Positions 1 through 64,000 of a stretch of DNA of 64,000 nt are shown here, piece by piece (the stretch's first letter is position 1; each line of letters starts with the position of its first letter). The stretch is taken from the NCBI GenBank assembly GCA_021292105.1, contig CM037861.1, forward strand, positions 29,465,674-29,529,673. Direction: 5' to 3'. The stretch comes from Anadara kagoshimensis (lineage: Eukaryota > Mollusca > Bivalvia > Arcoida > Arcidae). The notes under the pieces were generated by a model, which ran no database searches, was not told where the DNA came from, and saw nothing but the letters and a program-made list of their open reading frames with translations. Position numbers and translations under genes: made by a program.

Positions 1-212
1 GGTGACTTTTACATGTTTACTTGGGTGGCTTTTATAGACAGGCTTGACTGTAGCTTATAAACAAGTGAAGTTAAAGCGTCCAAAATGTTCTTTATTCATG
101 TTATTTAAACCTGTATATAATGATCACCAGTTCATGCTTGACTTTTTCTGGTTCCCCTGGTTGGCCTTTATAGACAGGTTTGACTGTAACTTATACACAA
201 GTGAAATTAAAA
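1..212. repeat. Two-unit tandem repeat
   Basis: A stretch of about 50 bases at 27-77 (TTTATAGACAGGCTTGACTG, then a match through ACAAGTGAAGTTAAA) returns at 163-211 with few changes. The spacing is about 136 bases. The window edge cuts the first unit, so more units may lie upstream. Nothing coding is visible. Confidence 0.65.
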
Positions 213-1218
213 AGTAAAAATTACATTTTTGCATCATGGTCAAAATGAATTTCTTTCTTTTGAAAAGCTTTGATTTTTTCAATAACTTTCTTAACGTTTA
301 GGTAAAAACCTGATCGATGACAGTTCTTAAAAGTTAAATATTTGTGCGCCTTGTGGTTTTGTTAATGCCAACTCATTAAAACATTATTTAGACTGCCATA
401 TAGAAATATGAAAGTGAAAAAAATTGAATAATTTCCAAAACCAACAAGAACATGACAAACAAAAGTACTTAAAAAGCAAATAAAGAAACAACAACAATAA
501 ATATAGAATTTTAACATGTAGAACTGTACATAGCACACAAACTAAAGTGTTAAAATATTTATAAAAGATTTGAAGTAGAGGTGCCTTCAAGTCGAGACGA
601 TAGGTTTTTTACATTTGGTTTGGTAGATAAGTTGAATTTTTCATACGTAAAGGTGGGTATTTCTAAATAAATAATAAGTAATTGTGAATGTTCCGATGGA
701 ATGACTAGTTCTGTTACACGATATATTCACATTTCAAAAATTATTTTTAAGTTCAAAAGAACTTTTATCCAGTGTATTTTATTGATTCCATCAAAACATT
801 CTTTTGAATTTCTGTTCTCACTTAATCTTCTTGTAAATTAATCATACAAGAAAATTATATAGAATTCAAACACGTAAAAATGAAATTTCCTGAGAGGAAA
901 AACAAAACCAATGTTAACATTTGTTTAAATTGGAATATTTTTTTATTTGAATTACACAAATATGTATTTCTTACATTAGGTAAATTGGATTTCGGAACAC
1001 TTCACATACTTTTTTTAACCCGTCTTCAAAGTTGTAAGATACCAATGAGATTGTGAGTTGAACATGAATAAATATGTTTTTGTTGTGATTTACCGATGGA
1101 GTCTCTGTCATACATTGATGAGTTTTACATAATCTTAAACATATAGTATGCAATAGAGTAATGCCTTTTACACTATTTGGCATTTGAAAAAATGATATTT
1201 CATATCAGAATTTTCCCT
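213..1218. other. AT-rich stretch without recognisable features
   Basis: No gene, RNA gene or clear repeat was recognised here. The short open frames are AT-rich and low in complexity and do not resemble any family I know. Confidence 0.5.
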
Positions 1219-1490
1219 GTTTTCTTCTTATTTTCATGAAGTACAGCTTTAATCTCGGAAATGTTCAATCATCCAAACTCCCAACTAATAGAAATACATT
1301 TTTTATTTTACCTATGAAAGGAACTTGGATTTACTAAGTCACAAACGGATTTATTGTTTTCTTCTTTTTTTATGAAGTACAATCTCAGAAATGTAGAATA
1401 ATCTAACATCCCAACAAATATAAACGGAATTTTTTATTACCTCTGAAAGGCACTCGGATTTGCTAAGTCACAAACGGACAAACGGATATA
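1219..1490. repeat. Tandem duplication, two units of about 135 bp
   Basis: Unit 1 (about 1221-1355) and unit 2 (about 1358-1490) share the order TTTTCTTCTT, ATGAAGTAC, AATCTCGGAAATGT, CCCAACTAATA, a TTTTTTATT run, ACCTATGAAAGG, then GGATTTACTAAGTCACAAAC. Unit 2 is followed directly by an R1 fragment. Confidence 0.75.
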
Positions 1491-1492
1491 TT

Positions 1493-1568
1493 ATCAAAAA
1501 CAAACATACTAATCCATGGAACTGTGGTACGTCAAATATATCCAGGGCAATCCTGGACACTGGAGACT
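1493..1568 (+). mobile_element. R1 dispersed repeat, internally deleted copy
   Basis: It begins with the R1 left end (ATCAAAAACAAACATACT, then AATCCATG) and jumps straight to the R1 3' part (GTACGTCAAATATATCCAGG, then GCAATCCTGGACAC). The middle, about 150 bases in the fuller copies at 18423 and 37629, is missing. Confidence 0.8.
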
Positions 1569-2154
1569 ATATTGAAATAAAATAATGATGATAAATGTTG
1601 GTGGAATGTTTTATCTATCGTAATCATTTTGTTACCTTTTATTTTTTTATTGCGTTGTGTTATCAAACTTTTATCTAAATATTATTGTTGGTTAATTACA
1701 ATTATTTTTAACAATAAAGGTTTAGACTCTTTAGAAGGTATGTTACTCTGATGCGACCTATACATCAACAAATAATAGAGTGTGTTTTTTTCATGTAGTT
1801 GATGTTGTATTGATATTAGGGTTATTCAAACCAGATCAAACATAAAATGGACAGCATCATTGCGATTAATGAACATTACAACATTTCATGTTCACCTTTT
1901 TATTCCGGCATTTACAAAATATAATTTTATCCAATTTATTATTTTAATAGTCAAAAGCCGACAGACAACCACATTGATATTCCCAGAACTTTACAATTGT
2001 GGAAAAACTTTGAGCTGAGGGGTTTTATCGATTTTTTGATTGGCCCACACCGGAAACCAGTATATTGGAAGTTTCTCTTCTTAAGTTACATCAAATAATC
2101 AATGACTTATGGCATAGAAGATCTTTCGTGTTCTACTTTTACCAAAAATAGCAC

Positions 2155-2760
2155 ATGGAAATCGGAGTTACTTTTGAATGCACAGGTTTACAAAAGATAA
2201 AAAAATACCAATGACAGACGTGTTTCACTATGAATGGTGTCATTGTAAGACATGGTTATATATTCTTCAATAACGACTCAATGCTGGAGTAAATTGTAAA
2301 AAGACAAGAAACAAAATTAATCAATCACCTGTTTAGTTCTTTACATGGGTTTTGCGACAAAAACTCAATCAAGTGATGGTCTAAAATTTTCAATCTTTTT
2401 CTTTCATAACAGCAATGACCTTTCATTTAAATATAATGTTCTTTATAGGGTAACAAACGTATTCCCAATAATTGATTCGATTGGCATCATTACATTACAA
2501 AACTTATTTCAATGATTTATAGTATTTTCGATGCTACTGTAGGATCGGTTAAATTGGAATCGTAATACAATAATTTATATATTTCAAAAATTTAAAGTAT
2601 TTTATCAGCCTTTCTGTGGCTAAAAGATGGCTTTTACTTAATACGTGTCATAAATCTTAGTTGCAATATGACATAGCTTCATTCATCGGGGTTAATATTT
2701 TCCACAGTTTCAAAAGTACATATTCACTGTAAATCATCTGTTCTAACTAAGAGCCTTCTA
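2155..2760. repeat. Duplicated block X, copy 1
   Basis: It matches 10978-11580 in the same orientation over most of its length, for example GAGTTACTTTTGAAT, ATTAATCAATC, GTGGTCTAAAATT-like, TTGGCATCATTA and AAAAGATGGCTTTTACTTAA. Divergence is high (many substitutions and small gaps), so the duplication looks old. No coding is seen. Confidence 0.7.
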
Positions 2761-2879
2761 AAAGTAAATCTAGAATACTATTAAGAAAAATATTATTTGA
2801 ATTTCTGGATAAAAGCATGATTATGCTTTGAAATTAAAAAAAAAGTATTCTTTGAGTATTAAATTTGTATTCAAAACAA

Positions 2880-4950
2880 ATATTCACACTATAAATTGTC
2901 AAATATTAAGTACATTTAATTAAATTTAATTCAATACGAAATGCATAAAATGTGTGCATTAAAATAATGCAATTTTCTAACAAATTGTAAATGATATTTT
3001 ATTTTAAAGAATATTTTAAAGATTCCATTTCAGTATAAAATATCTTTCTTTAGTAATTTCCATTTTATTATATTGGAAACTCTAGATAACACCTGAGGTC
3101 TAAAGTAGAAATGGTAAATGATATCATTATCCGAGAAACATCCTTGTCAATCGACACAAAACCTATTCATTTCAAAAAGTTTCATTTAAACATTAAACAA
3201 ATTGATTTGGACTTTTTGATGATTTGGGTAAAAAGTTATGTTTCTTTCTTATTGATGTGAAATCTAAGACACAACAGACAATTTACTTGTCACCCTTTTT
3301 GGTTCGTCACGATTTATGGATAATTTTTTATTGATAAGTTCAATAAGTTATAATTCAAGGTTAAGGATATCATTAATTAAACCATATATGTGTTCTGCCT
3401 GACCCAATATCCATTTGCTCTAATAGCAAAAATGGTTCAGAAAAAATTCGAAACATCAGATTCATCATAGACACACTTTAAAAAATATTATAAAGCTGTT
3501 CATTTCGCCGATAACTGAGTCCACTTAAAAGCAAATGTCTTTTTCTTCGCATGTTGAACGGTAATATAAGCATAGATTAAAAAGCAAACGTGTCCAATCC
3601 CTTTCTCAGTGGTTCTGTCGGAAACTACAGAAAATACAAAAAAGTTTAAAGAAGGAAATGGAACAGAACACATTTAAAACGAAAATTATATAACAATAAG
3701 TACTCTTATAAATGTTTTCAACATATCATGAAAAAGAATTGCCACATACTTAGCAAAAGCATACATGTGTTTCGTTTTGAAACATTACATGATAATAATC
3801 ATTATTCTTTTATTATAACACTCGCGATGTTTGTCTGTTGGGACTTACAATTACTGTTATGCAATATCAACGTCTTTGATATTACAATTATCGGCATTTG
3901 TTCATTTATTGCGAATCGAATTACAATATAATTGTTTGTACAGTCCATTTCATATCACAACACTACCGCTTATTGAACATACAAAGATTTCATTTTTTCA
4001 GGATTATATGTTTGAATTCAAGCAAAGATTTTTCATTTAATAGTTTGAAAGATTCCGATAATAATTGTAAGCAATCCTTCTTTTATTTGAAATTGGTTTG
4101 TGCACTTTCTGGTAAGAAAGTATATATATTGCGTGTAAGTATATAGTTTAACTGAATTCATTAAAACCGCTGAAATTTATATTTTTGGCCAAACACGTAA
4201 TTTTTTATTTGGTATCGAGAATTTAAAATCAGGGGATAAAACCGTGTATCGTCTGCTGTAAAGAACTGTAATTAGTTATTTCACCTAGTCCAAAGTTAAA
4301 AGCCAGTTGTCCTTCATCTTATTATGAGTTGCACTGAAATAACTTCTACTTTTTTACCACTATGACGAGGGCATAACTGTTAATCAATTCTTTGGCAGGT
4401 GAATCATTTTTAAACTGCTAAACAACCACAATTCTCGATTCATATAATAGCAACCAAACCTAATTAATGTCCATTTGTTTATTAAGAACAACGTTTAACA
4501 TCGCATTGCTTCAAATTTTCAAAAAAAAAAAATCAATAATTTGGTATAAAGAGCACAACGCTGCTGTATAAAGTTCATATTTTTTAAGCCCCACGTTGGT
4601 CTTTTCTCCTGACAACAACTATAATGCAGTGATAAGATCTTTCTTTCATCAAGGATTGAAAGGATTATGATATTTAAATGAACGGACTTTAAAACATCAG
4701 CTTGGATGAAATGGATTATTCTACTTAAATCAACGTATTTAACGTCTCACAAAACTAATCACATCAAATACTACCTAATCTTAATGTTTATGAGAAGGAC
4801 ACAGCAAAAGTACATGATTATTTTACATTTCCGTGAAGCAAAATATACAACATTTCCGTAAAGCAAAAGTCCATGAATATTTAGCCTTTACGTACAACAA
4901 AAGTAGATGGTAATTTTACATTTACGTAAAACAGAAGTAGATGTTATTTT
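2880..4950. repeat. Duplicated block Y, copy 1
   Basis: It is collinear with 5580-8110. Shared anchors include TATTGGAAACTCTAGATAAC at 3072 and 5775, GGTTCCGTCGGAAACTA-like near 3610 and 6700, and GAAAGGATTATGATATTTAA near 4655 and 7810. Copy 2 carries a few hundred extra bases near 6.0-6.4 kb. Several reading frames in the block are open in only one copy, which argues against coding. Confidence 0.75.
4800..4945. repeat. Minisatellite, about 35-45 bp unit
   Basis: Degenerate repeats of the phrase TTACGTACAACAAAAGTAGA, then TGGTAATTTTACA. About four units are visible. The same phrase is repeated, with a different number of units, at the matching place in block Y copy 2. Confidence 0.65.
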
Positions 4951-5099
4951 ATAAGCAAACAAGATCGACCTGTCAAATTGACATATCATTAGGAATATTC
5001 ATAGAGAAGGATCCATTTAATACATGGTTGTGTTAGGATTCGCAGTTAATGTATAAACACTTTGCCCATGATTAGTGTTTTCATAATATAGTCAAAATA

Positions 5100-5470
5100 T
5101 ACAATCATGGACGATATACTTAAACTATCTGGTTCATAATAAATATTGAAAATCAAGGACAAATGCAAGCATCATAAAATAAAATTTCACGTTTCCTTTG
5201 AAATGAACTCTGATCAGTTCATACACAAGATAGTGATATTGTGAGATAAGTAAATTATTGATTAAAATATGTAAGAGTTATGATTCATCTACTGTCATAA
5301 TCATCATCATGTTACCTTCAATTAATTTTATCTGCTTTGAGATATTTTCAAATGTTATAACTTGTTTATTACATCGTTTTTTTTTCAAATATTACAGGTT
5401 GTTCATTTCATTATATTTTCAATCATGAACAATTTTTGATTACATTTTATTTTCAGGTTTTTTTATAGGT
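5100..5470. repeat. Duplicated block Z, copy 1
   Basis: It matches 9710-9965: TGTTTCCTTTGAAATG-like, then TTATTGATTAAAATA, then GTTATGATTCATC and CATCATCATGTTACC. The end (5390-5470) contains degenerate units like those of the 10.2-10.9 kb minisatellite, so block Z and the minisatellite were already neighbours before the duplication. Confidence 0.7.
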
Positions 5471-6875
5471 TGCTGATTTGGCCATTTTAAAAGATAATAC
5501 AATTGTGTTCATCAATTATTAGTACTACCTTTCTTCATTTACCTTTTACACATACTAATCGAATAAATTTTCATTAAAACCAAATGTTTAAACTATTGAT
5601 TGCCAGATATTAAGACCGTTTAATTTAATTCAATACGAAATGTTTTAAAATGTGTATTTTCAAAATAATGCAAGTCTTATCAATTAAAAACGCTATTTTA
5701 TTTTGAAAAGTATTTTAAAGATTCCATTTCAGTATGAAAACGAATTAATTTATTTAGTCATTTCCATTTTATCATATTGGAAACTCTAGATAACACCTGA
5801 GGTCTTACGTACATTAGTAAATGATATCATTAGCTGAGCAACAGTCTTCTGAACAGACAGAAAAATCATTCATTTTAGCAGTTTCATTGAAACACCATAT
5901 TAATTAATTTAGACTTCTTGACCATCTCTGTAAACAATCTTGTTTTTTTTTCTTATCGATGTGAAAACTAATAAACAGCTAACAATTTGTTTTTCGCCCT
6001 TTATGTTACATCAATATTTAAGGAGGACATTCTTCATTATATAAACTTCTCACTATTCCATACAATAAAGCTATGTCATATAAATCAAATTGCACACATG
6101 TAATATCGTTTATGTGACCTTGGTAACCAGTGCGAGACTGTCCAATATGCGCGCGCTATGACGCGGACTGTTGATTGTTTGAATGAGATACTTCATTTAG
6201 GCATTTCGAATCTCTTTAATATCGAAAAAAAGTTGCATTCTGTATTTGTTCTATCAAAAAGACAATAATTTATTTTTGACACAATTATACCTAAAAAAAT
6301 AAACAAAGTACTTCTCTATGGACATCTGTAAACGTTTATACGATAGTTCTGGGTCAGTCAACTCGTTTTTTATATAAAACTCGTTTAATAAATTCAATAT
6401 AAAATGAACGCTCATGCAAGATCCAATATATGTGTTATATTTCAAGGTTAAAAAATCGTAAACAAAACCACATCTTTGTTCTAACTGTTCAAATATCCAT
6501 GTGCTCTGATAGCAAAAATGGTTAAAAAATTCGAAACATCAGAATCACCAGAGACACATTAAGAACAAATTATTTAAAAGATACCTAATTGTTTTTAAAG
6601 CAAATGACTAGATGCCTTTTTCCTTGCATGATGAACAGTAAGTAATGTAAGTGTGGATTAAAAACAATGCGTGTCGAACCTTTTTTCAACGGTTCCGTCG
6701 GAAACTATAGAGAAGACAGACATACAGACAGACAAACAAAACATATTTTATACGAAAAGGATCCTGATTAAACCCATTATTTCTAATATAAATGTTCTAA
6801 GCATTTCATGTTTGAGAATTATTAGTCGAATACTTAGGGAAAACAAACAGATGTTAATAGAAACTAATTAAAAAT

Positions 6876-6937
6876 CTGTTTTGATTTTGCAACACTACAT
6901 GGCTGATTTGGAATAGACATTATTTTTTCATCATAGC
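6876..6937 (-). repeat. Decayed relative of the hammerhead ribozyme repeat
   Basis: Read on the minus strand this lines up with the ribozyme repeat at 24576-24630: ATGATGA in place of CTGATGA, then TATTCCAAATCAGCCATG, then TAGTGTTGCAAAATCAAAAC. The core bases needed for cleavage are changed, so activity is not expected. An even more decayed trace lies at the matching place in block Y copy 1, near 3762-3825. Confidence 0.5.
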
Positions 6938-7939
6938 ACTTGCAGTGTTTGACATTTGACTACTTACAATTACTGATATACAATATCAATGGGCTTTGAT
7001 ATTACAATACTCTTTTGCGTTATAAAATAAAACATCATTTCTTGTGAATCTACCTACAATATTACTGTGTCTACAGTCCATTTCAATACAAAACACTGTC
7101 TCTGATTTTCCATCATTGCATGTTCGTAAAAAGATTTTAATTATTCAGGAAATTTAGTTTGAATTCAAACAAAGAAGTTCGAATATTCCGATAATATTAT
7201 GTTTCGTTTTATGCACTGTATGAGATCAAAGTATATATATTTCGTGCTGTGTAAATTGTTAATCTACAATCATATTGTCATAACAATCAATTAAATTAAT
7301 ATGTTAGGTCTAAACACATGTAATTTTATATTACTGTCGAGAATTTAAAAACCGGGTGATAAAATTTTGGCCCGTCTGCTGATACGCATTGTTACAGTAA
7401 TGGGTTATGGGTTGTTTGACCTTGACAAGGTAAAAGCCATTTGTCCTTCATTCTCTGAAGCGATTACAGTAGTATTTTCTCATGTACTTAAAAAAACTTC
7501 TGTTTTTTACCATTGTGACGAAGGCATGACTGTTTATTAATTTTTTGCAACTGAATCTGTAAATTGTAAATGTTCATATCTCTATATAATAGCAACCACG
7601 GCTTTTTTAGTCCATTTTTTTCCTTAAGAAAGACGCTCAATGCCCCATTGCTTCAAGATTTAAAAATTCCTCAGTAATTCTGTATAAGGAGCACTTCTAT
7701 ATAAAGTTAATATTTTAGGTCCTATGGTGGTATTTTCCTTTGACAGTAATATAAATAATATTTAATATAACAATGCAGTGAGAGGATCTTCCTTTCATCA
7801 AGGCTTGAAAGGATCATGATATTTAAATGGACGGAACATCAGCTCGGATTAAATAGATTATTGTATTTATATCAACACATTTAACGTCTTGCAAAACTAA
7901 TCACATCAAATACTACCTAATCTTCATGGTTATTAGGAC

Positions 7940-8105
7940 ACCGCAAAAGTACATGTTATGTTTACGTACAACAAAAGTGGATGGTTATATTACGTTAACG
8001 TACGACAAAAGCAGATTATTATTTTACGGTTACGTACAACAGAAGTAATTTACGTTTACGTACAGAAAAAGTAGATGTGAATTTACGTTTACATACAAAA
8101 ACCAT
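7940..8105. repeat. Minisatellite, about 33-42 bp unit (block Y copy 2)
   Basis: Four to five degenerate units of TTTACGTACAACAAAAGTGG, then ATGGTTATATTACG. It is the counterpart of 4800-4945, with different unit number and order. Confidence 0.7.
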
Positions 8106-8608
8106 AATCATTTTCAAGCACATAAGTACAAAGAGAAATTCAATGGATACTAAACATTCCGGACATTCTGCCTTACTCCCCTATTGGAGGTTCATGTGTA
8201 TGACTTAAATTTGAGTTTTAAAATCTGTACCTCGATTCGGGATATGCACATGAATTAGTATACTTGTTTTTGATTGCTGCTTTGTTAAATATTGCAAACG
8301 CTTCGTTTTCTTCCAGTTAAGGTAACTATATATAATTATCTTTGATGAAAATGATACTATCACACTGAGTGTCATGAGAGATGTACATTTAATTAAGACA
8401 AACTTTTTTTTACTGAAGTTGACGGAGATTGAAACTAAGCGGTAAGCTTTATTTGATTACCACACAAATAGACGCTTGTTTGTAATTATAGCTTGATATC
8501 ATAAACAGTCACTTGGGATTTTACCACGGTCTGAAAGAAAATGACAAGTTTGTACGTACCATAATTCTTAATAACCAACAATTCGTTTGACTGAAATAGA
8601 AATACAAA
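8106..8608. other. AT-rich stretch, nothing recognised
   Basis: No gene or named repeat is seen in this stretch. Confidence 0.4.
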
Positions 8609-8700
8609 CACTCCCTGTTGGAAGTGCACTTTGTGTAACGTAATTTGCTACTTTTCAAAGTTTTGCTTTGCTTTTAATTTTGTGATTGTGATAAACATTA
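8609..8700 (-). mobile_element. R1 fragment, diverged
   Basis: CTCCCTGTTGGAAGTGCACT, then a short gap and TTCAAAGTTTTGCTTTGCTT, matches the minus-strand form of R1 (compare 49560-49625). Both ends of the repeat are lost. Confidence 0.55.
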
Positions 8701-9709
8701 TTAGAAAACCCTTGTTGAAACAAACCAATATACTTTTGTTAGTTTTCTGTTATTATTAATATTCTGGTAGAAAGGACTCAAGAATGTTTAATCATCAATT
8801 TATAGGATATACAACAATCTTTGTCATGATTTCTTCAAGGTATAAATAGTTACATGTATTGACATTTAAATGATAGTTAATTAACTTCTATAAATCTTAT
8901 CGATGTCTGAGAGCTAATCGATATAAAGCAAAACTAATCAAAGACAATTACAACAGCCACTGTTAGAGTTCACATTGTATACGTTACAGATAAATTCGTT
9001 TAATACTGGAGATAATAGATTTGAGAAATAATAGACTGCAAGTCATCTTGTAAAACAAAACTGCCGTAGTATAGTAATAAGTTTTACGCCCCAGTCGAAC
9101 TTATTTTACTGATATTGCGGCGGTTAGTTCATATTAATGGATGAAAACAAAACGGAGTTCATAGGAATTACCAAACGTTCTAATACTATGACGTTACGCA
9201 AGATTAGATTAACTAAGATTATGTTAATTGTTAATAGATTATGTCGATCCTTACGACAAACATACTTAGATGCTGTTAATTTAAATAAAAATATTGTAAA
9301 AAGCTGTATGTTAATATAAGAGTGTATACAACCCCAATACCAAAACTTCAGACCATAATATAATAATTAGAGTATCTTCCAAAGCGAGTATGTTTTAACA
9401 CGGAAGGTAAGTGCTTGTTTTTCCATTTCATGTTAGAAAGTTGTAACAGTGATTTTTTTTTCAAATTATTGTCAAAACCACTTTATACACTCATTAAAAC
9501 ACCATTGAAATTTTTATTTCAATAAAACTACTTTAAGGCTTACTACCAACGATTTTCTTTAGCTCCATTCATGGATTTATTTCTGGTAATCATTTAAAAG
9601 GAAAATGTATTGCAATAACGTAAACGTATTTTTCACTGCTTGACATTTGATAAATGACAAATTTAGTACCTGAATTTTCCTTGTTAACCTTGTCATTATT
9701 ATATAACAT
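8701..9709. other. AT-rich stretch, nothing recognised
   Basis: One 60-codon open frame lies at 9137-9319, but it has no recognisable motif and no second copy for comparison. No gene is called. Confidence 0.4.
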
Positions 9710-9965
9710 ATTTTTGATCTGTGGAACATATAAAATCAAGGAAAAATTCATGTATCATAAAAGAAAATTTCATGTTTCCTTTGAAATGTACTCTAATCAG
9801 TTCACCACAATATACTGATATCGTAAATTAAAGTAAAATATTGATTAAAATACGTAGGTGTTATGATTCATCCGCCATTACCATCATCATGTTACCTTTC
9901 AATTAATTTTATCTTTTTTGAGACATTTTTATACATTTAAACTTGTCAATTACATCATTTTTAAA
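9710..9965. repeat. Duplicated block Z, copy 2
   Basis: Partner of 5100-5470, same orientation. It is followed by an R1 insertion and then by the large minisatellite. Confidence 0.65.
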
Positions 9966-9986
9966 CATTTTATCTTCTTCGTTGCA

Positions 9987-10180
9987 CCATGTTTCTAAAG
10001 ATTAAACACGTGACGTGGCGGGTGTAGCTTACTAAACAGGAGTTGTTTACCTTTCCGGGGCACCCCTCCCCATGTCCATGATGGGATTCCACGTGTTCAA
10101 TTTAATTTGTCAGTTTTAAAGTTTTTACTTTGCTGCTGGTTTGTGATTTGCAAATGGATTAGTATGTTTGTTTTTAATTA
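9987..10180 (-). mobile_element. R1 dispersed repeat, nearly complete 5' part
   Basis: On the minus strand it begins with the R1 left end (AAACATACTAATCC) and runs through GCAAAGTAAAAAC, the CCGG-containing middle, and TGTTTAGTAAGCTACACCCG. It separates block Z from the minisatellite. Confidence 0.75.
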
Positions 10181-10184
10181 TAGC

Positions 10185-10925
10185 TTCTCCATATCATTTT
10201 TTAAACATTATATTTTGTTCATAACATATTTTAAAATATTTAAACATTTTCATTACATAATTTTTCAAACATGTCAGTTTGTCCATGACATCATAATTTC
10301 GAATATTGTATATGTTCATTACATAATTTTTTAAAATATGATAACTTGTTCATTACATATTAGTTTCAAACACTATAGCTTGTTCATTACATCATTTTTA
10401 AATATAGTACATTGTTTATAACATCATTTTTTGAAACATTACACTTCAGTAAATCGTTATTGAAACATTATAGCTTGTTCATTACATCATTTTTGAAACA
10501 TTACATTTGTTCACTACATTGTTTTTGAAACATTATAGCTTGTTCATTACATCATTTTTGAAACATTATAGCTTGTTCATTACATCTTGTTTAAAACATT
10601 ATATATTGTTCAGTACATTGTTTTTAAACATTATAGCTTCTCTATTACATCATTTTTGAAACATTATAGCTTCTCTATTACATCATTTTTGAAACATTAT
10701 AGCTTCTCTATTACATCATTTTTGAAACATTATAGCTTCTCTATTACATCATTTTGAAACATTATAGCTTGTTCATTACATCATGTTTAAAACATTACAT
10801 TTGTTCGCTACATTGTTTTTAAACATTATAGCTTGTTTATTACATCATTTTTGAAACATTATATTTTTAAATATTATAAGTTGTTCATTACATCGTATTT
10901 TCGAATATTATAGCGTATTCAGATT
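10185..10925. repeat. Minisatellite, about 33-36 bp unit, about 20 units
   Basis: The unit is close to TTTTGAAACATTATAGCTTG, then TTCATTACATCA. It is repeated across the whole stretch, most regularly at 10480-10860. A sub-family with TTCTCTATTACATCA in place of TTGTTCATTACATCA is expanded as four successive units at about 10635-10750, a sign of local unit duplication. The open frame over the first part is a by-product of the repeat. Confidence 0.9.
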
Positions 10926-10977
10926 TTTAATATACTACTATTGGATTTTTTAATAACTAACGCATTTAGAATGACAC

Positions 10978-11580
10978 AAGCATATATGAGTTACTTTTGA
11001 ATACATTAGTTTATAAAAATGAAATAAGTATAAATGACACACACGTAACACTAAGAATAGCATCAATACAAGACATACATATATATATTTTAAAATAACC
11101 CAATCTTTGAGTAACTTTAAATAAGACACGAAATAAAAATTAATCAATCTTAGATCCTTACATGTTTTTACATTTGCAACAAGAATTAAATAAGGTGGTC
11201 TAAAATTCTGTATCCCTTTCTTTCGTTACAACCAAAACTTTGTCACAAAAATGTTATTTATTTAAATACTGATGTATTTCAAATGTCGGATTGGATTAAA
11301 TCATTGGCATCATTATATTACAAAATTTATTTCAAAGATTTATAGTTTTGTTCAGGTTTCTGTAGGAGGGATTAAAGTGGTATTATAACACAGCAACACA
11401 TATTTCAAAGGTATTTTTATCAGCCTTTCTGTAGCAATAAAAGATGGCTTTTACTTAATACCAGTCATAAATCTTACTTGCAATATGACATAGCATCATT
11501 TATCTTGGTTAATATTTCCCACTTTCAACTACTATTTCAAAAGTACACGTTTCTTCTATATAATCCCACTAAGAACTATT
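10978..11580. repeat. Duplicated block X, copy 2
   Basis: Partner of 2155-2760, same orientation. No coding frame is shared by the two copies. Confidence 0.65.
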
Positions 11581-11992
11581 TTTCTTAAAAAAGATAATAT
11601 TAAAATTTTAAAATAGTATTTTATGTTATTGAAGTTTTTAAAGCATCATGTATGTCAAGTTATTACTTTTGAATTTTTATTAAATGTGTGTATTAAAAAT
11701 TACATAATTTTATCTTCTGAAATTTGAATTGACTGAATTTGTGTATATCACAGTACCCGGTGTCTTTCACATTACAGTTTAAAGATAAATTGGCGCTGTA
11801 AATAGTACAAGTATAACAAATTTGCTTTTGGTCACTTGCTGAATACATGTTGGTAACAACTATTGTTAAAAGTACTTTATACACAAAAGCCTTATTGAAT
11901 ACGGATGTACTAGCCTACTTTTTATGACGTCATCTAATTTATATTTGGCGTACATATCACACAACAAGGAATCATTCATACCGCTTATGTTC
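11581..11992. other. AT-rich stretch, nothing recognised
   Basis: An open frame of 63 codons on the minus strand (11693-11884) has no recognisable motif. No gene is called. Confidence 0.4.
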
Positions 11993-12700
11993 TAATCAAA
12001 ATCGCAAAAGCAAAGTAGAAACTGGCAAATTAAGTTCATTAAGTAAGACATGGATGGGTATCTATGCTTTTGTTTAAAAAGATGAATCAGGAAAATGATG
12101 TGCCAGGTGGTTTTCTTCTACTACTGTGCATAAAGGCTATTTTGAACATGGATATTTTTCGATTAAATATTGAATTCTAATTTTTTTGTTAAAATTTTAA
12201 TTATATTTCAGCACAGAAAAGAGAAACCTAAGTGGAAAAAAATATGTTTTGTTTTAAATTGGTCTATGTGAGTGTGTACATACCGTAAATTTTGCCATTC
12301 TTTCAAGAATATCAAAATGGTTAAGTACAAATACTCCCATTAGGTGCCTCATTATTTTTTGGTTATATGTAGGCCGACCAGGTGTGAATTTTTTTTAATC
12401 AATCACGTAGGTGAAAGGTAAATTTTTACCCAACATTCATTTGTAATTTGAGGCTCAAATGGTTAGCTGGAATACATATTTTCTGTCAAAAATGTGATTT
12501 TTTCTATATACAGACGTTAACCAAAACATGCAGCATTGACAAAAATATACTTTTTGGTTAGGTCTCTGAATAATGAATAAATATGCGCTGTTAATTTTTG
12601 CAAGCACTTCTTTATAAAACGTAAGTTTCAATATTCCATGTTCAAAATAGCCTTTATGCACAGTAAGTAGCTAGCTAATTAAGCTACGTTTGTATCAAAA
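11993..12700 (+). mobile_element. R1 copy split by a later insertion
   Basis: The left part (11993-12121) has AAGCAAAGTAGAAACTGG and later GTGCCAGGTGGTTTTC, comparable to the R1 middle. The right part (12664-12700) continues with AGTAGCTAGCTAATTAAGCT, comparable to R1 GTTTAGCTAGCTACAC. Between them sits the 540-bp element at 12124-12663. The R1 copy is well diverged, so it is older than the element inside it. Confidence 0.6.
12124..12663. mobile_element. Non-autonomous TA-flanked DNA transposon, 540 bp
   Basis: Ends are perfect inverted repeats of 31 bases counting the TA: TACTGTGCATAAAGGCTATT at 12122 continuing through TTGAACATGGA, and its reverse complement at 12635-12665. Removing the TA target duplication (12122-12123 and 12664-12665) leaves an element that starts CTGTGCATAAAGG. 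TA duplications with CTG-type ends point to the Tc1/mariner group. The interior is AT-rich and encodes no transposase that I can see; the 68-codon minus frame at 12455-12661 is not recognisable. Perfect terminal repeats suggest it is young. Confidence 0.85.
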
Positions 12701-12887
12701 GCCGAAAATGTAAATATTTGCCGTGAAAAACGGATTTATTTTAAAGTTTTTTCATTCAATTTTGTTATAGAATTCTAATTTATTTTGACCGTACATGTAG
12801 GATGAAAGGACATCTCATCTGTGATGTTGTATATTTCAGTCAAGAGGCATGGCATGCCAAGCCTCTGACCTTCGGAGTTGTAGTTTC

Positions 12888-13199
12888 CTATTTGGCATGG
12901 AAACACTTATAATGTATTCTTTCTTTGACTTTTAGCTTTAAATGTTCGTCGTCATGTTTGTATCTATTGTTGTATCTGAACATGTTACATTTTTTTATCA
13001 GCGGTAGCTCGGAAGAACAAATGTCCAATTGAAAATTGGCACCAGTTTTGTAATTAGTATATTTGATACTTTGGACGTACAACAAAGAATGAGAAGATGT
13101 AAAACAAAAAGTGCGATTATAAAACCGAATCTCAGAACCAAGGAAGCCACACCGTGTATTCTTAATTATTAAGTTGTATGTTACTAACGATATTTGCAA
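12888..13199 (-). other. Weak paralogous open frame, probably not a gene
   Basis: A 103-codon minus-strand frame. Its stretch SSELPLIKKCNMFRYNNRYK resembles SSELIQKCNVFRYNKRCK in the frame at 16066-16473, the same place in the second tandem block. A one-codon, in-frame difference lies between them. Outside this stretch the two frames do not stay in register, and I recognise no domain. Shared ancestry of the DNA is enough to explain the resemblance; an old exon remains possible. Confidence 0.2.
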
Positions 13200-13864
13200 A
13201 CCCCAATAACAATTCTACCTGCCAGCAGTCACCAATAACGAAGTCCAGAAATATCGACTAGAGGCATTCCACGTGAGAATCGCAATTTTTCATGCATGAC
13301 CACGGATGAAAACCGAGTGAATTAACTCCTTGAAAATTTAATGTATTTTCAGTTACATTACAGATTAATGGAAGATTCCCTTTTTACAAGACGCCAATGG
13401 CACCATTTCTTGTTCTTTAACGACAGTATCTTACGTTAATGTTTATTGCGATTCGGTCAATTTCAGTGAAATAACTTCACTCTTGAAACATTAATTATGA
13501 CTTAAGTGCCATTTGGTTTCAGCTCATCGTTCTTTTGCCATCTTTGTCATGGATCTCCATAAAGATGTACCTCTATGGGTAATAACCGCTTTAAATATCT
13601 TTAGTTGTACTTTTGTTTTATCCCGTACGATGCCAATGATTTTACTGTCCAAATTTTCCGTTTCACTGTTGCATAAACCCGTTATTTTTCAAGTGGATAG
13701 TCAGTCTCTAGTCAAGATAGAAATTCTCCTTTGACAACAGTCGATGCAACCAAGAATACCATACATTTTTTAAAAATGTAGGAGACAAGAGAAAAACATG
13801 GATAAAGAGAAAACTAGATATGTCCTTTTTCACTTTGGGTATAATGTTAAAAACAAAAACACGA

Positions 13865-14140
13865 AATCAATGTTAACAAAGTAAAATAAAAATGTGAAAA
13901 AACTTGGAAAATGCAGTTAGACAAATGAAATTTAGGAAGAAAGTGAGGCTGGGCTCTGCAGAGGGATTGGTAGCTACTCTCTAGCTAGCCACATCCGTCA
14001 TGTGTAAATTCAAAATTTAGAATGAATGAAATATGAAACTATGGGACATCAGACATCATGCATATTCGGAATAGTTCATAATATCATTAACAACAGTACT
14101 GTAATGCTAGTCATTTAACTTGTCGAGGGCCTTGATAAGT
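13865..14140 (+). mobile_element. R1, diverged copy inside tandem block 1
   Basis: AACAAAGTAAAATAAAAATG, GAAAGTGAGGCTGGG, CTCTAGCTAGCCACATCCGT and GGGACATCAGACATC follow the order of R1 (compare 37629-37925). It has the same position as the copy at 17025-17300. Confidence 0.65.
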
Positions 14141-14184
14141 GGAGATTTACAATATCATAAAAAATCAACAATTTATTTGTAAAC

Positions 14185-14455
14185 AGTTTAGATAAGACTG
14201 GACCGTTTTGTTTTTTTTTCTTGAAAGTATATGCGATTGCTAAAAAATTACGTATTTATGTTTCTTGGATATTGTATAAAAATAATATTTATGAAACGTT
14301 AACACACATACATCACGGTAGACAAGACTGAACCGTTGTTTTTCGTGAAAGAATATTTCATCGCTAAAAGGTTTGAAAAAAATACTTGTTTATGTTTCTT
14401 GGATATAATATAAAATTAATATTTATGAAACGATAACACACATACACCACGGTAA
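14185..14455. repeat. Tandem pair, about 130 bp unit
   Basis: Two units share AAGACTG(G/A)ACCGTT, GTTTCTTGGATAT, AATATTTATGAAACG and TAACACACATACA(T/C)CACGG. The counterpart pair lies at 17340-17610 in block 2. Confidence 0.75.
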
Positions 14456-14682
14456 TCTTTAAAGGAAGTAATGTCATTAATTTCTCTTAATTTGTCTTTT
14501 CTAAAACGGCAAATGTTTACCATAGACCCGATATCAATTGATGCTAGACGTGTGAATTTTCTATTTTTATCATAGTGGTAAATATGTTGCGTCTCACATA
14601 CACTTGCGATTAGACATTTTGCCGTATTGTTTCTGTGAGGATTGATCAGGGAAGTTGAATGTTTGTTTACAGCGATAATCAA
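14416..14682 (-). other. Unrecognised 88-codon open frame, doubtful
   Basis: The frame contains SVCETQHIYHYDKNRKFTRL and then IDIGSMVNICRFRKDKL, which faintly recalls NHL/beta-propeller blades of invertebrate TRIM-type proteins. I cannot confirm that by eye. The counterpart in block 2 (about 17583-17845) keeps the opening IIAVNKHSTSLINPH but then loses the frame. No upstream exon or promoter is evident. Best described as a chance or dead frame. Confidence 0.15.
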
Positions 14683-14809
14683 AATAAATACTCCTTTATA
14701 TGTTATTAAATGTATTTTTGACGACCGTTAATTAAATCCTTGAGCTTCTGGTAAAAATAAAGCATGACGTGATTATTATATTGCTGTTTGATTTATTTAT
14801 GGATAAATA

Positions 14810-14985
14810 CAGTACAGTCTCATCGAAAGACTAACACTAAACCAACAAATTGGTGTCGATTCGGTAGTTCAATCCCTTCCATTGCATTTTTGACACTGGC
14901 TACATTCATATCTCGGTCACTTGGCAGTCGAGTTTCAAACCCTTTTCGTTAGCTCAATGATAGACTTTCGACAGATCTGTACTGT
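14810..14985. mobile_element. MITE T, 176 bp
   Basis: Starts CAGTACAGTCTCATCGAAAG and ends with the inverted form (CTTTCGACAGATCTGTACTG). The interior has the family phrases AATTGGTGTCGATTCGGTAG and ATCTCGGTCACTTGGCAG. It is flanked by TA on the left. The counterpart in block 2 is at 17975-18147. Confidence 0.8.
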
Positions 14986-15637
14986 TTGTCTTTAAACAGG
15001 AAAATGTTATCTATTAGGTGTTATCATAAAATTGTCGGTGAAGGAAATATTTCTTATCGACATAAACATCAATCTGTTTTGAGAGTTAATGAATCAATTT
15101 AGAAAATTCTTGTGTAAGGTAAAAAATATAAAATAATAATTTAAAGCTGTCACAACTGATAAAATTTTGATTAAAAATTGACAACAGCAAGAAGGACCGT
15201 TGTGGAACGACGGTGTTTTGCTTATATCGAGGCGGTTAATACTATCCGGATCTTATCACTTATATGTCGATCATGCAGAAAAACGGATTTAAAGAATCAA
15301 AGCTTATTAAATATACTTTGCAATACATTGTATCACGAAATAAGTGATAGAAACAAAACCTAGAAGAGCCAAACATGTTGCAACTAATAAATAGTATAAT
15401 GAGCAAGTTTGGAGATTGGAAACTGCCATAAAACTGATTGCATGGTTCGATTCGTAGTTGTTTCGTCGTTGTTGTATTATTAAACTGATATTCTTCTATC
15501 ATCTCATCACACATTGTTTCTTTTATAATATCTTATTGATAGCATATCATAAATGTACACATTGTTCGTTCGTTTTTCATAATAACCTCAGTGAAACATC
15601 TACCAGCAGAGATACCACCTCAGTGGTTTAAATTACG

Positions 15638-15709
15638 TATTATACCAGTGTTTATTTTACAGCACTAGGCTGACATTTCGGAACACGTTCCCTCATCAGT
15701 AGTAGAAAT
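15638..15709 (-). repeat. Hammerhead-ribozyme repeat, near-complete core
   Basis: On the minus strand it reads ACTA, CTGATGA, a helix-forming stretch (GGAAC and GTTCC), GAA, then ATGTCAGC and CTAGTGCTG. The two conserved core boxes CTGATGA and GAA are intact. The base corresponding to U16.1 next to the cleavage site is C, so normal closing of helix III is lost and cleavage is unlikely or weak. The homology to 24576-24630 extends over about 70 bases, including the flank CACTGGTATAAT (minus strand). Confidence 0.6.
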
Positions 15710-15751
15710 TCTCCTCTTCACAACCGTCGATGCTGCTAAGAAATTGTAAAT

Positions 15752-15862
15752 TAGACATGGATTGGTATGTTTGTTTTTTGAACATGTGAACCAGAAAAGT
15801 GAGACCAGGTGTTTTGAGTGGTAAGTACACTTCCTAATTAACTAGCTACACAAGCAACGTAT
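15752..15862 (+). mobile_element. Rearranged R1 fragment
   Basis: A minus-strand R1 end (GACATGGATTGGTATGTTTG) is joined head-on to a plus-strand R1 middle (GTGAGACCAGGTGTT, then TTAACTAGCTACAC). Two R1 pieces in opposite orientation therefore lie side by side at the junction of the two 3.1-kb blocks. Confidence 0.5.
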
Positions 15863-16065
15863 ATATATAATAAATACATGAATAATTCTGCGATGAAAAG
15901 AAATTTTTAAAAAGTTTTTTATTTCTGTGATATTTCATTGAATTTGGTTACCGAATTATTATTCATTTTGTCCGTCCATGTAGTATAAGGACATCTCACT
16001 GTGATGCTATAAGTTGCAGTCAAGAGACATGGAATGTCGAGCCTCTGACCTCCGGAGTTATAGTT

Positions 16066-16473
16066 TCAAATTCTACATGGATACACTAATAATGAGTTGT
16101 TTTTCTGTGTGAAAAATTTTGGCTTTAAATGGCCGTCGCGATGTTTGCATCTCTTATTGTATCTGAACACGTTACATTTTTGTATTAGCTCGGAAGAATA
16201 AATCAGATTGGACAATGTAAAACTGAAACTTGACACCAGTTCTGTAATGAATATCTTGAATACTATGAACGTACAACAAAAATGAGAAAGATATTTAAAG
16301 AAAAAAGTGCGATTATGCAACTGAAGAATGTATGCGTCTCTCAGAACCGAGGAAGTGACGTATTCTTTATTAAGTTTTATGTTAATAACAATATTTGCAA
16401 AACCCAATAACAATTCTGCCTGCCAGCGGTCACCAATAAGAAAGTCCAGAAATATCTTCCAGAGGCATTCCAC
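16066..16473 (-). other. Weak paralogous open frame, probably not a gene
   Basis: A 135-codon minus-strand frame, partner of 12888-13199 through the stretch SSELIQKCNVFRYNKRCKHR. It starts MECLWKIFLDFLIGD; there is no recognisable domain and codon content follows the local AT bias. No gene is claimed. Confidence 0.2.
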
Positions 16474-17024
16474 GTGATAATGTTCTATCTTTTATGCATA
16501 ACCACAGACGAATACCGAATGTATTAACTCCTTGAAAAATTTCATGTATTTCCAGTTAAATTACTGATTAATGGAAGATCCTTTTTTAACAAGACGTCAA
16601 TGGCACCATTTCTTCTTCTTTAACGACAGTGTTTGACATTAATGTTTATTGCGGTTCAGTCAACTTTAGTGAAATAACTTCACTTTTGAAACATTAATTA
16701 CTACTTTAGTGCCGTTTAGTTTCAGCTCATCGGTCTTTTGCCATCTTTGTCATGGGTTGCCATAAAAATGTTGCTCTCTAGGCTATAACTGCTTTAATTA
16801 CCTTCAGTTGTACTCTTCCTTTTTATTCACGTACAGTGGCAATGGTTTTTTCTATCTCAATCTTAAGCTGTTTTATTTTTGCAGACATCTGTTAATTTGT
16901 AAATGGATAGCTAGTCAAGATAGAAAATTATCCTCTTGACACCGACGATACACCAAGAATACTCTACAGCTCAAGGAGACCAAAGAAACATGGATAAAAG
17001 GACAACTGGACAACAAACGAAATC

Positions 17025-17300
17025 ACTATCAAAAAAGTAAAATAAAAATGTGACAAAATTGGAAAAATGATGTTTAACACATGAAATTTCACCAGGGCAG
17101 TGAGGCTGGGTTCTACTAAGGGATATGTACCTACTTTTTCGCTAGCCACACCTGTCACGTGTAAATTCAAAATTGAGAATGAATGAAACATGGAACTATG
17201 GGACATCATGTATATCCGGGATAGCTGATGAAACATACATTATCAATTGACAATATTGTGATGACAGCCATAGAACTTATTGAAGGCTTTTGCAAGTAAG
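17025..17300 (+). mobile_element. R1, diverged copy inside tandem block 2
   Basis: Same position and order as 13865-14140: GTGAGGCTGGGTTCTAC, CGCTAGCCACACCTGTCACG, GAACTATGGGACATCATG. Confidence 0.65.
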
Positions 17301-17339
17301 GGTTTACAATATCCAAAAAAATCAAAACATTATTTGTAA

Positions 17340-17610
17340 GGAGTTTAGATAAGACTGAACCGGTTTATTCTTCTTGAAAGTATATGCGATTGCTAAAAAG
17401 ATTGCTTGTTATTTTTTCTTGGATATTGTATAAAATAGATATTATAAACTTTAACACACATACATCACGGTAGACAAGACTGAACAGTTGTTTTTCTTGA
17501 AAGTATATGTCATCGCTTAAAGGTTTGAAAAACATATTTGTTAATGTTTCTTAGATATTATATAAAATGATTTTTTTATGAAACGATAACAGACATCCAT
17601 CACGGTAATC
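17340..17610. repeat. Tandem pair, about 130 bp unit (block 2)
   Basis: Counterpart of 14185-14455. Both units contain AAGACTGAAC and ACACATACATCACGG or close forms. Confidence 0.7.
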
Positions 17611-17974
17611 TTTATATGCAGTACTATCCTTAATTACTCTTAATTTGTCTGTTCTTAGAATAATCGACAAATCTTTACCATAGACCCGATTTCAATCCAT
17701 GCCAGACAACTATTTCTTGTATTTTTATAATAGTAGTAAATATGTTGCGTGTCACATACACTTTCCAAACAATATACGATAATTTGCAGTATTGTTTTTG
17801 TGAGGGTTGATCAAGGAAGTTGAATGTTTGTTTACAGCGATAATTAAATTAAACGTCCCTTTATATGTTATTAAATGTATTTTTGACTGCCGTTAATGAA
17901 ATCTTAGAGCGTCTGATAAGAATAAAGAATGACGTGTTTAATATATTGCTGTTTGACTTATTTATGGATAAATA

Positions 17975-18147
17975 CAGTACAGACTCATCGAAAGTCAAAC
18001 ACTAAACCAACAAATTGGTGTCGAATCGGCAGGTAATTTTGGTTTTTTTATACCTATATTTCCAGAGCTTTTATCTCGGCCTCTTGGCAGGGGAGTTTCA
18101 AACCCTTTTCGTTAGCTCAATGGTAGACTTTCGACAGGTCTGTACTG
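17975..18147. mobile_element. MITE T, 173 bp
   Basis: Starts CAGTACAGACTCATCGAAAG, ends CTTTCGACAGGTCTGTACTG, and is preceded by TA. It is the paralogue of 14810-14985 by block duplication, not a separate insertion. Confidence 0.8.
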
Positions 18148-18422
18148 TTTGTCTTTAAACAGAAACAAAGTTATCTATCAGATGTTATCATAAAATTGTC
18201 GGTCAAGGAAATATTTCTAATCAAAACAAACATCTGTTTTAAGGTGTGTGATTGTATAAATCAATAAGTGAAATTTTGTGTGAGATAAAAAGTATAGAAG
18301 AATTATTTGAAAGATTGTAGTGGAAAAACGGTGTTTTTCTTATATATCGAGGCGGTCAGTACTATCCGGATCCTATCACTTAAGTGTCGGTCATGCAGAA
18401 AACGGAATTAAGCAATTGAAGT

Positions 18423-18708
18423 CAAAAACAAACATACTAATCCATGTCTGAATCACAATCAAGAAGCAAAGTAAAAACTTTGGAACTGAGAACGTGAACT
18501 TCCACCAGGTAAGCGAGGCCGGGTGTTCCGGAAGAGTAAGCACCTCCTGTTTAGCTAGCTACACCCGCCACATGTGTAATCAAAATTATGTGAAATCACA
18601 TAGCACTATGGAACGTCAAATATATCCAGGGCAATCCTGCAGAGACATCAAACATATCAACAATACTGTGATGACGGCCATATAACTTTTTACGGGTCTT
18701 GATAAGCC
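18423..18708 (+). mobile_element. R1 dispersed repeat, full-length reference copy
   Basis: Runs from AAAAACAAACATACTAATCC through CAATCAAGAAGCAAAGTAAA, CCACCAGGTAAGCGAGGCCG, CACCTCCTGTTTAGCTAGCT, GGAACGTCAAATATATCCAG and ATACTGTGATGACGGCCATA to GATAAGCC. No tRNA-like promoter boxes and no terminal inverted repeats are evident, so neither a tRNA-derived SINE nor a standard MITE is supported. A small Helitron-type element is possible: several copies begin A|TC and end near CTAA or CTAG. That is weak. Confidence 0.8.
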
Positions 18709-19039
18709 TAAGCATGCAATATCTCTGAAGATAATAACGTATACTTTGCAATAGATTGTAACACGACAAAAATGATAGAAATAAACACCTAGAAGACTCA
18801 AATTGCAACTAATAAACAGTATAATTCATATCATAATTTTGAGGTGGGAAACCGCCATATATTGGACAAAATAAAAGTCTTTTGATTGCATGGTTGGATT
18901 AATGGTTCTTGTGACTTTGTTGTATTGATACACTGATATGTTTCTATCAACTCATCATACTTTTTTTTCTTTTAAATTTTTTATTGATAGCATATTATAA
19001 ATGTACATATTGTTCGTTCGTTTTCAGTGTTATCAATTG

Positions 19040-19192
19040 AGAAATTACATTGTTTTGGGGTCATTTCATGCTAGTATGATTTCACGTGATCCGAGTACAA
19101 ATTACATGAAGAGCGTCTTTCCATGTTAAAATTGTACCTGAAACACCCGGTATTATACTAGCATGAAGTGACCCCAAAGCAATGTCATTTCT
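19040..19192. mobile_element. Palindromic MITE, about 153 bp
   Basis: Left arm AGAAATTACATTGTTTTGGG, GTCATTTCATGCTAGTAT; right arm ATACTAGCATGAAGTGACCC, CAAAGCAATGTCATTTCT. The arms pair for about 38 bases with few mismatches. The terminal sequence AGAAAT(T/A)ACATT and the sequence that follows the right end (TATATTAACAAT) recur at another palindrome (57836-57996) whose body is different. Confidence 0.75.
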
Positions 19193-19204
19193 TATATTAA
19201 CAAT

Positions 19205-19455
19205 TCATTTTATATCTAATCTGCTATGTGGACTAAAAACAATTACTGCACAATTTACTCCCTCCGTTGGTTTTAAGTGCATCGTGCTACCCGTCTGACT
19301 CATCTCAATGAAGGATGACGCTATCAATGAGTGGGATGAAAGGTGACCCCCGCCTACTTTCATTGATGAAAAATCATCAGTTAAAAAGGTCAGACAAATA
19401 TTTTCATGGACGTTTGAAACAGATTTACGATAATGTTGAGAAATAGCTTTCATAG
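19205..19455 (-). repeat. Dispersed repeat P, copy 1
   Basis: On the minus strand it matches 46135-46425: AGCTATTTCTCAACATTATC, GTCTGACCTTTTTAACTGA, GAAAGTAGGCGGGGGTCACC and CATCCCACTCATTGATAGCG. An 82-codon frame is open here (MKAISQHYRKSVSNVHEN...) but is not kept in copy 2, which argues for a repeat rather than an exon. It lies directly beside the palindrome at 19040-19192. Confidence 0.65.
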
Positions 19456-19646
19456 AGGGAAAATGTGTGCTATTGTAAAGTTTATATATGCAAGAAGTTA
19501 TGAAGCATTGATATTTTGTGAATTAATTAAGTACCCCGTCCAAAGTAGAGAGCCTTAAATCCAAAGGGCCAAATTGCAGTATGTTTTTGTTTTTTATTCG
19601 TTATATTACTTTAGCTGTTATATAATTTAAGTTATACAGGGTTTTA

Positions 19647-19730
19647 GCAGGTTACACGGCCCCATCTACCCCGTCATGCGGCTCAGGGTACATTCATTTT
19701 TGACGGGGTACATGGGCCCGTGTAACCTGC
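19647..19730. repeat. GC-rich hairpin, 30-bp arms
   Basis: Arms at 19647-19676 (GCAGGTTACACGGCCCCATC, TACCCCGTCA) and 19701-19730 pair at 28 of 30 positions around a 24-base loop. The hairpin is far more GC-rich than its surroundings. No target duplication is obvious. It could be a fold-back element or a structured RNA. Confidence 0.8.
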
Positions 19731-20865
19731 AAACGTTTTTGTCGCCCTTCAAAGCGGTAGTCGTTTGATATATTTAACTCTGTGTGACTTACGTACGTTG
19801 AAGGCATGTTTGTTTACCGTTACTATACGTCCACAATATACGAGTTACTTCCCTTTTACCACAAAACGTCGCGTGCGTTAATGTACCTCTGCAGATTTCC
19901 AAACATAGTTTTATGTACCCAGGCAAGTTAACAAATCGTTATGCGAGAAATTTCTTTTTGAAGGGTTGACAATTTATTATGTCGAGTTTTTGGTTGTATT
20001 GGTTTTTGCCAAGTATAAGTGATCCAATCAAACATTTTTTCTTCCTGTTATTCAGAAAGTACACATGTTCACAGCTTATAACGCCTATAGTCTGATAAAA
20101 CCATAACTGTGAGAAAGCTAAGAGCCTTCAAAATAACATTGTCCTCTAGGGTACCGACGAGTGTATGACAGAAAGACCATTTATTACATATAGAGTCTAT
20201 AAACATAGAGTCTGTACCATAAATCTTGATATCAGGAAGAGGTTTAATTAGAGAAAGCCATCATGTTTGACATGCGGCCAAGATTATATGTGGTTATGAC
20301 ACGGCTATATTTGTCTCAAACTGGTGATGTTTTAATTCCTGTTATCATCAGCCGTCTTCCATAAAATGACTGTAAATACAGCTTTACAAATGATATTAAA
20401 AATGTTTGATCTACGAGAACTAAATACATGATAAAAATCCGATATTAACAATTGCGGTTTAATTTGAGACGTCAATATGAACGGATAAGAGCGATAGTTT
20501 TGTACCGCCAAGTCAAGATTCCTCTACTTACATCGAAGCTGACGGTTCAGAAATGATTGAAGAAACCAAAGTGTTCAGTGAAGCTACCAGCCGTCAGAAG
20601 GCCATCTGATAAACTTTTTTATAGTAGGGTCTGAAGTGGAATTCTAAGCCAGGCGGCAAGATGCCATTTGAACCGTTAACAAACGCTTCAGATCACTTTG
20701 TCACCAAGACCCCCGGTCAATCAAAAACAAAAACATAGGTCAAGTCTGAAAAAGTTAATACAAATAAAAAAACTCGATAATCGGTACCTATTGTAGATGC
20801 AATACACTACATAACGTTGTAAAAACTTCAACCATTAGTAGGTAATAATAATAATAACGATTGTT
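19731..20865. other. Less AT-rich stretch, nothing recognised
   Basis: 19740-19960 has a more balanced base composition (GAGTTACTTCCCTTTTACC, AACGTCGCGTGCG) than its neighbours and could be a remnant of a promoter or 5' exon, but no coding frame or splice pattern could be followed. A weak trace of the R1 left end is near 20720. Confidence 0.3.
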
Positions 20866-21030
20866 GAAGCTAGCTAAACAGGAGGTGCTTTCTCTTCAAG
20901 GGTATCCGGTTTAACTTACATGTTTAAATTTCTCATGTTTAAATAACTTAAAATAACAGTTTAATTTTCAAATGTTTATCATTATTTTATTGCGATTTGA
21001 ACATAGAATGGTATGTATGGTGTTGATAAC
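20866..21030 (-). mobile_element. R1, diverged copy
   Basis: GAAGCTAGCTAAACAGGAGG, then GGGTATCCGGTTTAACTTAC, then GATTTGAACATAGAATGGTA follow R1 in the minus direction (compare 49500-49650). Confidence 0.6.
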
Positions 21031-21221
21031 ATTTATCATATTTTAATATTGAAGTTTGTTGACAAATTCATTGCTAGCTGAAACAAGAAACTCTACTTAC
21101 TAACATTTAACGGATGTTTGAAAACAACATGGAGATAAAACGTAGAACGCCTCTCCGATACACTGATATTATGTAATATCAGCAAATAGAATTAAACAGA
21201 CGCTTTTTATATATTTTTTTT

Positions 21222-21660
21222 AAATGTGAAACTTCTTTAAATTATAGGAAGAAATAAAATATATATTTATCAGATTTTGCAGGTTGATAAGTTTAATCTG
21301 AGTCAAATCAATTATTTTTTATTTTGTGCAAAGAACATTTTCCAATTAAGTTAATAGTTAGTGAATTAAAATATTCTAAAATAGTTTAATTTACATGCTG
21401 CATATGACTTGAGTAACATTGTTTGCTAATGAACTAAAAAAAAAGAAAAGCCTTTAAATTATTGGAAGAAATTAAATATATGTTTATCAGATTTTCCAGG
21501 TAGATAATTTTAATCATAGCCAAATCAATTATTTTGTGCAAAGAACATTTTCCAATTAAGTTACCAGTAACATGAGTAAGTTAACGAAATATTTAAAATA
21601 AAAATACTTTCAATAACACGTTGCATATAACTTGAGTAACGTTATTTGCTAATGAATATA
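21222..21660. repeat. Tandem duplication, two units of about 215 bp
   Basis: Both units contain TTAAATTAT(A/T)GGAAGAAAT, TTTATCAGATTTT(G/C)CAGGT, TGCAAAGAACATTTTCCAAT and CTTGAGTAAC(A/G)TT. Units are about 21225-21437 and 21442-21655. Confidence 0.8.
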
Positions 21661-22586
21661 CACATCGAATTTACATCGAGTCTATATAACTAATGAATTT
21701 GATTAGACTTTATGCGTTCTTTAAAGTATTTTACCAGTTCAACTTTAAACGCTAATGTCTGCAATAAAAATGACGCAATTTTTAGCGACAAATAAATCTT
21801 CTCCAAATTGCATACGAATGCAAGTATTCGTTTGACAATAATGTTCTTAATATAATTTATAGCATTTGGTTTGGTTCAAATTATTTAAATTGTTAACTGG
21901 AATGGTTGCATTAAGCCGTCTTGGGGTTGAATGCTTTTTCCTTAAATATGTTTCCACCACAACCCTGAATTGCAATGGAACTACTTACTAGCGAGTTACT
22001 TTTTAGAGTTAATACGGTAAAATGCATTATCTTAATGTTGTTAGATATTTTACTAATGCAGTCTTCAGCAACCACTCGAACTGCAAAACTACATACGATT
22101 ACAAAATATTTAGCCTCACTAAATAGATTTAACTTAATATTCGCATTATTTCATTCTATACGCAAACGATTGCATAAACAAAATTTCTCCTAAAAGCAAA
22201 GTTAAAGCATTATGGTGCATTTTAAATTCTTAATGCAAGTATCAATTTTACAAAACTTCGGATAAACTTTGCTAATATTTGATAGAAACACCGGAGGCCC
22301 TGTCCATAAATTAACGAACTAGTATGGAATTTAAAATATTATAATTTACATGTAAACGAAAATGGTTGCACTTCATCTGATGCTGCCTTAGGCAACGATT
22401 GTTTTGGCGATGTAACAAATGGATGCAAAACTCCAAGAAGCCATTCACAAAACTTTACTTTCCTATATAGAATTAAATAGACATTCTTCACTCTTGTATT
22501 AACGAACTCGTATGGTACGGTGTTTTATGTATATGTATATTCGAGTAAAAAGGAAATCAGCTACAGTACATTCATGCATACATATC
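21661..22586. other. AT-rich stretch with a spaced direct repeat
   Basis: ATTAACGAACT(A/C)GTATGG occurs at 22309-22326 and 22498-22515. It is too long for most target duplications, so its cause is unknown. A 72-codon plus-strand frame at 21975-22193 shows no known motif. Nothing else is recognised. Confidence 0.4.
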
Positions 22587-22595
22587 CTCTTCGTG

Positions 22596-22961
22596 TTAGG
22601 TAACACATAAGGCTTCCACCAGGGTACACCATCCAGCTCTGTCCTTTGTCTTTCTTTCAAGTTCTCCCCAGCTGTATCCACAATCTTTCATATCTGTTTC
22701 TATTGTCCTCCTCCAAGTACATTTTGACCTTCCTGGTTTTCTTTTGCCAGCTGGAGTCCACCTTAGTGCTTTTTTAACATGCCTGATGTTGTCCATTCTT
22801 AAGATATGTCCTGTAAATCTCCACCCTCTCTTCTTAATCTCACTGTTGATGTTACTTATTCCTGTTCTTTCTGTAAGTTCGATGTTTGATACTCTGTCTG
22901 TCCATTTGATGTTCATAGTTTTTCTTAATAACCTACCTTCTACCCCTAAGTTTTCTGTCAG
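22596..22961 (-). pseudogene. LINE reverse-transcriptase protein, C-terminal tail
   Basis: The frame reads on the minus strand from LTENLGVEGRLLRKTMNIKW through KKRGWRFTGHILRMDN, ALRWTPAGKRKPGRSKCTWR and RTIETDMKDCGYSWGELERK to a normal stop after EALCVT. This is the characteristic tail that follows the reverse-transcriptase domain in many invertebrate non-LTR retrotransposon proteins, where a lysine/arginine-rich GKRKxGRxKxTWRRT phrase is typical. About 120 codons remain; the endonuclease and reverse-transcriptase domains are absent. The fragment is cut upstream at its boundary with MITE T, as expected of a 5'-truncated LINE or one trimmed by later events. The 3' untranslated part may run to about 22500. 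Clade (RTE-like or another) cannot be set from the tail alone. Confidence 0.85.
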
Positions 22962-22967
22962 CTACAT

Positions 22968-23179
22968 TACAGACCTGTCGAAAGTTTAACACTTAGCGAA
23001 CGAATTAGTGTCGAATCGGCAGCTCATTTCGGTCCCCGTTAGCGAAAACTTTTTGGTATGTGCTATCCATTTCTCAGTAGCTTTTTTACAACCAGCTTTC
23101 CATATCTCGGTCACTTGGCAGCCTAGCTGCGAATCGTTTTCCTATTCTAAGTGTTAAACTTTCGACAGGTCCGAACTGT
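22968..23179. mobile_element. MITE T, about 210 bp
   Basis: Left end ACAGACCTGTCGAAAGTTTA, right end GTGTTAAACTTTCGACAGGT then CCGAACTGTG. The interior carries AATTAGTGTCGAATCGGCAG and ATCTCGGTCACTTGGCAG. It abuts the cut end of the LINE fragment. Confidence 0.85.
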
Positions 23180-23624
23180 GGATTCTATTATTCGTTTTTT
23201 TTCATGCATCATGGTTAAACGTTCTGTTATTGACAAGGGATAGTATTATCATAAGGAAATAACACATTAATTCGACGCATGGATGACCTCGATAAGTGAT
23301 AATAGGTCACTGTTAAAATCTCATTAACTTTATTAATTATCTGTCAATTGCATGATTGTAGTCCGTGCAATAATCAAATCATCCAAACAAACACTACATC
23401 TCTATATCAACGTTGTGCCATATGTAAATATGTAATATTTTGGACATGGGCTGGTACTTTTTTGCATTTTAAGGAAACACATGTAAAAAGTGAGATTTTT
23501 TGAGCCAACAAAAGTACTTTAAGCTTCACTTCACCAAATTTGAATTATATTCAGCGAGTGTCATATCAACAGTAGGACCACTTGATGGTCAAATGGTCAA
23601 AAGTGCCGTGTTACGAATCACAAC
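23180..23624. other. AT-rich stretch, nothing recognised
   Basis: No gene or named repeat is seen. Confidence 0.4.
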
Positions 23625-23745
23625 AGCTTTCATGGCTTAGAGCTGTAACCTACTCAGAGGGATTCAGATCTAGTATGTGAGAGTAGGACAGTTTGTTTCC
23701 TGAAGGTCGGTGGTTTTGTCTGGGCACTCTTATTTTTTCTCAATG
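23625..23745 (+). mobile_element. Possible decayed tRNA-derived SINE head
   Basis: ATGGCTTAGAGCTGTAACCT could be a worn A box and GAAGGTCGGTGGTTTTGTCT a worn B box, the order and spacing expected of a tRNA-derived SINE. The boxes are too changed for certainty. Confidence 0.3.
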
Positions 23746-23758
23746 TCTGAACTACCCT

Positions 23759-23995
23759 TCTAAAATGAAGATATGGAAGACTGATTGAAAATTAATACGG
23801 ATTTTTAAGATTCTATAATAGCATAATAACAACCACGGTTTTTGTTCCAGTGCCTGTCCAAAATATTGGATTTTATAATGGAGATATGAAAAACTGATCG
23901 TAAAATTAAGGCGAGCATTTAGAAATCAAAAATAGCACAATAACATCCACGGTTTTTATTCCGGTGCTTGTTCCAGATAGGACATTTTATAATCA
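23759..23995. repeat. Tandem duplication, two units of about 120 bp
   Basis: Both units contain a GATATG(G)AA(G/A)AACTGAT phrase, ATAGCA(T/C)AATAACA, CCACGGTTTTT and TTCC(A/G)GTGC(C/T)TGT. The second unit ends at about 23995. Confidence 0.7.
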
Positions 23996-24065
23996 GAAGG
24001 CCGAGTGTGTGTTTGTTATTTTCTTGACTCGTTTTGTTTGTCTGTTTCATTAATTACTTGACGTA

Positions 24066-24403
24066 TTATTCTATGTGCTCGATTGCATAGGTTGTTGGTC
24101 CGTTAGTGGGAGGGTATTGGTTGGAACCCCGGCAGGGTCTGACCCAAGACTTGAAAGTGACTGTTCTTTCGCCAAGCACTCGACATTGGGTAATGAAAGT
24201 CACTGTCCTTTCGGATGGGAACTTAATATAAACGAGGTCCCGTGTCACGGTGGGCTTGGCACGCTAAAGAACCCTCCTATATAATGCCATCAGCGCAAAG
24301 CACGGGCAAAATGTCTGCACTTTCGCCTATAGCTGGCGACGTGTCGATATAAGTGAAATATTCTTGACTGGGACGTTAAACACCATTACTCAACTCAACT
24401 TAA
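24066..24403 (+). mobile_element. SINE-A, full-length tRNA-derived SINE
   Basis: A tRNA-like head (24075-24140) carries a B-box-like GGTTGGAACCCCGG followed by CAGGGTCTGACCCAAGACTT. A long body follows (CAAGCACTCGACATT, GTCCCGTGTCACGG, CGCTAAAGAACCCTCC), then a tail (CGCCTATAGCTGGCGACGTG, AATATTCTTGACTGGGACGT, TAAACACCATTACTCAACTC). The order head-body-tail is that of V-type mollusc SINEs with a conserved tail. Other copies: 25316-25497, 44530-44880 and 52917-53631. A SINE has no protein; it would depend on a LINE for movement. Confidence 0.8.
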
Positions 24404-24575
24404 CATAGGTTGTTGCCAAGTACACGTTAGTAGTGTATACTATTTGATGATAGTTAAAATTTGACACGCCCCAAAAACTAAGCTATACTACCTCATGCAA
24501 AGTATTGTATTAACTAAATTTGATTAGATTAATTTTGGTTCTTTTGGTTATCTTTTCAGCATCTTGAAAAAGTGG

Positions 24576-24630
24576 TTTCATAACTACTGATGAGGATTAT
24601 ATTCCGAAACGGTTGTCTAGTGCTGTGAAA
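24576..24630 (+). ncRNA. Hammerhead ribozyme, type I, core complete
   Basis: All conserved core parts are present in order. Helix I outer strand TTTCA (24576-24580), inner strand ACTA (24583-24586); core box CTGATGA (24587-24593); helix II GGA/TCC closing a six-base loop (24594-24605); core GAA (24606-24608); short helix III AC/GT around GGTT (24609-24616); cleavage base C at 24617, preceded by GT as in the usual GUC; inner helix I TAGT (24618-24621); internal loop GCTG; outer helix I TGAAA (24626-24630). Helix I is open, making this type I. Small type I hammerheads with a two-pair helix III are known from Penelope-like retroelements and animal retrozymes. The internal loop in helix I faces loop II, as needed for tertiary contact. 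Self-cleavage is inferred, not shown. Confidence 0.8.
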
Positions 24631-24948
24631 TTAAAACTGGTAACATTTGTAATTATCGTTTACTTGAGATATTTTTTGTTCTATTACCTTAATTACATAG
24701 GTTGTTGCCATCTGGTGTATTGTGTCTATTTTGCTGCAAATAACCTTGTATCTAATTGAACAGATAGAGGTAGGATCATTGTTTATAATTAAAAATAAGT
24801 GGCTTTGTTTACCACACTGTCCGAGTACAATTAATTACAATTGGATATCAATACTATCCCCATGTTTGTATGAAGACGTTTCTGTACTTGCAAGTATTCA
24901 ACAGGTCAATTCTTTTCTTCTGATGAAACCTTATTGTATTATGAATAA
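24631..24948. other. Spacer between ribozyme repeat and MITE T
   Basis: The ribozyme repeat continues for at least 15 bases (ATTAAAACTGGTAAC), shared with its relatives. The rest is AT-rich. An 83-codon plus frame (24722-24973) runs into MITE T and is not a gene. Confidence 0.4.
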
Positions 24949-25160
24949 CAGTACAGGCTTGTCAAAAGTTTAACATTAAGCTAACGAATTAGTACCGAAT
25001 CGGCAGTTCATTTCGGTCCTTCGTGAGCTGCATGTCGACACCAGCTGTGATCTATCTATCGGCAGCTTTTCGGCCACTAGTGCCCATATCTCAGTCGCTC
25101 TGCACCCAAGCTTCGACTCCTTTTCGTTTGGTCAGTGCTAAACTTTCGACAGGTCTGTAC
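24949..25160. mobile_element. MITE T, 212 bp
   Basis: CAGTACAGGCTTGTCAAAAG at the left and CTAAACTTTCGACAGGTCTG at the right. Interior AATTAGTACCGAATCGGCAG, GCAGCTTTTCGGCCACTAGT, ATCTCAGTCGCTCTGCACCC. Slightly worn terminal repeats. Confidence 0.85.
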
Positions 25161-25315
25161 CATAATTGCACTTACTGGATTTCCCAGATTACATAGAAAT
25201 GAAGAAAATATTTAATAAGTAAATGGGCTTTAATGGACATGATCCTTTATCCATTTCTTCATAACCAAGATGTTGCCAAAAGATACAATTAAACCTTATC
25301 ATTAGTCTAATAACT

Positions 25316-25497
25316 AAAGGTGGCTCAGTTGGTAGAGTACTCGCTCCGTAAGTGGAAGGTCGTGGGTTCGAACCCCGACCAGGTCTGACCCAAGATTTGA
25401 AAGTGGGTAGAGACTATTCTTTCGCAAAGCATACGACAATACGAAATAAAAGTCACACGAACTTAGGATAACAAGGCTCCGTGTCACTGTAGGTTTG
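25316..25497 (+). mobile_element. SINE-A, 3'-truncated copy with intact tRNA-like head
   Basis: The head has a clear A box (GGTGGCTCAGTTGGTAGAG) and B box (GTGGGTTCGAACCCCGACC), better kept than in the copy at 24066. The body follows as CAGGTCTGACCCAAGATTTG and GCAAAGCATACGACAATACG and ends near GTGTCACTGTAGG. The head could be mistaken for a tRNA gene, but the variable part is wrong for a cloverleaf and it continues into the SINE body. Confidence 0.75.
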
Positions 25498-25570
25498 ATT
25501 AATTAAAAATTAGGAGATCCCTGATATACAAATCATTTTATATTAAATTAATTATTTAATTATATTAAAA

Positions 25571-25772
25571 GTTGGATGAGTTGGTAACGGCAAAAATCAT
25601 TAAAAATTCTTAAATGGAATGAATGGTGAAAAAGTTGGAACGAGTTGGTAATTTAGTTGGAACGAGTTGGTAATTTAAACACATTTATAAAAACTCTGCA
25701 TAAAAATGTGGAACGAGTTGGTAAAAAAGATGGAACGAGTTGGCGAAAATCAGTTGGAACGAGTTATTTATA
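25571..25772. repeat. Minisatellite of AGTTGGAACGAGTTGGTAA
   Basis: The phrase GTTGGAACGAGTTGGTAA or a close form (GATGGAACGAGTTGGCGAA, GTGGAACGAGTTGGTAAAA) occurs six times with variable spacers of about 2-60 bases. The shortest spacing (about 21 bases) is at 25635-25675. Confidence 0.8.
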
Positions 25773-25857
25773 TAAAATATAGCCGAAAGTACAATTTTGA
25801 AAACTAGAAAAATATTTGGGTTTATTGTTAGATATTTTCTTATATCATTACAAATAT

Positions 25858-25996
25858 CTCGGCAGGTTTTTCGGCATCTATGTATCGTCAGTTTTTCGGT
25901 CACTAGTTTTCCATATATTACTTGGCCACTCGGACGCCGAGGTTCGACTCTTTTTTTCATCAGCCGAGTTAAAATTACGACAGGTCTGCACTGTAC
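25858..25996. mobile_element. MITE T, right part only
   Basis: ATCTCGGCAGGTTTTTCGGC, GGTCACTAG, CTTGGCCACTCGGACGCCGA, then TTACGACAGGTCTGCACTGT. The left end is gone. Confidence 0.6.
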
Positions 25997-26579
25997 TGAC
26001 TTTTTACATTTTAAGGGTGACTGATAATAATGGAGATATACATAAAATGGCTCCAGTTTAAATTTTAATCTGACAAACTCTGGCAATCATTTATGGTATT
26101 GACCACTGATACATGAAATTTAATCATGTACATAGAATTACATCATTCTTATTGAAACGCGTTCAAGATTATTTTAGATTGAAATTTACCAGTGGTAAAA
26201 TTAAATTGCAACATTTTACTATACATCTTTAAAGAACGTTTCAGAAAGGTGATATTTTGAACAAAATATCTGAAAAAGTTAATTAATTTGAGTATTTTTC
26301 TCGTTCATCCTTCGTTATGAATAGTAAATTATTAATTAAAGCGGAACTAATTTTGTTATAAAGATTCTGTTTTCTTTGAACGTATTTACGATTTTTTGAT
26401 TAATTAAAATGCCACAACGCCTTTGCCATGCTTTGTTTGATTTTGGTGTATATTTTTTTTAATAACTGGCACACCTTTAAATAAATTAGTATCTTTAAAA
26501 ATAGTGGTATTTAATAAATAAAAATTAAATACATTTATCTAAGCAAATGTCTTGTTATTTGTTGCATATGTAATTGCAT
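25997..26579. other. AT-rich flank of the tyrosine-recombinase element
   Basis: No features recognised. The left end of the retrotransposon may lie within the last 150 bases. Confidence 0.35.
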
Positions 26580-26683
26580 ACAACTTATCTCCCTTATCTT
26601 AATTCTCTAGTGTTTTAACGATATAAAAACTGCGTGCAACTACCGTGATTGTCATTGATCTAGAAGACTTTCAGCAAGAAAAA

Positions 26684-27700
26684 ATGCCTAGAGTCAGGGT
26701 TCGGGGAAGGAATGCTAGACGTGTCCAAGATGTCAGACCACGACGTCGCAATGCAAATCATGCTCCAGCGCATGATGAACCAGAGCAAGTCGTACAAAAT
26801 GTTGATGCCAATTTACCCAATCCTGGACCCCCTCATGTACTGCCTTTACATGTCGAAGCCATTTCGCAAGAAATAACAAGAAATGTGTTGCAGCGAATTC
26901 AAACCATCCAGCCTATCCAAGCCGTTGCAGCGCCTGCTAACATTAACATGGAGCAAGGTAATACAGAGCATGCTAATAACTTGCAGATTTTTAGTACTTT
27001 GCATGAATTAGGATACAATGTTCAAAATAATGTCAAAATCAAGATTATAAATAATGAGTATATTGATCTTGGAATACTGATTTCCAAAGTATCCAATCTT
27101 GATGACGATTCAAAAAATATTTCTATTAAAGATGGAAATCTTGTAATTACTAATAAGTCTCGTCCTACTAAAATTTCCGATTTTCAACAGTTGACTGACG
27201 CCATGCTTATATTTGCTAGCATTTACACCTCGGCCCATTCATTAGAATTTTCTGGTTTATTGAAATATATCCATACAGTATGGCTCGGTGCATCACGTAC
27301 ACCAGGCTTGGGATGGAAATCGTATGATATTCAGTTTAGACTAAAAAAGAACGGAACCCTGAGAAGTCCTGGGCGGTTGTCGATCAGGAGCTATGGTTGC
27401 TTTATATGTATGCAAACTTCAATACCATTCCTAATACAACTGCTACCACTTCTAACAGTATGTACAAATGTTACGACTATAATTACAAGGGTGTTTGTAA
27501 TAAACTTAGATGTTTTTACTTGCATTCTTGCATTAAATGCTCCATGACTCATCCTCAACTTAGATGCAGGGTAGTGAATGCTAGCAATATTAAGTTTAGG
27601 TCTGAAAATCAACAACAGCAATGGTCCTCTCGTGCGGCAGCTGTAGCTACTAGCAATGATAAACTTGACAGCACAAATGTCGGTAAACCAGCACAGTCTG
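26684..27700 (+). pseudogene. YR retrotransposon: gag-like region
   Basis: Begins at ATG 26684 in an AAAAATGC context. The N-terminal part is very basic (MPRVRVRGRNARRVQDVRPR), followed by a proline/glutamine-rich section. Toward the end lies a cysteine/histidine cluster (CYDYNYKGVC...CFYLHSCIKC) like the zinc-finger-type cluster of DIRS-order gag-like proteins. Part of the fossil element. Confidence 0.75.
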
Positions 27701-27719
27701 CTAATCAGTCTCGCTAATA

Positions 27720-28640
27720 GTCCAATTAAAGTTAATTCACTAAAAAGTTTTTTGAAGTTATATCCAAATTTAGATGATGCTGAATTACTATATAATGGTT
27801 TTAACCATGGTTTTAAGTTGAATTATCATGGTCCTCGTCAAAGGACTATTTGTTCTAATTTATCTTCTCTAAAAAATCGTGAATTAGAAGCTATAGAGAT
27901 AGTTATGAAAGAGGTTAATTTTGGCCGTGTTGCTGGCCCATTTTTATTTAATCCTTTGCCAAATTCAAGGCTTTCTCCAATCGGTTTAGTTCCAAAGAAA
28001 GATGGATCTTGGCGGGTAATACATCACTTATCATACCCTAAGGGGTCAAGTATAAATGATTTCATAGATCAAAATTTATGTTCAGTCAATTATACATCTT
28101 TTGACACCGCTTTGTAGGATCTGACTAAGTTGTGTAGCATTACTTCTGGTGCACCCGTTAATTTGTGTAGCATCAATACTATTGACGTGTTGCTGTTGGA
28201 GCTGATGTTAGCAAAAGTAGGCAAAGGTGCATTAGCGGCCAGGCTGGATGTAAAAAGTGCATTCAGGTTACTTCCGATTCATGCGTCCGATTTTGAACTT
28301 TTAGGTTTTAAAGTTGCCAATTATTATTTCACTGATAAATGTTTACCATTTGGGTGCTCTATATCGTGCTCATTGTTTGAAAAATTTTCTACTTTTTATA
28401 GTTGCTTTTTAAACACAGGTCACAAAGTGATAATATAGTACATTACTTAGATGATTTTTTATTAGCTGGTAGGGCAAATAGTGATGAATGTAAAAGCTTA
28501 ATGGAATGTTTTTCAGATATGTGTAATGAAGTGGGAGTATCATTAGCTCATGATAAAACGATTGGGCCATCTCCTATATTAGTTTTTCTAGGTCTTGAAA
28601 TAAACACAATAGAAATGAATGTCAAAATCCCTTCCGAAAA
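27720..28640 (+). pseudogene. YR retrotransposon: reverse transcriptase
   Basis: Visible landmarks: SPIGLVPKKDGSWRVIHHLS (the fingers region), ARLDVKSAFRLLPIH (motif A with the first catalytic Asp), LPFGCS, and HYLDDFLLAG (motif C). This arrangement is typical of DIRS-order reverse transcriptases. Fossil. Confidence 0.9.
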
Positions 28641-28899
28641 GCTTATTACACTTAAACATTCATTAGTTTGTCTTTTGAGCAAAAAGAAAACAACTTTGAA
28701 AGAACTTTAGTCTGTTGTTGGCTTACTTCATTTTTGTACCAGGGCCATTTCACCAGCACGTGCGTTCAACAGACGTTTTACGACACTATGACGGGCCTTT
28801 CAAAACCTTTTCACAAAATAAGAATTAATCTTGAAATGAAGGATGATATACGGGTATGGTTAACATTTTTTGAGTTATTTAATGGTATCGTAAGTTATG

Positions 28900-29320
28900 A
28901 TATCTCTAAATGTGTTTCAAGCTTTGAGATGAATCTCTTTACTGACAGTGCCGGTGGGTCAAAGTTTGGCTGCTCGGCAATTTTCAATACGCACTGGGTA
29001 TATCTGCAGTGGCCTGCAAAGTGGTATGATAAGCCGATTTTAAAGGATGTTACATTTTTAGAACTGGTACCGATATTGATGGCTTTCCATATTTGGAGTT
29101 ATCAATTACAAAATAAGAAATTTATCTTCAATACTGACAATCACGCCTTGGTTTCCATTTTAAATACTAAAACATCAAAATCCAAAAGAGTTATGTATTT
29201 ACTTAGACCGTTAATCCTTCATAGTATCTTATACAATATTCAGTTTAGATCTGTACATATCAGAGGTAAATATAATGTTGTTGCTGATGCTCTTTCTCGA
29301 CAGCAGTGTTCAAGATTCCA
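28900..29320 (+). pseudogene. YR retrotransposon: RNase H
   Basis: LFTDSAGGSKFGCSAIF gives the first acidic residue, FLELVPILMAFHIW the second, FNTDNHALVSIL the third, and NVVADALSR the last. The order matches the RNase H of DIRS-order elements. Fossil. Confidence 0.85.
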
Positions 29321-29429
29321 CCAAGCCTTTCCACAGGCGGATGCATTTCCATTACCAATACCGCAAGCGTTTCACCAGCTGCTATTGAACGTCGAACTAA
29401 ACAAATTTTAGCTGCTTCTATTTCTGTAC

Positions 29430-30315
29430 ATACTGCAAAAGCCTATATAACTGGACTTAAATCATTTCAGTAATTTAAATTGTCTCGTAAATTTCAAATT
29501 ATTTGGCCCCCACTCATATCGCATGTTGTTGATTTTACATCATTCTTATCCGTCAAGGGGAATGCTTCAAGTACAGTTAGAACGCATGTTTCTGCTATTG
29601 CGTACCAGTGTAAGATGAACAGTGTTACTGATGTTACTCAGTCGGTTTGAGTCGATTAGATAAGCGTGTTGATACTAGAATGCCTATAACTTTAGACATT
29701 TTGCTAAATATTCTTAAATTTCTTCCTGATATTTGCGTTTCAAAGTATGAATCAATAATGTTTGCTGCAATATTTTCTCTTGGTTTCTTTGGATTTTTCA
29801 GAATTGGAGAATTGTTCGCTACGCTAGCTCACTTAGTGATCAAGGTCATTCATTGCAGAGCTATAACATTCGTTTTGTTGATTGTATCAAATCACTAGAA
29901 ATAGTTCTCCCACACTAAAAAATCACTAGAAATAGTTCTCCCTCACTCATAAATGATCAATCTGGGCATGGGCATATAATACGTATCCCAGAAACACGCA
30001 TGTGTACTTGTCCTGTTAGGGCCGTGCTATCTTATTTGTCTATAAGGCCATGTTATGTTGGTCCTTTTTTCTGTCACTTGTCTGGTAATCCAGTAACCAG
30101 ATACCAGTTTGTCTGTATTCTTAAAAAGACCCTTACTGCTGCTGGTATTGATTCTACACTTTATGGATCTCATTCGCTTCGAATTGGTGCAGCAACCACA
30201 GCTGCTATGGCTGACATTGATAATGATAAAATTGCAGAATTTGGTCGTTGGAAATCTGGTTGTTACAAGTCGTACATAAGAATACCTAGTGTAAATATGG
30301 TCTCATTTAGTAAAT
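29430..30315 (+). pseudogene. YR retrotransposon: tyrosine recombinase
   Basis: The C-terminal half shows the hallmark phrase HSLRIGAATTAA (His-x-x-Arg) followed by GRWKSGCYKSYIR with the nucleophilic tyrosine region. The N-terminal half includes FSLGFFGFFRIGEL with the first conserved Arg. In intact relatives this enzyme inserts a circular DNA copy without a target duplication. Fossil. Confidence 0.85.
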
Positions 30316-30349
30316 AAATATACTAATTCAGTCAAAGATTTTCAGATTT

Positions 30350-30890
30350 ACACACAAATGTTTGGATTGTTGGATCTTCATTAGTGAAGCATGCATTTAT
30401 AAGAGCTATTCAATCGTCATATGGGAAGGATTTGCAGCTGGGGAGTCTTAATACTTATATATTATGGCAAGGCAAAGGCGGAATGAAGTGGTCGGAGGTG
30501 TTATGTAAAATCAAACATTTACTTAAATTTATTGACCCGCCAAATTTTATCATTTTGCATTGTGGCGGTAATGATATTTGTGATTGTAAATCTTTGCAAT
30601 TGATTAATAATATTATTTTTGCTTTGAAAACTATGTTTGAACTTCTTCCAAATACGAAAATTATTTTGTCACAAATTTTACCAAGGTTAAAATGGAGATA
30701 TGAGAAAAATCATGTTGCTGTTGACAAAATCAGGACAAGGGTAAACAGCAAAATAGCTACATTTCTCCTTAAAAATGGAGGCTATTATATTAGATACCCA
30801 GAAATTACTGAACTCAATACTGGTCTCTTCCAACTTGATAATGTGCATTTAAGCATACAACGTGAATTTATCTCCCCCTTTGTTTGAGTC
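30350..30890 (+). pseudogene. YR retrotransposon: SGNH/GDSL-type hydrolase stretch
   Basis: WIVGSSLVKHAF corresponds to block I, ILHCGGNDICD to block III (GxND) and DNVHLS to block V (DxxH) of SGNH hydrolases. Similar hydrolase stretches are known in some Ngaro-type elements; what they do for the element is not settled. Fossil. Confidence 0.75.
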
Positions 30891-31115
30891 TTGTCCATGG
30901 CTGTGATTTACCAAGTCAATTGGACTTGGGTATTGTTTGACCTTTGGGTCCATTGTATTGAATTGCAATTGATTATTTTTGTAGACTTTGTGTCTACCAT
31001 TTTTATAGACCAATTGGGTCTATCTTTTATCTATACTGCAAAATGTTTGTGGCATTTTTAATTTCTTGCTTGTTATCCTATTGTTTACATTTGATTTAAA
31101 CTTTTGGCAATTTAA

Positions 31116-31189
31116 TTTCTATTCTGGTGGCGCTGGATAAGATGAATCTTATCCATATGGCGGTATTGATGCTCTCACCAGTATAGAAA
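31116..31189. repeat. Nested inverted repeat near the element's 3' end
   Basis: An outer stem (TTTCTATTCTGGTG at 31116-31129 with CACCAGTATAGAAA at 31176-31189, 13 of 14 pairs) encloses an inner perfect stem GGATAAGAT/ATCTTATCC (31135-31143 and 31146-31154). The inner stem also occurs in the second piece at about 33685, whose similarity stops soon after. It could mark the element's end or an internal recombination site. Confidence 0.65.
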
Positions 31190-31480
31190 AAAGACACCTT
31201 TTAAAACATTTAGTTTTAAATAAATTCATACTCAGTTTGGTAAACATCTGCTACCAGGGTTTACCTTTATCTATTTAACATTTAATTACAATTTTACCTA
31301 TTGTTGAGGATGCCCTTTCAAAGATTCAATTTGGAGTCTTGGCTCCTTTATTTACACAGCCGTGGCCAGATTATGCCAACTTAATAATAAATATATAAAT
31401 TACACATTATGTTTATTGGTTATTTTTTATATCATTTAATGACAACTTCAGTATGCATTGTCCAATTATCTCCCCCTTGT

Positions 31481-32084
31481 GTTACAACCTGGTCTTAGAT
31501 AATAACATTTTTGAAGAATTAAAATGTCTTAACCACTTTATCATGCATTGTATTAACACGTTGTTTATTCAAAACCGGGAAAAATAAAAAAATAAAAAAT
31601 GAAAAGATTAAATAAGTAGATGGGGGTACTGAAGTAATATCGGTTTATTGCTTTAAACGTTCTGTCTGTAACTGTTGTGTGATCATAGTAATCACGGTGT
31701 AAAATTTGTAAACACTGTGCTAAAAGACAGTCTATTGTAAAAATACGGCAATTAAGTGTTAAGTGTCAACAGTGAATAATACTGCTTCGTTTTCCGTTTC
31801 TAGATCTAGATTATTTCTTAACGCGAAAAACAATGTATAATGAAAGTGGCTAAGTATAATGTCATTATCATGAACATGTTTATTGTTTACAGAGAAAGGG
31901 GATAATATTGTTGTATTTTCACAAATCGACTGCCTTTTAGCACACAATTTATACAATTTTACATCGTGATTAGTATGATCAATCGACAATTATAGACAAA
32001 ACGTGGGCGTTTTAGATGTAAACAGTGCGTACAAATAGACGCATTGGGTGTTTTTTTTTTTTCAGACAAGTCCTAAAAATCAAA
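31481..32084. other. AT-rich stretch, nothing recognised
   Basis: A 76-codon minus-strand frame (31759-31989) has no recognisable domain. No gene is called. Confidence 0.4.
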
Positions 32085-32152
32085 TTTAAATTACATCTTG
32101 TTTTAATTTTACAGAGCCAGACGGCCGTCTCGGAAACAATTTTTTTTAAGAT
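32085..32152 (-). repeat. Hammerhead-repeat relative with altered core
   Basis: The plus strand reads TTTTAATTTTACAGAGCCAG, ACGGCCGTCTCGG, AAACAATT, parallel to the repeat at 52144-52212. On the minus strand the helix III region has become ACGGCCGT, fully self-complementary, but the CTGATGA box is lost. Activity is not expected. Confidence 0.5.
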
Positions 32153-32459
32153 GTTAAAAAAATCCAAAGGTCCAGGTAATTTACTAAAATAAGCTAAATA
32201 CTTTGCATGAGGGGGTGTACCTTACATGTTGAAAAATTTCAGATTTAAACCGTCAATAAACTTAAAAAATATTTCATTTCTGACAATACAATATTTTTGC
32301 CTACTGAGTTACTGAGCCTACTGTATTTAACTGAGTTGTCAACATTATGGTTGGTTGGTTGAATGTTGCATCATCAATTTTTCAGCTATTCGCGACGAGA
32401 ACTATTTTATTAATCTCTATGGATGATTCTATGAACAATTTTGTGTGTACATGTGAACT

Positions 32460-32690
32460 GTGACCCGTTTTATGGCCTGCCTTGTACTAGCGCGCACTCA
32501 GGACGACTTTTACGTGCTCACAGAGTTAGCACGCTACAAACAAGCCTACCATTCCCTGAGTCACATTATACGGACCAACGGCAAGGAAAATTCACTTTCC
32601 CACATGTGGTCTGAGCGGGGCTCGAACTCACAGCGGTAAGAGACCCTGGATTTGTAGACTGACCTCTTATCCATTAGTGTCATCTGGGGG
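32460..32690 (-). mobile_element. SINE-B, copy truncated at its tRNA-like head
   Basis: Minus-strand tRNA-like head seen as CTCGAACTCACAGCGGTAAG (B box complement) and TAGACTGACCTCTTATCCAT (A box side). The body has CAACGGCAAGGAAAATTCAC and CTTGTACTAGCGCGCACTCA. The first bases of the head present in the copies at 43962 and 52400 are missing. Confidence 0.75.
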
Positions 32691-32901
32691 TTGCCAGTGT
32701 ACCATGTGATAAATACCCCTTACGTTTTGTGCGAGACATTTAAGAAAATATTTACATCACAAATTCACGGAACAAACCGTTATTATTAATAAGCGTCAAT
32801 TAGCGTGATTCTATTTCCGATGGAAATAAATGATTCACAACAACGTTAAGAGTATCACATGGTACACTTACACGCCTCATTATAAAAGATTTTTACTTAT
32901 A

Positions 32902-33716
32902 TCAAGCATGCATTTATAAGAGCTACTCAATCGTCATATGGGAAGGATTTGCAGCTGGAGAGTCTTAATACTTCTATATTATGGCAAGGCAAAAGCGGAA
33001 TGAAGTGGTCGGAGGTGTTATGTAAAATCAAACATTTAATTAAATTTATTGACCCGCCAAATTTTATCATTTTGCATTGTGGCGGTAATGATATTTGTGA
33101 TTGTAAATCTTTGCAATTAATTAATAATATTATTTTTGCTTTGAAAACTATGTTTGAACTTCTTCCAAATACGAAAATTATTTTGTCACAAATTTTACCA
33201 AGGTTAAAATGGAGATATGAGAAAAATCATGTTGATGTTGACAAAATCAGGAAAAGGGTAAACAGCAAAATAGCTACATTTCTCCTTAAAAATGGAGGCT
33301 ATTATATCAGATACCCAGAAATTACTGAACTCAATACTGGTCTCTTCCAACCTGATAATGTGCATTCAAGTAAACTGGGTAATGATATTTTCCTATACAG
33401 AATTCAGCAAGCATTACAACAATTTCTGTTATACAACGTGAATTTATCTCCCCCTTTTTTGAGTCTGGTCCATGGCTGTGATTTACCAAGTCAATTGGAC
33501 TTGGGTATTGTTTGACTTTTGGGTCCATTGTATTGAATTGCAATTGATTGTTTTTGTAGACATTGGGTCTATCATTTATCTATACTGCAAAATGTTTGTG
33601 GCATTTTTAATTTCTTGCTTGTTATCCTATTGTTTACATTTGATTTAAACTTTTGGCAATTTAATTTCTATTTTGGTGGCGCTGGATAAGATGAATCTTA
33701 TCCATATGGCGGTATT
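32902..33716 (+). mobile_element. YR retrotransposon, second partial copy (3' part only)
   Basis: It matches about 30388-31168 of the larger element at very high identity: the SGNH stretch (HCGGNDICDCKSLQ) and the following untranslated part through GGATAAGATGAATCTTATCC. Upstream domains are absent. The similarity stops abruptly on both sides (AAGCATGCATTT at the left, GGCGGTATT at the right). It is a truncated fossil; near identity to the first copy suggests either a recent second insertion or a local duplication. Confidence 0.85.
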
Positions 33717-34389
33717 TTTGCAAATACAAAACATGCAACAAAATGACGTAATCCAAAGACATTTCATCCCTTTTAAATTGGTGATGTTCCTTTACTTCAA
33801 TAATTTCTATACAAATGCAACTCAAATTTATGTATTAAACAAAACAGCAATGATAAACTCGTTGCCATTCATAAATAACTATACAAAATGTATTTGCCAA
33901 AGGTTTATTGATTTTACATGCCATTCATATAATTGGAATATTTAAGAATCTGCTGCATTTCGAAGTGAACAACTTATTTAACTAAATACACATACATATG
34001 CAACATAAATAATTTTTTTCTTGAAAAACAATTTCCTTTAAAATTGTTAGAATGATGGGGAAATCGTAAATGTGGGAACTTATTTTTTAAGATAAAAACA
34101 TTATTTTAAATAAAAAAAACCCAGACTCATCAGAATGATGTTGTCAACTATTTAATTTTCTCAAAATTTGTCGTCTTTAATGATTTCACCAGTTTAAACA
34201 TGTATAATGAATTTTAACGATGACAGTGTAAAGGTAAAAGTAATTATTTCGATAATGAACTTATGGTTCAGAATAAAATGTTAACTTTTGCTGGTACTAC
34301 AAAGGGTCAAGAGGTTTAATTTGGCAAAGCAACAGTATTTGTCAAGATATAACATAATCAAAACAAAGATACCAGTTTTGTCCAAATTA
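33717..34389. other. AT-rich stretch, nothing recognised
   Basis: A 90-codon frame starting at 33673 overlaps the end of the retroelement piece and is not a gene. Confidence 0.4.
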
Positions 34390-34530
34390 CAGTCCTAAAA
34401 GCAAGAGTCAAAACTTAAAAAATGGTAAATTATATGAACTTTCACTAGGAACTAAGTTCCGATGCTCTAAAAGTGTAAACTCCTCCTATATACCTAGCTA
34501 AACCGATAACCTGCTAATTACTTCAATACT
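34390..34530 (+). mobile_element. R1, strongly diverged copy
   Basis: AAAAGCAAGAGTCAAAACTT, TGAACTTTCACTAGGAACTA and AAACTCCTCCTATATACCTA follow the order of R1 (compare 37670-37780). Confidence 0.5.
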
Positions 34531-34869
34531 TACATTTTGCTCAAATCGAGGTTTCTAATGTGCATAAATATTTCTTCTTTACAAGTAAGGATATGATCAA
34601 ATCCTTTGATTCATTTTTAGCCTGCTTAGAAAGTGTGATGTAACTAAAAATGAACGGCGTTATTTTGTTCGAGAAAAATTAAAACGTTTACTGTTTCAAG
34701 TATTTTACACAGATTTTACTTCGTTTTTAGTAATACCTTGAAGTGAAAGAGTTTTTTGTTACTCGTCTTTACAGAAGTCAACGGCGTTCACAATCCACAA
34801 ATGTCTTTATTTTTTAATACAATTTGTTTGTTAAATCGGTAAAAATTTCCTAAGATTATACATGTGTAT

Positions 34870-36700
34870 GTCCTTCAAGAGTGTCCGAGTTATATTTACT
34901 ACATTTGAAAAATTCTCGAAAACTAGCATTATACACAAGAATATGAACACATCTTCTAAAGGCCAATAAATGTACAATATTGTTCATATTAACACAATTA
35001 ACCTTACGGAGCACCCGGTCTCACTTCCATGGTGGAAGTTTACTTGTTTAACCTTATTTTTCAGTTTTTACTTTGCTTTGCTTCTAGATTGTGATTCAAA
35101 ATTTTTTTGATAAAGTTTGTTTTATGATAAAAAAGGTTTTATATAAGGCGCCAGTGTTGAGAAACAAAAGACGCCATATTTCGGTACAACTAGTACCGTA
35201 GAAAAAAATATCTATATGAAAAAATTACTTGAAAGTAAAACGTAATTTATGCCATTTATATATAATTTGAATTCAGTTTTAAGGATGTACAACTGTATGC
35301 TTCTAATATTCTAGTCTAGTTGTAATTCGTTTGAAAATAATTTCTAAAATATGTAGCCATGTTGGAATTTTTTTATAATGAATATAACAAAAATTATGAT
35401 CTCAGTAAATTGTGTGAAAAAATATGTATTTACGACATGTAATTTTTGTGTATTGTAATTTCAAGTATAATCGTAAAAGACTAAAAAGATATAGAATCAA
35501 GCAAAGGCAAAGAATGGAGAAAAATGAGATAGGTCTACAAAAATTGACTTGATGGCATCTCATTTCTAAATTTATGATACACATTTTTACAATCATTTAT
35601 CTAGAACAAAGTTGTGTTTAAATCCACTTAGTCTAAAAAAAATGAATTTATAAAAACAGTTTTCAACAGCAAATCGCCATCATTGATTTCGAGAAAAGAA
35701 ACCAAATTTGTTATATTTTTTATTTTAACAATAACATATAGTGTTTCGCTCAATAATTATTCAAATTTATGAGATCCATCTTACGGGAAAATATGAACTA
35801 AGTTTTATGTAAGATCTTAATTTTATTAGAGAAATGCTCCAATATGGATAAAAATAGGCGAAAAACGGGAATATTGTCAAAAAAGAGTATGTTTAAAGGT
35901 CCTAGGGAAAAGAGTAGTCTTACGTTCTGTTAAAAAGTGAATAAAAAGATTATATATTTACCACGAGTGACCGTGTAATATTTCCCGCGATTTAAACACC
36001 TCGAAGTCTGGCTTTATATTCCTAAATATGGACAAATCTACTCCTAAAGGGAATAAATGTACAATATATACCATTAAAAACTCTAAAATATGTTGTATTT
36101 TTTTGCTTAAAGGCGCCAATGTTTGAGAAACAAAAGCCGCCAAGTATTAGATTTGAAAAGAATAATCTTAAAAGTAGCAAAAAATTAAAGTACAATTAGA
36201 ACTCAGGGACAAATATTTATCTGTATCAAGTTATTTGAAAATAAAATGTAAATACTGATATTTATGTGTCATTTAAAGTCGTTTTTAAGAATGTATGCTT
36301 CTGGTATACCGGTCTAGTTTGAAAATGATTGTAAATAATGACATTTAAAAGTGATTTAAATTTTGTTTTATAACTATACAAACACAAATGTTTTAATCGC
36401 ACGTTGTGTTTAAAAGTATATAAAAAATTTCACATATATATATTTCTCACGAGTGCCCGTGTAATATTCCCAGCGTTTGAAAAAATCTCGAAAACAAACT
36501 GGCATTATACTTTAAAATATAAGTTAATCTTCTCCTATAGGCAATAAATGTACAAAATATTTTATATAAACTTATTTAAAATCTGTGGTATTTTGCTACA
36601 AGGCGCCAATGGCTGAGAAACAAAAGACGCCAAGTATCGGATTTGAAGATATTTATCTCAAATAAATGCTAATTTGTGACATTTAATATCTGAATTTACA
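34870..36700. repeat. Degenerate long tandem repeat, about 490 bp unit
   Basis: The phrase AAGGCGCCA(A/G)TG then GAGAAACAAAAG(A/C)CGCC occurs at about 35148, 36111 and 36601. GGC(C/A)AATAAATGTAC or a close form occurs at about 34960, 36045 and 36540. Spacing is about 490 bases, or about twice that where one unit has decayed. An R1 copy is inserted at 35001-35100. Confidence 0.7.
35001..35100 (-). mobile_element. R1, partial copy
   Basis: ACCTTACGGAGCACCCGGTC, TCACTTCCATGGTGGAAGTT and CTTTGCTTCTAGATTGTGAT are minus-strand R1. It interrupts the 490-bp tandem units. Confidence 0.75.
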
Positions 36701-37168
36701 TTTATATTCATGTTTAAGTACGATATTCATGGATTAAAACGCATGCACACGGAACAAATATATCTATTTTAATCGAATGCATGAAACAATAGACTATTTG
36801 AAATTAAAATTATTTTTTACACAAATAAATGGGTATATTTTGTTTATTTTCAAAATATTTGTCTCATGTGTTTGGATTAAAACGAGTCAGCTAAAACATA
36901 TACCAAATGAAACAAAATTTAAAAGAGTTTTTTTTTAAATGTATCATTTTTCATTCAATGCATTACACGTTAGACTATTTGAAATAAAACCCATTTTTCA
37001 CAAACATAAAAGAAATTATTTTGTTTATGTTTGAAATATTTCAATATATGACGAATATTTTTCAATAAAATCCCCAGTTAAAAAAATTATATAAAAATAT
37101 TTTGCTTTCCGAATGAAAAAATTTTATAAAAATAAGGTATACTCCCTTATTTGAAGTATTCTCTAAAC
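36701..37168. repeat. Segment shared with 54110-54440, left part
   Basis: GTTTGGATTAAAACGAGTCA, AATTATATAAAAATATTTTG and AATAAGGTATACTCCCTTAT match 54150-54440. The segment continues after the MITE as 37402-38190. Confidence 0.65.
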
Positions 37169-37170
37169 TA

Positions 37171-37399
37171 CTGTAGATCACTTATTTTTCGCGAGTAGAA
37201 AATTTCGCGCCAAGAAAATCTTCGCCTTATTCGCGAATATTTGAATTCGCATTTGTTATCTTATTGAATACAACATATGTATGTTAACATAGAAATATCT
37301 GTTTGCTGGAAATATTCGCGTGATAATTAAATTCGCGAATGGGATAGGTCGCAAATTTACGTGAAAATAAATCTCTCGCGAAATAAACGTGATCTACAG
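37171..37399. mobile_element. TA-flanked MITE with TTCGCG-rich body, 229 bp
   Basis: Begins CTGTAGATCACTTATTTTTC and ends AAATAAACGTGATCTACAG. TA duplications lie at 37169-37170 and 37400-37401. The body contains many TTCGCG/CGCGAA words (TTCGCGAATATTTGAATTCG, ATTCGCGAATGGG). The related segment at 54,440-54,470 lacks it, giving an approximate empty site. Tc1/mariner-type non-autonomous element. Confidence 0.85.
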
Positions 37400-37401
37400 T
37401 A

Positions 37402-38190
37402 TTTGGTTAAATGTATTTTGGTCATTTGGATATTTTTTCAATCACTTGGGAAAAATGGTTCCTAGGTACTAACTATCCATAACTCGGCCACTCGATGATT
37501 GGTTTTTCGTTCCAAAAGTTTTAAAGTTTCGAGCGGTAATAACCTACGAGTTCGAGCATTACTGATTATAATTTGTGTTAATTCATTTGTTATTGAATTA
37601 GCGTTAAAGGTCATAATCTCCTCCATAATCAAAAACAAACATACTAATCCATGTCTGAATCATAATCAAGAAGCAAAGTAAACACTTTGGAACTGACAAG
37701 TTAGGTTAGACACGTGAACTTCCACCAGGGAAGTGAGGCCGGGTGCTCCGGAACGGTAAGCACCTCCTGTTTAGCTAGCTTCACCCGTCACGTGTGTAAT
37801 CAAAATTGTGTGAAATGAACATGGAACTATGAGATGTCTAATATGTCCAGGGCAATCCTGGACACAGAGACATCAAACTTATCAACAATACTGTGATGAC
37901 GGCCATAAAACGTTTTTAGAGCCTGTAAATAATATAATCCTTTTGGTTGTAGATTTGAATTAGTGAGACAATACTATTGCAAAAATCGCTAAAATTAATA
38001 TGTGTACAGTTTATATATTAAAAAAAATAAAACATGAACATGATAAAAAAAGTCAAAGCAAACCAGTAACAAGATAGCCATATACCGAGATCTCTGAGTA
38101 AGACAACGCTGGGTAGATATAATTACAATAGTATCTTTTAGTGCCATTCAAGCATTTTTGTTGGTTTGTTAAACACTATTATTGGAATTA
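37402..38190. repeat. Segment shared with 54450-54960, right part
   Basis: GGTCATTTGGATATTTTTTC matches at 54472-54491 (GATCATTTGGATATTTTTTC), and CGCTAAAATTAATATG at 37987 matches CGCTAAAATTAGCATG near 54745. An R1 copy interrupts only this copy of the segment. Confidence 0.7.
37629..37925 (+). mobile_element. R1 dispersed repeat, full-length
   Basis: From TCAAAAACAAACATACTAAT through CCACCAGGGAAGTGAGGCCG, CACCTCCTGTTTAGCTAGCT, GTCCAGGGCAATCCTGGACA to GATGACGGCCATAAAACG. It is longer by a short stretch (AGTTAGGTTAGACACG) than the copy at 18423. The paralogous segment near 54,670-54,700 lacks it. Confidence 0.85.
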
Positions 38191-38194
38191 TTCT

Positions 38195-38590
38195 GTTTGG
38201 GAGAGTGATATACTCTTTATTTTCATAGAAAATAAAAAATAACTTAAATACAGATTGATATTTTACACTACCTAGTCGTAACAGGAAATCTATGCGCATC
38301 CGCGATTGTCAGAAAGTATTTCTGTAGAAAGAGAAATATTGGCGCTTTGGCCAAAATGACGGTGTTTACACCGGAAGTTACGCCCTTGGTGACGTTTTAC
38401 ATCATATGCGCAACAGGATCCCCAATTTTCCTGTCAACATGTTATATTTTATAGCGCCAAAAATTTTACCCTGTGCAGATATATTCTAGGGTAATCGCGG
38501 ATACGCATATATATTTCTTGATACGACTAGGTACAAGTGAAATTATCAAACTTTATTCAAGTTTTTTTTTTTTTTTTGAAATAAATTATC
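38195..38590. mobile_element. Long-inverted-repeat MITE, diverged copy
   Basis: Left arm: ATACTCTTTATTTTCATAGA, AAATAAAAAATAACTTAAA, CTAGTCGTAACAGGAAATCT, ATGCGCATCCGCGATT. Right arm: AATCGCGGATACGCATAT, CGACTAGGTACAAGTGAAAT, then a run of about 17 T. It is related to 53107-53578, but the loop region (TTTACACCGGAAGTTACGCC, TTGGTGACGTTTTACATCAT) is in the opposite orientation relative to the arms. The outermost ends are worn. Confidence 0.75.
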
Positions 38591-38765
38591 TTGCATGATA
38601 AAATATTTATAACGTAATGACCACATTAAATGAACTCTAAACAGGTTATAATTTTTCTATCAGAATGAATTACTAAATGACGACATCACAGTGACTGCAT
38701 CACATTACGTTGAAATTATTTTTCTCTGAAAACTTAGGTGAATAAGTTCATAAAAATTGGATTTG
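38590..38765 (-). repeat. Inverted copy of the module seen at 55.6 and 61.7 kb
   Basis: Plus-strand AATGAATTACTAAATGACGA, CATCACAGTGACTGCATCAC and TTTTTCTCTGAAAACTTAGG are the reverse complement of 55660-55745 (CACCTAGTTTTCAGAGAAAA, ACACTGTGATGTCG, TAAGTAATTCATTC). In the later units the same module is in direct orientation. Confidence 0.65.
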
Positions 38766-40369
38766 ATCATAAACAAAGAAAATAGTTAACCATTTCCAGT
38801 CTTGTTGGAAAGGGTCAGCCGATTGGTGAATCTGCATTTTCCAATGCATTCTTTAGGAAGCAACTAGACTCCTTAACGTAAAAATACATTTTCTGACGAG
38901 TGATGTAATGATTTTACTTCAACATTTGTAAAAAAATCCAAAATCTTAACAAGCAGAAATAAAAGACGTATATTAGTGATTCTTCAGTCAAATCAATGTT
39001 TCTTTAAGTTTATTGATGACATAACGATTATTCATTCATTACTTTGGTTTTGCGAAGATAATATCAATCTGAGCGCTCAGTCCAGCGAAGAAATAACTAA
39101 TGATTACCGAACACATGCCACCAGGTTGGCATATAGATAGACAGATTTCCAATGTAGACTAACTCGTGAATGACAAATAGCCTTCATTGTTCTCGGAGGA
39201 GTAGACAATTAATACACTGCAAAGACGTTAATCAGTTTCAGAGAAAAATCCCACTTTATTTAAGCTTGGGGTCATGATGTTTTTGTTTTGTATTCTTGGT
39301 TACTTTAGTTGAAGTTAATTACAAGTAATTCAGCTATAACTTAATAGGCTCCTTACTAACTCAACTCTCGTTAAAACAAACATAAGTTTTCTATTTACCA
39401 GAAAATTAATTACTCAAAACTTTAGTAATTCAATTTAGCCGATGGGATAACATCATTTTGTGTATATCTTATAGAATTAAGCTAGCAAGGTTGTGTTATT
39501 AACCACAGCACAATTTAGACCATAGTTGACCTTTGGTACATGTTACAATTCCAGACAACTTTAGATATGTACCATGTTAAACTAGACTATTTCTGTTTCT
39601 AGCTAACGTTATAAGAGAAAAATAGTAAGAGAAGGCTACTTCAATTAAAAAGAATCTAGTTATCAATTGAATACATTCACTCAACATGAATTTTCATTTT
39701 ATGATAAAAAGCGATCACGATTCAATGCATGGTGTTTTACAAGTGAAATGTAATTATATTAAGAACTATCCTATCAGCACGAAATGCAAAACATGTTTCT
39801 CATTGTAGCAAATATATTACATCTAAATGTTTAATTACCTAGAAAATTTACTTTAATATTTCTACTACATGTATTTGATAATTTTACTATATTCTCATCA
39901 TCAAAAAAATATATCACATGTTGAAAGATGTTTTCCCAATTACCTAGAAACATTATCTTTAATATTTCCGTCATTTAATGCTTACACAAAACGCGATAAG
40001 TGAAAGAACCGAGGACTTAACAGACATCAATCAAAGATTTGATGCATTTTTAACAACTCGCTTCTTATTCAGATAATTAATAGGTCTATTTTTTATACAT
40101 TGCTAATTGAGGATGCTTTTATATTTACACCTTTTATTGACAACCCTCTGAGTTTCTGCTTTTAACTCGAATAATGCAAACACGTTCTGCATGCAGACTT
40201 AATTTTAAAAGTGTAAAATTTGTGTTTAGTTGCCCGAATTACCCACTTACCATTACTTATTAGAACAAGAGAAATCTACAGAACAGACATGTTTCATGAG
40301 CTAACACAAATGAATTATAATGACATAAACTTATAGTTATAGACATTGAAAGTTGGTTCCTGATTTCTT

Positions 40370-40890
40370 TAACCCTCTACCTCATCTATATTTCAGGTTT
40401 TTACATCTAACATGTCTTTTTTTCTGTGACTATTAGGCTGTGTAAACCAGCACACCAGTTTGAAATTAGTTTGGTCAATGGAAATAAAACCAAAAGTTGT
40501 AACATTTTTAAACACCCTATATCATCTCTATTTCAAGTTTGTTACATCAAACATGTCCTCTATTTGTTTCTGCTACATTAGGCTGTTTCTTAACAGTACG
40601 ACAGTGCGAAATTATTATGGTTATTGGAATTGGAAATTGAACATAGGTTCATGTTTAAGATTTTTACATCAAACTTGTGGTCGAGTTCTTTCTGTGACTA
40701 TTCGGCTAATTAAATCAGGACTTCAGTGTGGAATTAGTATTGTTGATGTAAATAAAATCGAAGTTAGAGCGTGTTTTCTGAAACACCCAACATCATCTAT
40801 GTTTAAGAATTTCATTTCTAGCATTTGTTGGAATTCTTCCTGTGACCATCAGACTATTTACACCAGTATGACAGTGCGAGGGACAATAAA
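40370..40890. repeat. Tandem repeat within unit A, four units of about 138 bp
   Basis: Each unit has a form of CATCTATATTTCAGGTTTTT, ACATC(T/A)AACATG, TTTCTGTGAC, TTAGGCT, CCAG and GAAATTAGT. Unit starts are near 40382, 40518, 40648 and 40790. A 153-codon plus-strand frame (40460-40921) spans them, but in unit B (about 48020-48540) the same stretch does not stay in frame, so it is judged non-coding. Confidence 0.7.
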
Positions 40891-42718
40891 TGTGATGATC
40901 GATCTCCTTAATTTTGTTTAAGTTGTGATATAGATGATGAAAAGGTCAAATAAGTCTCGATAAGTATTGTTGATTCAACATAAATTGTTTCGTTATCTAT
41001 AATGAATACTACTTTTCCAAGTAAATGAACAGAAGGCTGGCAGTTGATGAAAATAACGATGGCTGGACAAAAGAGTCAGATTGGCTGTCCTTTACAATTT
41101 GGTTTTATTTGTATTGATTAGAGCGTTATCTATCAGACTCTTCAAATGTTTTCAATTACCGTATGTATTTTGGAGATATAACGACCAAAGATGATAAATG
41201 TAGTTCTGATACTGACAAAAATAATAAAACAAAATGTTCATAACAAATATTTAAAATTAAAATTTAGAAATTAAAGTGATTCATTTCGAGAGTTATATAA
41301 AAATAATATCACAATTATAAAAGGTAAGTTCTGCAATTAAGTTTTATTTGACTAAATATTGCTTCTTTCCTTTTTAAATTTTAGATTTTAAGTATGACGT
41401 AAATTGGAACAAACAGCTTAGGCCTTTTGTACGACGTATCTTTTTTTATTATCCTTAATTCCCTAATGAACCTCTTTCTTAAATATTTATAACTGATATT
41501 GATTAGATTTTATTAAATTATGAATCTCAATAATAACAATTTCTGGGTTTGATGAAACATTCTACAAATTCTACAAATTATTTGGAAGTCTATAAACGGT
41601 AATGAGCCAAACAAAATTTTAAAACTCCTTATCCTAATTTAAGTATTTCGGAAATTGGAACAACAAAGCATATAGCGGAAAACTATAGTAGATAAATTAT
41701 CCAATTAATGAAAGATTTTGACATTTTAGTTAGCCAAATTTGTGTCTACCACAATAAGAAATTAAAACAACATTGCCTATAGCTGGAAATAAAATTCAAG
41801 AAATGTCAATTTAGTAGTGGTGACGTTTTTACAGTCCCAATTAATTATGTTTAATTTCAAATAAACTGTAGTAGAGTTCCGTAGCGAAAGTGTGGTTAAA
41901 AGAGTTGAGCATGTGCCTCAACACAAGAAAACTAAACTTACTCGGACACTTTAAGGATGGCCAGACTAAGAGCTCCTTGATTTGGCGTGACTTAACTAAA
42001 AAGGTAAATCTGGTTTTAATATTAAAACGAAAGATTGACAAGGTTTTCAATAGAAAAGGCTTAAAAGCACATGACACAATCCAAAGCATGGAGAAAGATA
42101 TATAAAATGATGATGAATAGATTACAACAACTGTTAACAAAACATTGCTGTTATAATCATATTAAATGTCAATTCATAAAATGAAAACTCAATTATTATA
42201 ATTTCATTAATAATCAACATATACCCGTAATGTTTACGACACATCGTTTTACGTCACTGGCTAAGTAAGCGAGTACGTAAGGTAAATGTAACAAACGTAT
42301 TTACATCGTTTTACCAGAGTTGGGTGTCTTCATGGTTCATATGATGGAAAACGTAGGTCATATCACCCAAAATGAATTGCCAATTATATGACGTTTTGTT
42401 TCATGCAATACTTAATATCCCGTCAGAGGTATGTTGTGAGCTGAAGGAAGTTACTTAACTTTACACTGCTGCTTACTTACCCAGTGTCAGGATAATGGAC
42501 AGGTGGGGAGAAATCTCTGCAACTTGGTGACCTAGCATTTAAATTTGCCCAAAGTGAGTGCTTGATCAAGGAAGACATATGCATAATACACACTGTCAGT
42601 CATATTGTGGTTACATCGAGGTAACCTAGTGTAATCTGGATGGCATTGCACTGCAGTGCAAAAATTAAAATGCGGTCATACAAGTCTTAAACTTTAAAAA
42701 ATAATAAAGGTGTCTAAT

Positions 42719-43340
42719 ATATACGCAAAACCACGCATATGTGGTCTTCTGACGTAGCTGATCGCACGAGTTTACTGTGCACGCGGATACATTACACGAG
42801 TGCGCTCTGCGAACGAGTAATGTAATATATAAACGATAAATGTGTGGTTTTGTATTTATCACATACCCTACCAAAAAAATGAAAAGCTTTCTTTAGCTTA
42901 ATCTGTCAATGAATTCGTAATCAACTATTTGATACCTGACTGGAAAAACTGCTAAAGAAGTAATTAAAAACAACAAATAACTCTTCATTTAAACATCATT
43001 GGTTAACATTTTACTAATACCATCGTAAACACTGGGGAAAAAATTAAAAATCAAACATTGATTTTACAAAATTATTTCACATCGTCCGCGATTTTCCCAA
43101 CTCGAAAAATTCTCCGAACTTAACATGACGTCGCATGACGTCACAATAATACCCAATGTATGACGTCATATTATTGTTGTGGAAAAAATGGAATTCCACT
43201 AAAAGTAGTTCCGGCTACCATGGTGATACGGAAAATTGTATTGCACATGTGCGATACGGACCTTTGTATCACATGGCAAGAACATGTATCGCTATAGTAA
43301 GATTCAAAGGGTATGTGATAAAGTACAATAAAATATCAAG
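42719..43340. mobile_element. Insertion with terminal inverted repeats and CRE-like sites
   Basis: Absent from units B and C at the same place. An inner pair TTGTATTTATCACATACCCT (42850-42869) and AGGGTATGTGATAAAGTACA (43308-43327) are inverted repeats with one gap. Left of it, 42725-42850 has a second, weaker inverted pair (GCAAAACCACGCATA with TGTGTGGTTTTGTAT). The interior has three TGACGT-type sites in 50 bases: ATGACGTCGCATGACGTCAC and ATGACGTCAT (43125-43170). No protein is evident. Confidence 0.65.
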
Positions 43341-43672
43341 ACTTGCATCTTAAAATAAACTTCACTTCTTTGAAAACAATGTCAATGATAAATAAATTTG
43401 AATTAAAAATGCGTTTTACGATATACTAGAGATAATAAATTAAGGATAATGAACTTTCGTAAAATTAACTTCATGAATATGCAATTTAATTGCCAACGAT
43501 ATGTTTGAAGGCGTTTATCATTACACCAGCAAGTTATATAAAGTATGATATTATGTCATAAATAACATACTAAGTGCAAAACTGACTTTTCATTAGACAA
43601 AATGAACATACGTAACAGGTAATATTGTTAAGCTTTAGCAAAATTATTCCATTAGTTTAGCATAATAACATA

Positions 43673-43740
43673 TATTATACCAGTTTCAATTTTACATCAC
43701 TAGATGGCCGATTTGAAATACAATTTTCATCAATAGTCTT
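43673..43740 (-). repeat. Decayed hammerhead repeat, unit A
   Basis: The minus strand reads ACTATTGATGAAAATTGTAT, TTCAAATCGGCCATC, TAGTGATGTAAAATTGAAAC. CTGATGA has become TTGATGA and the GAA box is altered. It has the same place in units B and C. Confidence 0.6.
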
Positions 43741-43859
43741 TTGACCAAAATAATGAAATCATAAAATTTATTGCGTTTCTACTTGAATTTTAATTAAGGC
43801 GTTCATTGTTTTATGTTTATACATGTATTTGTGGTTTCTAGGCCACCGGATGTTAAATA

Positions 43860-43961
43860 CAGTACAGACCTGTCGAAAGTTGAACACTAAAAAAGGAGAT
43901 GAAGCTCGGCTGTCGAGTGGCCGAGATATGGAGAGCTAGAGTCCGAAAAGCTGTTGTAACC
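43860..43961 (-). mobile_element. MITE T, truncated by SINE-B (unit A)
   Basis: CAGTACAGACCTGTCGAAAG, then GGCTGTCGAGTGGCCGAGAT and GTCCGAAAAGCTGTTGTAAC, after which SINE-B begins. Counterpart at 52293-52399. Confidence 0.75.
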
Positions 43962-44251
43962 TGTCTATTAATCTCTGTGCAAGTTCGTGTATGCACGTGT
44001 AGTGCAAATGTGTTGTTTGGTCTGCCTTGTACCAGCCGCGACTCTCAGGCGCTAGCTCACCAGGTCAGTACACCACAGACAAGCGTACCACTTTCAAAGG
44101 TACAGCAAACTGACACTAGGTGAACCAGTAAAGGCCTTCGGCAAGGAAAATTCATTTTCCCGCTCGTGATCTGAGCGGAACTCGAACTCACAGCGGTAAG
44201 AGAACCTGGATTTGTAGAATGACATCTTATCCATTAGGCCACGGTGGCCTC
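43962..44251 (-). mobile_element. SINE-B, full tRNA-like head (unit A)
   Basis: On the minus strand the head reads GGCCACCGTGGCCTAATGGA, TAAGATGTC (A box) and GTGAGTTCGAGTTCCGC (B box), followed by a body with GGCAAGGAAAATTCATTTTC and TAGCTCACCAGGTCAGTACA (plus strand). tRNA-derived SINE; other copies at 32460 and 52400. Confidence 0.8.
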
Positions 44252-44529
44252 TGTACTGAAGGAAGGTAAGGTTACACCAATAGTTCTAACTGGTATCAGT
44301 TTGCCATTATTCCCGGTGTATGTACTGTCGAACAGGCCACATCAAAAATGGTAGCGTATCAAGTTCTAAATGTTTTAATGCGTATTGAAATTCGAATGCT
44401 GAGAAGTTGTTTAAATGAAAATTTATGTTATTGAAAAAAAAATAATAATATGAAATATGACCAACGTGAACATGTCATTTTCATAATAATATGATTGCAA
44501 ACCTATTTACGTAAACATTTAACCTGTAG

Positions 44530-44880
44530 GAGTTGAGTTTAGTAATGGTATTTAACATCACAATCAAGAATATTTCATTTACACCGAGACGTCGCCAGCT
44601 ATAGGTAAAGGTACAGAAATTTTGTCTTTGTGTTACGTTGATGGTATTATACGCAAGGGTTCTTCATCGTGCCACGCCTACCGTTACAAGGGACCTCATT
44701 TATTTTGACTTTCCAGGATCCATTAGAAACCAAATCTTTCATTTTGAAATGCATAGCGCCTAGTGCATGGCAAAAAAGCAGTAACTACACACTGTCGACT
44801 CTTGGATAAGTCCCGGTCGGGATTCAACTGCCTCAAACTTACGGAGCGAACACTCTTTCAACTGGCTACCGCAGTGGTTA
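44530..44880 (-). mobile_element. SINE-A, full-length copy (unit A)
   Basis: Minus-strand head: GCTACCGCAGTGGTT complement, CGGAGCGAACACT, and the B-box side CCCGGTCGGGATTCAACTGC. Tail complement on the plus strand: ATTTAACATCACAATCAAGA, GACGTCGCCAGCTATAGG. It predates the duplication that made unit B. Confidence 0.8.
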
Positions 44881-45320
44881 TTCAACCTGTGACTTGACGA
44901 CTTTAACGTTTGGTTTGTGAACATTTCAATATCCTGATTCAAGCGTCAAAAACATAAGTCGATATTAACAGTTGGTCTTGTTAAGTATACGCAATTTATC
45001 TGTAATTCGTACGAATTAATCAAAGCAATAACACACATAAGTTGTTAACGCCTGCACGGAAACATTACCGGAAGTATAATTATGTTTAGAACAGAAACAG
45101 TCTCTTGTTTGCTTTTATTTTATTATGAAGTAAAGAATAAATGATCATATAATGGGCCAGATCAATAGTTGATATCCCTTTAGCATTGTATAAATAACAA
45201 AATAAAATTTGTCAGATAAATGAAAATAACATAATCAGACATTGATGAATGAATGGAATGCACTTCAGACGTTCGTTGTAAGGTATTCCCCTACTCGTTC
45301 AGTTTACTCTTACGATATCA

Positions 45321-46134
45321 TCCCGTCTGCTGCATTTATCTATTTTAGTCTTATAATGCTTCAAATTTTTTTAAAAACTTATTTCTTATAAGCAAGCTGC
45401 TTACAAATAAATTGTTGTCTAGGGAAGCCTCGGCTAATCAATGTTTTCAACAGATCATGGTCGTCATCACAATATTGGTAAAAATATAATGTCATCGCAT
45501 TATGGGTAAAAAGTATGATGTCATCACAATATGGGCAATAAGTCTTACGTCGCTGTAATATAATTTATCCCGGGAATATTTGAAATCCAATAGCTCAACG
45601 TCCCTTTTATCCTCAGTTTTGATTGTGGCGGTTGTTCAAGCTAAAACAGGACCATATCCTTCCAGAGAACCCGGTTCCGCCACTTGGGTGTGATTTGAAC
45701 ATGGAATGGTATGTCTGTTTTTGATATAACATTACACTACACTTAAACCCAATTAATAAAAATACACTATAGCATTTAGACGATTTTTGTTTTAAGGAGT
45801 ATAGCGCTTGGTAGAAGAACTTTCACACTGTATTCCCCAAGATGCTGTTAACAGTAGCATAAGACCCCGACGGACATTGGTGCATTTAGTTCATCGCATG
45901 ACTCTTTTTGTCCTCCCTTCTGTTTTAAGATAAGCTCGTGGAATGTTAACACAATATTATGTACTTCATTTATTCATTTAAATTTTGGATTCTCAATTTT
46001 AGATCAAGCATTACTGATGTAGAATTGTATTCCGTTTTGAAATTTAAGCAAGTAAGCAAGTAAACTTATTTATCGGATAGATGTACTTAATGTCGAAATC
46101 ACAGTGAACTATTTACAATAGCACCCATTTTCCG
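45321..46134. other. Spacer between units A and B
   Basis: Apart from the R1 piece listed separately, nothing is recognised. The stretch is AT-rich. Confidence 0.4.
45600..45728 (-). mobile_element. R1, internally shortened copy
   Basis: CAGTTTTGATTGTGGCGGTT, AGCTAAAACAGGACC, CCAGAGAACCCGGTTCCGCC, then TTTGAACATGGAATGGTATG in minus-strand R1 order, without the AAGCAAAGTAAA part. Confidence 0.65.
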
Positions 46135-46425
46135 ACTATAAAAGCTATTTCTCAACATTATCGTAAATTTGCTTTATACGTCTATGAAGACGTATGTTTG
46201 ACCTTTTTGAACTGATTATTTTTTCATAAATGAAAGAAGGCGGGGTCACTTGTCATCCCACTCATCGAAGACGTCATCCTCCATTGTGATGCGGTAGTAT
46301 CTATGGAAGTAGGCGGAGTCACCTGTCATCCCATTTATCGATGACGTCTCCCTTTATTTAGATAAGGTAGACTTGCTCCACGACGCACTAAACCAATGGA
46401 GAAAGTAAATTAACAAAAATGGTGA
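46135..46425 (+). repeat. Dispersed repeat P, copy 2, with internal duplication
   Basis: Matches 19205-19455 reversed. It contains two versions of a 75-base stretch: AAAGAAGGCGGGGTCACTTG with TCATCCCACTCATCGAAGAC, and GAAGTAGGCGGAGTCACCTG with TCATCCCATTTATCGATGAC. Copy 1 has only one. Confidence 0.65.
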
Positions 46426-49374
46426 TTTAATTCTTAAAAAGTTGATTATTCAGAACGTAAGTGAACATCCAATAGGTCATTATGTAATCTTTAATTCATT
46501 CTTTAAGAAGAAACTGGCTCCCTAACTTATACAGACATTTTCTGACGAGTGATGTAATGAATCGCCTTAAACAACTGTAAAAAAAAGTTAAAATCTTAAC
46601 AAGCAGAAATAAAAGACGTATAATAGTGATTCTTCAGCCAAATCAGTGTATATTTAAGGTTATTGATGACATAAAGATTATTCATTCATTACTTTAGTTT
46701 GAGAGAGATAATGTCAATCTGAGCTCTCAGTCCAGCGAAGAAATAACTAATGATTACCGAACACATGCCACCAGGTTGGGATTTAGACAGACACATTTCC
46801 AGTGTAGACTAACTCGTGAATTACAAATAGCCTTCAATGTTCTCGGAGGAGTAGACAATTAATACACTGCAAAGACGTTAATCAGTATTAGAGAAAAATC
46901 CCACTTTATTTAAGCTTGGGGTCATGATGTTTTTTGTTCTGTATTCTTGGTTACTTTAGTTGAAGTTAATTACAAGTAATTCAGCTATAACTTAATAGGC
47001 TCCTTATTAACTCAACTCTCGTTAAAATAAACATAATTTTTCTATTTACCAGAAAATTAATTACTCAAAACTTTAGTAATTCAATTTAGTCGACGGGATA
47101 ACATCATTCTGGGTATATCTTATTGAATTAAGCTAGCACAGTTGTGTTATTAACCACAGCACAATTTAGACCATAGTTGACCTTTGGTACATGTTACAAT
47201 TCCAGACAACTTTAGATATTAACCATGTTAAATTAGACTATAATTTCTAAGTGTAGCTAACATTATAAGAAAACAATTGTTAGGGTATGCTTCTTCAATT
47301 AAAAAGAATCTGGTTATAAATTGAATACACTTACTCAACAGGATTTTTCTTTTATGATAAACAAGCGATCACGATTCAATGCATGGTGTTTTACAAGTGA
47401 AATGTAATTATAATAAGAACTGTCCTATCAGCACGAAATGCAAAACATGTTTCTCATTGTGGCAAATATATCACATCTAAATGTTTAATTACTAAGAAAC
47501 ATTTACTTTAATATTTCCACTATTTAAAAATTATACTATACTCTAATCATGAAAAAATATATCACATGTTTAAAGATATTTTTCCAATTACCTAGAAACA
47601 TTATCTTCAATATTTCCGTCATTTAATGATTACACGAAAACGCGATAAGTGAAAGAACCGAGAACTTTACAGACATCAATCAAAGAATTGATGCATTTTT
47701 AACAACTCGTTTCTTATTCAGATAATTTAAAGGTCTATTTCATTCATTGCTAATTGAAAATGCTTTTGTATATACACCTTTTATTGATAACCCTCTGATT
47801 TTTTGCTTTTAACTCGAAAATGTGAACACGTTCTGCTGATTTAATTTTAAAAGTGTAATTTTTTTGTTAAGTTACCCGAATTACCCACTAACCATTACTC
47901 ATTAGCGCAATAGTAATCTACAGAACCGACCTGTTCAATCAGCTAGCACAAATGCATTATAAAGGCATAAACTTATAGTTTTTGACATTGAACGTTGGTT
48001 TCTGATTTCTTAAACGCTCTACTTCATCTATATTTCAGGTTTTTACATCTAACATGGCGTTGTTTTTGTTACCTTAGGCTGTGTAAACCAGCACACCAGT
48101 TTGAAATTAGTTTGGTCAATGGAAATAAAACCAAAAGTTGTAACATTTTTTAAACACCCTATATCATCTCTATTTCAGGTTTGTTACATCAAACATGTCC
48201 TCTATTTGTTTCTGTGACATTAGGCTGCGAAATTAATATGGTTATTGGAATTGGAAATTGAACATAAGTTCATGTTTAAGGTTTTTACATTTAACGTTTG
48301 CTCGGGTTTTTTTCTGTGACGGATTGGCTATTTAAAATAAACCAGGACGGCAGTTTGGAATTGGTATTGTTGATGTAAATAAAATCGAAAGTTGGAGCGT
48401 GTTTTCTGAAACACCCTACATCATCTATGTTTAAGGAGTTCATTTCTAGCATGTGGTGGAATTCTTTCTGTGACAATCAGACTATTTACACCAGTATGGC
48501 AGTGTGAGGGACAATAAATGTGATAATCGATCTCTTTAATTCTGTTTAAGTTGTGATAAAGACGATGAAAAGGTCAAATAAGTCTCAGTAAGTATTGTTG
48601 ATTAAATAGAAATTGTTTCGGTATCTATAATGAATACTACTTTTCCAAGTAAATATACAGAAGGCTGGCCGTTTAAGAAAATAACGATAGAAGGGTTATT
48701 GTTGGCTGGACAAAAGAGTCAGATTGGCTGTCTTTTACAATTTGGTTTTATTTGTATTGATTAGAGCGTTATCTATCAGGTTCTTCATATATTTCCAATT
48801 GCGTATGTATTTTGGAGATATAACGACCAAAGATGACAAACGTAGTTCTGATACTGACAAAAATAAAACAAATTGTCACTTCCACACATTTCATGAAAAT
48901 CAATAAAAAATCTAGTTCAATAAGAAACTGTTTCATAACATATTTAGATATAGCTTCTGTGTTCTTAATAGTTTCTTTTATTTTCTTTAGTGAATAAGAA
49001 AGGTTTATCAGTTGGGAAAATTACAGTGTGGCCAAAACTAGTTCAAGTCTATAGTTTGTAGATAAATGTATTGAATTTACTTTACACACATACCGGTAAT
49101 GAAATTTTAAAAAAGCTCATCTTAAACCACTCTATTAGGGACGTTGTAATGTAATCGCGCAATATAGGCGAATTTTAGAAAAAGAGCAAAAACGAGATAC
49201 ACACAATCTGTTTAAAAATTTAATTACACCTGCTTATGGTGTATTTGTTTCCCAATTAATACGCTATGGTAGAGCTTGTTCCCACTACGGGGACTTTGTA
49301 CAACTAAGTAGGCTGCTTGCAAATAAATTGTTGACTCAGGGATATTACTAGCCTAGGCTTATCAAGGCCCTGAA

Positions 49375-49664
49375 AAAGTTTTATGACCGTCATCACAGTA
49401 TTGTTGATAACTTTCTGTCTCTGTGTCCATGATTGCCCTGGATATATTTGACGTCTCATAGTTCCATGTTCCTTTCACACAGTTTTGATTACACACGTGG
49501 CGGGTTCGTAGCGTCGACGTGGCTTACCCTTCCGGAGCACCCAGTCTCACTTCCCTGAGGGAAGTTCACGTATCTAACCTAACTTCCAGTTCCAAAGTTT
49601 TTACTTTGCTTCTTTATTGTGATTCGGACATGGATTAGTATGTTTGTTTTTGATTACAAATAAA
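49375..49664 (-). mobile_element. R1 dispersed repeat, full-length
   Basis: Minus-strand copy from the right end (AAGGCCCTGAAAAAGTTTTA, TGACCGTCATCACAGTATTG) through TGATTGCCCTGGATATATTT, GATTACACACGTGGCGGGTT and TACTTTGCTTCTTTATTGTG to the left end (GGATTAGTATGTTTGTTTTT). It is absent from unit A at the same place. Confidence 0.85.
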
Positions 49665-52143
49665 CAAATAACATAAAATAAGATAAAAGTTAAAAATCAA
49701 AATCAAAATTCTTATGCATGCTCTGATTCAATTTGAGAGTTGAAACACAATATCACAATTTTAAGAAGATTAGTTCGTTTTAACAAAATATAACAACTTC
49801 TTTAAATTTGATCTTAAATAATTAAATCGGAACAAACAACTTAGAAACTTTCTACGACATATCTTATTATTTTTGCATCCCTAATAATCTCATTCTTAAA
49901 TATTTATTACTTCTATTGGTTAAATTTTAATTAAATTATGAATCTCTTTAATAACAGTTATATGATGTGATGTAAACTGGTAAAAATTATTTGGAAATCT
50001 AAAGATGGTAATTAACCAAATTTTGCAATTTTAAGTATAAAAACATAAAAATATACACAATCCGTTGGAAATTTATATCTAAAAAAACAAAAAAATATAT
50101 CACAATTAAAGAAGATAAGCTCTGCAATATAAAGTTTGTTTTAATTGAGTGAATATGGTTTTTCTTTTATTAATTAAATTTTAACTATGACGTAAATCGG
50201 AACAAACATCTTAGGCCTTTTGTACGATATCTGGTTTTTTTTCTTATATTTGCTGTCTTAGTCAACATTTTTCTTAAATATTTATTACTTTTAATGCTTA
50301 CAATTTATTAAATCATTAATCTCTTTAATATCAATTACTGGATTTGATGAAAAGTGGTACGTATTACTTGAAAGTCTATAGATGGTAATTAGCCATTGTG
50401 TTTTAAATTCCTTACCCTAATTTAATTCTATTGGAAATGCATACTGCGGAAAACGAAACTAAACAAATTGTGGTATATATACAATATTTTCGGGTTGCAA
50501 TGCTACTTTGCCCTAAAATAGAGTAATTTTAGTATAAAAAACTACCATAACTAGAAATAATATTTGAAAGGTAATCCTCACAGTCTATTTTCATCTTTGA
50601 AATTTGGTATATTTTGATAAATTGCTGTGATATGATCCCCAGTAAAATAACACGTGTTTGTTTCCAGTACACACGTACCCGTATGAAAAACATCAGCGAG
50701 ATAAGCAATGTTCATAATCACGGCATTTTTTATATATTTAAAATTCCACATTCATGGGCAAAGGCCCATTATATCGCCGGTATCGTAAGAGTTGTGTTTA
50801 CCGTAACTAGATGGTCACAATGAATTTAAATCCCCATTGCAGTTCATACGACTCTTAATTACCCATCGTTTTCTTATTTTCTATAGACCACTAAAAGAAA
50901 TTAGAACAACGTCCCCTGTGGCTGAAAATAAAATTTAAAAAATCGTGGTGTAATTTTGCCATTTAAGGATTTTTTAAAACTTTTTTCTAGCAATTTAGTT
51001 TAAACCCAATATACTGCAGTAGATTTCGGAATAACATCGCCTGTAGCGAAAGATGTTTTTAAAATATATCATACACCAAAATATAAATCTGGTTTTCAAA
51101 TTTAAAAAAAGCTGAAATAACAAAATTGTATAACAACACGGCACAATACAAAGCATGGAGCGAGATATGTAAAATGACGATAAATAGATTAGGACATATT
51201 TTAACAAAACATTCTTTTATTGTTATATTTAATGTCATTGCACAAAATGAATATCATAAATTATTATAATTTAAGAAATAACCGACAAATACACGTAATG
51301 TTTACGACACATCGCATGACGTCACAGGCTAAGTAAGAGAGTACGTTAGTAAAACGTAACAGTCATAGTTGTATCGTTTGTTTTAACATGGTTGCTTGTT
51401 TAATATGAAAGAAAACTTATATGTTATATCGAATAAAAGATTACCTAAAGATGAATCCCCAAATATATGAAGTTTTGTTTCATGATGTACTTAATATACA
51501 GACAGGGACCTGTTGTTAACTTAAGCAAGTTGCTTAATTTTACATTGCTGCTGACTCTCCAGTGTCAGAATAATATACAGGTGGGGGCAGCAACCTTTGC
51601 AACTGTTGTCTTGGTGACCTAGCACCTAAAAGTCGCCCTACGTACATGCTAGTACAAGGCAGACATCGGCATAATACACACTGTCAGTCATATTGTGGTT
51701 ACATCGGGGTAGATTAGTGCAGTCTGGACACTGCATCGCATTGCGAATGTCAAAATGAGCCTACATTTTCTAAATGTGTCTAATATGATATAGTATAATA
51801 TGAAGATTTGTTATGGATCATCTTAAAGTGAACTTCACTTTTTTTTAAAACAATGTCAATGATTTATTAATTTGAATGAAAAACGCGTTTTACGATACTG
51901 AAGATAATAAAGTAAGGATAATGAACTTTCGTAAAATTAACTTCATGAATATGCAAGTTTATTGCAATCGATATGTTTGAAGGCGTTTATCATTACCCCA
52001 GCAGGATATAAAAAGTATGGTATTATGTCATAAACAACGTACTAACTGCAAAACTTTATTTTCATTAGACAAAATGAACATAAATAACAAGTAATCACAT
52101 TTATGCGTTAGTAAATTATTCCATTAGCTTAACATAATTACAT

Positions 52144-52212
52144 ATTATACCTGTTTTAATTTCACAGCACTAGATGGCCGATTTGGAATACAATTCCTTA
52201 TCAGTAGTCTTT
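52144..52212 (-). repeat. Decayed hammerhead repeat, unit B
   Basis: The minus strand reads ACTACTGATAAGGAATTGTA, TTCCAAATCGGCCATC, TAGTGCTGTGAAATTAAAAC. Helix II is longer (GGAAT/ATTCC) but the core is changed (CTGATAA, and CAA/AAA for GAA). Confidence 0.65.
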
Positions 52213-52292
52213 GAACCAAAATAACGAAATAATTAAGACGTTCATTGTTGTATGTTTATATTTGTGGCTTCTAGGCAACTGGATGTTAAATA

Positions 52293-52399
52293 CAGTACGG
52301 ACCTGTCGAAAGTTGAACACTAAAACAGGCGACTAAGCTGGGCTGTTGATTGGTCGAGATAAGGAGAGTTAGGGTCCGAAAAGATGTCGTAATCTGTCG
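52293..52399 (-). mobile_element. MITE T, truncated by SINE-B (unit B)
   Basis: CAGTACGGACCTGTCGAAAG, then GGTCGAGATAAGGAGAGTTA and GGTCCGAAAAGATGTCGTAA, then SINE-B. Same join as in unit A. Confidence 0.7.
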
Positions 52400-52687
52400 A
52401 TTAATCTATGTGCAAGTTTGTGTATGCATTTGTAGTGCAAGTGTGTTGTGTGTTCTGTCTTGAACCAGCCACAACTCTCAGGTGCTAGCTCATCGGGTCA
52501 GTACATGTACGCCACTGACAAGCGTACCACTTCCCAAGTTACAGTAAACTGACACTAGGTGAACCAGTAAAGGCCTTCGGCAAGGGAAATTCACTTGCCT
52601 ACGTGTGGTCTGAGCGGAACTCGAACTCACAGCGGTAAGAGACCCTGGATTTGTAGACTGACGTCTTATCCATTAGGCCATGGTGGC
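52400..52687 (-). mobile_element. SINE-B (unit B)
   Basis: The head (complement of CTTATCCATTAGGCCATGGT) and B box (CTCGAACTCACAGCGGTAAG on the plus strand) are both kept; body as in unit A. It is paralogous by unit duplication. Confidence 0.8.
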
Positions 52688-52916
52688 CTCTGTACTGTAG
52701 GAAGGTAAGGTTCCACCAACATTCCTATGTCCTGTGAAACAGGCCACAGCCACATGAAGAATGGTAGCATATCTAGGTTCTTAATGTTTTGATGCGTATT
52801 AAAATTAGAATGCTGACAAGTTGTTTAAATTAAATGTACTTGAAAAAAAATATAAAAAATATGAAATATGACCGTCGTGAACATCTTATTTTCATATTGA
52901 TATGATTGGAAACCTA

Positions 52917-53631
52917 TGTTGCGTTGATGGCATTATACGCAAGGGTTCTTACGCCTACCGTGACAAGGGACCTCATTAATTTTGACTTCCCGGGATCCAA
53001 TAGAAAACAAACCTTTCATTTTGTAATGCCTAGCGCTTAGTGCATGGCAAAAAACAGTAACGACACACTGTCGACTCTTGGATAAGTCCCGGTTGGAATT
53101 CGACTACTGTAGGAACCACTGTGACAGTGAAATACTCTTTATATCCATAGAAAATCAAATAAATTTGAATAAAGATCGATAATTTTCACTTATTTGTACT
53201 TAGTCGTAACAGGAAATATGTATGCGCATCCGCGATTAGCCCAAAATATATTTGCATAGGGTATAATGTTGGTGCTATGGGGTTTTAACATGATGAAAAA
53301 TCATGCAAATGGCGGATTCTGTTGCGCATATGACGTAAAACGTCACCAAGGACATTACTTCCGGTGTAAACATCGTCATTTTCGCATGTGTAAAATCCCC
53401 ATACTGCCAACATTTTTCTTTCTACAGACATACTTTATGCCAATCGCGGATGCGCATACAGATTTCATATTACGACTAGGTACAAGTAAGTGAAAAATAT
53501 CAAACTTTATTCGAATTTATTTGATTTTCTATGGATATAAATGGAATTTCATTGTCACAGTCACAGAGGTTCCTACAGTATCTCAAACTTACGGGGCGAA
53601 CACTATTTCAACTGAGCTACCGCAGTGGTTT
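52917..53631 (-). mobile_element. SINE-A (unit B), 3'-trimmed and split by a MITE
   Basis: Pieces at 52917-53104 (GCATTATACGCAAGGGTTCT, TGACAAGGGACCTCATTAAT, GGATAAGTCCCGGTTGGAAT) and 53581-53631 (TCTCAAACTTACGGGGCGAA, GCTACCGCAGTGGTT). The 472-bp MITE at 53107-53578 sits between them. The tail present in unit A is missing here. Confidence 0.85.
53107..53578. mobile_element. Long-inverted-repeat MITE, 472 bp, TA-flanked
   Basis: Left end CTGTAGGAACCACTGTGACA, right end the complement of CTGTAGGAACCTCTGTGACT. The arms pair for about 140 bases with few differences: TATCCATAGAAAATCAAATA, then AGTCGTAACAGGAAATATGT / AGTCGTAATATGAAATCTGT, then ATGCGCATCCGCGATT. TA lies on both sides (53105-53106, 53579-53580). 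The body contains ATGACGTAAAACGTCACC and ACTTCCGGTGTAAACATCGT. A 75-codon frame crosses the body; no transposase is recognisable. The insertion site inside SINE-A is confirmed by the uninterrupted copy in unit A. Confidence 0.9.
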
Positions 53632-54099
53632 TTCAAACTCTTAAAACTTTAATGTTTGATTTTTGATGGAACATTTCAATATCCTGATTCAAGCGTCAAA
53701 AACATAAGTCGATATTAACAGTTGCTCTTGTTAAGTATACGCTATATAGCTGTAATTAGTACGAATTATTCAAAGCAATAACACACATAAGTCGCTAACG
53801 TCTGCACGGAAACATTACTGGACGTATAATTATGTTTACAACAGAAACAGTCTCTTGTTTGCTTTTATTTTATTATGAAGTAAAGAATAAATGATCATAT
53901 AATGAGTCAGATCAATAGCTTATATCCCTTTAGCATTGTATAAATAACAAAATAAAATTTGTCAGAAAATGAAAATAACATAATCAGACATTGATGAATG
54001 AATGGACACCACTTCAGACGCTCGATGTAATTCTATCCCCTACTCGTTCAGTACACTCTTTTGATATTATCACGCCTGTTATATTTGTCTATCTATTTC

Positions 54100-54970
54100 A
54101 GGCAAATAAAAAGAGTATATTTTGGTTTTTTTAAAAAAATACGTGTTTAATGTTTTCGGATTAAACCTCGTCCGTTCATAAATATTCCACATGTAACAAA
54201 CATTTTTCTTTCCAAAGTGAAATGATCAGTTTTCATCTAATTCATTAGAAATTCTGAAATAAAACTTATTTTTCAGAAAAACTAATGAGAATATTTTGAT
54301 TTTTTAATAATATTTTAATATATGACTAACATTTTCGACTGAAATCCTACCAGTTCAAAATATTATATATAACAAGCATATTGCTTCCAAAGTTAAAACA
54401 AAAATGTCAAATATAAGGTAGACTCTATCATTTAAAGTATTGTATTAGCTGAATTGATTAAATATATTGTGATCATTTGGATATTTTTTCAAATGCTTGG
54501 GGGAATATGGTTTCACAATTTTCTAGTCACAAGCTTTCCTTATCAATGCCACTTAATGTTTCCTATTCGTTTCCATAGTTTCGACCGGTTGTTATGTGCG
54601 AACTCTAGTATAAGTGATCACAATTTGTTTAAATTCACTTGTGATTGAATTAGCATAGAAGCCATAGGTCTTCTTTGTACCCTGATTATTTTTATATTCA
54701 TGTTGGATTTGATTTGAATAAGTGATACAGTATAATTGCGAAAATCGCTAAAATTAGCATGTTTATAGTATATTACATATTGTACCAGTTTTATCGTCGA
54801 TGTACCTAGAAAGCAATATATTTTCCCAAGAAGTTGAGGAGATATTCAAAGGAACAAAATATATAGAATGGAAAAAGAGGGAAGAATTATAAAACTTGAA
54901 TATGATGAAAAACCCGAAGCAAACCAGTAACATGATAGACATACGAGTATACAGAGATCGCTTTTTATAA
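54100..54970. repeat. Segment shared with 36.7-38.2 kb
   Basis: Collinear with 36701-38190 but without the MITE (37171-37399) and without the R1 copy (37629-37925). This makes it a paralogous empty site for both. Confidence 0.75.
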
Positions 54971-55071
54971 AAACAAAGAATATAATTACAATTTAGTGCC
55001 GTTTCAGCACTTATGTTGGACTCTAGTCATGCCTCATATTTAAACATTGTCTTAAGATTTACATATTTATT

Positions 55072-55350
55072 CTCAAACAAAAACATACTAGTCCATGTTC
55101 ATATCACTATTCCAAAACAAGGTGAAAACCTTTAAAACTAAAACATGTTGAAAAAAACATTAATTTCCACCAAGGAAGTGAGGCCGGATGCACTGAAAGC
55201 ACTTCATTTTAAGGAGCCACATGTGGAATCAAAATTGATAATGAAAGATATATGGGACAATCGTACGTCAAATAAATCAATCAATTTTTTGAAAATAGAG
55301 ACATAATACTTATTGCTAATATTGTAATGCCATTAGAGGACGGGTTAAGC
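55072..55350 (+). mobile_element. R1, diverged full-length copy
   Basis: CAAACAAAAACATACTAGTC, CATTAATTTCCACCAAGGAA, GTGAGGCCGGATGCACTGAA and ATTGTAATGCCATTAGAGGA in R1 order. Confidence 0.7.
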
Positions 55351-55599
55351 TTTACTAAATTTAAGTTTTTTAATCAAATTTAGATTTACCAAACACCATT
55401 TTGATTCTTAATGATTACCAGTTTAAAGATCAAATATTCATGGCAAATGAGGACAACATGCCCACACAAGCATCAAAATAGACAACATTCACATTGATTT
55501 ATACGTTTAGAAAGTGCAACCTGTAGGAAAAAAATTAGATTGGGTTGTTTCTTCAAGTAATGTGACAATAGGAACTAGTGGCCAATTTCAATCAAACAC

Positions 55600-57055
55600 T
55601 ACATATAATTAACTATTTTTCTTCCATAGAATTAATCAATTAACTTTTTTATCTTAATCACCTAGTTTTCAGAGAAAAATCAATTTACACGTTTTGTGTT
55701 GCAAACACTGTGATGTCGACATTAAGTAATTCATTCAGATAAAAATGTCTAAATTGTTCAGAATTAAAAACGATTCCATTTAATCTTGCACTCTTGATAA
55801 CCATTACATAAATTCTATCATTCCTCCTATGTATTTAAAGGTGAAAAAGTCCTCTCTTTGTCATAGTTAACTTCGGAACAATTCCATAGAAACTGTAATT
55901 AATAGACGTCAATCAAGTATTCAAATAATGATTTAAGTTACAACTGAATGATACAAAATGTTCAAAAATATTCAATTAGAACTTTCCAAAATACACTGCA
56001 ACAAACATAATTGTTTCCAGTTTTGACAAGGCTTGTATAAGGGAATAATACAAATGTAATTCAGATTAGACTTTCTTAAAAAAATGTTGTATTAATACGC
56101 CGCCACATGCAAAGACATCGTTAGTATGTAAATCGTTCTATAAAAACCTTCAACTTGTTCAAAGTTAAAAATGAGTGCATGTAATCTGGACATTCATGAT
56201 AACCGTTTTATTTCTTTTTATCATACAGTCTATGCATTTACATGTAAATAGTGCTAGTTTTGCTGCTTCTGTAACAGCATCCTTCGGAATATTTTCATAG
56301 AACATGTAATGAATAGATATAATCAGGGATGCACATTTTCAGTTACAACTTGTCCCATGTTACTGAATAATACATTTCATTGAAACAAGATTTTTTGTAG
56401 AATTTTTAAAAATACACTGCAACAAATATAATGATTTTCGTTTTCTTTAGGTTTATTTTACAAAATAATTCAAATTTTATTAATTTAGATTTTTAAAAAA
56501 AAATGAATTTTATAAATACACCGCCATATACAAAGAAAAATCGTTAGTATGTAAATCAGTCAGATAATAAGTACAGCTTGTTCAGAGTTGAAAATGAGTG
56601 CATTTGATCTGGACATGTATCATAACTGTTTTATTTCTTTTCATTATACGTTCTATGTATTAAAATGTAAATACTGTCAGTATGACTATATTTGTAACTG
56701 TAAAGCAAAAGTTTTCTTATAAAATATGAATAAATGTTTATCAAGAATGGACATTTGCAGTTACAACTACATAAAAAGACGTGTAAGTGAAGAATACAAC
56801 ATTTCATTCGGTTAAGATTTTTCTTTTAGAATTTTCCAAAATGATCTACAACACGCACATAGGGCAGAGGTGTGACTAGGCTTATATAAATGAAAAATTC
56901 AAAATCTTATTCAAACGAGATTTTCTTTCAAAATTTCTAAATATAATGGCGGTAAAAAAATTCTTTTCAGAATAGGAACATTAAATCTAGACATTCATTT
57001 AGTACTTGTTCTGTCGTCAAGACGACGCATTAACAGCAATTTATGCAATCTTCAA
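55600..57055. repeat. Degenerate tandem repeat, about 420 bp unit
   Basis: Recurring phrases: AAAATACACTGCAACAAA (55988, 56410), ATCGTTAGTATGTAAATC (56118, 56538), AATGAGTGCAT(G/T)TGATCTGGACAT-like (56170, 56592) and GATTTTTCTTTTAGAATTTT / TTTTCTTTCAAAATTTC. About three and a half units are present. The set recurs at 61,700-62,840 as the tail of unit C. Confidence 0.7.
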
Positions 57056-57395
57056 TGCATAATACAGGAAGCAACTAGGCTCCCTAACGAGAAAAGAAAT
57101 TTCCTCCGAGTAATGTAATGATTCTACCTAAACGCCTGAAAAAAAATCTAAATTCTATACAAGCATTAAAAAGACATATAGCAGCGATTCTTCAGCCAAA
57201 TCAGTGTATTTAAGTTTATTGATGACATAACGATTATTCATACATTAGTTTTGGAGAGACAATGTCATATCTCTCAGGTTGACGTATCCAATGTAGACCA
57301 ACTCGTGGATGTCAAATAGCCTTCAATGTTCTCGGAGTAGGCAATTAATGCACTGCAAAGACGTTTATCAGTTTCAGAGAAAAATCCAACTTTAT

Positions 57396-57664
57396 TATAC
57401 CCCCCGCTTAAAACGTTGGGATATATAGTGATAGGGGTGTCCGTCCGTGTGTCCGTCCGTCCTTCAGTCTTCCGTTACACCTTAGGGTAACTAACTCTTA
57501 TCCGCAACTCATACTAAACCCTTCAATGGATTTTCATGAAACTTTCACAGAATCTTTGTGATATAATGCAAATGTGCACTTCCTATTTAAAAATTTGATC
57601 AGATGGATTTTTGGGAGCGGGGGTATTTTTGTGAGCTTGTGGTTCACAGTTTTTCTTTTTCTAG
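57396..57664. mobile_element. TTATACCCCCC-type element, 269 bp
   Basis: Sequence begins ATACCCCCCGCTTAAAACGT and contains the typical GTGTCCGTCCGTGTGTCCGT, CGTTACACCTTAGGGTAACT and GGATTTTCATGAAACTTTCA phrases, ending near TTTTTCTTTTTCTAG. It is flanked by TTTA on both sides (57392-57395, 57665-57668). Units A, B and D have the uninterrupted CTTTATTTAAGC-like site. A very widespread dispersed element type in molluscs and other invertebrates. Confidence 0.8.
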
Positions 57665-57835
57665 TTTAAGCTTGGGGTCATGATGTCTTTGTTTTGTATT
57701 CTTAGTTACTTTAGTTGAAGTTAATTACAAGTTATTCACCTATAACTTAACAGGATCCTTATTAACTCAACTCTCTTTAAAATAAACATATGATTTCTAT
57801 TTTCCAAAAAATTAATTACTCAGACCTTCAGTAAT

Positions 57836-58320
57836 TAAGAAATAACATTCTATTTGAGTGTATTCATTCGGTATTATGAATGAGAGTCAGGAGTAGCATA
57901 TTCAATGAACTGCGAAGCAGTTCATGTTAAATATGCTATTCCTGACTCTCATTCATAATACCGAATGAATACACTCAAATAGAATGTTATTTCTTATATT
58001 TACAATCTTAAAAAATAGTGATAGCATGTCTGAAAAGTAAAATTATCGCTACAATAATTTATTTCATTCAACATTCCGACAAACATACTGGGTTGATGGA
58101 ACAGCCTTGTTCCAAATAAGGATAATTACGTCGGACTAAACTTGGATGCTGACCAATCAAAGAATGAATGACGTAATAGGATGACATTCTGTGACGTAAT
58201 CGGATAGTTAAACGTTACGTAATCAGAGGTCATGACCCCACACTGTATTCAAGAGCAATTGAATGCCAGTAAAAACAAATAGGTTCATCTAAAGAAGGTC
58301 AATTCCAATTGTAAATATTT
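57836..58320. mobile_element. Palindrome-bearing insertion, about 485 bp
   Basis: Units A, B and D lack it. Its left third (57836-57996) is a 161-base, nearly perfect palindrome: TAAGAAATAACATTCTATTT, GAGTGTATTCATTCGGTATT, ATGAATGAGAGTCAGGA, centred on an extra hairpin CTGC-GAA-GCAG at 57910-57920. The remaining 320 bases are not palindromic and contain CTGACCAATCAAAGAATGAA and three TGACGTAA/TTACGTAA-type sites (58162-58220). No coding is evident. The right end lies near ATTGTAAATATTTCAATTTA. Confidence 0.8.
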
Positions 58321-59023
58321 CAATTTAGTCGACAGGATAACATTATTCTGGGTATATCTTATTTAATTAAGCTAGCAAGGTTGTGTTATTAACCAAAGCA
58401 CAATTTAGACCGTAGTTAACCTATGGTACATATTACAATTCCAGACAACTTTAGATGTGAACCATGTTGAATTAGACTATTATTTCTAAGTCTAGCTAAC
58501 GTTATAAGAGAAAAATAGTAAGAGAAGGCTTCTTCAATTAAAAGAAATCTTGTTATAAATTAAATACACTTACTCAAGATGATTTTTCATTTTATGATAA
58601 AAAGCGAGCACAATTCAAAGCATGATGTTTTACAAGTGACATGTAATTATAATAAGAACTGTTCTATCAGCACGAAATGCAAAACGTTTCTCATTGTGGC
58701 AAATATATCACATCTTTATGTTTAATTACCTAGAAAATTTACTTTAATGTTTCCTCTATTTGATAATTATACAAAATTTTCTTCGTGGCAAATATATTAC
58801 ATGTTTAAAGATTTTTCTCAATTACTTAGAAACATTAGCTTTAATGTTTCAATCATTTCATAATTACACAAAAACTCAAAAGTGATAGAACCGAGAACTT
58901 TACAGACATCAATCAAAGTATTGATGCATTTTTTACAACTTGCTTCTTATTCAGATAAATATAAGGTATATTTAAATCATTGCTAATTGGTAATGCTGTG
59001 GGATATACACAATTTATTAACTA

Positions 59024-59216
59024 CAGTATAGGCCTGTCGAAAGTTTAACACTAAACAAGTGTCGAAAGTACGGTTCATCACAATCCATCATTACCTATAT
59101 AGACAACTTCTTGGCAGCTCTTTGGCCACTAGGTATCTATATTTTGGACCCTCGACAACCGAGTTCGGACTCCTTTTGGGTTAGCTCAGTGTTAAACTTT
59201 CGACAGGCCTGTACTG
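59024..59216. mobile_element. MITE T, 193 bp, TA-flanked
   Basis: CAGTATAGGCCTGTCGAAAG at the left, CTTTCGACAGGCCTGTACTG at the right, TA at 59022-59023 and 59217-59218. It is the clearest case for the ends and target of the T family. Absent from units A and B. Confidence 0.9.
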
Positions 59217-61652
59217 TACTCTGATTTTTTCTGCTCTTTTTTCGAAGAATGCGATCAGATTCTGCAGATCAACATGTAAAAGCGGTTATAACTTTTGTTC
59301 AGTAGACCGAATGACCCACTAACCATTTCTTGTTACAATCAGAGAAATCTACAAAACAGGCATATTTATAATGAGATAAGAAAAATGCATTATAAACACA
59401 TAATAGTATTGTAATTGTTATTGTCACTGAAAGTGTGAGCACGTTTTTTTAAATACTCTGCACATTCAATATTTTAGCGTTCTGCATCAAGGAAATAGTA
59501 GAAATCTATTTGTGACCTTTGAACTTTAGTACGGAAAGATGGGAATCTAATATGGCTGTTAAAATTGAAATCGAAAGTGGGAGCATGTTTATTGAAATAC
59601 CCAACATTACACATGTTTAAGGTTTTTATCTAAAGCATGTGGTCATAATTTAACTCTGCGACAGTGCGAGGGACAATAAATGTGATGATCGATCTCCTTA
59701 ATTCTGTTGAAATTGTGATAAAGATGATGAAAAGGTCAAATAAGTCTCGATAAGTATTGTTGATTCAATACAAATTGTTTCGGTATCTATAATGAATACT
59801 GCTTTTCCAAGTAAATGAACAGAAGGCTGGCAGTTGATGATAATAACGATGGTAGAGTTATTGTTGGCTGGACAAACGGGTCAGATTGGCTGTCCTTTAC
59901 AATTTGGTTTTATTTGTATTGATTAGAGCGTTATCTCTCAGGCTCTTCAGATATTTCCAATTACCATATGTATTTTGGAGATATAACGACCAAAGATGAT
60001 AAACGTAGTTCTGATACTGACAAAAATAAAACAAATTGTCACTTCCACACATTTCATGAAAATCAATAAAGAATCTAGTTAACAAAGAAACTGTTTCATA
60101 ACCCATTTAGATAAAACTTCTGTGTTCTTAATAGTTTCATTTTTTCTTTAGTAAATTAGAAAGCTTTATCAATTGGAAAAACTACAGTCTGGCCAAAACT
60201 AGTTCAAGTCAATGGTTGGTAGATAAATTTCTTTAATTTGCTTTATTCAAATTTTACAGACATTTATAGGTAGCGAAATAAAAATAACAAATTCATCTTT
60301 AAACCACTCTATTAATAGCGTTGTATTGTTATCGCGCAACATAGGCGAATTTTAAGAAAAGAATAAATACACGATCCTGTTGAAATTTTCATAAAAATAT
60401 TTTTTTTAAAAAGTATAAATAATAAAACTGATTCATTTCGAACGTTGAAAAACAATATCGAAATTAAAGTAGATTTGTTCTGCAATTTTAAAGTCTTTTC
60501 AACAGAATATTGATACTTTTTATAATTAGTTTTTAACTATGACGTAAATCGGAAAACATCTTAGATCTTTTGTACGACTATCTCTTTTTTCCTATTATCT
60601 TAAATTCCATAATCAACCTCTTTCTTAAATATTTATTACTGCTATTGCTTAAATTATATTAAACCATGAATCTCTTTAATAACGATTACCAGATTTGATG
60701 AAAAATGGTAAAAAATATTAGGAAGTGTATAGACAGTAATTAGCCAATATTTTTTTAATTCCTTATCCCAATTTAATTCTATCGGAAATCGGAACAACAA
60801 TACATGTAGCGGAGCACGATAATAAACAAATTGTGGTGATAATTTTCCAATTAATGGATAATTTTGATAGTTTAATTAGTAATTATTTTCTAATTTTCTG
60901 TATACCACAATAAAAAATTAAACCAGCATCGCCTGTAGATGAAAATAAAAATAAAGAAATGTCAATTTGGAATGGTGACATTTTTACATATTAATTATGT
61001 TTAATTCCAAATGTAGTGCAGTCGGGTACCGTAGCGAAAACTGTGGTTGAAAGAGTGGAGCCTGTGATTCAACACGGGCAGCAACATCAGCTACTGCTCT
61101 TTCGGTGACCTAGCACCTAAACGTCGTCACCCTAAGTGCATGCTAGTACAAGGCAGACATATGCATAATACACACTGTCAGTTATATTGTAGAAACATTT
61201 GGGTAGCCAAGTGCAATCTGGCTGATATTGTACCGCAGTGAGAAGATTAAAATGCACCCATATAAGCCTTAAACTTACCAAAGATGTCTAATATAGTTTA
61301 GTTAAACATGAAAATTTGTTATGGATCATATTAAAATAAACTTTTCACTTCTTTGAAAAACATTGTCAATTGATAATAAATTTGGATGAAAAACGCGTTT
61401 CACGATACTGGAGATAATAAAATAAGGATAATGAACTTTCGTAAAATTACCTTCATGGATATGCAATTTTATTGCCATCAATACGTTTGAAGGCGTTTAT
61501 TATTACGCTAGCAAGATATATAAGGTATGATATTATGTCATAAATTACGTACTAACTGACAAACAGAATTTTTATTAAACAAAATGAACATAAATGACAC
61601 GTAATCACATTTATGCCTTAGCAAATGATCACAATTGCTTCGCATTATAACA

Positions 61653-61697
61653 TATTATACCTGTTTTAATTTTAAAGAACTAGACGGTCAATGAAAC
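61653..61697 (-). repeat. Truncated hammerhead repeat, unit C
   Basis: Plus strand ATTATACCTGTTTTAATTTT, AAAGAACTAGACGGTCAATG. Only the helix I / helix III side remains; the CTGATGA side is gone. Confidence 0.5.
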
Positions 61698-62844
61698 AAA
61701 ACAGATGCTTAACTATTTTACTTCCTTCGAATTATTCAATCAACTTTTTAAGAACATAATCACCTACGTTTTTAGACAATGTACACGTTTTTGTTGCAGT
61801 CACTGTTGATGTATAAGTACTTTATTCTTACAAAAAAGTCTAATTTGTTCAGAGTTAAAACGAGTCCATTTAATCTTGTCACTTTAGGTAACCATTACAT
61901 ATATTTTTATATACCCCCTATGAACGTTCTCTCTTTGTGACAGTTAACTTCGGAACAATTCCATAGAAAAGTAATGAATAGATGTCAATCAAGTATTAAC
62001 ATAATTATTTAAGTTAAAAATAGTATCACTTCAATGAATGATACAAAATGTTGAAAAATGTTCAAAGTAGACTTCTTTTCGAATTTTCCAAAATACACTG
62101 CAACAAACATAATGGTTTGAAGTTTGAACAAGGCTTGTATAAGGGATTTATTCAAATGTTATTCGGATTAGACTTTCGTAAAAGAAATCATTTTATAAAT
62201 ACCCAGCCACATGCAAAGACATCGTTAGTATGTAAATCGTTCTATAAAAACCTTCAACTTGTTCCAAGTTGAAATGAATGCATCTGATCTGGACATTCAT
62301 TATAACGTTTTATTTCTTTTTATCATACAATCTATGCATATAAATGTAAATACTACTAGTTTAACTGTTTTTGTGACAGAATGCTTCGGAGTAATTTCAT
62401 AGAATATGTAATGAATAGATATTAATTAGGGATGCGCATTTTCACTTTCAACTTGACTCATGTAAGTGAATAAGTCAACATTTCATTCAAATAAGATTTT
62501 CTTTTAAAATTTTCCAAAAAACATTGCAACAAAAACAATAATTTTCGTTTTCACTAGGCTTATTTTACTACATGAAGTATCGTGTAAGAGAATAATACAA
62601 CACGGAAAAAGGTCAAAGGTTTCATCAGGCTTATATAAGTGAATTTCAAAATCTTATTCAAACTAGATTTTCTTTTAAAATTTTCAAAGATACATTCTCA
62701 TAAAACAATGAATGACGGTAAGTAAATGTAAATCAAACTATCTTAAGAATAGATACGAAGATCTTTTATTTAAGGCATTCATTTTTTGTACTTGTTCTGG
62801 CGTCAAAAAGAACAGACAATTTTGCAATCTTTAATACATTACAT

Positions 62845-64000
62845 GGGAAGCAACTAGACTCCTTTACGTAAAGAAGACATTTTCTGCCGAGTGATGTAAC
62901 GGTTCTCCTTATACAACTGTAAAAACTGCAAAATCTGAACAAGTAGAAACAAAAGACGTCAAATCTGTGTAAATTAAGGTTTATTGATGACATAACGATT
63001 ATTCATTCATTTATTTGTTTTTGGAGAGATAATGTCAATCTGAGAGCTCAGTTCAGTGAAGAAATAACTAATGATTACCGAACACATGCCACCAGTATGA
63101 CATCAGGACAGACAGATTTCCAATGTAGATTAACTCCTGTATTCAATGTTCTCGGAGGATAAGGCAATTAATACACTGCAAAGACGTTAATCGGTTTCAG
63201 AGAAAAATCCCACTTTATCTAAGCTTAAGGTCATGATGTTTTTGTTTTGTATTCTTGGTAACTTTAGTTGAAGTTAATTACAAGTCATTCAGCTATAACT
63301 TAATAGGCTCCTTATTAACTCTACTCTCGTTAAAATAAACATAAGTTTTCTATTTACCAGAAAATTAATTACTCAAACCTTCAGTTATTCAATTTAGTCG
63401 ATGGTATAACATCTTTCTGTGTATATCCTATTGAATTACGCTAGCAAGGTTGTGTTATTAACCACAGCACAATTTAGACCATAGTTGACCTTTGGTACAT
63501 GTTACAATTCCAGACAACTTAAGATGTGTACCTTGTTAAATTAGATTATTATTTCTATGTCTAGCTAACGTTATAAGAGAAAAATAGTAAGATTAGGCTA
63601 CTTCAATTAAAAAGAATCTAGTTATGAATTGAATACACTTACTCAACATGGTTTCTCATTTTATGATAAACAGCGATCACGATTCAGTGCATGGTGTTTT
63701 ACAAGTGAAATGTAATTATAATAAGAACTGTCCTATCAGCACGAAATGCAAAACAGGCTTTTCATTGTGGCAAATTTATCACATCTTAATGTTTAATTAC
63801 CTAGAAAATTTACTTTAATGTTTCCTCTATTTGATAATTATACAAAATTTTCATCATGGCAAATATATCACATGTTTAAAGATTTTTCTCAATTACTTAG
63901 AAACATTAGCTTTAATGTTTCATTCATTTCATAATTACACAAAAACTTGAAAGTGAAAGAACCGAGAACTTTACAGACACCAATCAAAGTATTGATGCAT
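62845..64000. repeat. Large array, unit D, continues beyond the window
   Basis: CATGGGAAGCAACTAGACTC starts the unit; GAAGAAATAACTAATGATTA, TTCTCGGAGGATAAGGCAAT, GACCATAGTTGACCTTTGGT (63478) and TCCTATCAGCACGAAATGCA (63731) follow in the same order as in A and B. The window ends inside it. Confidence 0.85.

Follow-up and report, generated by a model that had tools for sequence, protein, structure and literature searches.

At positions 24576-24630 (+ strand) of a 64,000-base stretch of the Anadara kagoshimensis genome, analysed as a whole and here called the window, lies a type I hammerhead ribozyme motif, E24. It sits in a short, putatively retrozyme-like segment between two copies of a direct repeat, with the following features at the locus:

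24098-24402, + strand: inferred tRNA-type SINE copy, inserted at the left repeat; resembles the pieces at 25345-25497 and a copy at 44531-44715 (80%)
24403-24418, + strand: left 16-base direct repeat, ACATAGGTTGTTGCCA; target-site duplication or tandem-unit remnant
24419-24694, + strand: putative retrozyme-like monomer of 276 bases, 29% G+C, non-coding, defined by the 16-base repeats and by composition
24576-24630, + strand: E24, type I hammerhead ribozyme with every core base present (sequence, RF00163, descriptor scan, helix check)
24617-24618, + strand: predicted self-cleavage site between C17 and the next base, computed from the hammerhead core
24695-24710, + strand: right 16-base direct repeat, a perfect match to the left one

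Read from the sequence and re-checked by script, the motif begins with TTTCA (24576-24580), TA, ACTA (24583-24586) and CTGATGA (24587-24593), followed by the helix II segment GGATTATATTCC (24594-24605), which closes with three pairs (GGA/TCC). After helix II come GAA (24606-24608), AC (24609-24610), the loop GGTT (24611-24614) and GT (24615-24616), and the 3' end consists of C17 (24617), TAGT (24618-24621), GCTG and TGAAA (24626-24630). By script, helix I is made of canonical pairs in two parts, ACTA/TAGT and TTTCA/TGAAA, separated by an internal loop TA/GCTG, and helix III is two pairs, AC/GT, capped by GGTT. E24 thus has all that defines a type I hammerhead: CUGANGA, GAA, the A15.1-U16.1 pair, H17 and three helices, of which helix I is open. 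The hammerhead core fixes the position of the cut, directly after C17. An earlier sequence-only reading had listed CTGATGA, helix II, GAA, helix III and GTC as all in place, and inspection and script both agree; its predicted 5'-OH product start at 24618 follows from C17 at 24617, its two-part helix I and two-pair helix III are backed by the sequence and by relatives in the window, and its non-coding setting holds, with no stop-to-stop open reading frame (ORF) of at least 100 amino acids overlapping the element.

The surroundings are rich in decayed mobile elements. Pfam searches of all 20 stop-to-stop ORFs of at least 100 amino acids in the window recognised no host gene, no Penelope-type protein and no reverse transcriptase with a GIY-YIG nuclease, in line with the earlier remark that no such protein is nearby. 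Reverse transcriptase was matched weakly by two ORFs (23.7 and 23.2 bits), GDSL-type hydrolase at 20.1 and 22.4 bits, tyrosine recombinase at 21.5 and RNase H at 19.3; all these matches lie within 28.1-33.5 kb and under the curated cut-offs. The region 26627-33515, starting 2 kb from E24, is a probable decayed DIRS-like retroelement; it holds the sole reverse transcriptase matches among the 20 ORFs and is partly duplicated (30387-30853 and 32904-33370, 98% over 467 bases). An ORF at 22596-22961 (- strand) has no Pfam match at E 0.01 and looks like the C-terminal end of a LINE protein. A probable MITE, a short element with inverted repeats and ends like ACAGTACAGACCTGTCGAAAGTT, occurs at 22964-23179, 24948-25160 and 25915-25991, with similar ends at 14.9, 18.0, 43.9, 52.3 and 59.1 kb. 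Further away, 38843-64000 is a large segmental duplication, in which many block pairs are 80-91% identical and others less so, and 57836-57996 is a 161-base near-perfect palindrome (93%) with a weak mir-335 match (34.9 bits, cut-off 64); it is probably not a microRNA but an inverted-repeat element.

How far the motif can be trusted by itself was assessed with general models and with chance expectations. In the covariance-model check proposed by the sequence-only reading, Rfam RF00163 (Hammerhead_1) found E24 in the right register, but at 16.7 bits (E 0.08, in an 86-base scan against 4227 families), under the curated gathering cut-off of 34 bits, which is a database threshold and not a biological definition. 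The E24 hammerhead is absent from the whole-window Rfam lists. Rescaled by our arithmetic to one family over 64 kb, the E value corresponds to about 0.014 chance matches per window. A descriptor demanding the core, helix I of at least 4 pairs, helix II of at least 3 and helix III of at least 2 (at least 4 if long) matched once in the window on both strands, at E24, and four times in total, once with a short helix III, in 150 simulated first-order Markov windows. The evidence from the motif alone is moderate. In addition, the hammerhead pairing of the 55 bases has a predicted energy of -2.6 kcal/mol against a minimum of -9.8, that is, 7.2 above the predicted minimum, and a 60-base segment around E24 folds no better than shuffles (z -1.09; 30 of 200 as good). 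Circular folds of the 276- and 292-base units likewise show no stability beyond that of shuffles (z 0.06 and -1.31); excerpts of the retrozyme literature describe the RNA circles as highly self-paired. The energy gap to the minimum fold and the ordinary circular fold speak against activity of E24.

Judged by sequence similarity, the ribozyme segment is a dispersed repeat, which was not part of the earlier reading. BLAST of 24403-24710 against the window returned relatives of the ribozyme part, all on the opposite strand, at 52.1, 43.7, 15.6, 61.6 and 32.1 kb; the upstream arm had relatives at 54.4, 37.1/37.4 and 32.2 kb. An nhmmer profile seeded with E24, E52, E43 and E15, which are found again of necessity, added E61, E32 and E06, each at E 1.6e-5 or better; profile matches at 54793, 46005, 3971 and 22257 (E 0.14 to 9.5) were too weak for the inclusion threshold and are not counted. 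The window thus contains six further copies or fragments of the ribozyme segment, at about four further independent loci, and pieces of the arm without it:

6876-6917, - strand: E06, 3' half only (nhmmer 21.4 bits, E 1.6e-5)
15630-15708, - strand: E15, independent locus, 77% over 73 bases (nhmmer 75.6 bits; profile seed)
32090-32139, - strand: E32, with GAGAC-GGCC-GTC kept and the CTGATGA half gone, 81% over 36 bases (profile)
43659-43744, - strand: E43, paralogue of E52 in the duplicated segment, 76% over 76 bases (profile seed)
52131-52216, - strand: E52, 84% over 75 bases by BLAST (nhmmer 80.0 bits; profile seed)
61644-61692, - strand: E61, 3' part only, 79% over 42 bases by BLAST (also by profile)
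54414-54491, + strand: 5' arm of the E24 element (24479-24558) without the ribozyme, by BLAST
37128-37170 and 37401-37460: further relatives of the 5' arm

E43, E52 and E61 all belong to the large segment duplicated across 38-64 kb and are therefore taken as a single locus, which gives about five independent loci (E24, E15, E43/E52/E61, E32 and E06). BLAST homology of E61 to E52 and E43 ends at 61687, within the ribozyme; in this 61 kb block, homology to E52 stops and homology to 55.6 kb starts at 61687/61688. The ribozyme relatives at 43.7 and 52.2 kb each have an end of the ACAGTACAGACCTGTCGAAAGTT type about 80-120 bases upstream. E32 also shares a piece of the 5' arm with E24 (24479-24506 and 32224-32197). 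Neither E52 nor E15, the two relatives submitted separately to Rfam, scores as a hammerhead. Four ribozyme-family patterns, one inverted-repeat-element pattern and one SINE pattern had no matches in a viral contig collection, nor had one ribozyme pattern in a genome contig collection; as these collections are viral or prokaryotic, absence from them says little.

Four copies (E24, E15, E43 and E52) retain both halves of the ribozyme, and only E24 has an unbroken core. E52 is damaged at G8, G12 and A15.1, E43 at C3, G12 and A15.1, and the only core damage in E15 is at U16.1. Helix I keeps its inner four pairs in all four copies (16 of 16 cells), which says little because the pairs never vary among them. 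For the first three pairs of helix II the tally is 12 of 12 cells when one C of E43 is treated as unpaired and not counted, and otherwise 11 of 12, with a single two-sided change, from G-C to A-T in E43. Helix III pairs in 3 of 8 cells, and its loop, GGTT in E24, is the palindromic GGCC in E32, E43 and E52. By our count, 32 of 39 core bases of E15, E52 and E43 agree with E24, against 76-84% identity overall. The core is thus hardly better kept than the rest, the pattern that neutral decay of the copies would give, and shows no sign of selection on the ribozyme.

The limits of the element are suggested by the 16-base repeats, which are spaced 292 bases apart. What other copies share with E24 by BLAST (24479-24506 and 24602-24637 in E32, 24479-24558 in the 54 kb copy, 24583-24656 in E52 and E43) falls inside the 276 bases between them, as does the region of about 24431-24655 to which an arm profile widens the sharing; the arm-profile limits are not independent, as its seeds were cut at those same BLAST limits. 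The window holds 54 exact repeats of 14 bases or more spaced 150-450 apart, the E24 pair being one; 43 of these belong to the array near 10 kb, and by our comparison 8 of the 10 remaining others lie in local duplications. That array (10193-10863) consists of about 20 tandem copies of a 33-base unit. Flanking repeats of at least 10 bases within 400 bases on both sides were found at none of the six other copies, and thus at one of seven in total. The ends of the 276-base segment do not match the cleavage site, and ends set apart from it would suit a circular or uncut template.

Whether a second unit once stood beside E24 was addressed by several comparisons, complicated by the SINE, whose insertion carries a 12-base duplication, CATAGGTTGTTG (24086-24097 and 24404-24415), and which stands between the E24 element and a possible decayed left neighbour. 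The similar SINE-like pieces at 25345-25497 adjoin a weak tRNA match (25319-25380, 24.3 bits, cut-off 29). The SINE tail would point to mollusc DNA. Tandem Repeats Finder reports no array at E24. With the ribozyme profile, the positions 292 bases to the left and right of E24 gave no match, and none of the seven copies has another ribozyme in tandem with it. The left flank aligns to the unit with a score of 47 (as high in 2 of 200 shuffles), falling to 35 (43 of 200) when the shared repeat is excluded; the right flank gives nothing (91 of 200 as high). With the SINE removed, the score of the join was reached by 0, 58 and 4 of 1000 shuffles under three scoring schemes, and without the repeat itself it was not significant (149, 271 and 194 of 1000). 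The 60 bases preceding the left and right repeats are alike at p 0.003, and at p 0.015 to 0.05 for four other lengths, all uncorrected. A tandem array at E24 was dropped as a candidate, with Tandem Repeats Finder and the ribozyme profile negative and the flank alignments mixed. The search for tandem dimers suggested by the sequence-only reading, carried out within the window, gave no second ribozyme, and a decayed left tandem unit is possible.

Among known systems, the E24 element most resembles animal retrozymes, rather than something new. As described in excerpts of Cervera and de la Pena (2020, PMC7229834), animal non-LTR retrozymes carry type I hammerheads in repeats of 150-450 bp with low G+C, are arranged as short tandem repeats, and have target duplications, when present, of more than 4 bp; units given in the excerpted literature span about 170-400 nt. 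E24 shares with them the type I fold, the two-pair helix III and its tetraloop, and its element is small, non-coding and low in G+C, with dispersed copies and, at its putative ends, direct repeats longer than 4 bp. If the 16-base repeats are its ends, size and composition lie within the published range (150-450 bp, non-coding, G+C below 45-50%); the perfect 16-base repeat, present at E24 only, exceeds 4 bp but may be a tandem-unit remnant. Unlike the retrozymes of these excerpts, the copies here are solitary, no intact tandem unit was found in the window, and the other copies are broken or partial. The mussel Mytilus galloprovincialis has, according to the same excerpts, about 5000 hammerheads, usually in repeats of 350-390 bp, as against about 276 bases here, a likeness by description and not by comparison with mussel sequences. 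The short helix III and tetraloop, palindromic in E32, E43 and E52, also recall the satellite hammerheads of newt and axolotl, which stand in tandem repeats of about 330-350 bp, in contrast to the solitary E24 locus; by analogy with these, a hammerhead with so short a helix III may work better as a dimer.

Thus E24 is likely, though by no means certainly, a true type I hammerhead, carried by an old repeat of about 276 bases that is solitary and retrozyme-like. What is observed directly is the motif, its dispersed family and the repeats that flank E24; the locus is probably a relic, though its ribozyme core is unbroken. The earlier reading had left the setting between a Penelope-like element and a retrozyme. 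Of these, an old solitary animal non-LTR retrozyme is the better fit, in size, G+C, lack of an ORF and repeats, and the Penelope-like setting fits less well. A fragment of a Penelope-like element, whose terminal-repeat hammerhead would cleave as a dimer with a second copy, is nevertheless worth weighing, if unlikely: such elements and Terminons bear type I hammerheads, dispersed in animal genomes, the minimal ones being mostly dispersed motifs (excerpts of PMC7761336), and the palindromic GGCC loop of E32, E43 and E52 would suit dimer pairing. These motifs usually lack helix III or the contacts between the loops of helices I and II (excerpts of PMC7761336 and PMC6155905), whereas E24 has a helix III of two pairs as well as an internal loop in helix I and so departs from the usual minimal form. 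None of the 20 ORFs of at least 100 amino acids matches a Penelope-type protein by Pfam, though a fragment could lack such a protein or sit far from it.

About as unlikely is that the motif is a chance look-alike, incapable of cleavage, in an ordinary interspersed repeat. The Rfam score under threshold, the more stable competing fold, the broken state of the other copies and a core without clear excess conservation all point that way, and a chance rate of roughly 1 in 100 windows carries some weight if further windows are read. Against this, the independent E15 keeps CTGATGA, helix II and GAA around a different helix II sequence, with one core lesion, and by our count every residue of the unbroken core occurs in at least two of the four copies with both halves. 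It is very improbable, by comparison, that E24 is kept by selection as a cis-acting cleavage element of a host transcript, as reported for hammerheads in some vertebrate genes (excerpts of PMC6155905). Its being the only unbroken core among the four fits such a role, but E24 may simply be the youngest copy, and no ORF of 100 amino acids overlaps it, nor does Pfam recognise a host gene among the 20. Finally, there is a slim chance that what spreads, as solitary monomers, is a cassette of some 75-85 bases that holds the ribozyme (24583-24656 by BLAST, reaching 24572 by eye), as the alignments might suggest: E24, E15 and the E43/E52/E61 group have little beyond it in common at BLAST E 1e-3. If so, the moving unit would be smaller than the retrozymes of the papers cited here, or the ribozyme would have been swapped among element families.

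For the favoured retrozyme-like repeat, a + strand transcript would fold with helix II beside helix I and self-cleave directly after C17 (24617), so that one product would end in a 2',3'-cyclic phosphate and the other begin with a 5'-OH. Where the precursor is tandem or circular, cleavage at two such sites would free a unit-length RNA, which a host ligase could close into a circle, and a reverse transcriptase from another element might copy the circle back into DNA.

We make no claim that the family of E24 is undescribed; as it stands, E24 extends a known class. It is a weak-scoring hammerhead missed at the Rfam cut-off, yet the best-kept member of its repeat family in the window, which suggests that counts of decayed retrozymes in animal genomes may be too low. 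If E24 is active, it would represent one more family of self-processing small RNAs.
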